DNA of 64,000 nt from Corynebacterium lowii (GTDB taxonomy: Bacteria; Actinomycetota; Actinomycetes; Mycobacteriales; Mycobacteriaceae): NCBI RefSeq assembly GCF_001412085.1, contig NZ_LKEV01000001.1, positions 496,001-560,000 on the forward strand, in the 5' to 3' direction. The translations under genes and the position numbers were made by a program. The notes beneath the pieces are model-generated. The model was given only the letters and a program-made list of their open reading frames with translations. It did not search any database and had not been told where the DNA came from. Of this stretch, positions 1 to 64,000 are shown piece by piece (position 1 is the stretch's first letter; the number at the start of each line of letters is the position of its first letter).

Positions 1-795
1 CCGGGCCTGGCCGGGGCGCTGTTGGTGGGGGCGTCGGCAGCCAAGGGCTATGCAGCGGGCTGGGACGTGCCCTTCTACGGGGTGAATCACCTGGGCGGGC
101 ACGTGGCGGTGGCTAACCTGGAGGGCGCGCCGCTGCCGCACTCGGTGGCGCTGCTGGTCTCCGGCGGGCACACCCAATTGCTAGAGGTGGAGGCCGTGGG
201 CAGGCCCATGAAGGAATTGGGTTCTACGCTGGACGACGCCGCCGGTGAGGCCTATGACAAAGTGGCCCGCCTGCTGGGGCTGGGCTATCCCGGTGGCCCG
301 GTGATTGATCGGCTGGCCAGCCGGGGCAACCCCAAGGCCATCGCGTTCCCGCGCGGTTTGACCAAGCGCACGGACGAGGAGCGCGGCCACCGGCATGACT
401 TCTCCTTTTCTGGCCTAAAAACCGCTGTAGCCCGCTACGTGGAGGCCGCCGAGCGTGAGGGTCGCGTGATCTCCGTGGAGGACGTGTGTGCCTCTTTCCA
501 GGAGGCGGTGTGCGATGTGCTCACTATGAAGGCGGTGCGCGCCTGTAAGGATGTGGGTGCCACGGTGCTGCTGCTCGGCGGGGGAGTGGCGGCTAATTCC
601 CGGCTGCGGGAGCTTGCAGGGCAGCGCTGCGCGGAGGCCGGGATCGAATTGCGCGTGCCCAGCTTCCCACTGTGTACGGATAACGGGCTGATGATCGCCA
701 CGGTGGCCGCGCAGTTGATTCACGAGGGGGCACAACCCTCGGGGCTGAGTGCGGGTACCGATCCCTCCTTGGAGGTGGAGGTTCCCCTCATATAG
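1..795 (+). CDS. tsaD: tRNA N6-threonylcarbamoyladenosine transferase TsaD, C-terminal part (5' end outside window)
   Basis: The frame is open from base 1 and ends with TAG at 793-795, giving 264 residues of a protein usually about 340 long, so the N-terminal 75-80 residues lie upstream. TsaD transfers the threonylcarbamoyl group to A37 of ANN-decoding tRNAs in the cytoplasm. Visible family features are the metal-binding HLGGH motif near residue 30 of the fragment, SGGHTQL, the [11 protein letters not shown] stretch, [11 protein letters not shown] and CTDNGLMIA near the end. In Corynebacterium and Mycobacterium groES normally follows directly; here six other genes intervene. Identification is firm. 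Confidence 0.97.
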
Positions 796-798
796 CCA

Positions 799-826
799 TT
801 GACTTTGAGAGTTGGGTCACTATAAT
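799..826 (+). promoter_or_regulatory. Sigma-A-type promoter for the ABC exporter operon
   Basis: TTGACT at 799-804 and a perfect TATAAT at 821-826 are separated by 16 bases, directly after the tsaD stop codon. This would start transcription near 833, about 55 bases before the ABC ATPase start at 889, and suggests that the exporter operon has its own promoter rather than depending on read-through from tsaD. Confidence 0.6.
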
Positions 827-848
827 TTTGGGATAGTGTTTCCTTGAA

Positions 849-870
849 GGCGGGTGCATGCCCGTCTTTT
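849..870 (+). terminator. Small terminator-like hairpin in the leader of the ABC operon
   Basis: GGCGGG (849-854) pairs with CCCGTC (861-866, one G-U pair) around TGCATG and is followed by TTTTCT. It lies downstream of the TATAAT promoter and upstream of the ABC ATPase, so it could be the tsaD terminator or a leader attenuator. The stem is short, and which role applies is inference. Confidence 0.4.
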
Positions 871-888
871 CTCGTTGAGGGGTGATTC

Positions 889-1857
889 ATGGGCGAGCCC
901 ATACTGCGCGTCGATTCCCTGCGCAGAGACTTCGCCGGGGGTTCGCGCCGGGTGTTCGATGGGGTGAGTTTTTCCGTGGGCGCCGGAGAGATCGTGGGCC
1001 TGCTCGGCCCCAACGGGGCGGGGAAAACCACCACCGTGCGGGTGTGTTCCACGTTGCTCACGCCCACCTCGGGGAGCGTGGAGGTGTGCGGTATCAGCGT
1101 CACCGCGCACCCGCGCCGGGCCCGTCGCCACATCGGCGTGGTGCTTGGCGGGGAACGCGGCTTCTACCTGCGCGCCTCGGCGCGCGATAACCTACTTTTC
1201 TTCGCAGACATCTTAGGCGTGCCCGGCGCGCAGCGTCGCAAGCGGGTGGACGAGGTGCTGCGCATGGTGGAATTAAAGGACCGGGAGCATGACCCCGTGG
1301 AAAACTACTCCCGGGGCATGCGGCAGCGCCTGCACATCGCGCGCGGGTTGCTGCATGAGCCCGAACTCCTCCTTCTCGACGAGCCCACCAACGGCCTGGA
1401 CCCCGACATTGCGGAGGGCATTACCGCGCTTATCGACGCCCTCGCTCACCAGCACGGCACGGCCATCGTGCTCACCACGCATCTTTTGGGTGAGATGGAG
1501 AAGTTGGCCGACCGTATTCACGTGCTGATGAAGGGCCGCATTGGGGTATCGGGCACGGCCCGCGAGATCGCCCAGGCCGCAGGCGTAGAGAGCATATCCA
1601 CCTTTACTCTCGACGCCGAGGTGGGGGAGGAGGCGTGCCGGCGCTTGCAGACGGGAATAGAGGCGATGAGTGGAGTCACGCAGGTGCGTTTCCGCCGGGT
1701 GGATACGCGCTTCCTGTTCACGGTGGCGTGGTCTATCGGAGATTCGGAGGCCCGCATGAGTGAGGTGGCCCTGGATAAGGGGCTGTACTTGGACGATGTA
1801 GTCACTCGCCCGCCCAGCCTGGAGGAGGGCTACTTGGCCCTGGTGAGGCAGCAATGA
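889..1857 (+). CDS. ABC exporter ATP-binding protein (DrrA-like)
   Basis: 322 residues. It is the cytoplasmic ATPase of an ABC-2 type exporter. Walker A GPNGAGKTT is at residues 40-48, the signature YSRGMRQR near 140-147, Walker B LLLLDEPTNGLDP at 160-172 and the H-loop histidine in TTHLL near 198. The roughly 100-residue C-terminal extension is typical of DrrA/daunorubicin-resistance and related drug or lipid exporters. The start ATG follows a GAGG-type ribosome site. Its stop overlaps the start of the next gene (ATGA at 1854-1857), so it is translationally coupled with two permease subunits. The substrate cannot be deduced. Confidence 0.9.
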   Translation: MGEPILRVDSLRRDFAGGSRRVFDGVSFSVGAGEIVGLLGPNGAGKTTTVRVCSTLLTPTSGSVEVCGISVTAHPRRARRHIGVVLGGERGFYLRASARDNLLFFADILGVPGAQRRKRVDEVLRMVELKDREHDPVENYSRGMRQRLHIARGLLHEPELLLLDEPTNGLDPDIAEGITALIDALAHQHGTAIVLTTHLLGEMEKLADRIHVLMKGRIGVSGTAREIAQAAGVESISTFTLDAEVGEEACRRLQTGIEAMSGVTQVRFRRVDTRFLFTVAWSIGDSEARMSEVALDKGLYLDDVVTRPPSLEEGYLALVRQQ

Positions 1858-2588
1858 TGCCTCTTATCCGCGCCTTGTATTTTCATTTTCGGCTTTTTGC
1901 CCGCACTCCGTACTTTGTGCAATTGGCTGTGACCTCCACGGTGTCCATTTTCGTTTTGCAGCTCCTCGGCGCTCGCTATGCGGGAGTGGCAGAGGGGGAG
2001 TTGTGGCTGCGCTCCGCCCTGGTGGGCATGTGGGCGGTGAGCACGGTTTCTGCGGGAATCATCGGTTTTCAGCGCTTTCAGGGCACGCTGGCCTATCTGC
2101 TTTTGGGGCCGTATCATCCGGCTAAGGCGCTCTTTCCCCTGGTAGCGGCCAGTTCCACCTTTGGGCTGCTGGCCTTTCCATTGGCCTGGGTCTGTGCGGC
2201 TATCAGTGGGGCGGAGATGGCCTATCCCGGTGGTGCGGCTCTGCTGCTGGGGATCGTTCTGTGCTGGGTTTCCTGCGTATCGGTGAGCGTGGTCATCGCG
2301 CCGCTTTTTGTGCTCACCCCCAACGCCATCACCTATGAGCCGCTGCTCAATATTCCCATCGTGTTGCTCAGCGGCATGGTGGGGTATGGCGCGGTATCCG
2401 GGGAGTTCGCCCAGGCGGGCAAAGCTATTCCTATCTTCTGGGCGGCCAGGGTGCTGCTCGATGGGGATATGGCTTCCGCTCCGGTGGCCTGCGCGGTGGC
2501 CCTGGCCTGGGGCGCGGTGGCAGTGCTCTTACTCAACCGCATGGTGCACCGGGCCACGGTACGCGCCTCCTTGGAGGTGGTGGGCTGA
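1854..2588 (+). CDS. ABC-2 type transporter permease, subunit 1
   Basis: 244 residues, strongly hydrophobic with about six membrane segments, preceded by a 4-base overlap with the ATPase gene. A second ATG follows immediately (1857). It ends with TGA sharing one base with the ATG of the next permease. Size, topology and operon position fit an ABC-2 membrane subunit that pairs with the following, unrelated-looking subunit to form a heteromeric exporter. No substrate-specific motif is visible. Confidence 0.8.
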   Translation: MMPLIRALYFHFRLFARTPYFVQLAVTSTVSIFVLQLLGARYAGVAEGELWLRSALVGMWAVSTVSAGIIGFQRFQGTLAYLLLGPYHPAKALFPLVAASSTFGLLAFPLAWVCAAISGAEMAYPGGAALLLGIVLCWVSCVSVSVVIAPLFVLTPNAITYEPLLNIPIVLLSGMVGYGAVSGEFAQAGKAIPIFWAARVLLDGDMASAPVACAVALAWGAVAVLLLNRMVHRATVRASLEVVG

Positions 2589-3364
2589 TGTGGCGTGAAT
2601 CCAGAATGGCCGTGGCGCTGCGGGTGGCTCGCACCAGCGCGCCCTCGCTGCGCACCGTGGGCACGGCGCTGACCACCCTGGCCTTTATCCCGCTGCTGGA
2701 GGTTGCGTTATTGGTGACGGTGGCGCGCTCCTTCGACGTCCCTGGGGCGGCCACGGTGGCCTATGCGGGCTTTGTGGTTTCCGCCCTGGGCATGGTGGTG
2801 GGCCAGGTGGTTGGGGCCGTGGTGCGCGATCGCGGCATCGGCGTGGTGGAGGAGGCCCTGGCGGTGGCACCGTGGTCGCTCACCTATTGGGGTGGCAAAC
2901 TCTTCCTGCCTGCGGGCATTGCCCTGCTCACCTCCGCCATGGGCTGCCTGGTGGTGTGGGCCGTAGAACCCAGCCACAGCGCGCGGGTGCTGGGTGTCGC
3001 GCTGCTCGGCGTGTTCATGGCGGTGCTGGTGGGCTGCTGCGTGGGCTTGGCCTGCTGCGCGGTGGCGCTGACGGGGCGCGATCCCTTCATGGCCGCCAAC
3101 GTGCTCGGCGCCCTGCTTCCCGTCACCGCCGGGGTGATCGCTCCGCTGTCCTCCTATCCCGGCTGGTTGCAACCCGTGAGCGCCGTGCTACCGGGCACGT
3201 GGTTGGTGCAGTGGCTGCGCGACGCCACCTCGGGGCAGGCGAGCGCGTGGCCGCTGGTGGCGGAGGCGTCGATAGCTATTGCTTGGGCTCTTGGTGGAGT
3301 GGCGGGCCTGTACGTGGCGTGGTCGCGCATGCGCTCGGGCAAGTACAGCGGTGAGGTGCTCTAA
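2588..3364 (+). CDS. ABC-2 type transporter permease, subunit 2
   Basis: 258 residues with about six hydrophobic segments and a polar N-terminal start (MWRESRMAVALRVARTSAPS). It begins in a TGATG stop-start junction with the upstream permease. A PLSSYPGWLQPVSAVLPGTWLVQW stretch near residue 195 resembles the late loop found in many ABC-2 permeases (SPI-X-P-X-W-L type). It probably completes the heteromeric exporter encoded at 889-3364. The substrate is unknown. Confidence 0.8.
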   Translation: MWRESRMAVALRVARTSAPSLRTVGTALTTLAFIPLLEVALLVTVARSFDVPGAATVAYAGFVVSALGMVVGQVVGAVVRDRGIGVVEEALAVAPWSLTYWGGKLFLPAGIALLTSAMGCLVVWAVEPSHSARVLGVALLGVFMAVLVGCCVGLACCAVALTGRDPFMAANVLGALLPVTAGVIAPLSSYPGWLQPVSAVLPGTWLVQWLRDATSGQASAWPLVAEASIAIAWALGGVAGLYVAWSRMRSGKYSGEVL

Positions 3365-3444
3365 AGGATACGGAGGGTAAACAGCGCGTGAAATCTTGGT
3401 GGCATCTATAGCCAGCGTGAGGCGAAGGCTTTAGCATCGCAAGA

Positions 3445-3825
3445 GTGACCCAAGGAATCCTTATCACCCCGGACTTCACTTTCCGCGCCGTGGCGGTGGA
3501 ACTGAGTGAGCTGCGCGAGGCCGAGGCCACGCCCGTATACCTGGACGAATCCACGCCTTTTGTGGCCTACCCGGTGGAGGACGCCGGTGCGCCCAACCCG
3601 GCGGCGTCGATGGCACGCAATCAGCAGTCCACCGGTAACCCGGCTTTCTTTGCCGATCCCACCAAGGCGCTCGTTGGCGACGTCGTATGCGTGCGCGCCG
3701 ATGGCAGCGATGTCACGGAGGAAAACCTCGATGCCGCCGGGGAGATTGTGCGCGCGGCCCAGGCCTATAGCGAGGATTACCCGGAGGAATACGCCCTGTG
3801 GAAGGCCGCTGCGGGAAATATTTAG
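3445..3825 (+). CDS. Hypothetical protein, acidic, 126 residues
   Basis: Not recognised. The start is GTG at 3445; a -10-like TAGCAT at 3432-3437 lies seven bases upstream, so the mRNA may be leaderless. The protein is soluble and acidic, without signal peptide, membrane segment or cysteine-rich motif. It sits between an ABC exporter and an MFS transporter, only three bases before the latter, so the two may be co-transcribed. Codon use matches neighbouring genes, supporting a real coding region. Confidence 0.6.
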   Translation: MTQGILITPDFTFRAVAVELSELREAEATPVYLDESTPFVAYPVEDAGAPNPAASMARNQQSTGNPAFFADPTKALVGDVVCVRADGSDVTEENLDAAGEIVRAAQAYSEDYPEEYALWKAAAGNI

Positions 3826-3828
3826 CGT

Positions 3829-5151
3829 ATGAGCGTGGCCGAGGGGCTACCCTTGGCCACTATGGTTGGAAACCTGCTGCGTAGTCCCCGCCGTCGATCT
3901 ATGGCGGTGGCCGCTTTCGGCACGGTGGTGGAGTGGTATGACTTCTCCCTTTTCTTTTATGTTTCCACGTATCTTGCCGTAGCTTTTTATGCGCCCTACG
4001 AGGGGTCTTTTCTTCTATCACTCGCCACGGGGGCGGTGGGTTTTCTCTTTAGGCCCCTGGGTGCGATGGTCTTTGGGCACATTGGAGATCGCCTGGGCAG
4101 GCGGCAGGCCTTGGTTATTTCCGCAGGTCTCATGGCAATATCTATGTTCGGCATTGCGCTCATGCCCACGCATGAGGTGATGGGAGGATGGGCCGCCGCG
4201 GGAGTGGTGCTGCTGCGTTGTCTGGCGGGATTTTCCGTGGGGGCGGAATACACCGGAATTATGGTGTATTTGATGGAATCCGCCCGCGATGATCGCCGTG
4301 GTTTTGCCGCGAGTTGGGCTGCCGCAAACTCCGAGGTGGGAGGACTCTTAGCGGTGGGGCTCAGCGCGGGATTGGCCGCCGTACTTTCGCCCGAGAATAT
4401 GCAGGGGTGGGGCTGGCGGCTGCTTTTTATCATCGGTGGTCTCTTGGCCGCGGCCATGATTCCGCTGCGCAGGCTCATGGTAGAAACGGATTCTTTTAAC
4501 GAACAGCAGGAAAAGAAGCAGCCCGCGTCCCCGCTGATTGAGGTGCTGCGCACTCATCCCCGCGCGGTTCTCGTGGCTTTTCTCATCTCTACGGTGGGCT
4601 CGGCCACGTACTTCCTCAACATCACCTATGTGCCCTCGTACCTCGATGAGGCCACGGATTTTGATACCTCGGAGTCGCTTTTCTTGGGAGCCTTGGCCGC
4701 CGTGGTGGTCATCGCTGTGACCCCCTTCGTGGGCCTAGCGGCAGATCGCTATGGTCGGCGAATCTGCTTTGTGCTCATCGGCCTTCTCGCCGTGGGCGGG
4801 GCGATACCGGCCTATCTGCTTTTCCAGGGAGCGAGCACGCAGTTGGCCCTCATCGGTATAGCGGTGCTGGCTATCCCGGCGGCGGGATGGTCGGCGGTGG
4901 CGGCCTCTGCGGTTCCAGAGCAGTTCTCAGCCTCCGGGCGCTTTTCCGGTATGGCCATTGGCTATAACCTGGCGGTAGCGCTCTTCGGTGGGTTCTCCCC
5001 GATGATCGTGACCTGGCTGATGGATAGCACCGGCAATCCCCTCGCTCCTGCCTACTACGCGGCCATTCTGTGCGCCCTGGCCGGGATACCGGCGATCATG
5101 CTCATGCGGGAGCGGGCGCGAGTACCACTAGGAGTAATTGATGGAAACTAA
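3829..5151 (+). CDS. MFS transporter, metabolite:H+ symporter (MHS/ProP-like) family
   Basis: 440 residues and 12 predicted membrane segments. The N-terminal AFGTVVEWYDFSLFFY motif is the hallmark of the metabolite:proton symporter family (ProP, KgtP, ShiA); the loop 2-3 motif GHIGDRLGRRQAL and the repeat LAADRYGRRICF confirm MFS. Members import compatible solutes or organic acids with protons. The start is three bases after the preceding stop; a later Met at residue 12 is possible because no clear ribosome site precedes the first ATG. The substrate is not assignable. Confidence 0.88.
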   Translation: MSVAEGLPLATMVGNLLRSPRRRSMAVAAFGTVVEWYDFSLFFYVSTYLAVAFYAPYEGSFLLSLATGAVGFLFRPLGAMVFGHIGDRLGRRQALVISAGLMAISMFGIALMPTHEVMGGWAAAGVVLLRCLAGFSVGAEYTGIMVYLMESARDDRRGFAASWAAANSEVGGLLAVGLSAGLAAVLSPENMQGWGWRLLFIIGGLLAAAMIPLRRLMVETDSFNEQQEKKQPASPLIEVLRTHPRAVLVAFLISTVGSATYFLNITYVPSYLDEATDFDTSESLFLGALAAVVVIAVTPFVGLAADRYGRRICFVLIGLLAVGGAIPAYLLFQGASTQLALIGIAVLAIPAAGWSAVAASAVPEQFSASGRFSGMAIGYNLAVALFGGFSPMIVTWLMDSTGNPLAPAYYAAILCALAGIPAIMLMRERARVPLGVIDGN

Positions 5152-5650
5152 GCGGTTGATTCTGCGTCCGTGGCAGGAAGAAGATAGTGCGGAACTATTC
5201 CGCTACGCCTCTGATCCTCTCGTGGGGCCGCGGGCGGGCTGGCCGGTGCACGAGAGCGTGGAAGATAGCCGCGCAAGCATCGCGGGAGTATTGAGCGAGC
5301 CGGGGACCTACGCCATCGTGCTTAAGGAGACGGGCCTGCCGATTGGTTCCATCTCTTTGCATACCGGCAGCGCCACCGAGCTCACCGATAGCCCCGATGA
5401 GGCCGAGCTTGGCTATTGGGTGGGCGTTCCTTATTGGGGCCAGGGAATTATGCACGAGGCCGCCCGCCGCCTTATCCGTTATGCGGTGGAGGAACAGGGA
5501 ATCACGGTGCTGTGGTGTAGCTCCAACGCCGATAATGCTCAATCACAGCGGGTACAGGAGAAACTGGGCTTCCGCCCGCACAGCCGTACTCAGGGCAAAG
5601 AGGGTGAGCAGGGCAAGGTCATCATGAGTCTGCCCCTTAAGCGCTGCTAG
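5141..5650 (+). CDS. GNAT family N-acetyltransferase (RimJ/RimL-like)
   Basis: 169 residues. METKRLILRPWQEEDSAELF is the typical start of Acetyltransf_3 proteins; the acetyl-CoA loop appears as ELGYWVGVPYWGQGIMHEA near residue 88, and the C-terminal VQEKLGFRPHS matches the usual NxxSxxVLEKLGF motif. ATG 5141 is chosen over an in-frame TTG at 5138 because GGAG lies at 5131-5134. It overlaps the MFS gene by 11 bases, so it is co-translated, and overlaps the convergent permease by four bases. The target (ribosomal protein, antibiotic or metabolite) is unknown. Confidence 0.88.
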   Translation: METKRLILRPWQEEDSAELFRYASDPLVGPRAGWPVHESVEDSRASIAGVLSEPGTYAIVLKETGLPIGSISLHTGSATELTDSPDEAELGYWVGVPYWGQGIMHEAARRLIRYAVEEQGITVLWCSSNADNAQSQRVQEKLGFRPHSRTQGKEGEQGKVIMSLPLKRC

Positions 5651-7032
5651 GCGCTGCGGGCCATCCTGCGCTGTTGCAGCACGCCTGCCACGCAAATGGC
5701 GGCCACCCACGCCAGCGCCGCGATGAGCCCGCCACGGGTATCCGCCGCCGAGGCCAGGGCCGCGCACATGAGCGCAAAGAATACGAGCAGGCCGATGGCC
5801 GTGCCGGTGCCACCGGGGGCGCGGAACTTAGAGGCACCGTGGGCGGCGGGCTCGCGGCGTCGATAGTTGAGGTAGGACCAGATGATCGCTGTCCACACCG
5901 CCACGAAGAGGGTGGCGGACATGGAGGTGACCATAGTGAAGGCCTCGATCACGCTATCGCCCACGGCCATGATGATGAGCGCGGAGAAAAGGAAAGCGCA
6001 GGAGAGGAAGAGCGCGTTGAGCGGCACGTGGCGCGAGGAGAGCTTGCCGAATACGCGGTGTGCCAGGCCCTTTTGAGCCAGCCCGTAGACCATGCGGGAG
6101 GTGGAATAAATGCCGGAGTTGGCCGAGGAGGCCGCGGAGGTAATCACCACGAGGTTGATGATGGTGGCCGCCGCCGGGATTCCAGTGAGCGCGAACATGG
6201 TGACGAAGGGGGAGTTCTCCGGGACGATCTCATTCCACGGCGTGACCATCATAATGACGGCCAGGGAGCCGATGTAGAACAGCCCGATGCGGAAGGGAAT
6301 GGTGTTCACGGCCTTGGGTAGCACCTTCTCGGGGTCCTTGGTTTCCGCCACGGCGGTGCCCACGAGCTCGACGCCCACGAAGGCAAAGAGGGCGATCTGG
6401 AATCCGGTGACGAAGCCTCCGAAGCCATTGGGGAAGATACCGCCGTGAGCCCAGAGGTTCTCCACGGCGGCGTGGGAGCCGGATTGATTGGCGTGGCCCA
6501 GGCAGATCAACACGATACCCACGATGATGAGCACCACGATGGCAATGATCTTGATGAGGGCAAACCAGAACTCGGTTTCACCAAAGGCCTTCACGGTGAG
6601 CGCGTTGAGGAAAAACAGCAGGGCGATGGTGCCCAGAATGGGGAACCACATCGAGAGATCGGGCCACCAGAAGCGGAAATACCCGGTGATGGCCACGAGG
6701 TCGGCCACGGCGGTGACGATCCAGCACAGCCAGTACGTCCAGCTCACGGCGAAGCTGGCCCAGGCGCCCAGGTACTTGTGGGCGATGTCGGAGAAGCTGT
6801 GGAACTCCGGGTTCGCCAGGAGCAGTTCCGCCATGCACCGCATGAACATGAACAGGGCAAGGCCGATGATGGCGTACACCAGGAGGATAGAGGGTCCCGC
6901 CAGCGAGATCGTCTTGCCGGAGCCCATGAAGAGGCCGGTGCCGATGGCACCGCCGATGGCTATGAGCTGAATATGGCGATTGGTGAGGTGCCGTTGCAGT
7001 TCCTGCGGCTGGGTTGGGGGCGTGGCGGTCAT
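5647..7032 (-). CDS. Amino acid permease, APC superfamily (CycA/AAT-like)
   Basis: 461 residues with about 12 membrane segments. The N-terminal LQRHLTNRHIQLIAIGGAIG, GTGLFMGSGKTI and SLAGPSILLVYAIIG blocks are diagnostic of the amino acid transporter family that includes CycA (D-serine/D-alanine/glycine) and AroP. FRFWWPDLSMWFP near residue 120 resembles CycA in particular. The gene is transcribed toward tsaD, convergent with the GNAT gene. A D-amino acid or glycine substrate is an inference from similarity. Confidence 0.9.
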   Translation of the reverse strand: MTATPPTQPQELQRHLTNRHIQLIAIGGAIGTGLFMGSGKTISLAGPSILLVYAIIGLALFMFMRCMAELLLANPEFHSFSDIAHKYLGAWASFAVSWTYWLCWIVTAVADLVAITGYFRFWWPDLSMWFPILGTIALLFFLNALTVKAFGETEFWFALIKIIAIVVLIIVGIVLICLGHANQSGSHAAVENLWAHGGIFPNGFGGFVTGFQIALFAFVGVELVGTAVAETKDPEKVLPKAVNTIPFRIGLFYIGSLAVIMMVTPWNEIVPENSPFVTMFALTGIPAAATIINLVVITSAASSANSGIYSTSRMVYGLAQKGLAHRVFGKLSSRHVPLNALFLSCAFLFSALIIMAVGDSVIEAFTMVTSMSATLFVAVWTAIIWSYLNYRRREPAAHGASKFRAPGGTGTAIGLLVFFALMCAALASAADTRGGLIAALAWVAAICVAGVLQQRRMARSA

Positions 7033-7118
7033 GGGCGAAACCGTTTCTATCCGGTGAATGGTTTTTTCAAACTTTAGCGCATGGGCGTGGCGGCGGGGCC
7101 ATTTTGGGATGAGAATGC

Positions 7119-7147
7119 TTGAACGCTGGCACTCACGGGGGTAGAGT
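7119..7147 (+). promoter_or_regulatory. groES-groEL1 promoter
   Basis: TTGAAC at 7119-7124 and TAGAGT at 7142-7147 are separated by 17 bases. The -10 hexamer overlaps the right arm of the CIRCE operator, so bound HrcA would block RNA polymerase directly. Assignment is by motif only. Confidence 0.6.
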
Positions 7148-7152
7148 GCCAG
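7126..7152 (+). promoter_or_regulatory. CIRCE operator (HrcA binding site)
   Basis: CTGGCACTC, nine spacer bases, GAGTGCCAG. This is a perfect inverted repeat matching the CIRCE consensus TTAGCACTC-N9-GAGTGCTAA except for the outer bases, about 100 bases before groES. It is known as the HrcA repressor site of heat-shock operons in many bacteria, including actinobacteria. Confidence 0.93.
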
Positions 7153-7252
7153 TCAGGTTGTCAGACACACAGTTGTTCACCCGCGACGACGGCTGTGCTG
7201 GCCATACACAACCGGCACAATCAATAAGCACTTCCCATATGGAGGAATAACA

Positions 7253-7552
7253 GTGGCAAACGTGAACATCACCCCGCTTGAGGATCGCATCCTGGTTCAG
7301 ATCGTGGAGGCCGAGACCACCACCGCTTCCGGCCTGGTCATCCCGGACTCCGCCAAGGAAAAGCCCCAGGAGGCCACCGTGATTGCCGTGGGTGCGGGCC
7401 GCTTTGATGAGAAGGGCGAGCGCATCCCCGTGGACGTCAAGGAGGGCGACACCGTGATCTTCTCCCGCTACGGCGGCACCGAGATTAAGTACGAGGGCCA
7501 GGAGTACCTCATTCTCTCCGCGCGCGACGTCCTCGCCGTCGTCAGCAAGTAG
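7253..7552 (+). CDS. groES: Co-chaperonin GroES (Hsp10)
   Basis: 99 residues. It forms the heptameric lid of the chaperonin cage. Family blocks seen: [20 protein letters not shown] at the N-terminus, the mobile loop region with [14 protein letters not shown], and [32 protein letters not shown] at the end. The start is GTG at 7253 with GGAGGA 5' of it (7241-7246). groEL1 follows after 10 bases, so they form one CIRCE-controlled operon. Confidence 0.98.
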
Positions 7553-7559
7553 GGGATAA

Positions 7560-9176
<1,617 letters not shown>

Positions 9177-9200
9177 AAAAGCCGTGGGCTTGTGATAGGT

Positions 9201-9246
9201 ACCCGCTTTCCTGTGATGTGACTAGCATAGGAAAGCGGGTTTCATT
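9201..9246 (+). terminator. Terminator of the groES-groEL1 operon
   Basis: A perfect 12-bp inverted repeat, ACCCGCTTTCCT (9201-9212) and AGGAAAGCGGGT (9229-9240), with a 16-base loop and TTCATT after it. It lies 24 bases after the groEL1 stop. The T-run is imperfect but the stem is strong. Confidence 0.75.
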
Positions 9247-9316
9247 ATAGATTTTATCTGACTTATTGCATAGGAAATCTATAGATGCGGTCGCGGCGTG
9301 CATGTATTTTTGTTCC

Positions 9317-9925
9317 ATGAGGAAAAATTATTTCATCGGTGTCATTGTGGCTGTAGCTATGATTTTTGCTGAGCCGCAAGTGGCTTCCGCGTCTATCGTT
9401 GAATAATTTTCCCGCTGTGAAAAATTTGAAAAACTTTGATTTTCCGGAACACTAAATCCCGCCGCCCTCATGGATCTTGTGGGGCAAGTTCCTTCTGGAA
9501 ATATATTTCATAGCCCCTTGGCTGGGGTAGTGGGGAATCCTGGGGATTACGATATTATGGCTTCTTGGATAAGTATAGATGGCAAGCAGGTAATTCTCCA
9601 GCGGTTTGCAAAAAACAAAATAGAAAATAAGCATTTGCTGAGTATTAAAGCTGCGAAATATGTAACACAGGCTGCTCCAAACATAAAGCGAGAAGGCACT
9701 ACCCATGTTTATTGGCTTCCAATTGATCGGATTCAATGTGGGGCGACGATCTTTAGCTGTAAGCCGGTTGAGAGGAGGGAAATGAAAGCTGTTGTAAACT
9801 ATCGTGATCTGAAGGACGGAAGGGGAAGTATGGGTATGATTACTGCCTACTGCCCTTGGAGTCAGAAAGTTTATGGTAACGATCAATGTCCCGATTGGGT
9901 AAGGAGGTCTCCTCAGTTCCAATGA
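9317..9925 (+). pseudogene. Probable broken secreted-protein gene (signal peptide separated from body by two stops)
   Basis: An ATG at 9317 opens a frame coding for MRKNYFIGVIVAVAMIFAEP followed by QVASASIVE, a good signal peptide with an ASA cleavage site, then stops at TAA 9404 and TGA 9437. The same frame is open again to 9925 with ATG 9470, giving 151 residues ending ITAYCPWSQKVYGNDQCPDW plus about 10 more. That body has paired cysteines and no start context, so it looks like the mature part of a secreted protein cut off from its signal. The segment is AT-rich compared with flanking genes, suggesting recent transfer. Alternatively, the 9470 ORF is an independent cytoplasmic protein. Family not recognised. 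Confidence 0.5.
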
Positions 9926-10272
9926 AGTCGGTGAAATCTGGAATCACTAGGCCGGTCCTTAAAGGCGGCATGATTGAAAGTATTAGCTTCGAGGGGGAAG
10001 ATTTATCAAACCTTCTCTCTGGTTCTGCATATTTTAGATTGGTGAGTTTTGAGCGTGCAGTTTTGGTGAAGGCTAATTTTATTGGGTCGGAGTTTAAGGG
10101 TGTTTCTTTTGCCTTCGCTGATCTGCGTAGGGCTCGGTTCGACGCTACCAACGCCTATGACTGTGACTTTCGCGGTGCTGATGTGCGCGGTGCGCTTCTT
10201 CCCGGAAAACCGGAGGAGTATGCGCACCATGAGGGGATGATTTATGACGAAACTACGGAGTTTGAGTACTAG
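9922..10272 (+). CDS. Small pentapeptide-repeat-like protein
   Basis: 116 residues from ATG 9922, which overlaps the preceding frame as ATGA and has AAGGAGG at 9901-9907; an earlier ATG at 9886 lacks a ribosome site. The middle holds degenerate A(D/N)LxX pentapeptide units: FEGEDLSNLLSGSAYF, FERAVLVKANFIGSEFKGVS, FADLRRARFDATNAYDCDFR and GADVRGALL, which would build a short right-handed beta-helix. The protein ends in an acidic tail. GC content is low like the gene before it; the pair may have arrived together. A specific role (immunity, gyrase or envelope protein) cannot be told. Confidence 0.6.
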   Translation: MKSVKSGITRPVLKGGMIESISFEGEDLSNLLSGSAYFRLVSFERAVLVKANFIGSEFKGVSFAFADLRRARFDATNAYDCDFRGADVRGALLPGKPEEYAHHEGMIYDETTEFEY

Positions 10273-10302
10273 GCGGTGGGTTTGAGGATGGGGAGAGGGA
10301 GA

Positions 10303-10335
10303 ACTTCCCACATATGCGGGAAGCTAGTGGGAAGT
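10303..10335. terminator. Hairpin between convergent genes, with two mutually exclusive pairings
   Basis: ACTTCCCAC (10303-10311) is a perfect inverted repeat of GTGGGAAGT (10327-10335), but its CTTCCC core can also pair with GGGAAG at 10318-10323. It lies between the pentapeptide gene (+) and a membrane-protein gene (-), so a bidirectional terminator is likely. There is no clear T-run. Confidence 0.35.
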
Positions 10336-10361
10336 AGATAGGGGTAAACTACCGCCTCACC

Positions 10362-10832
10362 TCACCCCACAAGCCGAGAAAACTGAGCGAAGGCCACTAA
10401 GAGGCTTGCCAGGGCGATGAACACCAGCAGCGCCCCAGCCAAAAACCGCTGCTCGGGAGCTTCGGGAGCGCTAGCAGGATGGGAAGCCGTAGAAGCGCCC
10501 CCAATACGACGTCGATAAGCAAAGCCCAGGGCCACGGCCAGCCCCGCCCCGACGAGGTTCCCGGTGGCCACCTGCTGCACCACGGCGAAGAGGCAGAAGG
10601 GAAACGTCCAGGTGCTCTCCGTCCCAATCAGATGCAGCACGGCCGCCATGAGTATCCCCAAAAATGCCTGGGCAAAGGAGAGGGCGGCGATGGGGTCGGT
10701 CAGGAGCGCGCGCATGTCGGTGCCCGCCCCGATTCCCACCACTCCGGCGAAGAGGAGGAGGGCGGTGGCGCTGAGCAGCCAATACCAGATGATAATGGTG
10801 GCAAGGCGTTGGGGATTACTCAGCAGACTCAT
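10362..10832 (-). CDS. Small membrane protein, four predicted helices
   Basis: 156 residues with four hydrophobic helices (about residues 14-36, 48-68, 80-105 and 133-155) and an Ala/Pro-rich cytoplasmic loop before the last one. No catalytic or transport motif is recognised. Its start overlaps the end of the RpiR-type regulator gene by 17 bases on the same strand, so it is translationally coupled to it. Placement suggests a link to the sugar locus, but no function is assigned. Confidence 0.7.
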   Translation of the reverse strand: MSLLSNPQRLATIIIWYWLLSATALLLFAGVVGIGAGTDMRALLTDPIAALSFAQAFLGILMAAVLHLIGTESTWTFPFCLFAVVQQVATGNLVGAGLAVALGFAYRRRIGGASTASHPASAPEAPEQRFLAGALLVFIALASLLVAFAQFSRLVG

Positions 10833-11595
10833 GGTTTTCCCTTTCCAGGCGGTGAGCCATATAGGCGCGGATGAGGTAATCCACGGCCACGTTCAGGCCG
10901 ATGAGGGAGTAAAACTCGCCCACGTGCCACGGGGGATTGAGCGCGCTGGCGCAATAGTGAATATTCCACTGCGCGGCGGAGGCGAGGGGGTTATTGCTCA
11001 GTCGCGTGAGCGCGAGGGTGGGCACTCCGCGGAGGGAGGCGGCTCGGGGAATCTCAATGAAGTCTGGGTTGGTGCCTGCCAGGGAGATGAGCACGAGGGT
11101 ATCGCTGGGCTTCATCATAGGCAGGCTCACCTTCATCTCGGTGAGATCGGTAATCACCGTGGCCTGCTTGCCGTTGGCCATGAGGGATTTGGCGAACTCG
11201 GAGGCCGCCAGGCGTTGAGAGGAGCCTGTACCCAGGCAATACACGGTATTGGATTGGTAGAGGCGCGCCACGATGGGCTCGATGGAGAGGGAATCGAGGT
11301 GGTCGAGCGTATCCAGGAGATCGTGGCGCTGAAGGGCCAGGGGATCGGGGGAGGGCTGTTCCTCCGATTGTCGCAGCGCGGTGCGGATAAAGTACTTCAT
11401 CTCCGCGAAACCGGAGAAGCCCAGGCGTTTAGCCAGCCGCATGACGGAGGAGGTGGAGGTATAGGTGCGTTGGGCGATCTGCTGCACGGAGGCTTCGGCG
11501 GCCTCGTCCTGGTGGGCGAGGAGATAGGAAAGAATGTCCCGCTCGGTGTCGTTCCAGGTGCCCTGGGCGGAGGCCACAATGCTCTCTAGGTTCAC
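10816..11595 (-). CDS. MurR/RpiR family transcriptional regulator
   Basis: 259 residues. N-terminal HTH_6 domain (VASAQGTWNDTERDILSYLL to MRLAKRLGFSGFAEMKYFI) and C-terminal SIS sugar-phosphate-binding domain (TVYCLGTGSSQRLAASEFAK, DTLVLISLAG). The GTG start at 11595 is preferred because GGGGAGG lies five bases upstream; an ATG at 11643 would add 16 unlikely residues. It is read in the same direction as, and just after, the PTS gene, so it probably senses the phosphorylated sugar that EIIBC delivers and controls this locus. Confidence 0.9.
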   Translation of the reverse strand: MNLESIVASAQGTWNDTERDILSYLLAHQDEAAEASVQQIAQRTYTSTSSVMRLAKRLGFSGFAEMKYFIRTALRQSEEQPSPDPLALQRHDLLDTLDHLDSLSIEPIVARLYQSNTVYCLGTGSSQRLAASEFAKSLMANGKQATVITDLTEMKVSLPMMKPSDTLVLISLAGTNPDFIEIPRAASLRGVPTLALTRLSNNPLASAAQWNIHYCASALNPPWHVGEFYSLIGLNVAVDYLIRAYMAHRLERENHESAE

Positions 11596-11670
11596 GTATT
11601 CCTCCCCTGGCGTGGTCACACAGTTGCCTGCGTAGCATAGCAATGCGCACGGAAGGGGAGGAAGTATCTT

Positions 11671-13623
11671 TTACGCGCCGGCGTTCACCAGGTTCTCAAA
11701 CTTGTCACGCACCTGGGGCACGTCCATCCCCACGATCACCTGAACCGCGGTGCCCTTATTCACCAGGCCGAGGGCGCCGGCTTCTTTAAACTCCTCCGCC
11801 GCGGCGATCTTGCTTGGGTCGGCCACGGAGACGCGCAGGCGGGTGGCGCAGTTGTTCACGTTGGTGATGTTTTCCGCACCGCCCAGCAGGCGCAGGAAGT
11901 CCACGGCACGCTGGGAGAAGGGATCGCTTGCCGACGCCCCGCCGTCGCCACCAGCAGTATCAGCAGCAGAGGTTTCGGCAGCATCAGCAGAAGCAGCCTC
12001 ACCGGCAGAACCATCACCGGAGCCTCCTGCCACCAGCGCGTCGAACTTATCGCGCACCTGGGCCACGTCCATCCCCACGATCACCTGAAGTGCCTTGCCC
12101 TTATTCACCAACCCCAGGGCGCCGGCCTCGCTGAACTCCTCGGCGTCGGCCACCTTGCTCGGGTCGGCCACGGAGACGCGCAGGCGGGTGGCGCAGTTGT
12201 TTACGGAGGTGATGTTTTCCGCACCGCCGAGCAGGCGCAGGAAGTCCACCGCACGTTGGGAGAAGGGGTCGTCGGCAGCGGGCTTTTCCTGTTCCTTCTG
12301 CGGCGCCTTATTCTTCTTTGCCTCGCGGTATTCCTGCTTGGAGTAGAGCTTGACGTCCTTGTCATCCTCGCGGCCTGGCGTCTTGAGATTGAGCTTGAGA
12401 ATAAGGAAGCGGAAGAGCAGGAAGTACACCACGGTGAAGCACAATCCCACGCCAATCTGCATGAGGTAGGTGGCGCTGTGCTGCGCCCAGAGGGGGATCC
12501 AGTTCTGCGCGGCGACGTCGATAAGCCCCGCGCCCATGTTCCCGGAGAGGCCGAACTGGTACATGATGCCCGTCATGAGGCCGGAGAGCACGGCGTGAGT
12601 GGCAAAGAGCACCGGGGCGACGAAGAGGAAGGTGAACTCTAGGGGCTCGGTGATACCGGTGAGCATGGCGGTGAGCACCACGGGAATGAGCAGGGCCAGG
12701 ATGGCCTTGCGCTTTTCCGGCTTAGCGGTGGTGTAGAAGGCCGCCGCGATACCGATGGGGGCAAAGACCTTGGGGTTGCCGTGCAGGGCGAAGCCACCGC
12801 CGGGGAATTGCTCGTTGAGCGGAGCGCTGGATTCGGCGTAGGTGTTGAGGTTATTGACCCAGTGGGCCTGAATACCCTCGGGCACCACGGCGGGGCCAAA
12901 GACGAAGGGGGAGTACACAAAGTGATGCAGGCCGGTGGGAATGAGAATGCGCTCTAGGAAGGTATAAAGGCCCACGCCGAGGGAACCGGAGGTCACCAAA
13001 ATGCCCTGGAGGGAGGAAATACCCGTCTGTACCTGCGGCCACACGAAGCACACCACGAGGGCCAGGGGCAGCATGATGAAGAGGCCCACGATGTACACGA
13101 ATTGGCTGCCCTGGAAGATACCCAGGAACTCCGGGAGTTTCTTTTCAAAGTAGCGGTTGTGAATCCACACGGCCACGGCGGAAATGAAGATGGCGCCCAG
13201 GATGCCGGTATCGAGGGTCTTAATGCCCGCGATCATTTTCAGGCCGGATTCCCCGCCGGCCTCGGCGGCGTAATCAATGCCAAAGGAGGAACCAAAGACC
13301 TCCAAAAAGCCCGCCACAAAGTAATTGAAGGTGAGGTAGAGCAGCGCGGCCTCAAGCACGGCGCGCGCATTGGCCATCTTGGCCAGGGCGATGGGCAGCC
13401 CGAGCACAAAGAGCAGTTCCATTTGGTTGAACACGGTCCAGGCGCCAGATTCCCAGACCTGCCAGAAGTTACTCCACCAGGTGCCGGGTGCCGCCAGGGA
13501 ACCCATGAGCTGCTCATTTTGGGCAATAATTGCCAGCGCTACGGCCAAGCCGGCCACGGCGAAGAGCATCACGGGGGCGAGCATGGCGCTGCCAAAGCGC
13601 TGCACTTTTTCCATCATGGTCAT
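11671..13623 (-). CDS. PTS EIIBC permease of the glucose/alpha-glucoside family with duplicated EIIB domain
   Basis: 650 residues. The EIIC membrane domain (residues 1-415) carries the GITEPLEF sugar-site motif at 323-330. A charged Lys/Glu linker follows, then EIIB copy 1 (452-532) with phospho-cysteine C477 in NNCATRL, an Ala/Ser/Gly linker, and EIIB copy 2 (567-648) with C592. The two EIIB copies are nearly identical. No EIIA domain is present, so a general EIIA-Glc is needed. It imports and phosphorylates a sugar, and with the GH13 enzyme nearby a maltose- or trehalose-like alpha-glucoside is likely. The ATG start has AAAGG upstream. Confidence 0.92.
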   Translation of the reverse strand: MTMMEKVQRFGSAMLAPVMLFAVAGLAVALAIIAQNEQLMGSLAAPGTWWSNFWQVWESGAWTVFNQMELLFVLGLPIALAKMANARAVLEAALLYLTFNYFVAGFLEVFGSSFGIDYAAEAGGESGLKMIAGIKTLDTGILGAIFISAVAVWIHNRYFEKKLPEFLGIFQGSQFVYIVGLFIMLPLALVVCFVWPQVQTGISSLQGILVTSGSLGVGLYTFLERILIPTGLHHFVYSPFVFGPAVVPEGIQAHWVNNLNTYAESSAPLNEQFPGGGFALHGNPKVFAPIGIAAAFYTTAKPEKRKAILALLIPVVLTAMLTGITEPLEFTFLFVAPVLFATHAVLSGLMTGIMYQFGLSGNMGAGLIDVAAQNWIPLWAQHSATYLMQIGVGLCFTVVYFLLFRFLILKLNLKTPGREDDKDVKLYSKQEYREAKKNKAPQKEQEKPAADDPFSQRAVDFLRLLGGAENITSVNNCATRLRVSVADPSKVADAEEFSEAGALGLVNKGKALQVIVGMDVAQVRDKFDALVAGGSGDGSAGEAASADAAETSAADTAGGDGGASASDPFSQRAVDFLRLLGGAENITNVNNCATRLRVSVADPSKIAAAEEFKEAGALGLVNKGTAVQVIVGMDVPQVRDKFENLVNAGA

Positions 13624-13760
13624 ACACCTTTTCTTTCCAGGGCTTTCAGGGATACTTTAAAGCGCTCTGGCTCACAAACCACCCTCCGTGGAGGATTACG
13701 GCATAAGTTCCACGCTTTTGGCACAGATGCCCATTCCTGCGCGCAGATGTGCCCCTGGCG

Positions 13761-13775
13761 AAGCCGCCGCGGCTT
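13761..13775. promoter_or_regulatory. Inverted repeat in the PTS / EEP divergent region
   Basis: AAGCCGC-C-GCGGCTT is a perfect 7-bp-arm inverted repeat within the 210-base divergent interval 13624-13833. It is a candidate operator for the RpiR-type regulator or a simple hairpin. No clear -35/-10 pair is seen next to it. Confidence 0.25.
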
Positions 13776-13833
13776 TAGGGTGGCAGGCAGCCCTTCACTC
13801 AGCCGCCGAGCACAGCCCAAGGAGAACCCCGCC

Positions 13834-14703
13834 GTGAAGTTCCTCAGCCTCAATGCGCATAGTTGGTGCGAGGCGGATCAACCCGCCAAAATCATGGACA
13901 CCGCACGCCTCATCGTGGCCGAGGGGATCGACGTGGTGGCGCTCCAAGAGGCCAATCAACTCCAAGAATCGGTGCCGTGGCGCTCCCCGCGCTTCCGGGG
14001 GCCGAGCACCCTAGAGATCGGCGCGGATAATTACGCCCAGGCGCTCGCGGAGGCTTGCGCTCACCTGGGCGAGGAATACGCCTGCTACTGGGTGGAGGCT
14101 CACCAGGGCTTTGGCAAGTACGACGAGGGCGTGGGGCTGCTGGTGCGCACCTCGGGCTCCGGGCTCGCCAACGCCAGGCTTGCCGACGCCCCCACGGTCA
14201 CCGAGGTAGCGATCCTCGTGCTGGCCGAGCACCCTTATGAGGATGTGCGCCGCCGCGTGGCCCTGGCCGCGAAGGTAGACCCCTGGGGCTGGGTTATCTC
14301 TGGGCATTTTTCCTGGTGGCGTGCTCGCGGCGAGGAGCTCTTTGCGGGGGAGTGGGGGGTCGTCGATAGCTTTGCCGCAGAGCACGCGGGCGAGCGGATC
14401 TGCGTGCTGGGCGACCTCAACAGTCCCTGCACCGTGGAGGGAGAGGGGTACAGCCTGGTGCGCGCCGGGGGGTGGATTGATACCCGCGATGAGGCCCTGT
14501 TGGTGGAGGGACATGACACGATGGGGGGAAAGATTGCTGGCTGGGAAGGCTGCGAGCAGGGGGCGCGGATTGATTATGCGCTGGTGAATACGCCGGTGCG
14601 GGTGGACTCGCACCGCGTGGTTTTTGATGGGAAGAATACGCCGGTGGTTTCTGACCATTACGGCATTGTGGTGGAACTGGACGTTGACGGAGAAGGAGAA
14701 TAA
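13834..14703 (+). CDS. Endonuclease/exonuclease/phosphatase (EEP) family hydrolase
   Basis: 289 residues from GTG 13834, which has AAGGAG nine bases upstream; the frame is open further 5' but has no coding character there. VKFLSLNAHSW and DVVALQEANQ give the Asn and Glu metal ligands, LGDLNSP the Asp/Asn pair, IDYALV and VSDHYGIV the Asp and the catalytic His. It is a Mg-dependent phosphodiesterase or phosphatase. Two bases separate it from the GH13 gene. EEP proteins with the LN(A/T)HSW start occur beside sugar PTS genes in other Gram-positives (from memory); the substrate is unknown. Confidence 0.85.
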   Translation: MKFLSLNAHSWCEADQPAKIMDTARLIVAEGIDVVALQEANQLQESVPWRSPRFRGPSTLEIGADNYAQALAEACAHLGEEYACYWVEAHQGFGKYDEGVGLLVRTSGSGLANARLADAPTVTEVAILVLAEHPYEDVRRRVALAAKVDPWGWVISGHFSWWRARGEELFAGEWGVVDSFAAEHAGERICVLGDLNSPCTVEGEGYSLVRAGGWIDTRDEALLVEGHDTMGGKIAGWEGCEQGARIDYALVNTPVRVDSHRVVFDGKNTPVVSDHYGIVVELDVDGEGE

Positions 14704-14705
14704 AG

Positions 14706-16418
14706 ATGGAAAAGCAATGGTGGCATGATTCCGTGGTGTACCAGGTGTACCCGCGCAGTTTCCGCGATTCCAATGGCGATGGCATTGGCGATATTCCGGG
14801 TATTACTCAAAAGCTGCCCTACCTCAAGGAATTAGGGGTGGACGTGGTGTGGCTTTCCCCGGTGTATAGCTCGCCCAATGACGATAATGGCTATGACATC
14901 TCCGATTATCGCAATATCATGGCGGACTTTGGCACCCTAGAGGACTTTGATGCCATGCTGGCCGCCGCTCACGAGCTGGGCATCAAAATCATGATGGACC
15001 TGGTGGTCAATCACACCTCGGACGAGCATGAATGGTTTAAGCAATCGCGTTCTTCCCGCGATAATGCCTACCGGGATTACTACATCTGGCGCGATGCCGC
15101 CGGTTATGCCGACGATGGCACGCCCCTGCCGCCGAATAACTGGGGTTCGGAGTTCGGCGGGCCTGCCTGGGAGTGGGACGCGGAAACCGAGCAGTTCTAC
15201 CTGCACATGTTCTCCCGCAAGCAGCCCGATTTGAACTGGGAAAACCCCGCCGTGCGCGAGGAAATCTTTGAGATGATCCGCTGGTGGCAGGATCGTGGCG
15301 TGGACGGCTGGCGGGTGGACGCCATCGGCACCGCCGATAAGCCCGAGGGCTTCCCCGACGATCCCTACCAGGAGCCGGGCCGGGTGACCTCCTCGATGAA
15401 GTTCGTGAATAACCGCCCCAAGGTGCATACCTGGCTCAATATGATGAACCGCCAGGCCTGGGCACGCGATAATGCTATGACGGTGGGCGAGCTCGATGGT
15501 CCCACGCCCGACCAAGGCGTGCTCTACACCGCGCCCGAGCGCCAGGAACTCAGCCAGATCATTCACTTCCAGCACGTGAGCCTGGGCAATAGCGAGCGCT
15601 TTGGTAAATGGAGCCTGGATCGCCCCGGCCTGGTGGAGCTCAAGGCCGTGTTGGATTCCTGGCAGGTGGAATTACACGGCAAGGGTTGGAACGCCCTGTA
15701 CTGGGATAACCACGATCAGCCGCGCGCAGTCTCTCGCTTTGGCGACGATAGCGAGGCTTTCCGCGAGGTCTCCGCCAAGGCGCTGGCCACGGCGCTTTAT
15801 CTGCAACAGGGCACCCCGTACATCTACCAGGGCCAGGAACTCGGCATGACGAACGTGGCCTTCCCCAGCATCGAGGATTACCGCGACCTCGATAGCGTGA
15901 ACTGGTATCGCACCACGGTAGAGGAGCGCGGGGAACTCAGCGCCTCCGATGCCCTGGCCAGGGTGCATGCCCGCGGCCGCGATAATGCGCGCACCCCTAT
16001 GCAGTGGAGCGCGCAGCCCCACGGCGGTTTCAGTGGCAGCAACCCGCAAAGCGAGCCCTGGATTGCGGTGAACCCCCGCTACACCGAGATCAACGCCGAG
16101 GCCCAGCAGGATGATCCGGCCTCCGTACTGAATTACTATCGACGCCTCCTCACCCTGCGCAAGGGCACGTTGCGGGAGGTGGTGCGCGAGGGCACCTATG
16201 AGCCGCTAGACCCGGAAAACTCGAGCGTGTACGCCTACCGGCGGGTGTGGGGAGGCCAGGAATTGACCGTGGTGGTCAATTTCACCTCTGAGGAGGTGGA
16301 GTACGAGCGCGCGGGGCTCGGGGAGAAGCAGCGGTTGGTGCTGAGCAATTACGAGGAAGCCGCCACCACGTCCACCCTGCGCCCCTGGGAGGCGCGGGTG
16401 TTGTTGAGTGAGGAATAG
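14706..16418 (+). CDS. GH13 alpha-glucosidase (oligo-1,6-glucosidase / trehalose-6-phosphate hydrolase type)
   Basis: 570 residues. The start WWHDSVVYQVYPRSFRDSNG and the calcium-loop DSNGDGIGD are typical of GH13 subfamilies with MalL and TreC. Catalytic residues: nucleophile D205 in GWRVDAI, acid/base E262 in VGELDGP, transition-state stabiliser D337 in DNHDQ. It is cytoplasmic (no signal peptide), so it cleaves sugar delivered by the PTS gene divergent to it. MalL and TreC specificities cannot be separated by eye. Its 3' end overlaps the convergent whcB frame by 70 bases. Confidence 0.92.
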   Translation: MEKQWWHDSVVYQVYPRSFRDSNGDGIGDIPGITQKLPYLKELGVDVVWLSPVYSSPNDDNGYDISDYRNIMADFGTLEDFDAMLAAAHELGIKIMMDLVVNHTSDEHEWFKQSRSSRDNAYRDYYIWRDAAGYADDGTPLPPNNWGSEFGGPAWEWDAETEQFYLHMFSRKQPDLNWENPAVREEIFEMIRWWQDRGVDGWRVDAIGTADKPEGFPDDPYQEPGRVTSSMKFVNNRPKVHTWLNMMNRQAWARDNAMTVGELDGPTPDQGVLYTAPERQELSQIIHFQHVSLGNSERFGKWSLDRPGLVELKAVLDSWQVELHGKGWNALYWDNHDQPRAVSRFGDDSEAFREVSAKALATALYLQQGTPYIYQGQELGMTNVAFPSIEDYRDLDSVNWYRTTVEERGELSASDALARVHARGRDNARTPMQWSAQPHGGFSGSNPQSEPWIAVNPRYTEINAEAQQDDPASVLNYYRRLLTLRKGTLREVVREGTYEPLDPENSSVYAYRRVWGGQELTVVVNFTSEEVEYERAGLGEKQRLVLSNYEEAATTSTLRPWEARVLLSEE

Positions 16419-16699
16419 GAGTGGCGACGCTTACGCAGCTGCACCATGCGCTCTGATTCGCTCATGCCGCCCCAGATTCCGTAGGGCTCGGCTACACGCA
16501 GGGCGTGCTCCCGGCACAGTTCCATCACGGGGCAGGTCTGGCAGATGGCCTTGGCTTTATTCTCCCGGAGCGTGCGGGCACGCCCCCGCTCGCCGTCGGG
16601 ATGATAGAAGATCTCGGAGTTCGCTCCACGGCAGGCGCCGTGGATTTGCCAATCCCAAAGGTCTGCATTGGGGCCAGGGAGCAGGTGAGGCTGCGGCAT
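16349..16699 (-). CDS. whcB: WhiB-family redox regulator WhcB (WhiB3-like)
   Basis: 116 residues. It has a [4Fe-4S] cluster with C23, C53, C56 and C62 (C-X29-CxxC-X5-C), the GIWGG turn at 74-78 and a basic RKRRH DNA-contact segment at 89-93. MPQPHLLPGPNADLWDWQ and FYHPDGERGRARTLRE follow mycobacterial WhiB3 closely. Its position beside sigD matches whcB of C. glutamicum. The last 22 or so residues are encoded antisense to the end of the GH13 gene and do not resemble WhiB3, whose usual length is about 102. AAGGAGA precedes the ATG. Confidence 0.92.
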   Translation of the reverse strand: MPQPHLLPGPNADLWDWQIHGACRGANSEIFYHPDGERGRARTLRENKAKAICQTCPVMELCREHALRVAEPYGIWGGMSESERMVQLRKRRHSYSSLNNTRASQGRRVDVVAASS

Positions 16700-16768
16700 A
16701 GAAGAAGGTCTCCTTGCTACTGGTCTGAATATCAGAGGCGAGTGTGTACCTTCTTGGTGAACAGTAGA

Positions 16769-16796
16769 TTGACAAATGGTTACCAGGGCGTAGCTA
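16769..16796 (+). promoter_or_regulatory. Candidate promoter upstream of sigD
   Basis: TTGACA at 16769-16774 and TAGCTA at 16791-16796 are separated by 16 bases, in the 251-base divergent region between whcB and sigD. The spacer contains the imperfect palindrome TGGTTACCA. A second possible -10, TATGCT, lies near 16909. Which is used is not decidable by eye. Confidence 0.35.
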
Positions 16797-16950
16797 AGGC
16801 CTTTTAGGGTTTCTTGTAATCGCTTTCACCTGCACTTTCTCCTTAAGGTTAAAAGTAGGTGAACTTTTTATGGGTGCTTATGTTCGGTGCAAAAGGCATG
16901 GCTGGCGTATGCTTGATCGGTGCCCATCGCTGCCGAGAAAAGGATAGGAC

Positions 16951-17511
16951 GTGAGCGAAGCCGAAGAAGAGCTACAGGCTCTCGTACCTGATGCGGTAGC
17001 GGGGGACCGTCACGCATTGCAGCGCATCATAGAGATCATTCATCCGCTGGTGCTGCGGTATGTGCGCGCCCGAATTAGCAATGGGCGTATTCCCGGAGCT
17101 GAGGACATAGCGCAAGATGCCTGCCTAGCCGTAGTACATTCCATTGAGCGCTACACGGATCGCGGACGCCCCTTTATGGCCTACGTGTACGGGGTGGTCA
17201 GCCACAAGGTAGCGGATGCCCGCAGAACCGATGTGCGCGATCAATCCCACCCCACAGATGAGGTGCCAGATTCTACGTCAAGGGAGGCGAATCCAGAGGA
17301 AGAAGCCCTGGTCACAGACGGTAGTAACAGAGTGCGCGAACTTCTCGATTCACTTAACGAGAAAGCCCGCGAAATCATCACGCTGCGGGTGCTCGTAGGT
17401 TTATCGGCGGAAGAAAACGCAGCCATCGTGGGAAGCACCCCGGGGGCTGTTCGCGTGGCGCAACACCGAGCGCTAGCGAGCCTTCGGAAAGAACTAGGAC
17501 AAGGAGAGTGA
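16951..17511 (+). CDS. sigD: ECF RNA polymerase sigma factor SigD
   Basis: 186 residues. Region 2 (about residues 20-95) includes IPGAEDIAQDACLAVVHSIE, and region 4 (about 125-180) includes LNEKAREIITLRVLVGLSAE followed by a helix-turn-helix ending RVAQHRALASLRKEL. SigD controls mycolate and cell-envelope genes in C. glutamicum. The start is GTG at 16951 with AAAGGA about 10 bases upstream. The rsdA anti-sigma gene begins at its stop codon (TGATG), the usual coupled arrangement. Confidence 0.95.
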   Translation: MSEAEEELQALVPDAVAGDRHALQRIIEIIHPLVLRYVRARISNGRIPGAEDIAQDACLAVVHSIERYTDRGRPFMAYVYGVVSHKVADARRTDVRDQSHPTDEVPDSTSREANPEEEALVTDGSNRVRELLDSLNEKAREIITLRVLVGLSAEENAAIVGSTPGAVRVAQHRALASLRKELGQGE

Positions 17512-18401
17512 TGATGAACGATGATCGTCACCAGCAAGAGCTGGATCGCGTCGATGCTTTCCTTGACGACCTCTCCCAAGGCATAGACCCCAGCGAGGGC
17601 ACGGACCCGTTGGCGGGCATGCTGCTGGAACTGCGTAGCGACGTCGCCAAGCCCATGCCGGAGCCCCCGCAACTGCAAGCGCAGGTGGTGGAGCTGAAAA
17701 AGCGGCGCATGAGCCCCGTTTTTGCCGGTTTGCTGGGTGCTGCCGCGGCCACCGTGGTGATCGCGGGCAGCGGCGCGGTGCTGTTTAATGCCGGGCCGGA
17801 TTCCCCGCTCTATGGGCTTTCCACCACGCTTTTCCCGCGCAGCGAATCCTCGCATGATGTGGTGGAGCTCGCCAGCACTCTCGATGAGATGAATGATCTG
17901 GCAGAGCGCGGAGACATGGATGGGGTGCGCCTGCTCATCGAGCAAGCTCGATTCATGGCCAAGGACATTCAGGAGGCGGCGCGGGTGCCGCAGGAGGATG
18001 GCCGGCAGCCTGATTCCTCGGCGGGTGCTCCCCGCGGTGCGGAGCGGAATAATGCCAATCGCGACGCCGCTACGACGACGGTGACCGTGACCACCACGGT
18101 TCCCGCCCCGGGCTCTGAACAGCCGCAGCGCGAAGGCGAGCGGGCTCAACAACCCGCCCCTGCTCCGGCTACGGAACCGCGAGCGATGGTGACGGAGACC
18201 GTTACGCAGACGGTGACCACCACCGTGACCGTGCCAGGTGCAGGGCTGGGCGATAGCACAGGCGCGGGTGCGGTTTCCGATGGTGAGCCGCAGGCGGTGG
18301 ACCCCACGGCGGGAGCGGCCTCGCCGGTTCAGGAAGCACTTGTAGGATCAAATCAAGATCAGACGGACTCCCTCGGCCAGCAGGAGGGGGCTGGGTTGTA
18401 A
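17511..18401 (+). CDS. rsdA: Anti-sigma-D factor RsdA
   Basis: 296 residues. The N-terminal sigma-binding segment (DRVDAFLDDLSQGIDPSEGT) is followed by one membrane helix at about residues 67-88 (FAGLLGAAAATVVIAGSGAV) and an external part rich in Thr, Pro and Gln. The external part has two similar TVT-repeats (TTTVTVTTTVPAPG and TQTVTTTVTVPG). It sequesters SigD at the membrane. ATG 17511 is chosen (AAGGAG at 17501-17506); GTG 17508 and ATG 17514 are also in frame. It overlaps sigD by one base. Confidence 0.93.
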   Translation: MMNDDRHQQELDRVDAFLDDLSQGIDPSEGTDPLAGMLLELRSDVAKPMPEPPQLQAQVVELKKRRMSPVFAGLLGAAAATVVIAGSGAVLFNAGPDSPLYGLSTTLFPRSESSHDVVELASTLDEMNDLAERGDMDGVRLLIEQARFMAKDIQEAARVPQEDGRQPDSSAGAPRGAERNNANRDAATTTVTVTTTVPAPGSEQPQREGERAQQPAPAPATEPRAMVTETVTQTVTTTVTVPGAGLGDSTGAGAVSDGEPQAVDPTAGAASPVQEALVGSNQDQTDSLGQQEGAGL

Positions 18402-18422
18402 TTACAGGGAGGTGGAACGGCC

Positions 18423-19001
18423 GTGGATAGGCGGGTGAGTGCTGTCGATGTGGCAGCATATATTGAGGGAATGGTCTCGCTGGACGAGGGGGGAGCGATG
18501 AAAATACAAAAACTTACCTATTATGCTCAGGCATGGTCGTTGGCTTGGAGGGGGATACCTCTTTTTGACGATGAAGTTCAGGCATGGCGTGATGGGCCGG
18601 TGGTTCCGAATTTATATCGGGAGAATAAATATAAGCGAGTGAACGGAAAGTTAGCCGCTGCTTCGAGAGATCTAAGCGATGTTCAAAAAGCTGTAGTGGA
18701 AGCGGTGGTAGATTTTTATGGAGATTTTTCCGCTCAGGAACTTTCTGACCGGACTCATAAAGAGGAACCGTGGCAGCGGGCTCGACGAGGTTTGAAGCAG
18801 GAAGAGCGGGGGAGAGAAGTAATTACCGTGAAAGAGATGCGAAACTTTTACATGAAGCAAGCGCTGATGGAGGAACGGCGTAGCGTTCCGAGTGCGCCTT
18901 CGGAGACTCTTTCCTCGGCAGACGTGGCGAAAGTGGAAGAAGTTGGCCGCCAGCAAGCGAAAAAGTGGGCTGCCACGCTTGAATGGCTCAAAGATAAGTG
19001 A
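18423..19001 (+). CDS. Panacea-domain (DUF4065, SocA-like) antitoxin
   Basis: 192 residues. MKIQKLTYYAQAWSLAWRG followed by LFDDEVQAWRDGPVVPNLY is the core of the Panacea/DUF4065 domain, a promiscuous antitoxin domain that neutralises unrelated toxins (SocA, GepA and PanA families). The C-terminal 50 residues are charged and helical and may be the toxin-specific part. GTG start at 18423 with GGGAGG at 18406-18411. It overlaps the Doc toxin gene as GTGA. The gene is distinctly richer in A+T than rsdA and guaB2, indicating transfer. Located 21 bases after rsdA, so read-through is possible. Confidence 0.85.
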   Translation: MDRRVSAVDVAAYIEGMVSLDEGGAMKIQKLTYYAQAWSLAWRGIPLFDDEVQAWRDGPVVPNLYRENKYKRVNGKLAAASRDLSDVQKAVVEAVVDFYGDFSAQELSDRTHKEEPWQRARRGLKQEERGREVITVKEMRNFYMKQALMEERRSVPSAPSETLSSADVAKVEEVGRQQAKKWAATLEWLKDK

Positions 19002-19378
19002 TAGATGTTCCGCTATGTCTGCCCATGAAAGATGTGGTCAGATTTAATGAAGAACTATGTGGAAGAAGTCCTACGCTTTTAGACGCAGGGAAGCTAGAGG
19101 CCGCTTTGGCGCGTCCGCTCCAAGAAGTTTTTGGAGTGATTCTTTATCCCACTATTATGGAGCGCGCTGCGGTATTGCTGGAAGGGGTTGCCAGGGCTCA
19201 TGCGTTTATTGACGCTAATAAGCGCACTGCATGGTGGGCGGCCATGACGTATCTAGGGATACAGGGGATTAGTATTTCAGCTCGTTATGAAGAATCTGGC
19301 CAAGTAGTGATTGATCTCGTTGAAGGTCGTCATAATCATCACGACGTGACCTTATGGCTCATAGAGAATGCAGATTAA
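18998..19378 (+). CDS. Doc/Fic-family toxin
   Basis: 126 residues. HAFIDANKRTA at residues 68-78 is the Fic/Doc catalytic loop HxFx(D/N)ANKR, followed by the short helix of Doc proteins. The size fits Doc (about 126 residues), which phosphorylates and inactivates EF-Tu in phage P1, rather than longer AMP-transferring Fic enzymes. No inhibitory (S/T)xxxE(G/N) helix is evident in the toxin, so inhibition probably comes from the upstream Panacea protein. The GTG start is in a GTGA overlap; ATG 19025 is an alternative. Confidence 0.9.
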   Translation: MIDVPLCLPMKDVVRFNEELCGRSPTLLDAGKLEAALARPLQEVFGVILYPTIMERAAVLLEGVARAHAFIDANKRTAWWAAMTYLGIQGISISARYEESGQVVIDLVEGRHNHHDVTLWLIENAD

Positions 19379-19429
19379 GTGGCTCCGAAGCCCCTTGTGG
19401 AATCTCGGTGCCACTCACCGGCAATACCG

Positions 19430-20521
19430 CTAAGCGTTCTCCTTAATCCACTCCTCAACGCGTGCGGCAACCTCATCGCTATTCTTATCCTGGAAGATAA
19501 AGTGCGTGTTACCCGTGATCCCCTCGGCGGGTAGATTGACGGTTACCGCGTTACCACCTGCCTCATTGAGGGCGGCGGTAAAATCGTAGGCGCTTTGGCG
19601 CATGCCCTGCCACATAGCGGTGGCTTGAACGGCGGTATCGCCATTATCAATGTAATCGCCATAGTAGAACGCCACGGGAATGTTCTTATCGGCAATGGCC
19701 CGGAACTCTTCGCTATCCACCGCCGGGGCGCTTCCTGGTTCAATGGCGACGATCGCCGCCACGTTGTCCGAGTAGCGGGCTGCCGTCCAGCCCGCATTTC
19801 CTCCTTGCGAATGAGTGACCAGGATGGGTTTCTTACCGGTTCGCTCATGGACTTCATCGACGGTCGCTGCCAGTGCGCGCGAGACAACCTCGTTGTCATA
19901 ATCGGCGCCCATGTCTGATCGCATTCCCGTATCGGGGGTCATCTGGCGGAAGAATTGGTTGAGGGATTCCGCGTCGTTGGGGAATTGTGATCCCTCGTAG
20001 ACTCGTGATTCTCCATTTTCCCAGCGCCCAATGCGGAATTGCGTGTACCACCGCTGGTCCAATGTCTTGGTGCTGATGTCGCCCGAGACGGATGTTTGCC
20101 CGGCCTCACCGCGGCGTGGCTGGTCTACAAGGTAGACGCTATGGCCCTGTTTGAGGAAGTAATCGGACCAGCCATCGCGGCCATCGGGGGTGGTCTGCCA
20201 TCCCATGCGCGATTGTCCGTAGCCGTGGAGGAAAATCATCGGAAGCCCAGATTCATCCTCGGGAATCTGGTACAAGACGTTAGCGTGATCTACGTGAGAG
20301 GTTTGGCCTGCTCCTGTTTCCTCCCATTGATCTGCGGGATTGAAGGTTCCTTCGGAGGTGGTTACCGCGCCTCCTGCGGAGAATATTCCCTGATCGGCAA
20401 TCTGTAGGGCTGTATTCTCGGGGCTCTCGGCGGAATTGTTTTCGGTATCGGTGGCGCAGGCGGTGAGGAGAATTGCTGTCCCCATTACTCCCATGAGGGT
20501 ATTTATTCTATTTGATTTCAT
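19430..20521 (-). CDS. Secreted alpha/beta-hydrolase lipoprotein
   Basis: 363 residues from ATG 20521 (MKSNRINTLM); a longer frame to 20662 places a hydrophilic stretch before the signal and is rejected. Lipobox LLTAC with C22. Hydrolase-fold features are MIFLHGYGQS (oxyanion strand), VTHSQGG (nucleophile Ser) and a C-terminal NTHFIFQD region for the His. It probably acts as an esterase on the outer face of the membrane. Convergent with the Doc toxin gene, 51 bases apart. The ribosome site is weak (AAAGAAAA). Substrate unknown. Confidence 0.82.
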   Translation of the reverse strand: MKSNRINTLMGVMGTAILLTACATDTENNSAESPENTALQIADQGIFSAGGAVTTSEGTFNPADQWEETGAGQTSHVDHANVLYQIPEDESGLPMIFLHGYGQSRMGWQTTPDGRDGWSDYFLKQGHSVYLVDQPRRGEAGQTSVSGDISTKTLDQRWYTQFRIGRWENGESRVYEGSQFPNDAESLNQFFRQMTPDTGMRSDMGADYDNEVVSRALAATVDEVHERTGKKPILVTHSQGGNAGWTAARYSDNVAAIVAIEPGSAPAVDSEEFRAIADKNIPVAFYYGDYIDNGDTAVQATAMWQGMRQSAYDFTAALNEAGGNAVTVNLPAEGITGNTHFIFQDKNSDEVAARVEEWIKENA

Positions 20522-20688
20522 AATATTTTCTTTATCGAGTTTCACTCTTCCGCGTACCAAGCGGACCCGGTACAGAAGAAGGAGGAATAAATGCCTCCGG
20601 CGGTTGTGCTGGAGTGAGCGGGCCATGAGAGGTATTGTTTTCTCTCTGGTCCGTGCATACAAAGATAAAGGTTACCTCAAGGGCGGTT

Positions 20689-21060
20689 CTAACTATCCCG
20701 CATGCCATCGAGGTATCCCAGGGCGTAGTCCCAGGGAACGTAGGCGTGAATATCGGGGGCGGCGCCTGGCTCGTGCACGGGGCTGAGGGTGTTTTCTAGG
20801 GTCGCGCGCATGTTAGCGGCCAGAATATCCCAGCTAAAGTAATGGTTTTCCTCGCAGTCCTCGCAGAAGAAAAAGATACCTAGGATTCCCTTGGGTTCTA
20901 GCAGGGCCTTGAACTCGTGAACCAGGGCGAGGTCGCGCTCAATTCCCAAGCGTTCTTCGTCGGTCAGCGGCGGCATGGGCTCGTCACCGGCGAGGAACGA
21001 GGCGGGGTCGTTCGGATCGTCGGCAAAGGGGTCAAGCGGCATCTGAGAATCGAAGTTCAC
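20689..21060 (-). CDS. DUF5319 family protein (Rv3412 homologue)
   Basis: 123 residues from GTG 21060; ATG 21042 is an in-frame alternative. PLDPFADDPNDP at the start, FCEDCEENHYFSWDILAANM and YVPWDYALGYLDGMR match the conserved actinobacterial family found next to guaB2 in M. tuberculosis (Rv3412). The CxxC pair with a following His suggests metal binding, but no function is established. It is divergent from guaB2 with about 210 bases between. Confidence 0.85.
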   Translation of the reverse strand: MNFDSQMPLDPFADDPNDPASFLAGDEPMPPLTDEERLGIERDLALVHEFKALLEPKGILGIFFFCEDCEENHYFSWDILAANMRATLENTLSPVHEPGAAPDIHAYVPWDYALGYLDGMRDS

Positions 21061-21076
21061 AAGGCCGATCCTATGA

Positions 21077-22789
<1,713 letters not shown>

Positions 22790-22813
22790 TCCCAAGGAGA
22801 ACTGAGCACCCTC

Positions 22814-23956
22814 ATGCGCGATTACGTTGAGATCGGCATTGGCCGCGAGGCGCGCCGCACCTACCGCCTATCGGATGTGTCCATCGTGCCCTCCCGGCGC
22901 ACCCGCTCCTCCAAGGACGTGGACACCACCTGGAACATCGATGCCTACACCTTCGATATTCCCGTGATGTCGCACCCCACCGACGCCCTGGCTACCCCGG
23001 AGTTCGTGGTGGAGATGAGCAAGCAGGGAGGCATGGCGGTGATTAACGCCGAGGGGCTGTGGGGCCGTCACGCCGACCTGGAGGGGGCGCTCCAGCGCGT
23101 TATCGACGCCGCTCAGCGCGCCACGGGGCTCGAATCCTCCGAGGCCATCGGGGTGCTCCAAGAGCTTCACTCCGCGCCCATCGACGATGATCTACTGGCC
23201 GAGAGAATCCAGGCGGTGCGCGCCGAGGGCGCCATCGTGGCCGTGCGCGTTTCTCCGCAAAACGCCCGCGAACTCGCCCCCAAGGTGATCGCCGCCGGGG
23301 CGGAACTGCTGATTATTCAGGGCACGCTCATCTCCGCCGAGCACGTCACCCAAGGCGGCGAGCCGCTGAATCTCAAGGACTTCATCGGTTCCCTTGAGGT
23401 TCCCGTGATCGCCGGAGGCGTGACCGACTACACCACGGCCCTACACCTCATGCGCACCGGTGCGGCGGGTGTGATCGTGGGCGGCGGGGATAATACCAAT
23501 GGGCTCGCCCTGGGAATCGAGCCCGCGATGGCCACCGCCATTGCCGACGTCGCCGCCGCGCGCCGGGATTATCTGGACGAAACCGGTGGCCGCTACGTGC
23601 ACATTCTGGCCGATGGAGATATTTCCTACTCCGGCGACGTCGCCAAGGCCATCGCCTGCGGTGCCGACGCCGTGGTGCTCGGTTCTCCGCTCTCCAACGC
23701 GGCCGAGGCCGGGGGCAAGGGCTTTTTCTGGCCCTCGGCGGCCGCCCACCCGCGCTTCCCGCGCGGCCTGGTGGAGAGCCCGCAGATGTTCGGAGGTTCG
23801 GAGCACATCTCCACCTTGGAGAAGATTCTGCACGGTCCCTCCCGTGATGCCCTGGGACAGCAAAATATCGTGGGCGGGCTGCGCCGCGCGATGGCCAAGT
23901 GTGGCTACACTGATCTGAAGTCCTTTCAAAAGGTGGGGCTTGCGGTAACGGGGTAA
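22814..23956 (+). CDS. guaB3: GuaB3 family IMP dehydrogenase-related protein
   Basis: 380 residues. MRDYVEIGIGREARRTYRLS and VSIVPSRRTRSSKDVDT are typical of the actinobacterial GuaB3 branch (Rv3410c), always beside guaB2. The TIM-barrel core is present but there are no CBS domains, and the GSxCxTR catalytic cysteine loop of true IMPDH is not seen; the matching place reads GGGDNTNG. It may act as a GMP-reductase-like or regulatory protein; the biochemical role is unsettled in the family. AAGGAGA lies upstream in the guaB2-guaB3 gap. Confidence 0.92.
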   Translation: MRDYVEIGIGREARRTYRLSDVSIVPSRRTRSSKDVDTTWNIDAYTFDIPVMSHPTDALATPEFVVEMSKQGGMAVINAEGLWGRHADLEGALQRVIDAAQRATGLESSEAIGVLQELHSAPIDDDLLAERIQAVRAEGAIVAVRVSPQNARELAPKVIAAGAELLIIQGTLISAEHVTQGGEPLNLKDFIGSLEVPVIAGGVTDYTTALHLMRTGAAGVIVGGGDNTNGLALGIEPAMATAIADVAAARRDYLDETGGRYVHILADGDISYSGDVAKAIACGADAVVLGSPLSNAAEAGGKGFFWPSAAAHPRFPRGLVESPQMFGGSEHISTLEKILHGPSRDALGQQNIVGGLRRAMAKCGYTDLKSFQKVGLAVTG

Positions 23957-23980
23957 GAACGGGGATCGGGGGGATTATTG

Positions 23981-24823
23981 GTGAACGCTTACGCTGAGGT
24001 GGCTCTGCCGGAGCCGCCTCTTCTGCGCAGGGTGGCTGGGGTGCGTGCCCTGTGGGTGGAACTATGCGGCGTGGTGGGGACTCTGCTCGTGGCGGCGGCC
24101 TCCTTTGTGTCAGGGTGGAGCCGCGCGCTGTTATTCCTCGTAGGGGCGGGATGCGTGGTGCTGGCCCTGCTGATTCGCTCCTATCAGGAATCGCGGCGCA
24201 GGAAGGTAGCGGAATTGCGCGAAGCAGCAAAGGAGCGGCAGGCACAGTACATCATTAGAAATCTGAATATGGCCAGCGTGCCTGCCCGTGCAGCGCTGAA
24301 CCTGGCCCGCAAGCGTGAACAACGGGAATACCTGCACGGGGCGCGCATGATAGTGGTGGAACAGGCGAGGAACCTCGCTGGGCAGAGTGAGGCGAAATTA
24401 AGCGAGGTGCGGGCCCATTACTTCGGGGTAGAGCGCATGGGCGATGCCTGGTTGAAGGCGCCGGATTGGGGCATGGCGGGAAGCTCGGGGCGATCCTCCG
24501 AGAGGATATTTGCCGCGCCCGATGCAACCTTTATGCGGGCGATGAGGGGTGAGAGCTGTTTGATCGCCGATGCACAGAATCTAGGAGAAGAAGGAAAAGG
24601 CCTGCTGCCAGGCTCCTTTGTTGCCGCCCCGGTTTTTGCGGGGAGATGCCTCTATGGCCTGTTACTGGTTGATTCTGCGGAAACGGGCGCTTTTACCTCG
24701 GTGGATGAACAGATCGTGATGAACCTAGCCTCCCTATTGGCGGTGACCTTTGCGGCCCAGAAGGAGGTGCCGTACATAGATATGTCTAGAGGAAGCGGTG
24801 ACTTCCGGGGTGAGGCTCAGTAG
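23981..24823 (+). CDS. Membrane-anchored GAF-domain-like protein
   Basis: 280 residues from GTG 23981 (G-rich ribosome site just upstream; TTG 23978 also possible). Two hydrophobic helices (about residues 27-45 and 48-65) are followed by a Lys/Arg/Glu-rich coil (ESRRRKVAELREAAKERQAQ) and a C-terminal GAF-like fold: GESCLIADAQNL, GSFVAAPVFAGRCLYGLLLV, EQIVMNLASLLAVTF. That layout resembles sensor proteins without a kinase. It lies between guaB3 and guaA, but a nucleotide-sensing role is speculation. Confidence 0.65.
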   Translation: MNAYAEVALPEPPLLRRVAGVRALWVELCGVVGTLLVAAASFVSGWSRALLFLVGAGCVVLALLIRSYQESRRRKVAELREAAKERQAQYIIRNLNMASVPARAALNLARKREQREYLHGARMIVVEQARNLAGQSEAKLSEVRAHYFGVERMGDAWLKAPDWGMAGSSGRSSERIFAAPDATFMRAMRGESCLIADAQNLGEEGKGLLPGSFVAAPVFAGRCLYGLLLVDSAETGAFTSVDEQIVMNLASLLAVTFAAQKEVPYIDMSRGSGDFRGEAQ

Positions 24824-24855
24824 AGTGGGAGGGGTAAGAAATCGGGAGGAAAGCA

Positions 24856-25053
24856 ATGAATAATAAAAACGAACCCGTGGCCGGCAACTTTTTTGATGCC
24901 ACCGATGCCGAGCTTGTAAGCCTCCTCATGGCCGACCCCAAACAGTACTTTCGCAAGTATCCCAATCCGGCGTGGGAGCTGCGGGCCCTTGATGAGCTTG
25001 AGCCTTGGCGGAAGCGCCGCAAGGAGCGCAAGCGCCGGTGGTGGTGGAGCTAA
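24856..25053 (+). CDS. Small basic-tailed hypothetical protein
   Basis: 65 residues. ATG 24856 follows GGGAGGAAAGCA, a strong ribosome site. The middle ATDAELVSLLMADPKQYFRK resembles the start of phage-type or replication-associated small proteins only vaguely. The C-terminus is very basic and aromatic (RKRRKERKRRWWWS), suggesting nucleic acid or membrane contact. It sits between the GAF-like gene and guaA. Family not recognised. Confidence 0.6.
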   Translation: MNNKNEPVAGNFFDATDAELVSLLMADPKQYFRKYPNPAWELRALDELEPWRKRRKERKRRWWWS

Positions 25054-25095
25054 GGGGGTGAGAGCCTCGCTCTAGGGGAATTGACACCCCTCGGG

Positions 25096-25101
25096 TAGGG
25101 T
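25096..25101 (+). promoter_or_regulatory. -10 hexamer for a probable leaderless guaA mRNA
   Basis: TAGGGT lies eight bases before the GTG start codon of guaA, and no ribosome-binding site is present. A TTGACA at 25081-25086 is too close to serve as its -35. Confidence 0.45.
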
Positions 25102-25109
25102 AATGGGCT

Positions 25110-26690
25110 GTGACTCAAGCGCAGCAGACTCATCTCCCCAGCCCGGTTCTCGTTGTCGATTTTGGTGCCCAGTACGCGCAGCTCATTGCCCGCCGCGTGC
25201 GCGAGGCCCGCATGTACTCCGAGGTAGTGCCGCATACGATCACGGCGGCGGAGGTTAAGGAAAAGAACCCCGCTGCCTTGGTTCTTTCCGGCGGTCCCTC
25301 CTCCGTGTACGCGGAGGGTGCCCCCTCCCTGGACCCGGAGATCTTCGATCTGGGCCTGCCTATTTTTGGTATCTGCTACGGCTTCCAGTTGATGACCAAT
25401 GCCCTGGGCGGCGAGGTGGCCGCCACCGGTCAACGCGAGTATGGCCGCACGGACATGGAGGTTTCCGGCGGCAACCTGCACCGCGGCTTCGAAGTCACGC
25501 ACAAGGTGTGGATGAGCCACGGTGATTCCGTGGCCCAGGCACCGGAGGGCTTCGAGGTCACGGCGACCACGGCGGGCGCGCCGGTGGCGGCCTTTGAGAA
25601 CCCTGCCAAGCGTATGGCCGGCGTGCAGTATCACCCCGAGGTGCTGCACTCCCCGCATGGTCAGGAGGTGCTCACGCGCTTCCTCACCGAGATCGCGGGC
25701 CTGCCGCAGAACTGGACCGCCGATAATATTGCCCAGCAGCTCATTGACTCCGTGCGCGAGCAGGTGGGCCCCGAGGGGCGTGCCATCTGTGGCCTTTCCG
25801 GCGGCGTCGATTCCGCCGTGGCGGCGGCCTTGGTGCAGCGCGCCATCGGTGATCGCCTCACCTGTATCTTTGTGGATCACGGTCTGCTGCGCCAGGGCGA
25901 GCGCGAGCAGGTGGAGAAGGATTTTGTGGCTTCCACCGGCGCTCGCCTGATTACCGTGGACGAGCGCGGGGCCTTCCTGAATAAGCTGGCCGGGGTGTCC
26001 GAGCCGGAGGCCAAGCGCAAGGCTATTGGTGCGGAGTTCATTCGCTCCTTCGAGCGCGCCGTGGCCGGGGTGCTCGACGGTGCCCCGGAGGGGTCCAGCG
26101 TGGACTTCCTGGTGCAGGGCACCCTGTACCCGGACGTGGTGGAGTCCGGCGGTGGCACCGGCACCGCGAATATCAAGAGCCATCACAACGTGGGCGGGCT
26201 ACCCGATGATGTGGAGTTCACCCTGGTGGAGCCGCTGCGCCTGCTCTTCAAGGATGAGGTGCGCGCCGTCGGCCGCGAGCTGGGCCTGCCGGAGGAGATC
26301 GTGAACCGTCAGCCCTTCCCCGGCCCGGGCCTGGGTATCCGCATCATCGGTGAGGTTACGCAGGAGCGCCTGGAGATTCTGCGGGCCGCCGACGCCATTG
26401 CCCGCGAGGAGCTCACCAATGCCGGGCTCGACGAGCAGATTTGGCAGTGCCCGGTGGTTTTGCTTGCGGACGTCCGCTCGGTGGGCGTGCAGGGCGACGG
26501 CCGCACCTACGGGCACCCCATTGTGTTGCGTCCGGTTGCCTCCGAGGACGCTATGACGGCAGACTGGGTGCGTATTCCCTATGACGTGCTGGAGAAGATT
26601 TCTACGCGCATTACAAACGAGGTAGCAGAGATTAACCGGGTGGTACTGGACGTGACCTCCAAGCCCCCGGCAACGATTGAATGGGAGTAA
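25110..26690 (+). CDS. guaA: GMP synthase (glutamine-hydrolysing)
   Basis: 526 residues. It aminates XMP to GMP. Class I glutamine amidotransferase domain (1-200) with catalytic cysteine in GICYGFQLM and the His/Glu pair in QYHPEV; ATP pyrophosphatase P-loop [13 protein letters not shown] (about 230); C-terminal dimerisation domain with [12 protein letters not shown] and the end [12 protein letters not shown] start without ribosome site, consistent with a leaderless transcript. It completes the guanine branch begun by guaB2/guaB3. Confidence 0.98.
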
Positions 26691-26694
26691 AACG

Positions 26695-27156
26695 ATGAAA
26701 CTGGCAGAGGCACTAGCCGAACGCGCGGAGGCACAGCGCCGCTACGCACAACTTCGGGAGCGCCTCAGGCTGGTGGCGCGGGTGCAAGAGGGCGAGGAGC
26801 CTGGCGAGGACCCCGCTGCCCTGCTGGCCGAGGCCGAGCACCTGTTAGAGCGCATTACCTGGCTGGTACGCCGGATTAATGCCACGAACATGGCGACGCC
26901 CTTTGATAAGGAGCACACGCTCACCGACGCCATCGCCCTGCGCGATGAGGCCAAGGAGCGGCGCACGCTCTATGCCGACCTCGCTAAGGCGGCCAGCACC
27001 CGGCAGGATCGCTATTCCCGCAGCGAGATCCGCTACGTGGCCAGCGTGAATGTGGCCGAGATGCGTGCCCTTATGGATACGGCGGCCAAGGAATATCGCC
27101 AGTGGGATACGGGTATCCAGCAGGTGAATTGGAGCACCGATTTGATCGAGAATTAA
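26695..27156 (+). CDS. DIP1984 family protein (septicolysin-like)
   Basis: 153 residues from ATG 26695, five bases after guaA. MKLAEALAERAEAQRRYAQL, LVRRINATNMATPFD and LTDAIALRDEAKERRTLYADL are the conserved blocks of the DIP1984 family, first described in C. diphtheriae. The protein is largely helical (coiled coil at both ends) and soluble. The family is sometimes annotated septicolysin, but its function is not demonstrated. Probably co-transcribed with guaA. Confidence 0.85.
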   Translation: MKLAEALAERAEAQRRYAQLRERLRLVARVQEGEEPGEDPAALLAEAEHLLERITWLVRRINATNMATPFDKEHTLTDAIALRDEAKERRTLYADLAKAASTRQDRYSRSEIRYVASVNVAEMRALMDTAAKEYRQWDTGIQQVNWSTDLIEN

Positions 27157-27263
27157 AGGCCAGAAGCAGGTAGCCAATTTTTCGCCTTATCAGCGAGCAC
27201 CAGGCTGCGACACGCCAGCCTTTATTGCGTGTCTCCATGGCACCCCGTGGGGCGTATGGGGCA

Positions 27264-27288
27264 GTCGGTTCGAGTCCGGCTCATTTAA
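27264..27288 (+). other. tRNA-like 3' fragment (T-arm plus acceptor-like tail)
   Basis: GTCGG TTCGAGT CCGGC (27264-27280) forms a proper T-arm with a seven-base TTCGAGT loop and a five-pair stem (one G-U pair), followed by TCATTTA and A in the position of the acceptor strand and discriminator. No matching TAAATGA 5' strand, D-arm or anticodon arm is seen upstream. It may be a tRNA-gene remnant left by integration, or chance. The whole interval 27157-27423 holds no gene. Confidence 0.4.
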
Positions 27289-27423
27289 TGACCAAGCCCA
27301 TCACACCGCACAAGGGTACCGCTCACAAATAACAGATTATTACCGGGTGCTGGGATAACCGCGAGAATTGGTGAGGGTGGGTAAGGGGCTTTTCTGGCTA
27401 TGCAGCGCGTAGGGTGGGAGCCT

Positions 27424-27843
27424 ATGAGTGTATCTCTGCGAAACACCGAGGAAATGGCGGTAGTGGTGGCCTATATGGAGGGCCACGCCGCAGGGGTAGT
27501 GGACCTAGCGGAGATATATGAAGAATGGGGATTAGAAAAACTCGGGGGTAATTACACGGATTCGCGCTTGCCCCAGGGCGATGCCTTTTTGCTCGCCGCG
27601 GCGCTGGGAATCGCGGTCGCCCAGGCCAAGGAGGCCGGGAGAGTGGTGGATCTCGCAGAACTCGGTGGCGGGCAGGGGCAGGTACACTTGTACGCCGACG
27701 GCCACCGCATTACCCAGATCGCCACGGCCCTGAAGTACTTTGCGCTCAGCCCCGAGGAACACCGCGTGGCGCAGGAATGGGACGAGGATACCCTGGCCGA
27801 TCTTGCCGACGAGGCCGAGGAACTGCGGGGGAGGTTGGATTAG
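27424..27843 (+). CDS. Hypothetical acidic protein
   Basis: 139 residues from ATG 27424, with GGGAG at 27416-27420; an upstream ATG at 27400 lacks a site. Soluble, acidic and mostly helical, ending EEHRVAQEWDEDTLADLADE plus a short tail. No signal peptide and no recognised motif. It lies between the tRNA-like remnant and a convergent AAA ATPase gene (22 bases apart), in a segment that is not part of the conserved gene order. Confidence 0.55.
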   Translation: MSVSLRNTEEMAVVVAYMEGHAAGVVDLAEIYEEWGLEKLGGNYTDSRLPQGDAFLLAAALGIAVAQAKEAGRVVDLAELGGGQGQVHLYADGHRITQIATALKYFALSPEEHRVAQEWDEDTLADLADEAEELRGRLD

Positions 27844-27865
27844 CGAGCGGACTACCACGGACGGG

Positions 27866-28978
27866 CTAGACCGCGGTGGAACTCCGCACGAACTCGGCAA
27901 AGCCGGGGGCGGTGAACTCTAGAAAACCGTGCTGAGGGGAATCGACCAACCCCTTATCCATGAGGGAGCGGCGCGCCATGCTGATGTCCGTGGTGCGCGC
28001 ACCCATCTGCTTGGCGATGTCGCCGCGCCGCACGGGGCCGTCGCCAAGCTGGGCCATAGCCACCATGATGTCTATTTCCCGTTCGGTGGCCTTCATCCAG
28101 CGCGATCGGAAAAGAGTTTCTTGCGCACTGGAAAAGTCCTCCCGCGCGGTATTCACGTGGGTGGGCAGAATGATTCCGCCGGGGTCGGGGTCTCCGGCGG
28201 CTATCCAGGAGAGGTCGCCTATGAGTTGGAGGAAGTAGGGGTAGCCCGAGGCGAGTCGGAGCGCGGCGTCGGTGGCCTCCGGTGCCCAGTGCACACCGTG
28301 GAGTTCGGCGGGGCGGGTGAGCGCGGTGAGCGAGGCGGTTTCGTCGAGATTGTTGAGGTGGACGTAGCGAAAACGCTCGGCAAAACTCACGGCATCGGTG
28401 ATGACGTCCTGGGTGTGGGAGAGCCCCGCCGTGAGAGCGATGAGGGGGAGGTCGGGGTTTTCCGATTGCATGTGCTGCCAGGCATAAGCCAGGGCGCGCA
28501 ACCCCTCATGGTCGGCGGCTTGAATCTCATCTATGAGAATCACCAGGCCCTTGTGGGAGTTTTTCTGGGCACTCTCACCAGCTTTTTCCAGCACCGCCTG
28601 TAATTGACGCCCCCACCCAGCGCGAACGGGGCTTTCTTGTGTTTTATTATTGAGGGTTACCCCGGCGAAGGAGAAGGAGGCGGTGTCTGTCCACCGATGT
28701 GCATAGCGGGAGAACTGCGAAAGGAGTTCTTCAAGGAAGTTCCCGTCACCGGCGGTGACCCACACCGTATGTAGGCCAAGGCGCTCGGCCTCGTGCTGAG
28801 CGGTGCGCAAAAGGGATGTTTTGCCCACGCCGCGCGGCCCCACGAATACCTGGATGCGTCCCTCCAAGCGGGGAAAGGAAACCAGCATGGCCAGGCTGCG
28901 CTGAATGGAGGTGAGCTGCTTATCGCGTCCAATGATCTCGCGGGCCACGGCTCCGGGGGTATAGGGGCTCGGCTGCAT
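27866..28978 (-). CDS. AAA-family ATPase with C-terminal winged helix (Orc1/Cdc6-like architecture)
   Basis: 370 residues. Walker A GPRGVGKTS at about 47-55, Walker B LVILIDEIQAADH at about 148-160, sensor-1-like LIALTAGLSH, and an arginine finger candidate near FRYVHLNNLDE. The C-terminal 80 residues form a winged helix (EIDIMVAMAQLGDGPVRRGD and following), probably binding DNA. The N-terminal IIGRDKQLTSIQRSL resembles AAA_16/Orc1-type proteins. A 19-bp perfect palindrome lies at its promoter. It may be a regulator or DNA-maintenance ATPase of a mobile segment; role unknown. Confidence 0.8.
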   Translation of the reverse strand: MQPSPYTPGAVAREIIGRDKQLTSIQRSLAMLVSFPRLEGRIQVFVGPRGVGKTSLLRTAQHEAERLGLHTVWVTAGDGNFLEELLSQFSRYAHRWTDTASFSFAGVTLNNKTQESPVRAGWGRQLQAVLEKAGESAQKNSHKGLVILIDEIQAADHEGLRALAYAWQHMQSENPDLPLIALTAGLSHTQDVITDAVSFAERFRYVHLNNLDETASLTALTRPAELHGVHWAPEATDAALRLASGYPYFLQLIGDLSWIAAGDPDPGGIILPTHVNTAREDFSSAQETLFRSRWMKATEREIDIMVAMAQLGDGPVRRGDIAKQMGARTTDISMARRSLMDKGLVDSPQHGFLEFTAPGFAEFVRSSTAV

Positions 28979-28986
28979 GGGGCTAT

Positions 28987-29029
28987 TTTATACATCTTTA
29001 TAGATTGGCGATCTATAAAGATGTATAAA
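28987..29029. promoter_or_regulatory. 19-bp perfect inverted repeat at the AAA ATPase promoter
   Basis: The arm 28987-29005 (TTTATACATCTTTATAGAT) is exactly complementary to 29011-29029, with a five-base centre TGGCG. It is AT-rich in a high-GC region. On the minus strand TAAAAT (28990-28985) follows as a -10, six bases before the ATG at 28978, so the palindrome touches the promoter and is probably an operator, perhaps for the ATPase itself. It holds the sub-repeat TATAAAGA twice. Confidence 0.6.
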
Positions 29030-29037
29030 GAGCGGGG

Positions 29038-29478
29038 CTATCGGCGGGCGTCGGTAGGCGGGGCGTCGATATAGGCCAGCGCCCGCGTGCCGTCCACGTG
29101 GGGGAAGGTGAGGTAGAGCCACCCGGCGCTTGCGGCAAAGAGTAAGGCGCTGCCCCACCAGGGTGCAGGTGCGATGACGGGGGCGAGCATGAGCGCCAGC
29201 CAGAGGAAGAAGAGGGGAAGGAACTGCCAGAGCTGAGGGCGCCAAGGGGCATCCTTTTCTGCGCGATAGGCGCGCACTCGTCCCCGGTAAGGGTGCAGGA
29301 ACGGGAAGGCGATGGCGAGGGCCGAGCACAGCAGTACCCCGAGGAATTGAATCCCGTAGCCGAGGTCGGTGGAGGGCAGCGCCACGGCGGCGGCCCCGAG
29401 CAGGCTAGAACTCAGGCGCACCAGCCCTGGGGTGGGGATGGGGGTGATGCGCGAACGCACATCGGAGTAGGGGAGCAT
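29038..29478 (-). CDS. Small multi-pass membrane protein
   Basis: 146 residues with four hydrophobic segments (about 23-40, 43-62, 85-103 and 106-126), polar ends and PFLHPYRGRVRAYRAEKDAP between helices 2 and 3. No motif is recognised. It starts nine bases after the stop of the AMIN-like lipoprotein gene on the same strand, so the two are probably an operon. The palindrome at 28987-29029 follows its stop. Confidence 0.65.
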   Translation of the reverse strand: MLPYSDVRSRITPIPTPGLVRLSSSLLGAAAVALPSTDLGYGIQFLGVLLCSALAIAFPFLHPYRGRVRAYRAEKDAPWRPQLWQFLPLFFLWLALMLAPVIAPAPWWGSALLFAASAGWLYLTFPHVDGTRALAYIDAPPTDARR

Positions 29479-29487
29479 GAATGCAGG

Positions 29488-30129
29488 TTAGGGCACGAGG
29501 TCGATGACGAGGCGGGTGGGGCCGTCGAGAACCTGCACGGAATAGGGCACCTTTTTACTCATGCCCACGATGAATTGGGAGCGCCCCTCGAAGGTGCCTG
29601 CGCTGATGACGTCGGTGATATTGCCACCGTCGGTGGGGGTAATGCGATCCAGATGGGGTTCCTCGATGCCGAGGTCAAAGGGATAAACGGTGCCGTCAAT
29701 GCTCACGGTGAGGGCGGTGGCACCGTGGTACTTGATGGGGTTACCGGAGCCTTGCTGAGTGGGGTGGTCGGTGTAGTCCACGTACCAGCCGGGTTTTCCT
29801 TCCCCGCGCATTTCAAAGACCACGCGGTCAAAGCCCTCGTGCACCCCGGTACGCATGGTGGTCACCACGAGTTCGGAGGGTTCTGAGGGGCGCATGGTTT
29901 TCATGGAAATGTCGGCATCGCCCAGGGGTGTCAGGCCCGCTCCGGTGGTGGCCTGGGCACCGGTGCTTTCACCGTCGGAGGAACGTTGAGTGGCGGCCTG
30001 GGAGGGGGTGGTCGAGGTATCGGATTCCGTGCCGCAGGCGGCGAGTAGAAGGGACCCCGCCGTCACTATCGCTGCCACGCTAAGGTGGCGGGCGCGGCGG
30101 GGCGCGGAGGCGTCGATAAGCGCTGACAT
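29488..30129 (-). CDS. Lipoprotein with AMIN-like domain
   Basis: 213 residues from ATG 30129; an upstream extension to 30189 is rejected because it precedes the signal peptide. Lipobox LLLAACG with a Ser/Thr/Gln-rich spacer to about residue 70, then an AMIN-like beta domain: GFDRVVFEMRGEGKPGWYVD, ALTVSIDGTVYPFDL and VQVLDGPTRLVIDLVP. Such domains bind cell-wall glycans or guide periplasmic proteins. TACGGT lies six bases before the start, so the mRNA may be leaderless. Located outside the membrane, lipid-anchored. Confidence 0.8.
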   Translation of the reverse strand: MSALIDASAPRRARHLSVAAIVTAGSLLLAACGTESDTSTTPSQAATQRSSDGESTGAQATTGAGLTPLGDADISMKTMRPSEPSELVVTTMRTGVHEGFDRVVFEMRGEGKPGWYVDYTDHPTQQGSGNPIKYHGATALTVSIDGTVYPFDLGIEEPHLDRITPTDGGNITDVISAGTFEGRSQFIVGMSKKVPYSVQVLDGPTRLVIDLVP

Positions 30130-30179
30130 ACTTTTACCGTATACCGTGCGATGAAATATTGTGAAATACATATGGCAAA

Positions 30180-30773
30180 ATGAGACCAAAGTTTAAGGAA
30201 AATGTGACACTCAATGTGAATTGCACCTACGGTCACGGCGAACCCCTGGGGAGCCTGCGGTACCAATTCCATCCCGGCACCATGTACGCCCTCACCGGCC
30301 CCAACGGCAGCGGTAAATCAACTCTGCTGGCCACCATCGCGGGGGAACTCGCGCCGCTCGACGGCGAGGTGCTTTACGACGCCACCCCCACGAGCACGGG
30401 CACCACGGGGGTGTCGCTCATCGCGGAGTCGGTATTCTTCCCCGATCTCACCGTGGGCGAACACCTGGACCTGTTGAAACTCAGAAGAGAAAACATCGTG
30501 GAGCCGTGGGCGCTAAGCAATATCCTCAACGCACCCCTGTGGGCGCTCTCCTCTGGGCAGCGCCAGCGCGCTTATCTGGGAATGCAGCTCGGCGCGCACG
30601 CCGAGGTATTGCTTATCGACGAACCCGAGCGTCACCTGGATAGCGATTGGACGGACTTTCTCATCGAACATCTGAGATACTTAGGCGAGCAGGGGGTATG
30701 CGTGCTGGTGGCCACCCACTCCCCGCGGGTGATGGAGGGCTGCGATGAGGTGCTGCGCCTGGGGGAGGAGTGA
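30180..30773 (+). CDS. ABC transporter ATP-binding protein (short form)
   Basis: 197 residues. Walker A GPNGSGKSTLLATIAGEL at about 40, signature LSSGQRQRAYLGMQLG near 120, Walker B VLLIDEPERHLDSDW, H-loop ATHSP. ATG 30180 has no ribosome site; GTG 30204 with AAGGA just upstream is a plausible true start. Divergent from the AMIN-like gene. The next gene begins in its stop codon (TGATG). Substrate unknown. Confidence 0.8.
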   Translation: MRPKFKENVTLNVNCTYGHGEPLGSLRYQFHPGTMYALTGPNGSGKSTLLATIAGELAPLDGEVLYDATPTSTGTTGVSLIAESVFFPDLTVGEHLDLLKLRRENIVEPWALSNILNAPLWALSSGQRQRAYLGMQLGAHAEVLLIDEPERHLDSDWTDFLIEHLRYLGEQGVCVLVATHSPRVMEGCDEVLRLGEE

Positions 30774-31915
30774 TGTTTGCGCTGATAGATAAGGCCAGCG
30801 ATTATCTGTCCCCGATCTTCCTCGGCAGCATCGTGGCGGCGCTGTTGGGAGGCATCTTTGTACGTGGCGTGCAACCGGGGGATTCCGGGGAGATCGTGGC
30901 CGCCCCGCTGCGTTGGGCGGCGGTCCTGGCGGTGGCGGTGCTGCTGCTGGTGCTCGCGGAAAGGCTCGTTCCGCTGCGGGGTATCTCCCAGGAAAAGTGG
31001 GTGTGGCATTACCGGCCGCGCGCCAGGTTGCCGCGCACCGATAGCGTGACCGCGATTCACCTGGGCATAAGCGCTGTGGTGGGGGCCTTTCTCGGCGCGG
31101 CGGCGGGGCACAGCCTGTGGGCTGCGGGAGCGATGGCGGTTGCTGCGGTGGTGGCTCGGGGAATGGTGGGATATGTGAGGGCGCGCGGCGATGATCTGCC
31201 CACCTTGCTGCGCGCCGGGCGCACGCGGAAATTGATGGAAAACCTCTCCGGGCTCCAAGACACGGAGGTGGTGGCCGATCTTTTGGCTATCCACTGGCTG
31301 CGAGGGCGTTCACGCTGGGGTTCTGGTGCTGGTTCTCGTGCTGGGTGGAGGCGTGGTGCTGCGCGCGGAGGGAGCAGGGGAGGCTCCGCGACGCCCCTGG
31401 GCTTGGCGTGGCGCAGACTGTGGCGTCGCTCGTATCTTTTACTGGGCGCGCTGGCCGTGCTGATCTGGCACTGCGCACTCGCCCCGGCCTATGGGGCCGG
31501 GGGTGCCTTTATCACCGTGGCTGCCTGGGGTTTTCTGTGCGCCGGGGTGTATCGGGCCGCGGACTTTCGTCGCATGGGTGTAGATTCTGCCTCGCGTTGG
31601 GTGTTTTTATTGTGCGCCGTGGGGCTGGGTTCGGCTGGATTGCTGGGTACCGCCGCTTTGTTGGGTTCGGTGGGGCTGCTGGGCCTGGATGGGGTGCTGG
31701 GCTCGGCGGGCCTGGGCGTATCCGTGGCCTCGTGGAAGGTACTGGCGGTGCCACTGGTGTGGTTCTGGATCGGTTGGCGGCGCGGGGAGCCCGCGCGGGT
31801 GGATACCTTCTCCTTCTTTGATACCGGCATGGGCGTAAGCTTTTCGCCCGAGATTCTGGGCTATTACTTGCGCGGGCTGTGGCCGCTGATTCCCCTCGCA
31901 CTGATATTAAATTAG
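30773..31915 (+). CDS. Unusual membrane protein coupled to the ABC ATPase
   Basis: 380 residues from ATG 30773. About eight hydrophobic segments. A central loop (about 188-214) is rich in Gly, Arg and Ser (SRWGSGAGSRAGWRRGAARG) and could not cross the membrane; a later segment (about 277-315) is built of repeated GLLG/SAGL units. It is not a recognisable ABC-2 or FtsX permease, but overlap with the ATPase gene implies a joint exporter. The loop may come from local DNA expansion. Family unknown. Confidence 0.65.
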   Translation: MFALIDKASDYLSPIFLGSIVAALLGGIFVRGVQPGDSGEIVAAPLRWAAVLAVAVLLLVLAERLVPLRGISQEKWVWHYRPRARLPRTDSVTAIHLGISAVVGAFLGAAAGHSLWAAGAMAVAAVVARGMVGYVRARGDDLPTLLRAGRTRKLMENLSGLQDTEVVADLLAIHWLRGRSRWGSGAGSRAGWRRGAARGGSRGGSATPLGLAWRRLWRRSYLLLGALAVLIWHCALAPAYGAGGAFITVAAWGFLCAGVYRAADFRRMGVDSASRWVFLLCAVGLGSAGLLGTAALLGSVGLLGLDGVLGSAGLGVSVASWKVLAVPLVWFWIGWRRGEPARVDTFSFFDTGMGVSFSPEILGYYLRGLWPLIPLALILN

Positions 31916-31930
31916 GTATGCCTTGCCATT
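31912..31930 (+). promoter_or_regulatory. DtxR-like iron box before the siderophore-binding protein gene
   Basis: TTAGGTATGCCTTGCCATT agrees at about 12 of 19 positions with the DtxR consensus TTAGGTTAGCCTAACCTAA, strongest in the left half. It covers the -35 area of a promoter whose -10 is TAAGGT (31937-31942), eight bases before the ATG at 31951. Iron-dependent repression is inferred. Confidence 0.5.
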
Positions 31931-31950
31931 GTTCTTTAAGGTAGGGACCT

Positions 31951-32877
31951 ATGAAGAACTCTCAGCAACGCGCGCTCAGCCGCCGCGGTTTCTTGGGCCT
32001 GGGCTTATTGGGCGGTGCCGCCGTGGCGCTCGCGGCCTGCTCTAACGATTCCTCCCCGGAGACCTCCAGCGATAGCACCGGCACCCCGCAGCGCATCGTG
32101 GCGCTTAACACCGGGCAGCTCGATACCCTGTTGGCTTTGGGGCTCATGCCGGTGGGCATCGCCACGGCTGCGGCCGACGCCACCGCCTCCACCGGCGTGC
32201 CGGACTTCTTGAAGGAGGAGTTCGGGCAACAATTCCTGCTTGATGATATTGAGGTGGTGGGCGAGCGCTCCAACCCCTCGGTGGAAAAGATCGCGGCCCT
32301 GGAGCCGGACCTCATCTTGGCTAACCAGCGCGCCGATTCCGAACTCCTGGAACGCCTACGAGCCCTGGCTCCCGTGGTGCTCAGCAATGGCGGCTCGGAG
32401 AAGTGGAAAGAGGACCTGGGCATCATCGCGGATGCGGTGGGCAAGCGCGCGGAGGCCGATAGTTTGCTGGCCGATTATGAGCAGCGCGCCAGCGATTGGG
32501 CCGAGCAGCGCGGCAGCGGCGGTACCATCTCCCTGGTGCGCAGCAAGGGCAGCCAGTACGTGATGCACGGGGAGCACTCCCTGGCTGGAATCGTGGCCCG
32601 CGACGCCGGGTTTGAGCGCCCCGAATCGCAGACCTTCACCGATAAACCGAATAAGGAAATCTCGCCCGAGAACTTCCAGGAATTAGAGGCCGATTACCTC
32701 TTTTATTCCTTCTCCGGCCCCGCCGCCGAGATACTGGATAATTCCCTGTGGCTCAATTTAGAGGTGGTACAGCAGGGCCGCGCCGAAAACGTGGACGGTG
32801 ATCCCTGGTTCCTCAACGCCTCCATCGTGGCGGCCCAGCGCGTGCTTGACGATATGATGGGAGCCATTAGCCAGTAA
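31951..32877 (+). CDS. Iron-siderophore ABC transporter substrate-binding lipoprotein
   Basis: 308 residues. The Tat-type signal SRRGFLGLGLLGG ends in the lipobox ALAAC, so it is exported folded and lipid-anchored. TPQRIVALNTGQLDTLLALG and KIAALEPDLILANQ mark the class III (FecB/FhuD-like) binding protein fold. No permease or ATPase for it lies next to it, so it must work with components elsewhere. The -10 TAAGGT lies eight bases before the start (leaderless), and a DtxR-like box overlaps the -35. The sucrase/ferredoxin-like gene follows after 20 bases. Confidence 0.9.
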   Translation: MKNSQQRALSRRGFLGLGLLGGAAVALAACSNDSSPETSSDSTGTPQRIVALNTGQLDTLLALGLMPVGIATAAADATASTGVPDFLKEEFGQQFLLDDIEVVGERSNPSVEKIAALEPDLILANQRADSELLERLRALAPVVLSNGGSEKWKEDLGIIADAVGKRAEADSLLADYEQRASDWAEQRGSGGTISLVRSKGSQYVMHGEHSLAGIVARDAGFERPESQTFTDKPNKEISPENFQELEADYLFYSFSGPAAEILDNSLWLNLEVVQQGRAENVDGDPWFLNASIVAAQRVLDDMMGAISQ

Positions 32878-32897
32878 CCGAGCAAGGGGGTGCGCGC

Positions 32898-33782
32898 ATG
32901 TGCGCTGTTCACAGCGATGCCGAGACTGTGGCCCAGCGCTGCTCCGATATACACGGTGAACCCCTGCCGGGAACGGCCAAGAAAGGGGACGTATATGTGC
33001 TCTTTGAATGGCCCGGAGGCTGGTCCCGCGATGTGCTCGACGGCGGCACCTTTGGCCCCGAACTCAGTGCCCAGATAAAGGCCGCATTAAAAGGAAAAGC
33101 CGCACTCCAATTAATCCGCCGCCCCGGCCGCGAGGGGCAGCGCATCGGCGCGCGCCACCGCTGCTACCTGGTGTGGGCGCGCACGGGGCAAATGGAGCTA
33201 TTGCTTCTCGACGCCCCCGTGGATCTCCTCGCCCTCGACCTCAGCGGGCCGGGGCGCAACGGTGGGCAACGAGTGGATACGCCCCTGATGCTGGTGTGCA
33301 CGCATGGCCGCCGCGACGTGTGCTGCGCGGTCAAGGGCCGCCCCCTCGCGGCGGAACTGGCCGCTACTTTTCCCTCGGGGCTGGTGTGGGAGACCTCACA
33401 CACCAAAGGCCACCGCTTTGCCCCCTCGGTGTTGCTCATGCCCTGGGGATATTCCTTCGGTGAACTCAACCCCCAGGCTGGGCGTGACCTGCTGGAACAC
33501 GCGCTTACCGGCAGATTCTTCTATCCCGCCAACCGGGGCAGCGGGCTCTACGGCCCGCGCGGACAGGTGGCGGAACTCCACGTGGCGCGCAGGCTTATCG
33601 ACGCCGGGGAGGCACTGCATTACGGTGACCTCACCGTGAGCGATTCCCCCGGGGAGGCCGTGGAGGTGCGGCACCGCGACGGCCGCACCTGGGAGGTGCC
33701 CCTCGAACAACGAGAGGTACCAGGGGTGGTGGCCTCCTGTGGGGCTAGGCCCAAGACCGCGCGGGTGTGGGTGGCGGTTTAG
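32898..33782 (+). CDS. Sucrase/ferredoxin-like protein (thioredoxin-fold [2Fe-2S])
   Basis: 294 residues. TPLMLVCTHGRRDVCCAVKG holds the clustered cysteines and ETSHTKGHRFAPSVLLMPWG the later His-containing block of the Suc_Fer-like family, whose C-terminal half resembles thioredoxin-like [2Fe-2S] ferredoxins. Family members often sit with siderophore genes and are proposed to reduce or release iron in the cytoplasm. It is likely co-transcribed with the preceding binding protein under DtxR. AAGGGGG precedes ATG 32898. Convergent overlap of four bases with the ABC ATPase gene. Confidence 0.85.
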   Translation: MCAVHSDAETVAQRCSDIHGEPLPGTAKKGDVYVLFEWPGGWSRDVLDGGTFGPELSAQIKAALKGKAALQLIRRPGREGQRIGARHRCYLVWARTGQMELLLLDAPVDLLALDLSGPGRNGGQRVDTPLMLVCTHGRRDVCCAVKGRPLAAELAATFPSGLVWETSHTKGHRFAPSVLLMPWGYSFGELNPQAGRDLLEHALTGRFFYPANRGSGLYGPRGQVAELHVARRLIDAGEALHYGDLTVSDSPGEAVEVRHRDGRTWEVPLEQREVPGVVASCGARPKTARVWVAV

Positions 33783-34423
33783 GCAGCGGCGAGGAATTGG
33801 CCGAGGTCAATGTGTTGATCGGCGGCATCGCGCACCTCGGCGGCGTGGGTGGCAATCACCACGGTGGCACCTTGGTCCGCCAGGGAACGCAACTGCTTGA
33901 CCACGTTGGCCCCGTTAATGGGATCGAGTGCGCCGGTGGGTTCATCGGCCAGAATGATCTGGGGCTGACGGGCCAGGATACGGGCCAGGGCCACGCGCTG
34001 CTGCTCGCCACCGGAGAGTTCGTGAACCACGCGCTTGCGGTAACCGCTGAGCCCCACTGTTTCTAGCGCGGAATCGAGGCGGGCCTTTTGCTCCCGATTT
34101 ACCGTGGCGAGGTGGATATTGTATTCCACGGTTTTATCGGGAATGAGGGCGTAATCCTGAAAAAGAAAGCCCAGTGAGTGTTTGCGGAACGCGCGGCGTT
34201 TTCCAGCCGAGAGGCTTTGAATATCGGTCCCAGCTGCCACGATTGTGCCGGAATCGGCGGTATCCAGCGTGCCGATGCAGTTGAGCAGGGTGGACTTTCC
34301 GCTGCCCGAGGGGCCGGTCAGCGCTGTGATGGAACCCTGGGGGCAGGAGAACTCCACCTCCTTCCACAGAGTGCGGGAGCCGAAGGACTTTGCCAGGTGA
34401 GAGACGGTAATAGCGTGAGACAT
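33779..34423 (-). CDS. ABC ATP-binding protein of the bacteriocin module (MacB/LolD-type)
   Basis: 214 residues from ATG 34423 (AGGAAGG upstream). Walker A GPSGSGKSTLLNCIG near 35, Q-loop LGFLFQDYALIPDKTV, signature ELSGGEQQRVALARIL, Walker B IILADEPTGALDP, H-loop ATHAAEV. Such ATPases pair with FtsX-like permeases. It starts 13 bases after the DUF1430-type permease gene, which follows the lactococcin-972-like precursor gene; this order is known for lactococcin 972 systems, where the ABC pair gives export or immunity. Confidence 0.9.
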   Translation of the reverse strand: MSHAITVSHLAKSFGSRTLWKEVEFSCPQGSITALTGPSGSGKSTLLNCIGTLDTADSGTIVAAGTDIQSLSAGKRRAFRKHSLGFLFQDYALIPDKTVEYNIHLATVNREQKARLDSALETVGLSGYRKRVVHELSGGEQQRVALARILARQPQIILADEPTGALDPINGANVVKQLRSLADQGATVVIATHAAEVRDAADQHIDLGQFLAAA

Positions 34424-34436
34424 GAGGTGTGCCTTC

Positions 34437-36422
34437 CTAGTGAGCGGGGGTGCGCGAATAGATGCGGCCAAAGTAAGCGGACATGGCTAGGCAGGTGATA
34501 GTCCAGAGCGCCGAGATGGCGATGATGGCGGCGATGAGCTCCGGGGTGACAGCCATTGTGCGGAGTACGTCTTGGCCTATGGGGTAGTGGGAAAACTGCT
34601 CATAGGTATATTGCCGCCGTACCAACCAGGCGAGGGGTACGAGGAGAAACAGAGCTTCCACGATGAGGAGGCTGGAACGAGCTCGCCACGGGGAACGCCC
34701 CATGAGGTCCGTGACGGTGAGGCGCTGCCGGTGGCGTACCTGATAGACCGCAGCCGACCCCACCACGTAGGCAGTGACCACCAGAATAAGAATCACCAGG
34801 TTGATTGCTTGGAGCCTCAGATGATCCCTGGCCTGGGTATGCGAATCCTCCCATTGGGAGAAGGCCGTGAGGTGTCCACCGATGAAGGGGCCTGCCTGGG
34901 GATCGTCAATGATCTTTTGGGTCGCCTCGGCGCCGGTGGTGAGCACATTTGATTGCGTGGCGCCGGATACGAGATTGCGGTCGGCTAGTCCTTCGAGGCC
35001 ACGTGAGAGCACGGCGATGGGCAGCCCGCTCACGAGGCTATCGGCTGCGGTGTGCCCAAAGGAGGTGGCGTAGGTAAATACCTCGGTATCGCCGGGAATG
35101 GTCTTTTCCCTGATGGTGGGGGCGGGTATTTCCGCGTACTCGGCTTGCCAGTAGATACCCTCACGAGCACTTTCTATGAGTTCTTGAGAGGTTCCCTCGG
35201 GAATGACGAGCAGTGCTTCCCCCTGAGTGGGGGCTTCTTGGGGCGGCAGGGCAACCTCCTGCTCCGCAAAGAGGGAATTGGCGAGGATATATTCAGGGTT
35301 GCCGGTATTCCCCAGGTTGATCTCTGCCATGAGCAGCTCATTATTTTTATCCGCCTCGCGCAGGGCTGGGGCGACATGGGGGTCAATCTCTCCGATACGG
35401 TTGGCGATCCTCATGATTTCTGCCCTGGCATGGGAGCGCCAGGCCTTTTCTTGGTTGTTTTGGTGCTGTATCTCTATGGCGGTGGAGACCACAGAGCCCA
35501 CGGCGGTAAGGGTGACCACGAGAGCGCAGAGGCGCAGCGCATAGGCGCCAATGGTGGTGGGCAGGCCGGGTATTTTTCCGCTCAGCGCCGGAATCAGGGC
35601 GATGAGATGTAGGAGAGCGATTCCCATGAGCAGGCTAACCAGAAGAACAATCCCACCGCAGAGGAGCAGCGCGAGAACTCCTTGGAGGTACAGTCCCACA
35701 AGGCTCAGGCCGTTATAGAAATAGAGGGCTATCCCGCTGAGTACAACGCTGATGAAAAGGGAAAGTAAGGCCGTGGGGAGGAGGTCGCGGAGATCGCGCG
35801 CGATAAGTGCCCATATCCCGTGCCCGTGAATACGGCGGATAGCGTAGTCCCGCGCCCGAAGAAGCACCCCACCGAGGGTGAGCGTGGCGATGAGGAACAT
35901 CATGGCGATGATGGTGATGACAATAGGATGATCTAGGAAGTAGGCCCAATTTATGTCATAGGGGGATACAGTAAATCCCATGCTCTCCACGTAGCGCTGA
36001 AGTGCTTGGTATTCCTCGGGGCTGCCGGCAACGTGGTAGTCGCCTCCGGCATCGGTGAGCTCTTTCTCTGATAGCGGAGAGACGGTGACCTCTACCTTGG
36101 GATCGAAGCCCTCATAACCAGAATGCAACCACTGGGCCATCGTGGAGGAATCTTCCCCGGCGGCAACGTAGAGGTGACGGTTGGTGTCTGTGGACGTGGC
36201 TTCAACGTAATTGAGCCCGATGGTGATGTGATGTTCCTCAGCATACTCGATGAGGCTATCTCGGAATTGCTGGGGAGATGTTTCTCCTGACGATTCCTCG
36301 ATGAGGAAAACCTGCCGAGTAGCGGAGCCGAGGTCGCTATCGCGGAGGTGAGCGAGAGGAAAGGCGATGAGGAAAGAGAGAAGGAAGAGTATGACGGTGG
36401 ATACGCGCAATAAATGGGACAT
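34437..36422 (-). CDS. Bacteriocin-associated integral membrane protein (DUF1430 / FtsX-like permease)
   Basis: 661 residues from ATG 36422 (AGGAAG upstream); the frame to 36464 would start inside a hairpin. An N-terminal helix (residues 6-26) is followed by an external domain of about 140 residues, three to four helices in the middle (about 170-330), a second external domain of about 240 residues, and three C-terminal helices. This is the layout of the bacteriocin-associated DUF1430 proteins encoded next to lactococcin 972-like peptides. Likely immunity or export component with the following ATPase. Confidence 0.85.
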   Translation of the reverse strand: MSHLLRVSTVILFLLSFLIAFPLAHLRDSDLGSATRQVFLIEESSGETSPQQFRDSLIEYAEEHHITIGLNYVEATSTDTNRHLYVAAGEDSSTMAQWLHSGYEGFDPKVEVTVSPLSEKELTDAGGDYHVAGSPEEYQALQRYVESMGFTVSPYDINWAYFLDHPIVITIIAMMFLIATLTLGGVLLRARDYAIRRIHGHGIWALIARDLRDLLPTALLSLFISVVLSGIALYFYNGLSLVGLYLQGVLALLLCGGIVLLVSLLMGIALLHLIALIPALSGKIPGLPTTIGAYALRLCALVVTLTAVGSVVSTAIEIQHQNNQEKAWRSHARAEIMRIANRIGEIDPHVAPALREADKNNELLMAEINLGNTGNPEYILANSLFAEQEVALPPQEAPTQGEALLVIPEGTSQELIESAREGIYWQAEYAEIPAPTIREKTIPGDTEVFTYATSFGHTAADSLVSGLPIAVLSRGLEGLADRNLVSGATQSNVLTTGAEATQKIIDDPQAGPFIGGHLTAFSQWEDSHTQARDHLRLQAINLVILILVVTAYVVGSAAVYQVRHRQRLTVTDLMGRSPWRARSSLLIVEALFLLVPLAWLVRRQYTYEQFSHYPIGQDVLRTMAVTPELIAAIIAISALWTITCLAMSAYFGRIYSRTPAH

Positions 36423-36440
36423 GATCTTCCTAAAGATAGG

Positions 36441-36475
36441 GCCTCGCTGCGTTGATGGAATCAACGCAGCGAGGC
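36441..36475. terminator. Intercistronic hairpin between bacteriocin and permease genes
   Basis: A perfect 16-bp inverted repeat, GCCTCGCTGCGTTGAT (36441-36456) and its complement at 36460-36475, with a GGA loop. It lies 13 bases after the bacteriocin stop and before the permease start. On the minus strand no T-run follows, only CTTTA, so partial termination or mRNA protection is more likely than full termination. Confidence 0.65.
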
Positions 36476-36488
36476 AGCGGGCGAGGAA

Positions 36489-36791
36489 TTAGCAGAAACG
36501 GTAATATGCGGTGTCCTTGGCGTACCAGCGCTTAGGTGCAGATGCGTATGAGGTTTTTCCAGGAGTAACGCACCCGCTATCTGCTTTGAACTTTCCCTGA
36601 ACAGAAGAAGCATGCTTTGCGCCAGCATGGTAGTAATTCGAGTAAACATTCTTGTCATTGACGCCGTGGTACCAGGTGCCACCATCGACATGCGAAACAG
36701 CAGCTAGCGCTGCGGTGGCGCCGCCGGCGATGACGGCACCGGACAGAGCGGTAGCCGCTAGGCTACGGGTGAACTTAGTGCGGATGGACAT
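36489..36791 (-). CDS. Lactococcin 972 family bacteriocin precursor
   Basis: 100 residues. Sec signal peptide of residues 1-30 (TALSGAVIAGGATAALA, cut after ALA), leaving a 70-residue mature peptide. VDGGTWYHGVN, VYSNYYHAGAKHASSV and the C-terminal AYYRF are the conserved blocks of lactococcin 972, which blocks septum formation by binding lipid II. C74 and C100 could form a disulphide, whereas lactococcin 972 has none as far as I recall. AAGGAGG is nine bases before ATG 36791. First gene of a three-gene operon with its permease and ATPase. Confidence 0.92.
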   Translation of the reverse strand: MSIRTKFTRSLAATALSGAVIAGGATAALAAVSHVDGGTWYHGVNDKNVYSNYYHAGAKHASSVQGKFKADSGCVTPGKTSYASAPKRWYAKDTAYYRFC

Positions 36792-36837
36792 GGTGTGTGC
36801 CTCCTTAAGGCGAGAGAGTGGGAAGAGTCTGGGTGGA

Positions 36838-36856
36838 ATCTGACTCTGATTCAGAT
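36838..36856. promoter_or_regulatory. Palindromic element in the bacteriocin promoter region
   Basis: ATCTGA (36838-36843) and TCAGAT (36851-36856) are inverted repeats, and inside them TCTGA-T-TCAGA (36845-36855) is a perfect palindrome. It lies about 50 bases upstream of the bacteriocin start and overlaps a TTATCT that could be the -10 on the minus strand. Candidate operator. Confidence 0.4.
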
Positions 36857-36869
36857 AACACACCACGAA

Positions 36870-36885
36870 GGTGACTTTTTGGTGA
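36870..36885. promoter_or_regulatory. Direct repeats GGTGA spaced by one helical turn
   Basis: GGTGA at 36870-36874 and 36881-36885 start 11 bases apart, just upstream of the presumed bacteriocin promoter. Such paired direct repeats are typical of response-regulator sites, but no regulator gene is adjacent. Confidence 0.25.
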
Positions 36886-36986
36886 TGAATGGTAGAACTT
36901 TAGATGAACAATGAGGGAACTGTAATCTCATGCACAGAGTATTCCTAGCATGCTGAAGGAGAGGGGTACTCTATACCACAAAGAAA

Positions 36987-37021
36987 CCCCCGCCACCTGC
37001 AACGCGGCAGGGTAGCGGGGG
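36987..37021 (-). terminator. Rho-independent terminator of the metQNI operon
   Basis: CCCCCGC (36987-36993) pairs with GCGGGGG (37015-37021) and CCTGC (36996-37000) with GCAGG (37007-37011). On the minus strand the stem is followed by TTTCTTTG. It lies 19 bases after the metI stop. Confidence 0.8.
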
Positions 37022-37029
37022 CGTCGATA
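37020..37029 (+). repeat. Dispersed 10-mer GGCGTCGATA (representative non-coding copy)
   Basis: Counted by eye, exact copies on the plus strand begin at 3265, 5856, 7614, 21170, 29062, 30109, 37020, 44958, 52403 and 55863. Reverse-complement copies (TATCGACGCC) begin at 1431, 16137, 23101, 33596, 39817, 48216, 52297 and 60683. This copy is outside genes, after the metI stop; 21170 is also non-coding. In coding copies it is read in different frames (IDA, ASIA, YRR, GVD). Chance expectation for such a 10-mer in 64 kb is below one. Confidence 0.7.
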
Positions 37030-37040
37030 AGCGGGCGCAG

Positions 37041-37718
37041 TTAGCGGCGCATGATCTTCTTGGAGAGCCAGTTGCCCAGGAACTGGGCGGCCTGCACCAG
37101 AATGACGATGGCGATAACGGCCACGTACATGGCCTCATTATCAAAGGCGCGGTAACCGTACACGATGGCAAAGTCGCCCAGGCCGCCGCCGCCGATGTAG
37201 CCCACCATCGCGGACATATCCACGATGGCAATAAAGATAAAGGTGTATCCCAGAACCAGCGGGCCTAATGCCTCGGGGATAATCACGGAGGTAATGATTT
37301 TCCAGGGGCTTGCGCCCATAGAGCGGGCGGCCTCAATAACGCCGGGGTCAATGGCCACGAGGTTTTGTTCCACAATGCGCGCCACGGTGAAAGTGGCGGC
37401 AATAACCATCATGAAGATACCGGCGTCGCGCCCCACGGAAGTGCCCATCACCGCTACGGTCAGTGGCTTAAAGGCCGCAATAAGAATGATGAAGGGAATG
37501 GGGCGCACGAAGTTCACCAGCAAATTAAGCGTGGCATATACGGCAGAGTTTTTCAGAATACCGCCCGAGCGGGTGGTATAAAGCAGCACACCCACGGCCA
37601 GGCCCAAGAGCCCGGAAAGAATCATGGTGATGGAAACCATGATGAGCGTATCGGCAATGGCGGTGAGGAAGGTATCGCCCAGGCGGTCCCAGTCGGCGGC
37701 GAGCGTAGTGGTGGTCAT
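37041..37718 (-). CDS. metI: Methionine ABC transporter permease MetI
   Basis: 225 residues with five membrane helices. The EAA loop EAARSMGASPWKIITSVIIP near 133 contacts the ATPase. RPIPFIILIAAFKPLTVAVMG and the end AQFLGNWLSKKIMRR are family features. It starts in an ATGA overlap with metN, so the two are translated together. It is the last gene of metQ-metN-metI and is followed by a strong terminator. Confidence 0.95.
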   Translation of the reverse strand: MTTTTLAADWDRLGDTFLTAIADTLIMVSITMILSGLLGLAVGVLLYTTRSGGILKNSAVYATLNLLVNFVRPIPFIILIAAFKPLTVAVMGTSVGRDAGIFMMVIAATFTVARIVEQNLVAIDPGVIEAARSMGASPWKIITSVIIPEALGPLVLGYTFIFIAIVDMSAMVGYIGGGGLGDFAIVYGYRAFDNEAMYVAVIAIVILVQAAQFLGNWLSKKIMRR

Positions 37719-38764
37719 CGGGTGATCTCCTGGATGGTCGTGCTTTCCGCCAAGGTGGCCCGGAATGCTTCTACGGCGTCCTCCGGGCCGCTGAGGCGAA
37801 CGGTCATCTTGCCAAAACTGTGCTGCTGGAGGGTGGTCACGCCACCGTGAACGATGGAGATGCGCACCCCCGCGTTGCGGGCGGTGGCTGCGGCGGCGAA
37901 GAAGCCGGAATCCTCGGTGAGTTCGATGGTGAACAGGCGGCCCTCGTGGGCGAGCAGATCGGCGGCCTCCACGTGGTCGGGGGTGTTGCGTAGCGACGTC
38001 GCCACGAAGCGCCCCGCCACCTCCGTGCGCGGCTGCGAGAACACCTCGTACACGCTGCCGTATTCCACCACGCGGCCGCCTTCCATCACGGCCACCTTGT
38101 CCGCGATGGAGCGCACCACCTCCATCTCGTGCGTAATCACCACGATGGTGATGCCGAGTTCCTGATTCACCCGGCGCAGCAATTCCAGCACGTCATGGGT
38201 GGTCTCGGGGTCGAGGGCGGAGGTGGCCTCGTCAGCAAGCAAAAGCGAGGGGTTGGTGGCCAGGGCGCGGGCGATGCCCACGCGCTGTTTCTGACCGCCG
38301 GAAAGCTGTTCGGGGTAATTCCCGCCTTTATCGCCCAGCCCCACAAAATGCAGCAATTCATCCACTCGTTTTTTACGCTCCTCCTTGGGCACGCCAGCGA
38401 GTTTCAGCGGGTATTCGATATTCCCGGCTGCGGTGCGGGAGGTAAAGAGGTTGAATTGCTGGAAGATCATGCCGATCTTGCGCCGAATGGTGCGCAATTG
38501 GCTTTCTGGCATGCCCACGATATTCGTGCCGTCTAAGAGCAATTCCCCGGAGGTGGCTTGATCGAGGCCATTGATAAGACGCACGAGGGTGGATTTACCC
38601 GCGCCGGAATAGCCGATCACGCCCAGGATTTCGCCGGGCTCCACGGTGAGAGTGACGTTATCCACGGCGGTGGTGTCCTTGGCCTGGTTGCGGGCCTTGG
38701 CGGGAAATACCTTGGTGGTATTGCGGAACTCAATGCGGGTTCCGGTGCGGGGTGTTTCAGTCAT
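37715..38764 (-). CDS. metN: Methionine ABC transporter ATP-binding protein MetN
   Basis: 349 residues. Walker A GYSGAGKSTLVRLING near 52, signature QLSGGQKQRVGIARAL near 150, Walker B LLADEATSALDPETT, H-loop ITHEMEVV. The C-terminal 90 residues form the NIL domain (LFTIELTEDSGFFAAAAT), which binds methionine and gives feedback inhibition. It is preceded by metQ at 27 bases and overlaps metI by four. Confidence 0.96.
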   Translation of the reverse strand: MTETPRTGTRIEFRNTTKVFPAKARNQAKDTTAVDNVTLTVEPGEILGVIGYSGAGKSTLVRLINGLDQATSGELLLDGTNIVGMPESQLRTIRRKIGMIFQQFNLFTSRTAAGNIEYPLKLAGVPKEERKKRVDELLHFVGLGDKGGNYPEQLSGGQKQRVGIARALATNPSLLLADEATSALDPETTHDVLELLRRVNQELGITIVVITHEMEVVRSIADKVAVMEGGRVVEYGSVYEVFSQPRTEVAGRFVATSLRNTPDHVEAADLLAHEGRLFTIELTEDSGFFAAAATARNAGVRISIVHGGVTTLQQHSFGKMTVRLSGPEDAVEAFRATLAESTTIQEITR

Positions 38765-38791
38765 AGATGTACCTGCGTTGTGGTGATGGGA

Positions 38792-39655
38792 TTATTGGGC
38801 GCTGCGCAGATCGTTTTCCAGCTTGTCCAGAATCTCCTGGAGTTTGCCGGGGGCGGTCTGTACGTGCACGGAGGTGCCCTTGGAATCCTCCTCCACGGCG
38901 GCCTGCACCTCGGTGGAGTGCCAGATCTCCACGAGCTTGGCGATGTCCTCGTTGTCCTTATCCTCGGCCTTGGTCACAAAGGCGTTGATATAGGGCTCGG
39001 CCAGCTTGTTATTGGGATCGTCCTGGTAGATGGAGGAGGTGGGATCAATCCCTGCGCGATCCAGGAAGTTGTTATTGATGATGGAGGGGCGGCCCTCCCC
39101 GTAGGTCACCGGGGTTTGAGCGGCGTCCACGGGGGTGACGCTCACCTTGGAGGCGGATTCATCAATATCCGCAGGGGTGGGATCGAGCAAGTCCTGGGAC
39201 TTCAAGGTGAGCAAACCGGCCTGCACCAGCACGTTCAGGGCGCGGCCCTGGTTCACGGTGTCATTGGGGATGGCGATGTTCTGCCCCTCGATGCCATCGA
39301 GGTTGGAGTGATCCTTCCAGAACAGGGCCAGGGGCACGATCTCTGTGGAACCGATGGGGGTGAGGTCTTGGTCAGAGCCCACGTTGTAGTTGGCCAGGAA
39401 CTTGAGGTGCTGGAAGAGGTTAACGTCCAGCTCGCCCTGGGCGAGGGCGTCGTTCGGCGTGCTGTAATCGCTGAACTCCACGGTCTGAAGGTTAATTCCG
39501 GCCTCGGAGGCCTTATCCTCAAAGACCTTCCAGGCGCCACGGGCGGAATCGGTGGTGCCGATGCGGATAGAAGAATCGGAGTTCGAGCAGGCGGCCAGCC
39601 CAGTGGTGGCGAGCGTGGCTACAACTCCGGCGGCGATAATGCGGCGAAGCTTCAT
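38792..39655 (-). CDS. metQ: Methionine-binding lipoprotein MetQ
   Basis: 287 residues from ATG 39655 (AAAGGA nine bases upstream; longer frame rejected). Signal and lipobox TTGLAACSN. IRIGTTDSARGAWKVFEDKA, LDVNLFQHLKFLANYN and ALFWKDHSNLDGIEGQNIAI match the NlpA/MetQ family that binds D- or L-methionine. First gene of the operon. A GTCTA half-site near 39723 is only a weak McbR candidate. Confidence 0.94.
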   Translation of the reverse strand: MKLRRIIAAGVVATLATTGLAACSNSDSSIRIGTTDSARGAWKVFEDKASEAGINLQTVEFSDYSTPNDALAQGELDVNLFQHLKFLANYNVGSDQDLTPIGSTEIVPLALFWKDHSNLDGIEGQNIAIPNDTVNQGRALNVLVQAGLLTLKSQDLLDPTPADIDESASKVSVTPVDAAQTPVTYGEGRPSIINNNFLDRAGIDPTSSIYQDDPNNKLAEPYINAFVTKAEDKDNEDIAKLVEIWHSTEVQAAVEEDSKGTSVHVQTAPGKLQEILDKLENDLRSAQ

Positions 39656-39767
39656 GAGGCGAGGTCCTTTCCTCGTAATCCTGTAGTGATCTGTTAGCAC
39701 GATAGCAGCCACCGTACCGCTTAGTCTATTAGGGGGAAAGTGCCTGGTCTGTGATCGGGAACAACCT

Positions 39768-40241
39768 CTAGAGGGCTCCCTCAAAGCCCAGCTGCCGCCA
39801 GGCTTCAAAAACGGCTATCGACGCCGAATTAGAAAGGTTCATCGAGCGCCTGGCGGGCAGCATGGGGATACGCACTCGCTGGGTGACCCGAGGATGAGCC
39901 ATGTGCTCCTCCGGTAACCCCGTGGGCTCGGTGCCGAAGAGGAGGGCGTCGCCAGCCATATACTCCACGGAGGTGTGCCAGGTGCTAGAACACGAGGTAA
40001 AGGCAAAGATACGGGAGCCTGGCAGCGCCGCAAAGCAGGCGTTGAGGGTGGGGTGAATCTGCACGTCTGCGAGGTCGTGATAATCCAGGCCCGCGCGTTT
40101 GAGGTGCTTATCGTCGAAGTTGAACCCCAGGGGTTCCACCAGGTGCAGGTGCGCTCCGGTATTGGCGCACAGGCGAATGGCATTGCCGGTATTGCCGGGG
40201 ATAACCGGATTATCAAAGATCACGTGAAAGGGCGCGGGCAT
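39768..40241 (-). CDS. trmL: tRNA (cytidine/uridine-34-2'-O)-methyltransferase TrmL
   Basis: 157 residues. SPOUT fold: FDNPVIPGNTGNAIRLCANT at the start, LLFGTEPTGLPEE (SAM loop), IPMLPARRSMNLSNSASIAV (knot). It methylates the wobble nucleotide of tRNA-Leu. ATG 40241 is chosen because TACAAT lies exactly seven bases upstream (leaderless), and the earlier ATG at 40250 falls inside that -10. Divergent from folD with only 44 bases between start codons. Confidence 0.93.
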   Translation of the reverse strand: MPAPFHVIFDNPVIPGNTGNAIRLCANTGAHLHLVEPLGFNFDDKHLKRAGLDYHDLADVQIHPTLNACFAALPGSRIFAFTSCSSTWHTSVEYMAGDALLFGTEPTGLPEEHMAHPRVTQRVRIPMLPARRSMNLSNSASIAVFEAWRQLGFEGAL

Positions 40242-40285
40242 GGCCCTCATTGTAGGTGCGCGGCGAGGCAGGAATAATAGGTGCC
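40242..40285. promoter_or_regulatory. Compact divergent promoter region trmL / folD, both probably leaderless
   Basis: Minus strand: TACAAT (40254-40249), seven bases, ATG of trmL. Plus strand: AATAAT (40273-40278), seven bases, GTG of folD. No ribosome site is seen for either gene. The entire intergenic region is 44 bases. Confidence 0.5.
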
Positions 40286-41143
40286 GTGACTGCGACGAAA
40301 CTCGATGGAAAGCTTTACCGCGCCGAACTGATAGAGGACCTGCGTGACCGCGTGGCCGCCCTCAAGGAACGGGGTATCACCCCCGGCCTAGCCACCGTGC
40401 TAGTGGGGGAGGACCCCGGCAGCCAGAACTACGTGCGCATGAAGCACAAGGATTGCGAGGAGGTGGGCATTACCTCCATCCGCCGTGACCTCCCGGAATC
40501 CACCACCCAGGAGGAACTGGAAGCGGTGATCGACGAACTCAACGCCGACCCCGCCTGCACCGGCTACATCGTGCAGCTCCCCCTGCCCAAGCACCTCGAT
40601 GAGAACGCCATCCTAGAGCGCATTGACCCCGCCAAGGACGCCGATGGCCTGCACCCGGTGAACCTGGGCAAGCTCGTACTCGGTGAACCCGCGCCCCTGC
40701 CGTGCACCCCCAATGGCTCCATTCAACTGCTGCGCCGCTTTGGCGTGGAACTCAACGGTGCCAAGGTCGTGGTGATCGGCCGCGGCGTGACCGTGGGCCG
40801 CCCCATCGGCCTCATGCTCACCCGCCGCTCCGAGAACTCCACCGTGACCCTGTGCCACACCGGCACCAAGGACCTGGCCGCCGAAACCCGCGCTGCCGAC
40901 GTCATCATCGCCGCCGCAGGCCAGCCCCACATGCTCACCGCCGACATGATTAAGCCGGGCGTCGCCCTCCTCGACGTCGGAGTCTCCCGCGTGGACGGCA
41001 AGACCACCGGCGACGTCCACCCCGACTGCTGGGAGGTCGCCGGTGCCATCTCCCCGAACCCCGGCGGCGTTGGCCCCATGACCCGTACCTTCTTGCTCAC
41101 CAACATCGTGGAACGGGCGGAACGCCTGGCCGATGAATCCTAA
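40286..41143 (+). CDS. folD: Bifunctional methylenetetrahydrofolate dehydrogenase / cyclohydrolase FolD
   Basis: 285 residues. Interconverts 5,10-methylene- and 10-formyl-tetrahydrofolate. [20 protein letters not shown] carries the folate-site Tyr and Lys; [13 protein letters not shown] and [11 protein letters not shown] the substrate site; [14 protein letters not shown] the NADP-binding loop; [16 protein letters not shown] the end. GTG 40286 has a -10-like AATAAT seven bases upstream. DUF3017 overlaps its end. Confidence 0.97.
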
Positions 41144-41459
41144 AACCTACCTGGACAATCCCCACGACGTCGCCCTGCCGCCCTCGCGTCTACCGCGCGC
41201 CGTGCAGCGGATCATCATGGGGATCTTCCTGCTGGGGCTTGTGGCCAGCGCGCTCTTTGCCTTCACCGAGCACTGGCGCCGGGCTACCTTTGGGCTGGGA
41301 GCCTCGATGATCTGGCTGGCCCTTGCGCGCCTGCTCTGCGACTCCCACGTGGTGGGCATCTTCGCGGTGCGCTCCCGGCGTTTCGACGCCCTCTTTAGCG
41401 CCACCCTGGGTGCCTGCATGGCCTTCCTGGCGGTCTCGGTGGATTCGTTGGGCAGTTAG
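41133..41459 (+). CDS. DUF3017 family membrane protein
   Basis: 108 residues, overlapping folD by 11 bases. Three hydrophobic helices (about 26-45, 53-68 and 85-104). DUF3017 proteins follow folD in corynebacteria and mycobacteria; no function is known. Position, length and topology support the assignment. Convergent with metX, 19 bases apart. Confidence 0.85.
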
Positions 41460-41478
41460 GCGCCGCTTAGGCCTCGTT

Positions 41479-42624
41479 TTAAGTTCTGGGAAGTTCGGCG
41501 GCGCGGTCGAGGAAACGGCGGATAATCCGGTCCATCTGGCGGGTTTCCGCCAAGAAGGCATCGTGACCCACGGGGGAGACGATTTTGGACATGCCCAGCA
41601 GCCTGCCCAGATTCCGTGAAAGGTGCTCCTGCTGGTGATAGGGGTAGAGAATATCCGTGTCCACCCCGGCGACGAAGATCGGCACCGAGATATTACCCAG
41701 CGCCTTATTCAAGCCACCTCGCCCCCGGCCGATGTCGTGGCGATTCAGGGCGTCGGTAAGCGTGACGTAGGAACCGGCATCGAAGCGCTCCGCGAGTTTA
41801 GCCGCCTGGTAATCCAGATAACTTTCCACCGCAAAGCGCTGCTGCGGGCTGCGATAAGCCCCGCAGGGATTCTCCCCCTCCTGCGCCGAGGTGCCAAAGC
41901 GCTCATCAAGCTCTAGCTCCCCCCGATACGTCAGGTGAGCTATCCGCCGCGCCGTGGCTAAACCTTTTAAGGGGGATTGGCCGGTGTGGTAATAATCCCC
42001 GCAATGCCAGTGCGGATCATTTTCCACCGCGGAAATCTGGGCGGATTGAATACCAATCTGCCAGGCACTCGCGCGGGCGGAGACGGCAAAAACCGCTGCG
42101 GCTTGCAGGAACTCCGGGTACAGGGCCGCCCATTCCAGGGTGCGAGCCCCGCCCATCGAGCCGCCGATAATCGCATGCACGCGCTCAATGCCCAGGGCGC
42201 GGAGGAAAAGGTGTTCCGCATGAACCTGGTCCCTAATGGAGAGGGCGGGGAAGCGGGAACCCCAGGCGGTGCTGGTATTGCTGGTTTTACTGGCGACGTC
42301 GGGTGCGGCAGGGTTGCTGCTATCCGGGTGCGGGGAGGAAGGGCCGGTGGAGCCCTGGCAACCGCCCAACACATTGGTGCTGATAATGCAGTAACGGCGC
42401 GTATCCAGGGCTTGACCTGGGCCTAAGAGATCGCCCCACCATTGGTCCACGCGGGAATCACCGGTGAGCGCGTGCTCGATGAGCAGGACATTGGAGTGAT
42501 CGGGCAGGGGAGTACCCCAGCGCTGGTAGGCGATCTGCGCGCCGGGAATGGTGGCCCCGGCCTCGGTGGTGAACGTACCGATGGGCACCTGGGTGAGGAG
42601 GCCCTCGGGAGCGAGGTGGCTCAT
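41479..42624 (-). CDS. metX: Homoserine O-acetyltransferase MetX
   Basis: 381 residues. Acetyl-CoA-dependent activation of homoserine, first step of methionine synthesis. Alpha/beta hydrolase fold with nucleophile Ser in IGGSMGGARTLEW, ALTGDSRVDQWW near the start, Asp in GVDTDILYPYHQQ, His in VGHDAFL. ATG 42624 is chosen (GGAAGG seven bases upstream) over ATG 42645. McbR-like box 42639-42654 is just upstream. Works with metY at 44757-46073; an EamA/TetR pair and a DUF4442 gene lie between them. Confidence 0.96.
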   Translation of the reverse strand: MSHLAPEGLLTQVPIGTFTTEAGATIPGAQIAYQRWGTPLPDHSNVLLIEHALTGDSRVDQWWGDLLGPGQALDTRRYCIISTNVLGGCQGSTGPSSPHPDSSNPAAPDVASKTSNTSTAWGSRFPALSIRDQVHAEHLFLRALGIERVHAIIGGSMGGARTLEWAALYPEFLQAAAVFAVSARASAWQIGIQSAQISAVENDPHWHCGDYYHTGQSPLKGLATARRIAHLTYRGELELDERFGTSAQEGENPCGAYRSPQQRFAVESYLDYQAAKLAERFDAGSYVTLTDALNRHDIGRGRGGLNKALGNISVPIFVAGVDTDILYPYHQQEHLSRNLGRLLGMSKIVSPVGHDAFLAETRQMDRIIRRFLDRAAELPRT

Positions 42625-42638
42625 GGCGAACCTTCCGC

Positions 42639-42654
42639 TAGACAACTCTGTATA
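42639..42654. promoter_or_regulatory. McbR-like box upstream of metX
   Basis: TAGAC-AACTCT-GTATA matches the McbR consensus TAGAC-N6-GTCTA at 9 of 10 fixed positions. A weaker copy, TAGAC-AGCTTG-GTTCG, follows at 42653-42668. McbR represses sulfur amino acid genes in C. glutamicum. Assignment by motif only. Confidence 0.5.
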
Positions 42655-42711
42655 GACAGCTTGGTTCGTTATGGTAGCGAAAGGCCGTGCCGTGCGGGCG
42701 ATTTTCTTTCT

Positions 42712-43161
42712 CTAGTGCTTCTTGCGGCGGTAGTACACCTGGCGGCGCACGTGGGCTACCACGTTGCCCTCCTCATCCTTGATGTCCACCTCGAACCAGT
42801 GCAGATACTTGGAGCCATCGGCGGTTTTGCTCTTGATGAGTTCGATGGTCTGGGGGTCAATCGAAATATCTGCGCTGATACGGCTGCGCCCCGGCTTGAC
42901 GAACTTAATCTCCGCGCCCACATCCCAGATGTAATAGTCCGAGCCCAGTTGATACATGGACACGAGCATGAAGAAGGGGTCTGTCATGGAGAGCATGGTG
43001 CCGCCGAAGGCGGTGCCCACGATGTTTTGGGTGAGTTTATTGGGTTTGTGGGTGACTAGAACGCGGGAGCCGTCCTCCGCTATCTCCTTGATTCTCACTC
43101 CGGCGCCCAGGTAGGGCGGCCAAATCTGCATGAAGTGACGGATGAAGCGGGGTGATTGCAT
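42712..43161 (-). CDS. DUF4442 hotdog-fold thioesterase-like protein
   Basis: 149 residues. IWPPYLGAGVRIKEIAEDGS, NIVGTAFGGTMLSMTDPFFM and DVGAEIKFVKPGRSRISADI are characteristic of DUF4442 (PaaI/YiiD-like hotdog) proteins, which are probably acyl-CoA thioesterases. The basic C-terminus RRQVYYRRKKH is unremarkable. Upstream of metX on the same strand with 87 bases between. Substrate unknown. Confidence 0.85.
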   Translation of the reverse strand: MQSPRFIRHFMQIWPPYLGAGVRIKEIAEDGSRVLVTHKPNKLTQNIVGTAFGGTMLSMTDPFFMLVSMYQLGSDYYIWDVGAEIKFVKPGRSRISADISIDPQTIELIKSKTADGSKYLHWFEVDIKDEEGNVVAHVRRQVYYRRKKH

Positions 43162-43274
43162 GGGTGAAGTCCTCCTGGTTGTGATGTGGGTTAAATGATA
43201 GCAGGAGGGTGGATGGTGAGGGGGGATCTGTCATGGGGTGTGGATGCTTAGCGCTGCCCCTATGGTAATGATGA

Positions 43275-44084
43275 TTAAACCAAATAAGCACCTTTTACTG
43301 ATTTTTCTTTTAACATCCATGCTCCGATTAGGCTACCGAGTACGATATTTGCACATCGGAGAACGCTTATTGTGGATGGAGGAGCATAGTTCATTGCGGC
43401 GAGGATTAGGAAGTAACTGGTTGGTACGAGTATGGATACGGGGAAGGTTTGTTTCCAGATAGCGGTGGTGACAGTGGGGATGTGGTGCGTTTTTGCTACC
43501 AGGGCTGCTGTCAGTACTGAGAATTGAAACAATGAAGAGAGTGCTATGTATGAAATTATGTTTACGTTTAGATGGGAGACAGAAAAAGAATCCCACAGGG
43601 TATAAGAGGTAATGCAGGAGGCTACGATGAGGCCGGGCCATAAATTATGTACTTGTACTGTTTTTGAATGGGTGGGGGTGAGGGAGAGTAAAACTCCAAG
43701 TAGCACTATCGGTAAGGCAAGGATTTGCGTGGGGTACGGCATTCCGAGGCGGGGAATTGTAGCGATGGTGATAAGGGTGGGGGAGATTCCTCTGGATATG
43801 GGGTAAACGGTTGTGAGTGGGGCTTTGGTGTAGGCCCACTGGAGGATGACTGCATATGTTGTGTGGAGTATTGCGCTGATGGTTGCGGGCCACCATGTTG
43901 CGCCGAGGGTTCCTGTGCTTAATGAGTAGATGAGAATTGCGCTCCATAGAGGGGTTGTCCAGGCACTATATGTCCATGTAAATACCATGCTGGATGTCTT
44001 GGCGCGTTTTAGTAGTGCATTCCAGGTTCCGTGAAGGATGGAACTCATGCACACGAGTAAGAGTGCGGTTCCAACGTTGTCCAT
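43275..44084 (-). CDS. EamA/DMT-superfamily transporter
   Basis: 269 residues from ATG 44084; the ATG at 44102 lies within the presumed -10. Nine to ten membrane helices. Early SSILHGTWNALLKRAKTSS and central YPISRGISPTLITI are typical of EamA exporters (first-helix Asn and the SR.. motif at the repeat end). Base composition is clearly AT-richer than metX and metY, so it is probably acquired. Divergent from the TetR gene with a shared operator, hence probably controlled by it. Substrate unknown. Confidence 0.85.
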   Translation of the reverse strand: MDNVGTALLLVCMSSILHGTWNALLKRAKTSSMVFTWTYSAWTTPLWSAILIYSLSTGTLGATWWPATISAILHTTYAVILQWAYTKAPLTTVYPISRGISPTLITIATIPRLGMPYPTQILALPIVLLGVLLSLTPTHSKTVQVHNLWPGLIVASCITSYTLWDSFSVSHLNVNIISYIALSSLFQFSVLTAALVAKTHHIPTVTTAIWKQTFPVSILVPTSYFLILAAMNYAPPSTISVLRCANIVLGSLIGAWMLKEKSVKGAYLV

Positions 44085-44103
44085 GTAGACACTGTCTACC
44101 ATA
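44085..44103. promoter_or_regulatory. Shared operator and overlapping -10 elements of the EamA/TetR pair
   Basis: GTAGACA-C-TGTCTAC (44085-44099) is a perfect 7-bp-arm palindrome. Overlapping it, TACCAT (44097-44102, plus) and TATGGT (44103-44098, minus) can serve as -10 boxes for tetR and the transporter. A repressor bound here would silence both genes. Confidence 0.55.
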
Positions 44104-44110
44104 GGTGCGA

Positions 44111-44659
44111 ATGATTCGCAGATGCGGCATTCTGGAATCTATGGCTATAGGTTTGGAACAGCGCTTGGTCGATGCAGGGCGAGCCTTATTGGAAGAGCGA
44201 GGGATTGAAGCGGTGACGATTCGTGAAGTTGCTCGCCGGTGTGGAGTCTCGCATGGGGCGCCGCGCCGATATTATCCTACGATAACCCTTTTGTTGGCGG
44301 CGATTGCTGAGGGCTGCATGGATGAGCTGAGGGACTCTATTGATGCAAGTGGAGATGGCCTTATGGCAATGGCGGTGGCATATGTTCGCTATGCTGCTGA
44401 CCGTCCAGATGCTTTTGAGTTGATTACTCGCCATGATGTGCTTAATTCCAGTGGTAGGGGTTTGCGGGCAGTGTCATTATCATTGCTTGATAATTGGTGC
44501 GACTGCTGCTTGCGAGAAAACCCAGATTTTACAAAGGAAAGAGCGATAGCCTTGTGGGCTAGCGTTCATGGAGTCGCGGCATTATCGGCGCGGAGGGCCT
44601 TGGAAGTTGTTTCTATTGCACCGGAGTTTTTGCTTAAAGAGATTATTCCATCACGCTAA
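44111..44659 (+). CDS. TetR family transcriptional repressor
   Basis: 182 residues from ATG 44111 (TACCAT eight bases upstream, leaderless); ATG 44141 is an alternative that keeps the whole DNA-binding domain. Helix-turn-helix IEAVTIREVARRCGVSHGAP followed by RRYYPTITLLLAAIAE. The C-terminal domain contains a C-x-CC cluster (NWCDCCLREN), which may sense redox or metals. AT-rich like the divergent EamA gene. Probably represses the transporter. Confidence 0.88.
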   Translation: MIRRCGILESMAIGLEQRLVDAGRALLEERGIEAVTIREVARRCGVSHGAPRRYYPTITLLLAAIAEGCMDELRDSIDASGDGLMAMAVAYVRYAADRPDAFELITRHDVLNSSGRGLRAVSLSLLDNWCDCCLRENPDFTKERAIALWASVHGVAALSARRALEVVSIAPEFLLKEIIPSR

Positions 44660-44667
44660 ATATGCGT

Positions 44668-44707
44668 CTCCCCCAGGTCCGGTCGTCCGGCCGGAGCACT
44701 GGGGGAG
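44668..44707. terminator. Hairpin between tetR and metY
   Basis: CTCCCCCAG (44668-44676) pairs with CTGGGGGAG (44699-44707), and inside TCCGG (44678-44682) with CCGGA (44691-44695). It lies between two convergent genes. No T-run on either side, so termination strength is uncertain. Confidence 0.45.
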
Positions 44708-44756
44708 GCGGCTTCCGATCTCGCCGTAACGAGTGGCGTTGTCTTTGATGGTACCC

Positions 44757-46073
44757 CTACAGCGCCTCAAACCCGCGGCGCAGATCGGCAAGAATATCGT
44801 CGATGTGCTCGATTCCCACGGAAAGGCGAATCGTAGCGGGCGAGATTCCGGCGCGCTCTAGGCCGTGCTCGTCGGACTGCGAGTGCGTGGTGGTGGCGGG
44901 GTGGGCCACCAGGGAACGCACGTCTCCGATGTTGGCGAGGTTGGAGTGCAGGCGCAGGGCGTCGATAAAGCGCCACGCCGCGTCCTTGCCGCCCTCCACG
45001 TCGAAGGAAAGCACGGAGCCGGTGTATTCCAGCCCCAACTTTTCCTTGGTGGCATACCAGGGGGAGGCGGGAAGGCCCGCGTAGTTCACCTTGGTCACCT
45101 GCGGCTGCTCGCTGAGGAACTGCGCCACCTTCTGCGCGTTGGCGTTGTGGCGCTCCACGCGGAGGCTGAGGGTATCGAGGCCTTGGAGGGTGATCCAGGC
45201 GTTGAAGGGGGAGAGCGTGGCGCCGGTATCGCGCAGCAGGCCCGCGCGCGCCTTAAGGCCGAAAGCGACGTCGCCAAGGTCGGCGTACTTGAGGCCGTGG
45301 TAGGCGGCGTCGGGAGTAACGAAGTAGGGGAACACGGGGGTGCCGTCGCGCTCGACGGTCCAGTCGAAGCTGCCGCCGTCCACCAGGATTCCGCCGATGC
45401 CGGAGCCATTGCCGGTGTAGAACTTGGTCAGCGAGGCCACCACGATGTCTGCGCCGAGGTCGAGCGGGCGCACCAGGGCAGCGGTGGCAATGGTGTTATC
45501 CACGATGAGCGGCACCTGGTGGGCGTGGGCCACGGCGGCGATGGTGGGAATATCGAGCACATCGGCCTGGGGGTTGGCGAAGGTCTCGCCGTAGAAGGCC
45601 TTGGTATTGGGACGTACGGCGGCCTCCCAGGAGGCGGGGTCATCGGGGTTTTCCACGAAGGTGACCTCGATGCCCAGGCGGGCCAGGGTGACCTGGAAGA
45701 GGGTTTCGGTACCGCCATAGAGGCGCGGGGAGGTCACGATGTGATCGCCCGCAGAGGCGAGGTTGAGGATCGCTGCGGTCTCGGCGGCCTGCCCGGAGGC
45801 AAAGGCCACGGCGTGCGTGCCGCCTTCCAGGGAGGCCAGGCGATTTTCCAGAACCTCGGTGGTGGGGTTGGTGAGGCGGGAGTAGATGGGGCCGGCATCT
45901 TCCAGGGCAAAGCGCTCCTTGGCGTGCTCGGCGGAGTTGAACACGTAGGAGCTGGTCAGGTGAATGGGCTGGTTGCGCGAGGCGGTATCGGAATCTACCG
46001 CCTGTCCGGCGTGAATGGAGCGGGTCTCAAAGTTCCACTGCGCTGCCTGGGAATTATCGTACTTGGTGGTCAT
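44757..46073 (-). CDS. metY: O-acetylhomoserine sulfhydrylase MetY
   Basis: 438 residues. PLP enzyme joining O-acetylhomoserine and sulfide to homocysteine. FETRSIHAGQAVDSDTASRN at the start, FASGQAAETAAILNL, VDNTIATAALVRPLDLGADI, the PLP lysine in VVASLTKFYTGNGSGIGGI. ATG 46073 has AGGAAGG six bases upstream; longer frame rejected. Acts after MetX. McbR-like box at 46121-46136. Confidence 0.96.
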   Translation of the reverse strand: MTTKYDNSQAAQWNFETRSIHAGQAVDSDTASRNQPIHLTSSYVFNSAEHAKERFALEDAGPIYSRLTNPTTEVLENRLASLEGGTHAVAFASGQAAETAAILNLASAGDHIVTSPRLYGGTETLFQVTLARLGIEVTFVENPDDPASWEAAVRPNTKAFYGETFANPQADVLDIPTIAAVAHAHQVPLIVDNTIATAALVRPLDLGADIVVASLTKFYTGNGSGIGGILVDGGSFDWTVERDGTPVFPYFVTPDAAYHGLKYADLGDVAFGLKARAGLLRDTGATLSPFNAWITLQGLDTLSLRVERHNANAQKVAQFLSEQPQVTKVNYAGLPASPWYATKEKLGLEYTGSVLSFDVEGGKDAAWRFIDALRLHSNLANIGDVRSLVAHPATTTHSQSDEHGLERAGISPATIRLSVGIEHIDDILADLRRGFEAL

Positions 46074-46120
46074 GATCTGCCTTCCTGTTGTGCTTGCATG
46101 TGAATGGCACCCCACCATAG

Positions 46121-46136
46121 TGAACCGCTCTGTCTA
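46121..46136. promoter_or_regulatory. McbR-like box upstream of metY
   Basis: TGAAC-CGCTCT-GTCTA matches TAGAC-N6-GTCTA at 8 of 10 fixed positions. It is about 48 bases before the metY start and also within the divergent cstA upstream region. Confidence 0.45.
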
Positions 46137-46251
46137 GATGGAAGATTTATATTCATTCCCACCCTCCCTGTATCTTCTTTGGCAATACTGCGAGAAAGTT
46201 AAGCCACTCACATTCCTGTTGGAGATGTGGGGCAGGGAAGGGAGAAAAGCG

Positions 46252-48447
46252 GTGACCATCCTGCGCAACGAGGCCACGGGGAAGCCCGTGGGCGTGGCAG
46301 AACAGCGGCCCTCGGGGGCGTCGAAAGTAGTCATGGCGGTGATCGCCCTGATTGCTGCGGCGGGCTGGGCGGCGATTGCCCTCAATCGTGGGGAGCCCAT
46401 CAACTCCGTGTGGCTGGTGGCCGCTGCGGTGGGCTCCTACTTCATCGCGTACACCTTTTACTCCCGGCTCATCGCATACAAGGTGGTGCGCCCGCGCGAC
46501 GATCGCGCCACCCCCGCCGAGCAGCACGCGGACGGCAAGGACTTCGTGCCCACGGACCGTCGCGTGCTCTTTGGGCACCACTTTGCCGCCATTGCCGGGG
46601 CTGGGCCGCTGGTGGGGCCGGTCATGGCCGCCCAGATGGGGTATCTGCCCTCAACGCTGTGGATTGTGCTCGGCGTGATCTTTGCCGGAGCCGTGCAGGA
46701 TTACCTGGTGCTGTGGGTGTCCACGCGGCGTCGCGGCCGCTCGCTGGGGCAGATGGTGCGCGATGAGATGGGGCGCGTGGGTGGCGTGGCCGGAATCGTG
46801 GCGGTGATCGCCATTATGGTCATCATCATTGCGGTGCTGGCGCTCATCGTGGTCAATGCGCTGGCGCATAGCCCCTGGGCCGTGTTCTCCATCGCCATGA
46901 CCATTCCTATCGCGCTGTTCATGGGCGTGTACATGCGCTACCTGCGCCCTGGGCGCATCGTAGAAGTTTCCGCCATCGGCGTGGTGCTCCTGCTGGCCGC
47001 GATTATCGCCGGTGGCTGGGTGGCCGAGACCTCCTGGGGTGAACAGTGGTTCACCCTCTCGCCCACGGTGCTGGCCTGGTGCCTCATTGCCTATGGCGTG
47101 GTGGCGGCGCTGCTGCCGGTGTGGCTGCTGCTCGCCCCGCGCGATTACCTCTCTACCTTTATGAAGATCGGCGTGATCGCGCTGCTGGCCGTGGGCATCA
47201 TCATCGTGCGCCCCGAGGTGCAGATGCCCGCCATCACGCAATGCGCCCGCGAGGGCGGCGGCCCGGTGTTTTCCGGCTCGCTCTTCCCTTTCCTCTTCAT
47301 CACCATTGCCTGCGGTGCGCTCTCCGGCTTCCATGCGCTCATCTCCTCGGGCACCACGCCCAAGCTGGTGGAAAAGGAATCACAAATGCGCATGATCGGC
47401 TACGGCGGCATGCTCATGGAATCCTTCGTGGCCGTCATGGCGCTCATCGCCGCCGTGGTGATTGACCGCCACATGTACTTTGTGATGAACGCCCCCGCCA
47501 CGCTCACCGGAGGCACCGCAGAAAGCGCGGCCACCTGGGTTAATTCCCTGGGCCTGCCCGGCAATGATCTCAGTGCGCAGCAGCTTAGCGACGCCGCCGC
47601 GGCGGTGGGGGAGGAAACCGTGATCTCGCGCACGGGTGGCGCGCCCACCCTGGCCTACGGAATGTCGGAGATTCTTACCGATGTGTTTGGCAACGCCTCT
47701 CTCCAGGCCTTCTGGTACCACTTTGCCATCATGTTCGAGGCGCTGTTCATCCTCACCACCGTGGACGCCGGCACCCGTGTGGCCCGCTTTATGATGACGG
47801 ATACCCTCGCAGCGATCCCCGGTATGCAGCGCTTCCGCGATCCCTCTTGGAAGCCCGGTAGCTGGATTGCCACCTTCCTCGTCTGCGGGCTGTGGGGCTC
47901 CATCCTGATTATGGGTGTGAGCGACCCCCTGGGCGGAATCAACGTGCTCTTCCCGCTCTTTGGCATCGCCAACCAACTCCTCGCCGCCATCGCGCTCTCC
48001 CTGGTGCTGGTGGTGGTGATAAAGAAGGGCCTCTACCGCTGGGCCTGGATACCCGGCCTGCCCCTGGCCTGGGACCTCGTGGTGACCATGACGGCCAGCT
48101 ACCACAAAATCTTCTCCTCCGACCCGACTATCGGCTACTGGGCGCAGCACTCCCGCTTCCGCGACGCCGCCAACCAGGGGCTTGATTCCTTTGGTAGCGC
48201 CTCCTCGCCCGAGGCTATCGACGCCGTGGTGCGCAACACCGCCGTCCAGGGCGTGCTCTCCATTGTGTTCGCCGTGCTGGTAATTGTGGTGATTGCCTCC
48301 GCACTGGTGGCTTGTATCAAGGCCATACGGGTGCGGGCCGCCGGTGGGGAACCGGAAACCAGCGAGGAAGCCTTTGCGCCCTCCAATATCTTCGCCCCCT
48401 CCGGCCTGGTGGCCACGGCCCAGGAGAAGGAAGTGATGAGGCAATGA
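46252..48447 (+). CDS. cstA: Carbon starvation protein CstA (peptide/pyruvate transporter family)
   Basis: 731 residues with about 16 membrane helices. LFGHHFAAIAGAGPLVGPVMAAQMGY is the CstA signature, with QDYLVLWVSTRRRGRSLGQM, VDAGTRVARFMMTD and GGINVLFPLFGIANQLLAAI. GTG 46252 (GGGAG seven bases upstream) is preferred; the frame back to 46138 is unlikely to be translated. CstA homologues carry peptides or pyruvate. It overlaps the ybdD-like gene by ATGA, the usual partner. Confidence 0.95.
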   Translation: MTILRNEATGKPVGVAEQRPSGASKVVMAVIALIAAAGWAAIALNRGEPINSVWLVAAAVGSYFIAYTFYSRLIAYKVVRPRDDRATPAEQHADGKDFVPTDRRVLFGHHFAAIAGAGPLVGPVMAAQMGYLPSTLWIVLGVIFAGAVQDYLVLWVSTRRRGRSLGQMVRDEMGRVGGVAGIVAVIAIMVIIIAVLALIVVNALAHSPWAVFSIAMTIPIALFMGVYMRYLRPGRIVEVSAIGVVLLLAAIIAGGWVAETSWGEQWFTLSPTVLAWCLIAYGVVAALLPVWLLLAPRDYLSTFMKIGVIALLAVGIIIVRPEVQMPAITQCAREGGGPVFSGSLFPFLFITIACGALSGFHALISSGTTPKLVEKESQMRMIGYGGMLMESFVAVMALIAAVVIDRHMYFVMNAPATLTGGTAESAATWVNSLGLPGNDLSAQQLSDAAAAVGEETVISRTGGAPTLAYGMSEILTDVFGNASLQAFWYHFAIMFEALFILTTVDAGTRVARFMMTDTLAAIPGMQRFRDPSWKPGSWIATFLVCGLWGSILIMGVSDPLGGINVLFPLFGIANQLLAAIALSLVLVVVIKKGLYRWAWIPGLPLAWDLVVTMTASYHKIFSSDPTIGYWAQHSRFRDAANQGLDSFGSASSPEAIDAVVRNTAVQGVLSIVFAVLVIVVIASALVACIKAIRVRAAGGEPETSEEAFAPSNIFAPSGLVATAQEKEVMRQ

Positions 48448-48641
48448 CGGCTTTGTCTTTGTCGGCGCTGCTGAAAAGGGCCTACTGGTACGTGGCGGAA
48501 ATGCTGGGGGAGAACGCCTACCACCACTACGTAGAACACCTGCGCGCCCACCACCCCGAGGCCGCCATTACCAGCGAAAAGGAGTTCTGGCGGCACAAGT
48601 GGGCGGAGCAGGAGAAGAACCCTGGGGCGCGGTGTTGCTAG
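48444..48641 (+). CDS. YbdD/YjiX family small protein
   Basis: 65 residues in an ATGA overlap with cstA. WYVAEMLGENAYHHYVEHLRAHHPEAAITSEKEFWR is the conserved YbdD/YjiX pattern (GxxxYxxYVxHxxxxHP..EFxR). This small protein always accompanies CstA-type transporters and supports their activity. The C-terminal CC is unusual. Convergent four-base overlap with the next gene. Confidence 0.93.
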   Translation: MTALSLSALLKRAYWYVAEMLGENAYHHYVEHLRAHHPEAAITSEKEFWRHKWAEQEKNPGARCC

Positions 48642-49075
48642 GAATCTGATGTGGCTTTTTCGCTATCGCGGGGAAGCCACTTTTCCCTTCGTTCTTCTTT
48701 TGATTCTTCCAGTGATATTGCCTGGCGTATGTATGCAATGGTGGCGCTTAATATAACTACTAGAAATGCAAGGCCTAGGGCGATGAGGGGATTGAGTATT
48801 GATAGCACAAGGAATATGAGTATAAGAATCCCCATCGTGCCGAGTGCTCCAGACGTGTTCATCTCGTGAGTCTTGTCAATCTCCCTCCTGTAGCTTTGCT
48901 GGAGCCTTTGCTTGCGATAATCGCCTATGGAGGTGGATGTTTCCTGATCGCCAAGCTCTTCGAGCCTCACCTGTAGCTCTTTGAGCGCGTTATCGTGCTT
49001 TAATTCTTTGGATAGCTTCTGTGAATCTAGTGACTTCACGAGTGGGTTGGTGAGTACCGATAGAAAACGCTTCAT
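48638..49075 (-). CDS. Hypothetical membrane protein with coiled N-terminal region
   Basis: 145 residues. A charged helical N-terminal part (about 1-70) is followed by two hydrophobic helices (about 76-95 and 97-117) and a charged tail. AT-richer than neighbours. No family recognised. The following 58-base gap separates it from the lipoprotein gene. Confidence 0.6.
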   Translation of the reverse strand: MKRFLSVLTNPLVKSLDSQKLSKELKHDNALKELQVRLEELGDQETSTSIGDYRKQRLQQSYRREIDKTHEMNTSGALGTMGILILIFLVLSILNPLIALGLAFLVVILSATIAYIRQAISLEESKEERREKWLPRDSEKATSDS

Positions 49076-49133
49076 TGCTGTGGCCTCGTGTGAGTTTTTG
49101 GGGCTTGCTGGTAAACCGTGTTATCTAGTTTCC

Positions 49134-49622
49134 TCATTCCATCACCTCATATTCCTCTCCACCCGCAGCAATGCTGATACGCAGGTTCTCTGGCAGGCCT
49201 TCTTTTTCTAGAACCACGGTGGTGCCGTCCTCGGGGTGGGTGATCTTCTGGTCACCCACAACCACTACCTCCGCGCCGTTGCTTTCCAGTTGCCCGGAGG
49301 AATGGGTGGCGGCACACCAGGTATCCCACATCGCATCGTTATTTTCGGCCTTCCAGGTGTTGTTCTCCGCTGCGCCGTGTTTCTCGTTAAGAAACGCGCT
49401 GGCCTGCTCAAAGTTATTCCACCCGGAGTAATCGGTGCCCTTGCAATCGCGCAGCACTCCGGGTTCGGGAGCGACGGTAGAAGCAGAAGCCACCGCCGAA
49501 GCGCTCGAAGTGCCCTCGGTAGCCTCCGCGCCGCTGCTGCCATCGTCGCCACCGGAGCAGGCGCCAAGAACAAAGGCAGCGGCACAAAGCGGGGCAGTAA
49601 CGGAGAGGGCGCGTAGATTCAT
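49134..49622 (-). CDS. Small lipoprotein, function unknown
   Basis: 162 residues from ATG 49622 (longer frame rejected). Signal and lipobox FVLGACSGG, a Ser/Ala/Gly/Thr-rich spacer to about residue 53, then a domain with C59 and C102 (LRDCKGTDYSGWNNFEQ and MWDTWCAATHSSGQ), which could form a disulphide. Anchored outside the membrane. Family not recognised. Confidence 0.7.
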   Translation of the reverse strand: MNLRALSVTAPLCAAAFVLGACSGGDDGSSGAEATEGTSSASAVASASTVAPEPGVLRDCKGTDYSGWNNFEQASAFLNEKHGAAENNTWKAENNDAMWDTWCAATHSSGQLESNGAEVVVVGDQKITHPEDGTTVVLEKEGLPENLRISIAAGGEEYEVME

Positions 49623-49711
49623 GTCACCCACGGTATGTGATGAGGCCGGGGTCTCGCAGCCGTACCAACCACTAGAACCCAAGCACCTTTCCCCAAAAAA
49701 CAAGTCAAAAA

Positions 49712-49749
49712 GAGCCCCCGCCCGGCGAAAAACTCACCAGCGGGGGCTC
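49712..49749 (-). terminator. Rho-independent terminator of icd
   Basis: GAGCCCCCGC (49712-49721) is complementary to GCGGGGGCTC (49740-49749). On the minus strand it is followed by CTTTTTGACTTGTTTTTT. It lies 26 bases after the icd stop. Confidence 0.85.
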
Positions 49750-49775
49750 ACGAAGCTCAGAGAGGAACGGGTTAA

Positions 49776-52010
<2,235 letters not shown>

Positions 52011-52087
52011 TTAGATGCACGTCATCTCAACGGCTATCCAGGATACCTCCATATAGGAACACGGGTGCGGCGGGGCCGATCCGCTGA

Positions 52088-52981
52088 CTAGACCATTGCC
52101 ACTCCCCGGCGCCAATATCCCATGAACGCCACCTGCGAGCGCGCCACCCCCGCCTCCCGCATGAGGTAGCGCCGCAGCCCGCGCACCACCCCGGATTCCC
52201 CGGCTATCCAGTAGTACTCACCAGCCCCGGCCTCCTCGGGCACCTCCCACAGCACCTCGGCGGTGCTCACCGCAGGCAGGGCTTCCGGTTCATGCTTATC
52301 GACGCCCCCGTGCTCACTCATATGCGCCCGCAGTGCGGCTTCCAGCAGGCTCCCCAGGGGCGCACCCTCGCGCGGCAGCCATTCCACGGTGGCGTTGGGG
52401 GCGGCGTCGATAGCGAGGCAATCGGCCTTGGTGGGCACCTCGATATAGGCCCGCACGCAGAGGTGGGGGAGATGAGCGCGCACATCTTCGAGAATGCGGG
52501 CGATGGCGGGGGCGGCCGTCTCGTCGCCGCAGAGCGTGACCTCGAGGGAGCGGCCGGGATGGAAAGCAATGCCCGCGGTGTCCTCGGGCCCTCGGCGCGG
52601 AGCCACGATGAGCACCTCATCGCCCGGCTGGGCGCTAGCGGCCCACTGGGCGGCGGGACCGGTGGCGTCGCCAGTTAAATGCAGAACGAAGTCCACGGTG
52701 AGGCTTAGCCCTGGTGTGATGTGACGGATGGAGTAGGTGCGCAGATCGCCGCGCTGGGCCTCGGGCAAGGCCAACCAATCCCGATACCATTCGGTCGAGC
52801 CTTCCAAAGGTGGCAGGGGGTGCGGTGTGCGGGGGACGAGGACCTTAATGCGCTGGTCATATACCGGGCTAGCCGGGGTTCCCACCTCCCTCATGCCCGG
52901 CCCGCCCAGCGTGATACGCGCCCAGTGCGGGGAGAGGCGCTGGGCTTCCATGACCTGCACGCGCGTCACGATATAGGACAC
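52088..52981 (-). CDS. Siderophore-interacting protein (FAD/NAD(P)H ferric-siderophore reductase)
   Basis: 297 residues from GTG 52981, AAAGGAG six bases upstream. RTYSIRHITPGLSLTVDFVL contains the FAD-binding RxYS(I/L)R motif and the HL..GDATGPAAQWA block of the SIP family; GEYYWIAGESGVVRGLRRYL near the end is the NAD(P)H-site signature. It reduces imported ferric siderophores to release iron. A DtxR-like box lies 26-44 bases upstream. Confidence 0.93.
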   Translation of the reverse strand: MSYIVTRVQVMEAQRLSPHWARITLGGPGMREVGTPASPVYDQRIKVLVPRTPHPLPPLEGSTEWYRDWLALPEAQRGDLRTYSIRHITPGLSLTVDFVLHLTGDATGPAAQWAASAQPGDEVLIVAPRRGPEDTAGIAFHPGRSLEVTLCGDETAAPAIARILEDVRAHLPHLCVRAYIEVPTKADCLAIDAAPNATVEWLPREGAPLGSLLEAALRAHMSEHGGVDKHEPEALPAVSTAEVLWEVPEEAGAGEYYWIAGESGVVRGLRRYLMREAGVARSQVAFMGYWRRGVAMV

Positions 52982-53006
52982 CGCCTGCTCCTTTCCTTTG
53001 GCTAAG

Positions 53007-53025
53007 GTAGTCCACCCTAACCTAA
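53007..53025 (-). promoter_or_regulatory. DtxR-like iron box upstream of the SIP gene
   Basis: On the minus strand TTAGGTTAGGGTGGACTAC matches the DtxR consensus at about 13 of 19 positions, with the whole left half TTAGGTTAG perfect. It lies between the SIP start (52981) and xth. Iron-dependent repression of the SIP gene is inferred. Confidence 0.6.
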
Positions 53026-53074
53026 GGGGTGGGGCCGGTGGAAGGCTCCACGGGCGGTGTCTATTGTGGTGCGC

Positions 53075-53986
53075 ATGACGCTGACCATCACCTCCGTAAA
53101 CGTTAATGGCGTGCGCGCCGCCACAAAAAAGCGCAGCGAGGACAACCTCGGCATGAACGCCTGGCTGGAAGAAAACAAGCCAGACGTGGTGCTGCTCCAA
53201 GAGGTGCGGGCCAGCGAGGGCCAAACCCGCGCCGCCCTGGCCCCCGCGCTAGAGGCGGGCTGGCACTACGCCGGGGCACCGGCGGCGGCCAAGGGACGCG
53301 CCGGGGTGGGTATTCTCAGCCGCACCCCGCTTGCCGACGTCTCCGTGGGCTTCGGTTCCTTCCAGGATTCCGGCCGCTGGATCGAGGCCACGGTGGAGGC
53401 CTCCTTTGGCGAGGTGCGCGTGGCCTCCCTGTACCTGCCCTCTGGTTCCGAGAACACCGAGAAACAGGACGAGAAGTACCGCTTCCTCGACGAGTTCCAG
53501 GAGTTGCTGGCCCAGCGCGCCGAGGAATACCCCAACATGGTCATCGGCGGCGATTGGAATATCTGCCACCGCCGCGAGGACCTGAAGAACTGGAAGGGCA
53601 ACATGAAGAAGTCTGGCTTCCTGCCCGACGAGCGCGCCTTCATGGACTCCGTTTTCGGCTCCTTCCCAGATGAGGCTACCCAGGTAGAGGCCGGAATCGG
53701 GGATTTCTTCGGTGCCGTGGAATACGCCGGGGGCGCCCCGCGCGCCGCCGCCGAGAATCCCCAGTGGTTCGACGTGGCCCGCCGCCTCAACCCGGACGAT
53801 GCCGGCCCCTACACTTGGTGGACCTACCGCGGCCAGGCCTTCAACAACGACGCCGGGTGGCGCATCGACTACCAGGCGGCCACCGCCGCGATGTTGGAAC
53901 GCGCCCAGCGCACCTGGGTGGATAAAGCCGAGGCGGTGGAACTGCGCTGGTCTGACCACTCTCCCCTCAACGTCACCTACGCATAA
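53075..53986 (+). CDS. xth: Exodeoxyribonuclease III
   Basis: 303 residues. AP endonuclease and 3'-5' exonuclease for base excision repair. ITSVNVNGVRAA, VVLLQEVRA (catalytic Glu), GGDWNICH (Asp/Asn), WTYRG, RIDYQ and WSDHSPL (His) are the EEP nuclease motifs. ATG 53075 has TATTGT seven bases upstream and no ribosome site, so it is probably leaderless. The TRIC-type gene starts in its stop (TAATG). Confidence 0.95.
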   Translation: MTLTITSVNVNGVRAATKKRSEDNLGMNAWLEENKPDVVLLQEVRASEGQTRAALAPALEAGWHYAGAPAAAKGRAGVGILSRTPLADVSVGFGSFQDSGRWIEATVEASFGEVRVASLYLPSGSENTEKQDEKYRFLDEFQELLAQRAEEYPNMVIGGDWNICHRREDLKNWKGNMKKSGFLPDERAFMDSVFGSFPDEATQVEAGIGDFFGAVEYAGGAPRAAAENPQWFDVARRLNPDDAGPYTWWTYRGQAFNNDAGWRIDYQAATAAMLERAQRTWVDKAEAVELRWSDHSPLNVTYA

Positions 53987-54864
53987 TGCTGCTCTCGGTT
54001 CTCTATGTAGTAGGTATTACCGCCGAGTCCGTGACCGCCGCCCTCTCTGCGGGGCGGCAGAAGATGGACGTCTTTGGCGTGGTGATGGTGGCCTGCATGA
54101 CGGCCCTGGGCGGCGGTGTGGTGCGCGATGTCATCCTCAATAACTACCCGCTGACCTGGGTGGAAAAGCCCATCTACCTCATCATCGTGATGGTGGCGGC
54201 GCTGGTGACCATCTCGCTTTCCTTCCTCATGCACTACTTCCGGGTGCTCTTTTTGGTGCTCGACGCCGTGGGCCTGGCCACCTTCTCCGTGCTGGGCACC
54301 CGCATCGCCCTGGAATTAGGCCACGGATTTGTGATCGCCACAGTCTCCTCCGTGGTCACGGGCGTGGCCGGGGGTATCCTGCGCGATCTCATGTCCGACC
54401 GCATGCCGCTGGTCTTTGCCAACGAACTCTATGCCTCCATCTCGGTGCTGGTGACCGTCACGTACATGGGGCTGCTGCACGTGGGAATAACGGAGCACTG
54501 GGTGGTGATCGCCACGCTCATCATCGGCTTTGGGGCGCGCTGTCTGGCCATTTACTACGACAAAGGCCTGCCCGTCTTTGAATACCTGGGCCGCGATCAA
54601 CCCATCGACCCCCGCGTGCGCCTCTCGTACCACTTGCTGCGGCGCGGCTGGCGCAGCGCTCGACGCCGCTCCGGCTACGACGCCGCCCGCTACGCCCTGC
54701 TCAACCGGCAGGCCGGACGGCACCACCGCAAACCGAAGAACGAGGATATTCAGTGGTCGCTGAACGTGGAGCTGGATAACAAGAAGCGCCGCAAGCACGC
54801 TCGGGATAAGGTGCAGGCCTGGCCTCCCAAGAAGGCCCGCAAGGCCGCCCCCGGTGGTGAATAA
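53986..54864 (+). CDS. TRIC family trimeric intracellular cation channel (UPF0126)
   Basis: 292 residues. Seven membrane helices in two similar halves: DVFGVVMVACMTALGGGVVRD and FVIATVSSVVTGVAGGILRD are the paired glycine-rich motifs of prokaryotic TRIC channels. The cytoplasmic tail of about 85 residues is basic and rich in Arg/Lys/His (QAGRHHRKPKNEDIQW), longer than in typical members. Overlaps the end of xth by one base. Cation conductance is known only for family members. Confidence 0.9.
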   Translation: MLLSVLYVVGITAESVTAALSAGRQKMDVFGVVMVACMTALGGGVVRDVILNNYPLTWVEKPIYLIIVMVAALVTISLSFLMHYFRVLFLVLDAVGLATFSVLGTRIALELGHGFVIATVSSVVTGVAGGILRDLMSDRMPLVFANELYASISVLVTVTYMGLLHVGITEHWVVIATLIIGFGARCLAIYYDKGLPVFEYLGRDQPIDPRVRLSYHLLRRGWRSARRRSGYDAARYALLNRQAGRHHRKPKNEDIQWSLNVELDNKKRRKHARDKVQAWPPKKARKAAPGGE

Positions 54865-54872
54865 CTGTGGAC

Positions 54873-54901
54873 GTGTCTTATACTTCACTCCGATAAGACA
54901 C
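54873..54901. promoter_or_regulatory. Inverted repeat overlapping a -10 element
   Basis: GTGTCTTAT (54873-54881), 11 bases, ATAAGACAC (54893-54901), a perfect repeat directly after the TRIC stop. It contains TATACT (54879-54884), a good -10, about 41 bases before the small membrane protein start. It could be an operator or a terminator of the xth operon. Confidence 0.4.
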
Positions 54902-54924
54902 CTCCCGTTTGATTGGATCTTTTT

Positions 54925-55113
54925 ATGCTTGCGATAGTGTTATTCGTTCTCGGGCTGGCCGGGGTGATCGGCGGCTTCCTGTGGGCCGCGGCGGCCGGAC
55001 ACACCATCGCCGCCATTCTCGCGGCCCTGGTGATCGCCGTGGGTGGCTCCCTCATCACCGCCGCTTGGGCCGTGGTGGCGGATAAGATCAGCCCCACCTC
55101 GAAGAAGCTCTAG
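54925..55113 (+). CDS. Small two-helix membrane protein
   Basis: 62 residues from ATG 54925 (TTG 54913 is in frame). Two hydrophobic helices (MLAIVLFVLGLAGVIGGFLW and AAILAALVIAVGGSLITAAW) with a short basic tail. No recognised family. It has its own candidate promoter with an inverted repeat and is followed by a very strong terminator, so it is probably an independently expressed transcript. Confidence 0.6.
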   Translation: MLAIVLFVLGLAGVIGGFLWAAAAGHTIAAILAALVIAVGGSLITAAWAVVADKISPTSKKL

Positions 55114-55128
55114 GCAGCGCATAGATCG

Positions 55129-55172
55129 AAGGGCGGTTCCCCTGTGCTAGAGGGGAACCGCCCTTTTGTTGT
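55129..55172 (+). terminator. Strong rho-independent terminator
   Basis: AAGGGCGGTTCCCCT (55129-55143) pairs perfectly with 55151-55165 over 15 bp, loop of seven, followed by TTGTTGTG. It ends the small membrane protein transcript and also faces the convergent membrane-protein gene at 55214. Confidence 0.9.
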
Positions 55173-55213
55173 GTTTTGTTGGGGTTGAGGGGGCTGGAGA
55201 GGCCGCGCTTGGT

Positions 55214-55834
55214 TTAGAGGCCGCGCCGCGCGCTGAATGCGGTGGCCCCGAGGGCGATTGTGCTCAGGGGCAGGCAGAAGATGTAGACGCCGGGGATTAG
55301 TGAGACATTGAAAAACCCGAGAATGAAACCAAGGATAGCGGCGATGAAAAAAGCGCCGACAAAGTAAAAGAGTGCCCGAGAGCTCTGGGATTGAGATTGA
55401 AGGGCGCCTATTGTGCTGCCGAGAACGGCGACAAAGAAGATCGCACAGAAGAATACGCTGAACGTGATGAGCGTCTTTTCTATATGAACTAGCGCTACGG
55501 GGGAATCGTTATTGGTGAGAAAGGTGCGGAAAGGGCCGTCAAAGCCATTGATGGCGGTGGTGATGGTGCAGATGATGGACAGGATAAGCGTTATGCAGAA
55601 GGCTACGGCAACATTGCTCTCCACCCATTGCTTCCAGGGGGCGCCAAGAGAAAGGGCCGCGCGCGTTTGGGCACCAGGAACACAGAGCAACCCAAAGGTG
55701 AGGGGGGAGAGTACGTAGAAAAACCAAAACCCTTGGGCATGAGCGAAAACATCACCTAATCCCACCACCACGGCAATGAGCGCCGTGCCCAGGGTGAGTT
55801 CGCGCCGGGAGGGCTGATAGAAAACCTTAAGCAT
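55214..55834 (-). CDS. Membrane protein, probable ABC permease partner
   Basis: 206 residues from ATG 55834 (frame to 55885 rejected). Six hydrophobic helices; between helices 2 and 3 it reads SLGAPWKQWVESNVAVAFCI, similar to the early loop of ABC-2 type permeases. Start overlaps the ATPase gene end by eight bases, so it is the third gene of the GntR-ATPase-permease operon. Substrate unknown. A hydrophobic, AT-richer gene than its neighbours. Confidence 0.7.
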   Translation of the reverse strand: MLKVFYQPSRRELTLGTALIAVVVGLGDVFAHAQGFWFFYVLSPLTFGLLCVPGAQTRAALSLGAPWKQWVESNVAVAFCITLILSIICTITTAINGFDGPFRTFLTNNDSPVALVHIEKTLITFSVFFCAIFFVAVLGSTIGALQSQSQSSRALFYFVGAFFIAAILGFILGFFNVSLIPGVYIFCLPLSTIALGATAFSARRGL

Positions 55835-56645
55835 GTGCGTGATTCCTTTCCTGGTACACGAGGGCGTCGATAGCGGCGGCATCATCGGGGTAATCCACGC
55901 TGACCTCGGGCGGAGTGTTCTCTATCGCTCCGGCCACGGTGAGCCGCAATATGGAACCCAGGGATTGCTCCTTGACGATGGGGCGCGAACCAGCGGCCTG
56001 GCGCACGGCCTCGGCGGGACCACTCAGGGTGGGGAAGTGCGTGCGCAGGGCGTCGAGTGAGGCGGTTTCGCCTAACCGTTGACGATTAATGGGGGTGACG
56101 TCCTCCACGATTCCGGCCAGGTCCTCGGAGCGATGCGAGGTAATGATGATGGTGAGTTCCGGGCTGCCCTGCATGAGCCCGAGGATGGCGGAACGCAGGC
56201 CATCGCGCGCGGTGACGTCGAGGCCGGTGAAGGGTTCGTCGAGAAGCATGACCTCCGCGCGGCTGGCGAGGATGGTGGCTACGGCGGCGAGTTGGCGCCC
56301 GCCCACGCTGAGCTTGCGCACGCGCTGATCGGGGCTGAGGTTGAGCAGTGCGATGATCTGTCCGGCGAGTTCGTGGTCAAAGCGGGGATGAATGAGGGTG
56401 GCGGTGGCAAAGTGATCGTGGAGCCTGTCACCGGCAAAGGCGATGTCGCCCCCGGTGGGGGACATCGCGGCAGTGTCCACGCGGCGGGTGCCCGAACGCA
56501 GCGGGGTGAGCCCCGCTATGGTGCGCAGCAGCGTGGTTTTACCGGAACCGTTGGGGCCGATGAGGCCGTGCGCGCCGGGGCCGAGCTCCCAGGTGACGGG
56601 GGAAAGAATGCCGCGGCGGTCCACGGCGCGGTCAAGCTGGATCAT
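55827..56645 (-). CDS. ABC transporter ATP-binding protein (YtrB-like)
   Basis: 272 residues from ATG 56645 (AAGGAAG upstream). Walker A GPNGSGKTTLLRTIAGL at about 34, signature KLSVGGRQLAAVATIL, which deviates from LSGGQ, Walker B VMLLDEPFTGLDVT, H-loop SHRSEDL. The C-terminal 80 residues are an extra domain. It overlaps the GntR gene by 14 bases. Similar regulator-ATPase-permease operons (Bacillus ytr) respond to cell-wall antibiotics. Confidence 0.85.
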   Translation of the reverse strand: MIQLDRAVDRRGILSPVTWELGPGAHGLIGPNGSGKTTLLRTIAGLTPLRSGTRRVDTAAMSPTGGDIAFAGDRLHDHFATATLIHPRFDHELAGQIIALLNLSPDQRVRKLSVGGRQLAAVATILASRAEVMLLDEPFTGLDVTARDGLRSAILGLMQGSPELTIIITSHRSEDLAGIVEDVTPINRQRLGETASLDALRTHFPTLSGPAEAVRQAAGSRPIVKEQSLGSILRLTVAGAIENTPPEVSVDYPDDAAAIDALVYQERNHAHA

Positions 56646-57003
56646 GGTTCTTCCTTTCTTGCTCAATGGCGGCGTGGAGCGCGGCGCTGTCCATGCCTAG
56701 CGACGCCGCCTCGCGCAGCAGGGGGCGGATGTAATCGCGGGCGAGGTGTTCGCGGCGCTGATCGAGGATTTGTGCCCGGGCGGTGGGGGTGACGAACATG
56801 CCCAGGCCTCGGCGCTTTTCCACGAGCCCTTCTTGGTGCAGGGCCGTGAGTGCCTTGGCGGCGGTGGTGGGATTGACGGAGTGAAAGGTGGATAACTCGT
56901 TGGTGGAGGGGGCGCGGTCGCCCTCCGCGAGGGTGCCTGCGGCGATGAGGTCGCGGAGTTCATCGGCAATGCGCTGGTAGAGGGGGCGGGAATCGGCTGT
57001 CAT
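56632..57003 (-). CDS. GntR family regulator, YtrA subfamily
   Basis: 123 residues. Winged helix-turn-helix PLYQRIADELRDLIAAGTLA, STNELSTFHSVNPTTAAKAL, EGLVEKRRGLGMFVT, followed by a short helical tail of about 40 residues as in YtrA types. Begins the GntR-ATPase-permease operon and probably represses it. A palindrome-like element TACCACTTAGGTGGGTA lies between its presumed -35 and -10. Confidence 0.9.
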   Translation of the reverse strand: MTADSRPLYQRIADELRDLIAAGTLAEGDRAPSTNELSTFHSVNPTTAAKALTALHQEGLVEKRRGLGMFVTPTARAQILDQRREHLARDYIRPLLREAASLGMDSAALHAAIEQERKNHDPA

Positions 57004-57029
57004 GTCATGGGTACCTCCTTCGGTTTCGC

Positions 57030-57050
57030 ACTATACCACTTAGGTGGGTA
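57030..57050. promoter_or_regulatory. GntR operon promoter and candidate operator
   Basis: TATAGT on the minus strand (57035-57030) is a good -10 about 27 bases before the GntR start. TACCAC-TTAG-GTGGGTA (57034-57050) is an imperfect inverted repeat overlapping it, consistent with autorepression by the YtrA-type regulator. Confidence 0.4.
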
Positions 57051-57103
57051 ACCATGTAGGTAGGTGAGGGGGAGGCGCGGGAGGGAAACCTCTACACTGA
57101 TAA

Positions 57104-58129
<1,026 letters not shown>

Positions 58130-58218
58130 AGGTTTGAGCTCCCTCATGGTTTACTGTGGTTCCGGTGGGCACCACAGCAGCCCGCCGAGTTTTTTACCGC
58201 GAAGAGAGGAGCCCACCC

Positions 58219-59301
58219 GTGGCCACCGTCACCAGCGCCGACAAGCGCGATACGGATGAATACGGCATTGAACGCATCCGCACCGACGAGCCAGGAGTGA
58301 TAGACAAACTCCGCGCCAAGTGGGCATGGTTTGACCACATCATGCTTATGCAGGAGCGCTACGGTCTCATGGGCGGTAACCAATACTCGGCCGGTATTAC
58401 CTATTTCTCCGTTCTGGCCATGTTCCCCATCCTCATGCTCGTGGTGGCCGTGGCGGCCTCCGTTCTGGCCGCTAACCCCGATCAGCTCTCCGAGCTCCAA
58501 GACAAGATCGCGGGCAGCCTGGATGGGCAGATGGGGGATATGGTCAATGAAATCCTCGACACCGCCATCGCCCAGCGCGGCACCGTGGCCGGTATCGGTG
58601 CCGTGACCGCCCTGTGGTCCGGGCTCGGCTGGATGAACAACCTGCGCTATGGCATCTCTAAGATGTGGCGCGTGGACCCCACCGATGGCAACTTTGCCGT
58701 CAAGAAAATCCTCGATCTCGTGGGTCTGCTCGGCCTGCTGCTCTCCTTCGCCGTGGCCTTCGGCATCACCGCCGTGGGTTCCTCGGGAATCACCACCCGC
58801 CTGTTAGAGATGGTGGGGCTTGATGATGTCCCCGGCGTAGGCTATGCCGTCAAGGCCGTGGCTCTTCTCCTGGGCCTGCTGGCAAACTTCCTGGTCATGG
58901 CCTGGATGATTATTTTCCTGCCGCGCACCTACGTGCCGCGACGCTCCGGGCTCAAGGCCGCGCTCATCGGAGCGGTAGCCTTTGAGGTCATCAAGCAGCT
59001 GGGTTCTCTCTTTGCCTCCAATGCACTGAGCAACCCCGCCGGTGCCACCTTCGGCCCGATTATCGGCCTCATGGTGCTCATGTACCTGATTTGGCGAGTA
59101 CTGCTTTACGTCTCCGCCTGGGCGGCCACCACGGAGGAATCCCTGGCCGCCACCCCGGTGCCCGCCCCTGAACCCGCCGTGATTCGCGTGCGCAACGAGG
59201 TGCAGCAGCCCGGCGTTTCCACGGGCGCGGCACTCGGTGCCGGTGCCGCGCTGGGTGCGGCTGCCGGTGCCGCCGCCTGGCGCTGGTGGAAGAAGAAGTA
59301 A
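58219..59301 (+). CDS. YhjD/YihY/BrkB-family inner membrane protein
   Basis: 360 residues from GTG 58219 with AGAGGAG seven bases upstream; the frame back to 58156 has no site. Six membrane helices; GLMGGNQYSAGITYFSVLAM and LWSGLGWMNNLRYGISKMW are family hallmarks. The C-terminus is Ala/Gly-rich and ends WRWWKKK. The gene follows trpS in corynebacteria. Transport of lipids or lipopolysaccharide parts is known only for E. coli YhjD and not assigned here. Its stop lies in a 17-base tandem duplication. Confidence 0.88.
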   Translation: MATVTSADKRDTDEYGIERIRTDEPGVIDKLRAKWAWFDHIMLMQERYGLMGGNQYSAGITYFSVLAMFPILMLVVAVAASVLAANPDQLSELQDKIAGSLDGQMGDMVNEILDTAIAQRGTVAGIGAVTALWSGLGWMNNLRYGISKMWRVDPTDGNFAVKKILDLVGLLGLLLSFAVAFGITAVGSSGITTRLLEMVGLDDVPGVGYAVKAVALLLGLLANFLVMAWMIIFLPRTYVPRRSGLKAALIGAVAFEVIKQLGSLFASNALSNPAGATFGPIIGLMVLMYLIWRVLLYVSAWAATTEESLAATPVPAPEPAVIRVRNEVQQPGVSTGAALGAGAALGAAAGAAAWRWWKKK

Positions 59302-59324
59302 AAATGAAGAAGAAGTAAAAATGA
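59291..59324 (+). repeat. 17-base tandem duplication across a stop-start junction
   Basis: AGAAGAAGTAAAAATGA occurs twice in a row (59291-59307, 59308-59324), spanning the YhjD-like stop and the next start. It leaves an ATG AAG AAG AAG TAA mini-frame at 59304 between the two genes. Seen directly; a slippage origin is inferred. Confidence 0.8.
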
Positions 59325-59542
59325 AGAAAGCGCTCGTGGTGCTGGCCTGCTGGCTTCCGGCGGAAGCCCTCGTGTGGTTCTTCTACTTTGAGGTGTGGCG
59401 GAAACTAGACCCCGCCGGGCTACCGGGGCCGCACGACGATCAGTTTTGGTTAGCCATCGTGGTGCACGGGTTATTACCGCTCTTGATGATCGTGCCCCTG
59501 GTGCGGCGTTTTAGCGCCGCTTCTTCCCCCGAGTCACACTGA
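59321..59542 (+). CDS. Small two-helix membrane protein
   Basis: 73 residues from ATG 59321, in the second copy of the tandem duplication. Helices at about 3-22 (KALVVLACWLPAEALVWFFY) and 44-63 (FWLAIVVHGLLPLLMIVPLV). The family is common after the YhjD-like gene in corynebacteria but has no known role. The 3' end overlaps the DD-carboxypeptidase gene (convergent) by 32 bases. Confidence 0.7.
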   Translation: MKKALVVLACWLPAEALVWFFYFEVWRKLDPAGLPGPHDDQFWLAIVVHGLLPLLMIVPLVRRFSAASSPESH

Positions 59543-60848
59543 GCATCACTCCGAGCAGGGCGCAGAGCACCACGATCCCGGCAATGCTGGCGCCCAGGAG
59601 GGCGTCGCTACGCTTATCCTCGCTGCTGGCATCGGCATCGGGGCTTTCCGTGGGGGCGGTGGGTGCCGCGCTGGGCTGGTCGCTGCTGGCGGGGGCGTCG
59701 TTCAGCGAAGCGATGGAGGCGCCCTTGGGTAGGGCGTAGGCGGCGTGGAGGAAGCGCTGCGCCTGCTCCCAGGGGCGGCCCTTATCAATGGTGGTATCCA
59801 GAATCACGGCGGCCAGGCGGCGCCCATTGCGATCCATGCCGCCCACGAAGGTGTGGTTGGCGTCGTCCGTATAGCCGGTCTTGCCGCCGATGCCGTCGGG
59901 GTCGTTGAGGAAGAGCCCGTTATCGTTCCACACTTCGTATCCGGGATGGTCCTCGTAGCCGGGGAAGTTCCAGAACTCGGTGTTCACGATGGCCGCGAAG
60001 GTCGGATTCGTCCACGCATAGCGATACATGCGGGCCAGATCGGTCACGGAGGTCATTTGGCCCGCGGTATCCAGGCCGGTCACGGAACCCACGTGGGTAT
60101 CGGTGGCGCCGATCTGCTGAGCCAGCTCGTTCACCTTACGCAGGGCTACCTGCTCGCCCCCGAGGGCTTCCGCGAGGGCCTGGGCGGCGTCGTTGCCAGA
60201 GGCCAGCAGCAAACCGTGGAGCAGGTCCTCCGTGGTGTACGTGCCCGTGGTGCCGATCCCGACGGCGGAACCCTCCATGTTCGCGGCCCTCTCACTCACC
60301 GGAATCACGGCGTGATAGTCGAGGTCGCGCAGAGCCACCAGGGCAAGCAGCACCTTAATGACGCTGGCCGGGCGGTAACGCCCGTGGGGGTCCTTCTGCG
60401 CGATGACTTCGCCGGAATCAATATCAAAAACCAGCCAAGCACTCGCGGTTTGTTCCTCCGGAACGCGGTATCCGGGCGCCGCCGTCACCCCGCAGGAACC
60501 CCGATAGGTCACCGGCGGCGGGGTGGGAGCCTGCTGCCCAGGGGCAAGGGCCTCGGAGGTCGTGGTGGGATCGCCGGGGCGCTGCGCGTGCGGGCAGGAA
60601 TTGGTATCCGGCGCGGCCTCACGCTCCGGGGTGTCGGTGGCCTCTTCCTGGTTGGCGGAATCCTCCGCATGATCCGCCGAGCTATCGACGCCGGGGGCCT
60701 GCTGAATCAGCGCCGCCGCGCCGCCCGTAGAGGGAGCGGAGTTGGGCGGCGTTGCCTGCTGGGCTGCGGCGGGGAGCACCGTGCTCAGGCCGAGGGGCAT
60801 GAGCACACAGGTGGTGGCCAGGATACGACGGGCGGTGGAGTTCAACAT
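59511..60848 (-). CDS. dacC: D-alanyl-D-alanine carboxypeptidase (penicillin-binding protein, S11 family)
   Basis: 445 residues. Signal peptide (ILATTCVLMPLGLSTVLPAA), a Pro/Ala-rich spacer to about residue 100, then the serine peptidase: SxxK in RPASVIKVLLAL, SxN in LASGNDAAQ, KTG in GGKTGYTDDANHT. A C-terminal helix near 418-438 (GASIAGIVVLCALLGVMLSV) anchors it. It trims peptidoglycan stem peptides. TAGGAT lies eight bases before ATG 60848 (leaderless). The symbol is by synteny. Confidence 0.93.
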   Translation of the reverse strand: MLNSTARRILATTCVLMPLGLSTVLPAAAQQATPPNSAPSTGGAAALIQQAPGVDSSADHAEDSANQEEATDTPEREAAPDTNSCPHAQRPGDPTTTSEALAPGQQAPTPPPVTYRGSCGVTAAPGYRVPEEQTASAWLVFDIDSGEVIAQKDPHGRYRPASVIKVLLALVALRDLDYHAVIPVSERAANMEGSAVGIGTTGTYTTEDLLHGLLLASGNDAAQALAEALGGEQVALRKVNELAQQIGATDTHVGSVTGLDTAGQMTSVTDLARMYRYAWTNPTFAAIVNTEFWNFPGYEDHPGYEVWNDNGLFLNDPDGIGGKTGYTDDANHTFVGGMDRNGRRLAAVILDTTIDKGRPWEQAQRFLHAAYALPKGASIASLNDAPASSDQPSAAPTAPTESPDADASSEDKRSDALLGASIAGIVVLCALLGVMLSVTRGKKRR

Positions 60849-60915
60849 CGTGACATATCCTAGACGGCCCCGAGTATTAATCCTCGCATCACCACGGCGT
60901 GTTCATCGGGGTAAT

Positions 60916-62145
60916 TTAGGTGCGCGAGAAGCGCTTGACCAGCATTTGCTCCATCTCGCGCCAGTCATTGGAGTGCTGGGTAAAGGGTGCAGAAGGCACG
61001 TAGCCGGCGGACTCGGTGGAGCCGAGCATGTAGGAGATGTAGTCCTGCATCCTGGGGTGGGCGAGGAAGAAGGAGTTGAGGGAATCATCCCCGGCCCAGT
61101 CGGCGGCGTCGGCAAGCAGTTCGTAGCAGCGGGCCATCTGTGCGGTGTCCACGGAGTCCACGCTCTTGGTGATGGCGTTCTCCATGCCATTGAAGGAGTA
61201 CACATTATCCGCGTGCACGGTGACCTCTAGCTCGCCACCATTGGCGGCGGTGAGCACGTCCTCCCAGGTGGAGGCGGAGGCGAGATCGTGGTTCTCGTTG
61301 GAGATGAGCCAGCGCACCAGGGCCTTGCGGTTATTGAAGGTGAAAATCTCCCCGTAGCGGCCCAGGAATACCGGGGAGCCATTGAGATAGGTGCGCAGCG
61401 TGTACAGGGTGCTGCCGTCAATGCTGATCTTGATGGGGTCAATGCCAGCGGCGGCCCACACGGTGGAGTCGTAGGGGTCGGCGGCAGCCTGGGCCTCCTT
61501 CTCCCGCTTCTCTTCCTTCAAGCGATTTTCCTCTGCCGCGGCGAGAGCCTGTTCCAGGCGCTCCTTGGCCTGGGCAACCTGGGATTCCTCGGGGGTAATG
61601 ACCTCGAAGGTGGAATCGAGATCGCGCACGACCTTTTCCCAGTTATTCAGCACCACGCGGCCCACGCCGGACCACTCTTGCTGGCCGTTATCGCCCCGGT
61701 AGTGCTCAAAACCGCGCTCTAGGTTGCCCAGAATGGAGTGGGAGGAGAAGAAGCGCGTGGCCTCGGGTGCCCCGCTCACCTCCGCCAGGGCGCGGGTAAT
61801 GCGCATGGTGGCGGCCACGGACGCCACATTGTCGTAGGAGGCGCGTTGAGCCAGGAGGGAAGGCATGCCGATGATGTCAAAGACCTCGCGCTTGGAGGGC
61901 TCCACCCGATTGTCCGGCAACTGAGCAAAGGCCTGCCAGCGGGGATGATCGGTGAGGTCGTGGGAGGCGCCGGATTCCAGGAAGGCCAGCATGGCGGCGG
62001 GAGACTCAAAGAAATAGAGCTTTTCCCCCGCGCCGAGGAAGCCCTGCCACTTGGAACCGTGTTCGCGCCATTCCGGTGCCCACAGGGTGTAGTAATCGCC
62101 CTCGGTTAGAGATAGCTTCACGGGGAGGATAGCTCTCATGCTCAT
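60916..62145 (-). CDS. Conserved mycobacterial/corynebacterial protein (Rv3311-like)
   Basis: 409 residues, cytoplasmic, acidic. AILPVKLSLTEGDYYTLWAP and the repeated YFFESPAAMLAFLESGASHD / IFTFNNRKALVRWLISNENH blocks show two similar halves (about 1-130 and 225-310), with a Glu/Ala coiled coil between (about 185-220). From memory this corresponds to Rv3311, near upp in M. tuberculosis. Function unknown. ATG 62145 has TACAAT seven bases upstream (leaderless). Confidence 0.75.
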   Translation of the reverse strand: MSMRAILPVKLSLTEGDYYTLWAPEWREHGSKWQGFLGAGEKLYFFESPAAMLAFLESGASHDLTDHPRWQAFAQLPDNRVEPSKREVFDIIGMPSLLAQRASYDNVASVAATMRITRALAEVSGAPEATRFFSSHSILGNLERGFEHYRGDNGQQEWSGVGRVVLNNWEKVVRDLDSTFEVITPEESQVAQAKERLEQALAAAEENRLKEEKREKEAQAAADPYDSTVWAAAGIDPIKISIDGSTLYTLRTYLNGSPVFLGRYGEIFTFNNRKALVRWLISNENHDLASASTWEDVLTAANGGELEVTVHADNVYSFNGMENAITKSVDSVDTAQMARCYELLADAADWAGDDSLNSFFLAHPRMQDYISYMLGSTESAGYVPSAPFTQHSNDWREMEQMLVKRFSRT

Positions 62146-62167
62146 GGCGGGGATTGTACCCGAGGGG

Positions 62168-63052
62168 CTAGCCGGTGGGGCGGTAGAACCCCTGAAAGGT
62201 CATTCCCATATTGGAGGTGCGCACGGGGTTCTCCTGAACGGGGTCGCCCGCCTCGATCATCATGCCGTTTCCCGAATACATAGCCACGTGCCCATCCCAC
62301 ACGGCTAGGTCGCCGGGTTGTAGTTCCGAGGCATCTACCGGGCGGCCCACCGCCTGATCTTGGGCGAGGCGGGGAAGTTCCACCCCGGCCTGCCGCCACG
62401 CCCATTGCGTGAGCCCGGAGCAATCGAAGCCCTCGGGGGTGGTGCCACCCCAGGAATACGGGGTGCCGATCGCGCTGCGTGCCGCGGCCACTGCCTGCTC
62501 ACCCGAGCCGGTGGGGTCGGAGCTGCTTGGTTCTGTGGGGGTCGGCTCTGTGGGGGTGGACTCTGGGGGAGCTTCGGCAGGTTGTGCTTCTGGCGCGCGG
62601 GGAATGGCTTCTGGCTGCTCCGGGGTATCAGCCAGTTGTGCGGCCACGGGGGCGAGATCGGCCTCTAATTGTGTGCTGCGCTGCTGGGCGGCGGCAAGGG
62701 CTTGTTCTCCCCACAGGCGGGCCTGGGCTTGGAGCGTGGCCCAGGCGGCGGGGCCACCGGCGGCCTGAGCCGCCAGGAGGGGGATTTTATTGAGGAGATC
62801 GAGGGCTATGCGCAGGAGATCGCCGCGAGCCGCTGCGATGAGGTGGTCACCGGCCCCGGCCAGATTGAGGGTGCGTTGCCTATCGCGCAGGAGCGCTTGG
62901 GCGTGATCGGTAAGAGGAAAGGGGTCGGGCCGAAAATAGCGTCCCAGGGGAGTAGCCGCTTGGAGATCGGGTACCTCGCGCAGCGCGGGTAGGGGCAAAG
63001 GCGCGGGAACCAAGCGCGCGAGGGTGGAAAGATAAGGCAGAAGCGCTATCAC
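62168..63052 (-). CDS. NlpC/P60 family peptidoglycan hydrolase-like protein
   Basis: 294 residues from GTG 63052, overlapping the upstream gene as GTGA. N-terminal helical part of about 140 residues, a Pro/Glu/Thr-rich spacer ([20 protein letters not shown]), and a C-terminal NlpC/P60 domain with catalytic Cys in [13 protein letters not shown] and His in [10 protein letters not shown]. It cleaves D-glutamyl-meso-DAP bonds in the family. No cleavable signal peptide is obvious, so export may depend on its small partner or another route. Confidence 0.88.
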
Positions 63053-63336
63053 GGCAGTGCCCTCCGCTGAGTATCGAGGTGGTGAGCCAGGCCGGAATCG
63101 TGGTCCTCCATGCGGTCCACCGCGTGCAGGGAATCCTCGGCGAGGCGCCGACCGTGAGCTAGGAGGGCGTCGTGACGCTGGTGTAATGCGTCTACCGCCT
63201 GGGTTAGCTGGGACTGAAAAGCCTCGGTGGCGGGCACGGAGGGAGGAATGGAAAAGGCGGGGGCGGGCTGGGGAGCGCAGCAGTGCGCGAGTTCCGCGGC
63301 CAGGCGGCGGGCGTGGGAGAGATCAATACTAAGCAT
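63049..63336 (-). CDS. Small helical protein paired with the NlpC/P60 gene
   Basis: 95 residues, two long helices (about 6-20 and 40-75) without signal peptide: [15 protein letters not shown] and [20 protein letters not shown]. Size and helical-hairpin form resemble WXG100/EspC-type secretion partners, but the WxG motif is absent. Overlaps the NlpC/P60 gene by four bases. A type VII secretion link is inference only. Confidence 0.6.
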
Positions 63337-63399
63337 GGTCTCTTAGACTGCCCCCACCGTGGAACGGTTCCCGTGAAATCAGAATGGGGCCACGCGGCT

Positions 63400-63405
63400 T
63401 AGGAT
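63400..63405 (+). promoter_or_regulatory. -10 element of upp
   Basis: TAGGAT lies seven bases before the upp ATG at 63413, and no ribosome site is present, so the transcript is probably leaderless. It is the clearest of a set of such arrangements in the window. Confidence 0.5.
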
Positions 63406-63412
63406 AGGCAGC

Positions 63413-64000
63413 ATGGACATCACCGTGATTGACCACCCGCTTGCCGCCTCCCGTTTGACCATCATGCGCGATCATCGCAGTGATAACGCAGCTTTCCGCG
63501 CCGCGCTGGCGGACCTAGGGGCCATGCTCATCTACGAGGCCGCCCGCGATCTGCCCGTGGAGCACTTTGATACCGAAACCCCGGTGGCTATCGCGCGCGG
63601 TACTCGCCTGGAAAATCCCCCGATTATCGTTCCCGTGATTCGCGCCGGGCTGGGCATGATTGATCCCGCGCTGTCGATGATCCCGGATGCTCAGGTGGGG
63701 TTCATCGGCTTGGCGCGCGATGAAACCACCCACGAACCCGTGCCTTATCTGGAGGCCCTGCCGGAGGATTTGCGGGGGCGCGCGGTATTCGTGGTGGACC
63801 CCATGCTGGCCACCGGGGGTTCTCTGTTGCACGCGGTGCGTCTCTTAGCCGAGCGCGGAGCCACGGATATTACGGCGGTGTGCATGGTCTCCGCGCAACC
63901 GGGGGTGGACGCTCTGGCGGAGTCCGGGCTGCCCGTGCGGCTCGTGACCGCCACCGTGGACCCCGGCCTCAACGAGGATGCGTACATTGTTCCGGGATTG
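63413..64000 (+). CDS. upp: Uracil phosphoribosyltransferase (3' end outside window)
   Basis: 196 codons visible, open to the window edge; the family is about 208-212 residues, so 12-16 residues are missing. [20 protein letters not shown] at the start, [11 protein letters not shown], and the PRPP loop [16 protein letters not shown]. It makes UMP from uracil and PRPP (pyrimidine salvage). The end [10 protein letters not shown] leads into the usual GDAGDR. Divergent from the NlpC/P60 pair. Confidence 0.97.

Follow-up and report, generated by a model that had tools for sequence, protein, structure and literature searches.

A private four-box operator at the promoter of an AAA+/winged-helix ATPase gene in Corynebacterium: a probably self-repressing, dispensable single-gene unit

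Among the closest described systems, Orc1/Cdc6 initiators have their binding repeats adjoining the gene, and in iteron-regulated plasmid initiators and parC-type centromeres tandem boxes about one helical turn apart lie over the own promoter. Insertion sequences and solo-LTR-type remnants are compact units with direct repeats, with solo repeats found at related sites. At the level of protein structure, the archaeal ATPases PAB2304 (2qen) and SSO1545 (2fna) share the three-part fold of the ATPase studied here over nearly the whole chain, with 16 and 14% identity, respectively; in the literature covered, which did not extend to the SSO1545 structure paper, we met no description of an operator or of autoregulation for either of them. 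The mycobacterial signal-transduction ATPase IniR has an SSO1545-like core and binds a promoter; 818 aa long, it carries a MalT-like domain together with an SdiA-like DNA-binding domain, and it activates iniBAC (PMC5760070). A search of titles and abstract starts, with few subscription journals included, returned nothing describing the operators or units presented below.

The DNA stretch that was analysed (the window, 64 kb) belongs to a 2.35-Mb genome of the genus Corynebacterium. On its minus strand, at 27866–28978 (stop codon 27866–27868, ATG at 28978), lies a gene encoding an ATPase of 370 aa, whose start codon aligns with the starts of its homologues and whose closest relative is found in a genome of the same genus (G064). 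In minus-strand order, a 146-aa gene (stop at 29038) is followed by a palindrome (28987–29029) and then by the ATPase gene; an Imm68 immunity-protein gene (27400–27840, plus strand, Pfam 81.1 bits) adjoins the latter. The protein belongs to the ATPase_2/AAA_16 archaeal-type AAA+ ATPases, as it exceeds the Pfam gathering scores of both AAA_16 (46.2 bits, cut-off 32.6) and ATPase_2 (38.5 bits, cut-off 33.2), and the relevant Pfam families on this single ORF are ATPase-type domains and a weak TrmB-type helix-turn-helix only. Walker A residues R49, G52 and K53 and Walker B residues D150 and E151 are invariant in 48 sequences, and are accompanied by a C-terminal winged helix-turn-helix. In the AlphaFold model (mcd12d0d65a57, mean pLDDT 93.2), this winged helix comprises helices 318–324 and 329–341, the second being the recognition helix (27956–27994, minus strand).

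The structure-based search that had been suggested by the first-pass annotation, made from the DNA letters alone, was run with VIA-align and returned 2qen as the top match (Z 23.8, rmsd 4.1, 317 aligned), followed by 2fna (Z 22.9, rmsd 3.5, 312 aligned) and the archaeal ORC2 1w5t_A (Z 21.7, rmsd 5.1, 339 aligned), with Cdc6/Orc1 and STAND/NLR proteins at lower ranks (Z 16–20 for the STAND/NLR proteins). By this ranking, the fold of the modelled ATPase is archaeal STAND/Orc1-Cdc6-like. The search of the PDB by sequence gave a best E value of 0.018. The DNA-binding-type C-terminus proposed in the first-pass annotation is supported by the winged helix in the model and by the structural matches, while its Orc1/Cdc6-like layout holds at the level of the fold (AAA+ plus winged helix, as in 1w5t_A) and not at the level of the sequence model TIGR02928, where the score of 14.3 bits is far below the cut-off of 181.3.

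The palindrome (28987–29029) consists of two 19-bp arms (28987–29005 and 29011–29029) with a 5-nt spacer; the arms are 100% complementary, so that the exact match over 38 bases reported earlier stands, with the 38 paired bases contained within 43. The inverted-repeat search shows it to be the longest perfect inverted repeat of the window (loop up to 10), and none of 10 first-order Markov copies of the window had an arm longer than 11 bp, compared with the 19 observed. Each arm contains TTTATA twice, 10 bp apart, and the whole site therefore reads as four putative operator boxes, two forward and two reverse: box 1 (28987–28992, plus strand; outer, nearest the gene), box 2 (28997–29002, plus strand; inner), box 3 (29014–29019, minus strand; inner) and box 4 (29024–29029, minus strand; outer). 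The gap from the palindrome to the ATG is 8 bp. Read from the sequence, a likely −10 element, TAAAAT (28985–28990, minus strand), ends 6 nt 5′ of the ATG and overlaps the operator; the overlap with a −10 claimed earlier is supported to this extent, but the sigma-70 consensus scan found no promoter at this site. Since such a position of TAAAAT would place the transcription start on the ATG, the ATPase start is likely of the leaderless type, with transcription beginning at the ATG. Further copies of the palindrome in the own genome, which the first-pass annotation had recommended searching for, did not appear: exact matches of the half-palindrome TATACATCTTTATA are the two arms only, with one extra site at 2 mismatches, and the longer pattern TTTATANNTCTTTATA has two extra sites at 2 mismatches, fewer than its reversed control (11).

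Some other repeats were also recorded. Two more long perfect inverted repeats, both GC-rich, lie at window positions 36441–36475 (arms 16) and 55129–55165 (arms 15). The word TTGCTTATCGACGCC (up to 1 mismatch) is an abundant repeat with 103 copies in the own genome (50 on the plus and 53 on the minus strand), including window sites near 10508, 33201 and 52292, while its reversed control has 0 matches there; an inverted pair of it stands just upstream of the array of an ATPase paralogue at two loci (L050 and L055). A search of Rfam over 25000–31000 gave one microRNA match on the palindrome (E 0.35), which is below the gathering score and was rejected as a chance match.

The operator architecture was established by comparison with homologues. 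The single-protein search of genome contigs gave no relative, but the search with a closer alignment did; the homologue set is the best 80 of at least 122 confirmed loci, found with two peptide patterns, and the close subfamily is therefore favoured in it. Palindrome and four-box scores were obtained for 79 of these best 80 loci, one (L171) being omitted as it is cut by a contig end. In most of the best 80, the same box plan is found just before the start codon, written in other letters (e.g., GTTATG, TTACAG, TGATAC, CGTATA). The inverted-repeat score was above the 95th percentile of controls in 58 of the 79 loci, compared with 27 of 591 control genes, leaving 21 of the 79 below this simple palindrome threshold. 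A lag of 10 was the best four-box spacing in 69 of the 79 (ties included), and the mean four-box score at this lag was 28.4 of 36, compared with 18.1 for shuffled sequences and with 18.0–19.8 at lags 7–9 and 11–14. A conserved operator over the own promoter region, as expected for an autoregulated DNA-binding protein, is thus present. The earlier proposal to look for the palindrome upstream of homologues is answered in the sense that the layout is kept and the sequence varies.

The ATPase family is larger than this set, with seven matches in the own genome, at least one match in 124 of the 151 genomes searched (own included) and up to 12 in one genome. For distant Corynebacterium members, some 6-mer occurs at least three times in the 110 bp upstream in 33 of 46 cases (57 of 398 controls), and at least four times in 22 of 46 (3 of 398 control genes); in the remaining 13 of 46, no 6-mer was found three times upstream. 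The arrays of these distant paralogues have spacing peaks at 9, 19 and 28 bp and are mostly direct repeats, with words that vary among subgroups and are common mainly to near relatives. One paralogue word of the own genome, TCGTACAGATCGTACA (up to 1 mismatch), has 3 copies in the genome, all upstream of that paralogue. Together with the counts for the window half-site, this suggests that operators are private and not common to several paralogues, as far as tested. Homologues are also contained in 118 plasmid records. Among ten homologues from the plasmid and phage collections inspected by eye, seven showed a clear box layout and three (L101, L102 and L103) did not; two-plus-two sites were seen in Curtobacterium, Tsukamurella, Paenarthrobacter and Nocardioides, and tandem boxes in Bacillus, Protochlamydia and Pseudomonas. 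Phage records yielded one unannotated 5.9-kb scaffold with a homologue, and IMG/VR gave 13 loci with the broad alignment and none with the close alignment. A second subfamily (L307–L364) occurs in many Actinomycetes, where a genome usually has a single listed locus; its helix motif is often nearly constant (GRKPSSLSPARDSL type), and CTA-type repeats are seen upstream by eye.

Covariation between the recognition helix and the boxes was likewise examined by comparison, in 90 proteins, all of which were kept; the frameshifted L117 and L171 are not among them, and the set includes two same-gene pairs (L039/L119 and L042/L125) and one near-identical pair (L095/L155). Box positions were picked by a score allowing T/G, A, T/C and A/G at the core. 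All 14 proteins with N or D at residue 330 have G as the fourth core base in each of the two inner boxes; none of the 76 others does, although two of them have G in one inner box. With Gly333, C was present at core base 3 in 11 of 11, compared with 1 of 79 others (L167, whose operator is unresolved), and L132, without Gly333, has C in one box. On a tree built from the ATPase domain only, the 330/base trait changes 7 times and the 333/base trait 4–5 times, which means that these traits are not one inherited block. Because this covariation was first seen in the same data that were then counted, we scanned all 370 protein columns, dropping 3 of the 90 rows with an operator score below 22 (L154, L167, L173) and working with an effective number of 57.4 at 80% identity. 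Core base 4 and base +1 were best predicted by column 330, core base 3 by column 333, and core base 1 together with base −1 by column 334; all three columns lie inside the recognition helix and correspond in the window protein to T330 (27989–27991), S333 (27980–27982) and M334 (27977–27979) on the minus strand. The helix does not contain the best columns for the outermost bases −2 and +2, which are 282 and 315. Four sequences that are not part of the set, being less than 95% identical to it, were inspected by eye: the rule for residue 330 held in 4 of 4, while one of them (L300) has Gly333 but T, not C, in the inner boxes. Judged from these alignments, the pattern is what one would expect if a winged helix reads its box. 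Conserved layout and covariation with the recognition helix together make it very probable that the ATPase binds and, by the position of the site, represses its own promoter. The self-regulated DNA-binding ATPase postulated earlier therefore gains support from the conserved operator, from the box/helix covariation and from the operator lying over a likely core promoter.

Presence and absence of the unit were compared as well. The syntenic ATPase copy of C. oculi falls into two reading frames at about residue 45, while that of G063 lacks residues 43–278; with the gene decayed in both nearest relatives, it is dispensable there. Direct repeats of 20–58 bp between the upstream region and the sequence after the stop codon were found in 9 of 139 family loci (7 distinct units), while 400 mismatched upstream/downstream pairings gave a direct repeat of at most 13 bp. 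In L118, L042, L041 and L062, the repeat comprises the operator wholly or for the most part; in L065 it is a part of the operator, and in L119 and L043 it lies outside. Across the genus, 15 of the 242 genomes scanned carry the full operator pattern; in 11 of these, the ATPase or its remains stand beside the operator (a short remnant in G607), in three (G049, G602, G595) there is no ATPase beside it, and in G075 two contigs end at the operator, with no close ATPase in the assembly. Identical operators lie on either side of an open ATPase frame in L383 and L384 (66 and 5 bp after the stop), and in L385 two operators with one base different flank the ATPase of G563, which is split by an insertion (about 3836–5200, IS-like by eye). 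The operator or a part of it is thus copied shortly after the stop in eight units (L118, L042, L041, L062, L065, L383, L384 and L385), and the interval between the operators is taken up by the ATPase in L118 and L384. The integrated element suspected in the first-pass annotation is partly supported, by the direct-repeat-flanked single-gene units in other genomes, and not for the window's own unit, which has no downstream operator copy.

At the menB-menC junction, the unit is present in G038 and G563, one intact solo operator stands before menC in G049, G602 and G595 (with no close ATPase anywhere in these genomes, the best being about 30% identical), the operator is decayed in G002, and G016 has no operator and 16 bp between the genes, i.e., an empty site. 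In G049, G602, G595 and G002, menB and the operator are separated by other DNA, and the history of these sites is accordingly not a simple one. In G049 (L390, 1165–2983), this DNA measures about 1.8 kb, and a second copy of part of the menB 5′ end stands immediately ahead of the operator. Recombination between two operators would explain the solo sites, and insertion into a solo operator the filled ones, the order of events (loss or insertion) not being proven by the pattern. For the unit of G017, the nearest relatives are about 74% identical, too distant to show an empty junction.

The best explanation, which we hold with good confidence, is a DNA-binding ATPase with a private four-box operator, self-repressing and forming a dispensable single-gene unit. 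From the comparisons above, we infer binding, repression, stoichiometry, control by ATP, mobility and a reason for existence as follows. The newly made ATPase (ATP-binding core, lid and C-terminal winged helix) would bind the four boxes over the −10 and shut its own promoter. Four boxes, arranged as a tandem pair one helical turn apart and then mirrored, would fit four winged helices, that is, two dimers or a tetramer, and the ATP state probably controls assembly or oligomerisation, as may be expected from the AAA+ class. Each family member would read a private box, set largely by residues 330, 333 and 334, and several paralogues could thereby share one cell without crosstalk. Gene and operator together would form a dispensable, sometimes decaying unit that comes and goes between otherwise conserved genes and that, in several Corynebacterium species, appears bounded by direct repeats made of the operator or part of it. 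Most likely, this is a selfish or accessory single-gene cassette rather than a defence, initiator or partition system.

The downstream operator copies could also serve as additional regulatory sites (DNA looping) or be left over from tandem duplication, and not mark mobility, which we consider a doubtful but serious possibility: the copy is identical or nearly so to the upstream operator, begins no more than about 22 bp past the stop in 7 of 8 units (66 bp past it in L383), and in L042 and L385 stands just before menC, where it could be the menC promoter. This reading accounts less well for the three genomes with intact solo operators and no close ATPase, for the fourth with its empty menB-menC junction, and for the decayed ATPase genes of the two closest relatives of the window. 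To hypothesize in the opposite direction, a minimal mobile unit, in which the operator doubles as end and attachment site of a single AAA+/wHTH ATPase gene, is a tentative idea that we rate somewhat lower still. The ATPase would pair two operator copies, aided by host recombination or by repair of hairpin breakage; a circle or template carrying operator and ATPase would enter a site with one operator, giving operator-ATPase-operator, and when the unit leaves, a solo operator would remain again. If this were true, private boxes would be site specificities under selection to diverge.

It seems unlikely that the protein is a STAND-type sensor that sits on its operator until phage or stress releases or activates it and that then serves as an effector in defence or stress, with autoregulation as no more than its switch. 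The structural likeness to STAND/NLR proteins, the patchy distribution and plasmid occurrence, the nine annotated plasmid regions in which no partner gene is evident, and the fact that IniR, with its similar core, is a regulator (PMC5760070) speak for it, but Pfam recognised no effector domain in the 370 aa, and matches to defence models are weak and confined to the ATP-binding core (PADLOC best PDC-S01, 19.5 bits, residues 41–208, a model with no curated cut-off). The role in defence considered in the first-pass annotation finds no support beyond such matches.

Even less probable is an Orc1/Cdc6-like initiator with its origin, or a single-protein partition system with its centromere, from an integrated plasmid, the repeats being iterons or centromere as well as operator. 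The fold nearest to archaeal ATPases and Orc1/Cdc6, the iteron-like arrays, the many plasmid records (in pTC1, the gene is third after a ParA gene) and a private specificity that would fit incompatibility pressure are consistent with it; against it stand the number of family matches, which reaches 12 in one genome, the lack of an annotated replication gene in nine plasmid regions (ParA in pTC1 only) and the Orc1/Cdc6 sequence model far from its cut-off. That the palindrome is only a terminator or RNA hairpin of the upstream gene, unrelated to the ATPase, is very improbable and was rejected, since, although it begins 8 bp past that gene's stop codon and folds well as RNA (z −5.3, 0 of 200 shuffles as good), no terminator was called at 28987–29029 and no T-run follows it, its layout is kept upstream of homologues with different neighbour genes, the direct repeats of distant paralogues cannot pair with each other, and the box bases track the recognition helix. 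The outcome that would have spoken against the first-pass annotation, a palindrome absent near homologues and acting as nothing more than a terminator, was not observed.

On the preferred reading of a self-repressing ATPase with a private operator, a common “ATP-binding protein” annotation on plasmids and chromosomes would become a testable system with a named protein, a named target and named residues that seem to choose the target. The helix-to-box code could serve to predict operators of uncharacterised archaeal-type ATPases in bacteria, and mutually orthogonal repressors for use in Actinobacteria could be drawn from the family. Should the direct-repeat units be mobile, they would reveal a transposase-free single-gene element.

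In comparison with known systems, Orc1/Cdc6 initiators (1w5t, 2qby, 2v1u) are alike in combining AAA+ and winged helix (Z 17.8–21.7), while the family described here has several members per genome and falls short of their sequence model. IniR is likewise actinobacterial with a similar core, but it is longer and an activator (PMC5760070). Unlike iteron and parC systems, the window unit is without a replication or partition gene, and the boxes differ among paralogues. Insertion sequences and solo LTRs differ in that the unit is without transposase (none was found by Pfam on the unit's single ORF), integrase or reverse transcriptase, and in that its repeat is the gene's own operator.
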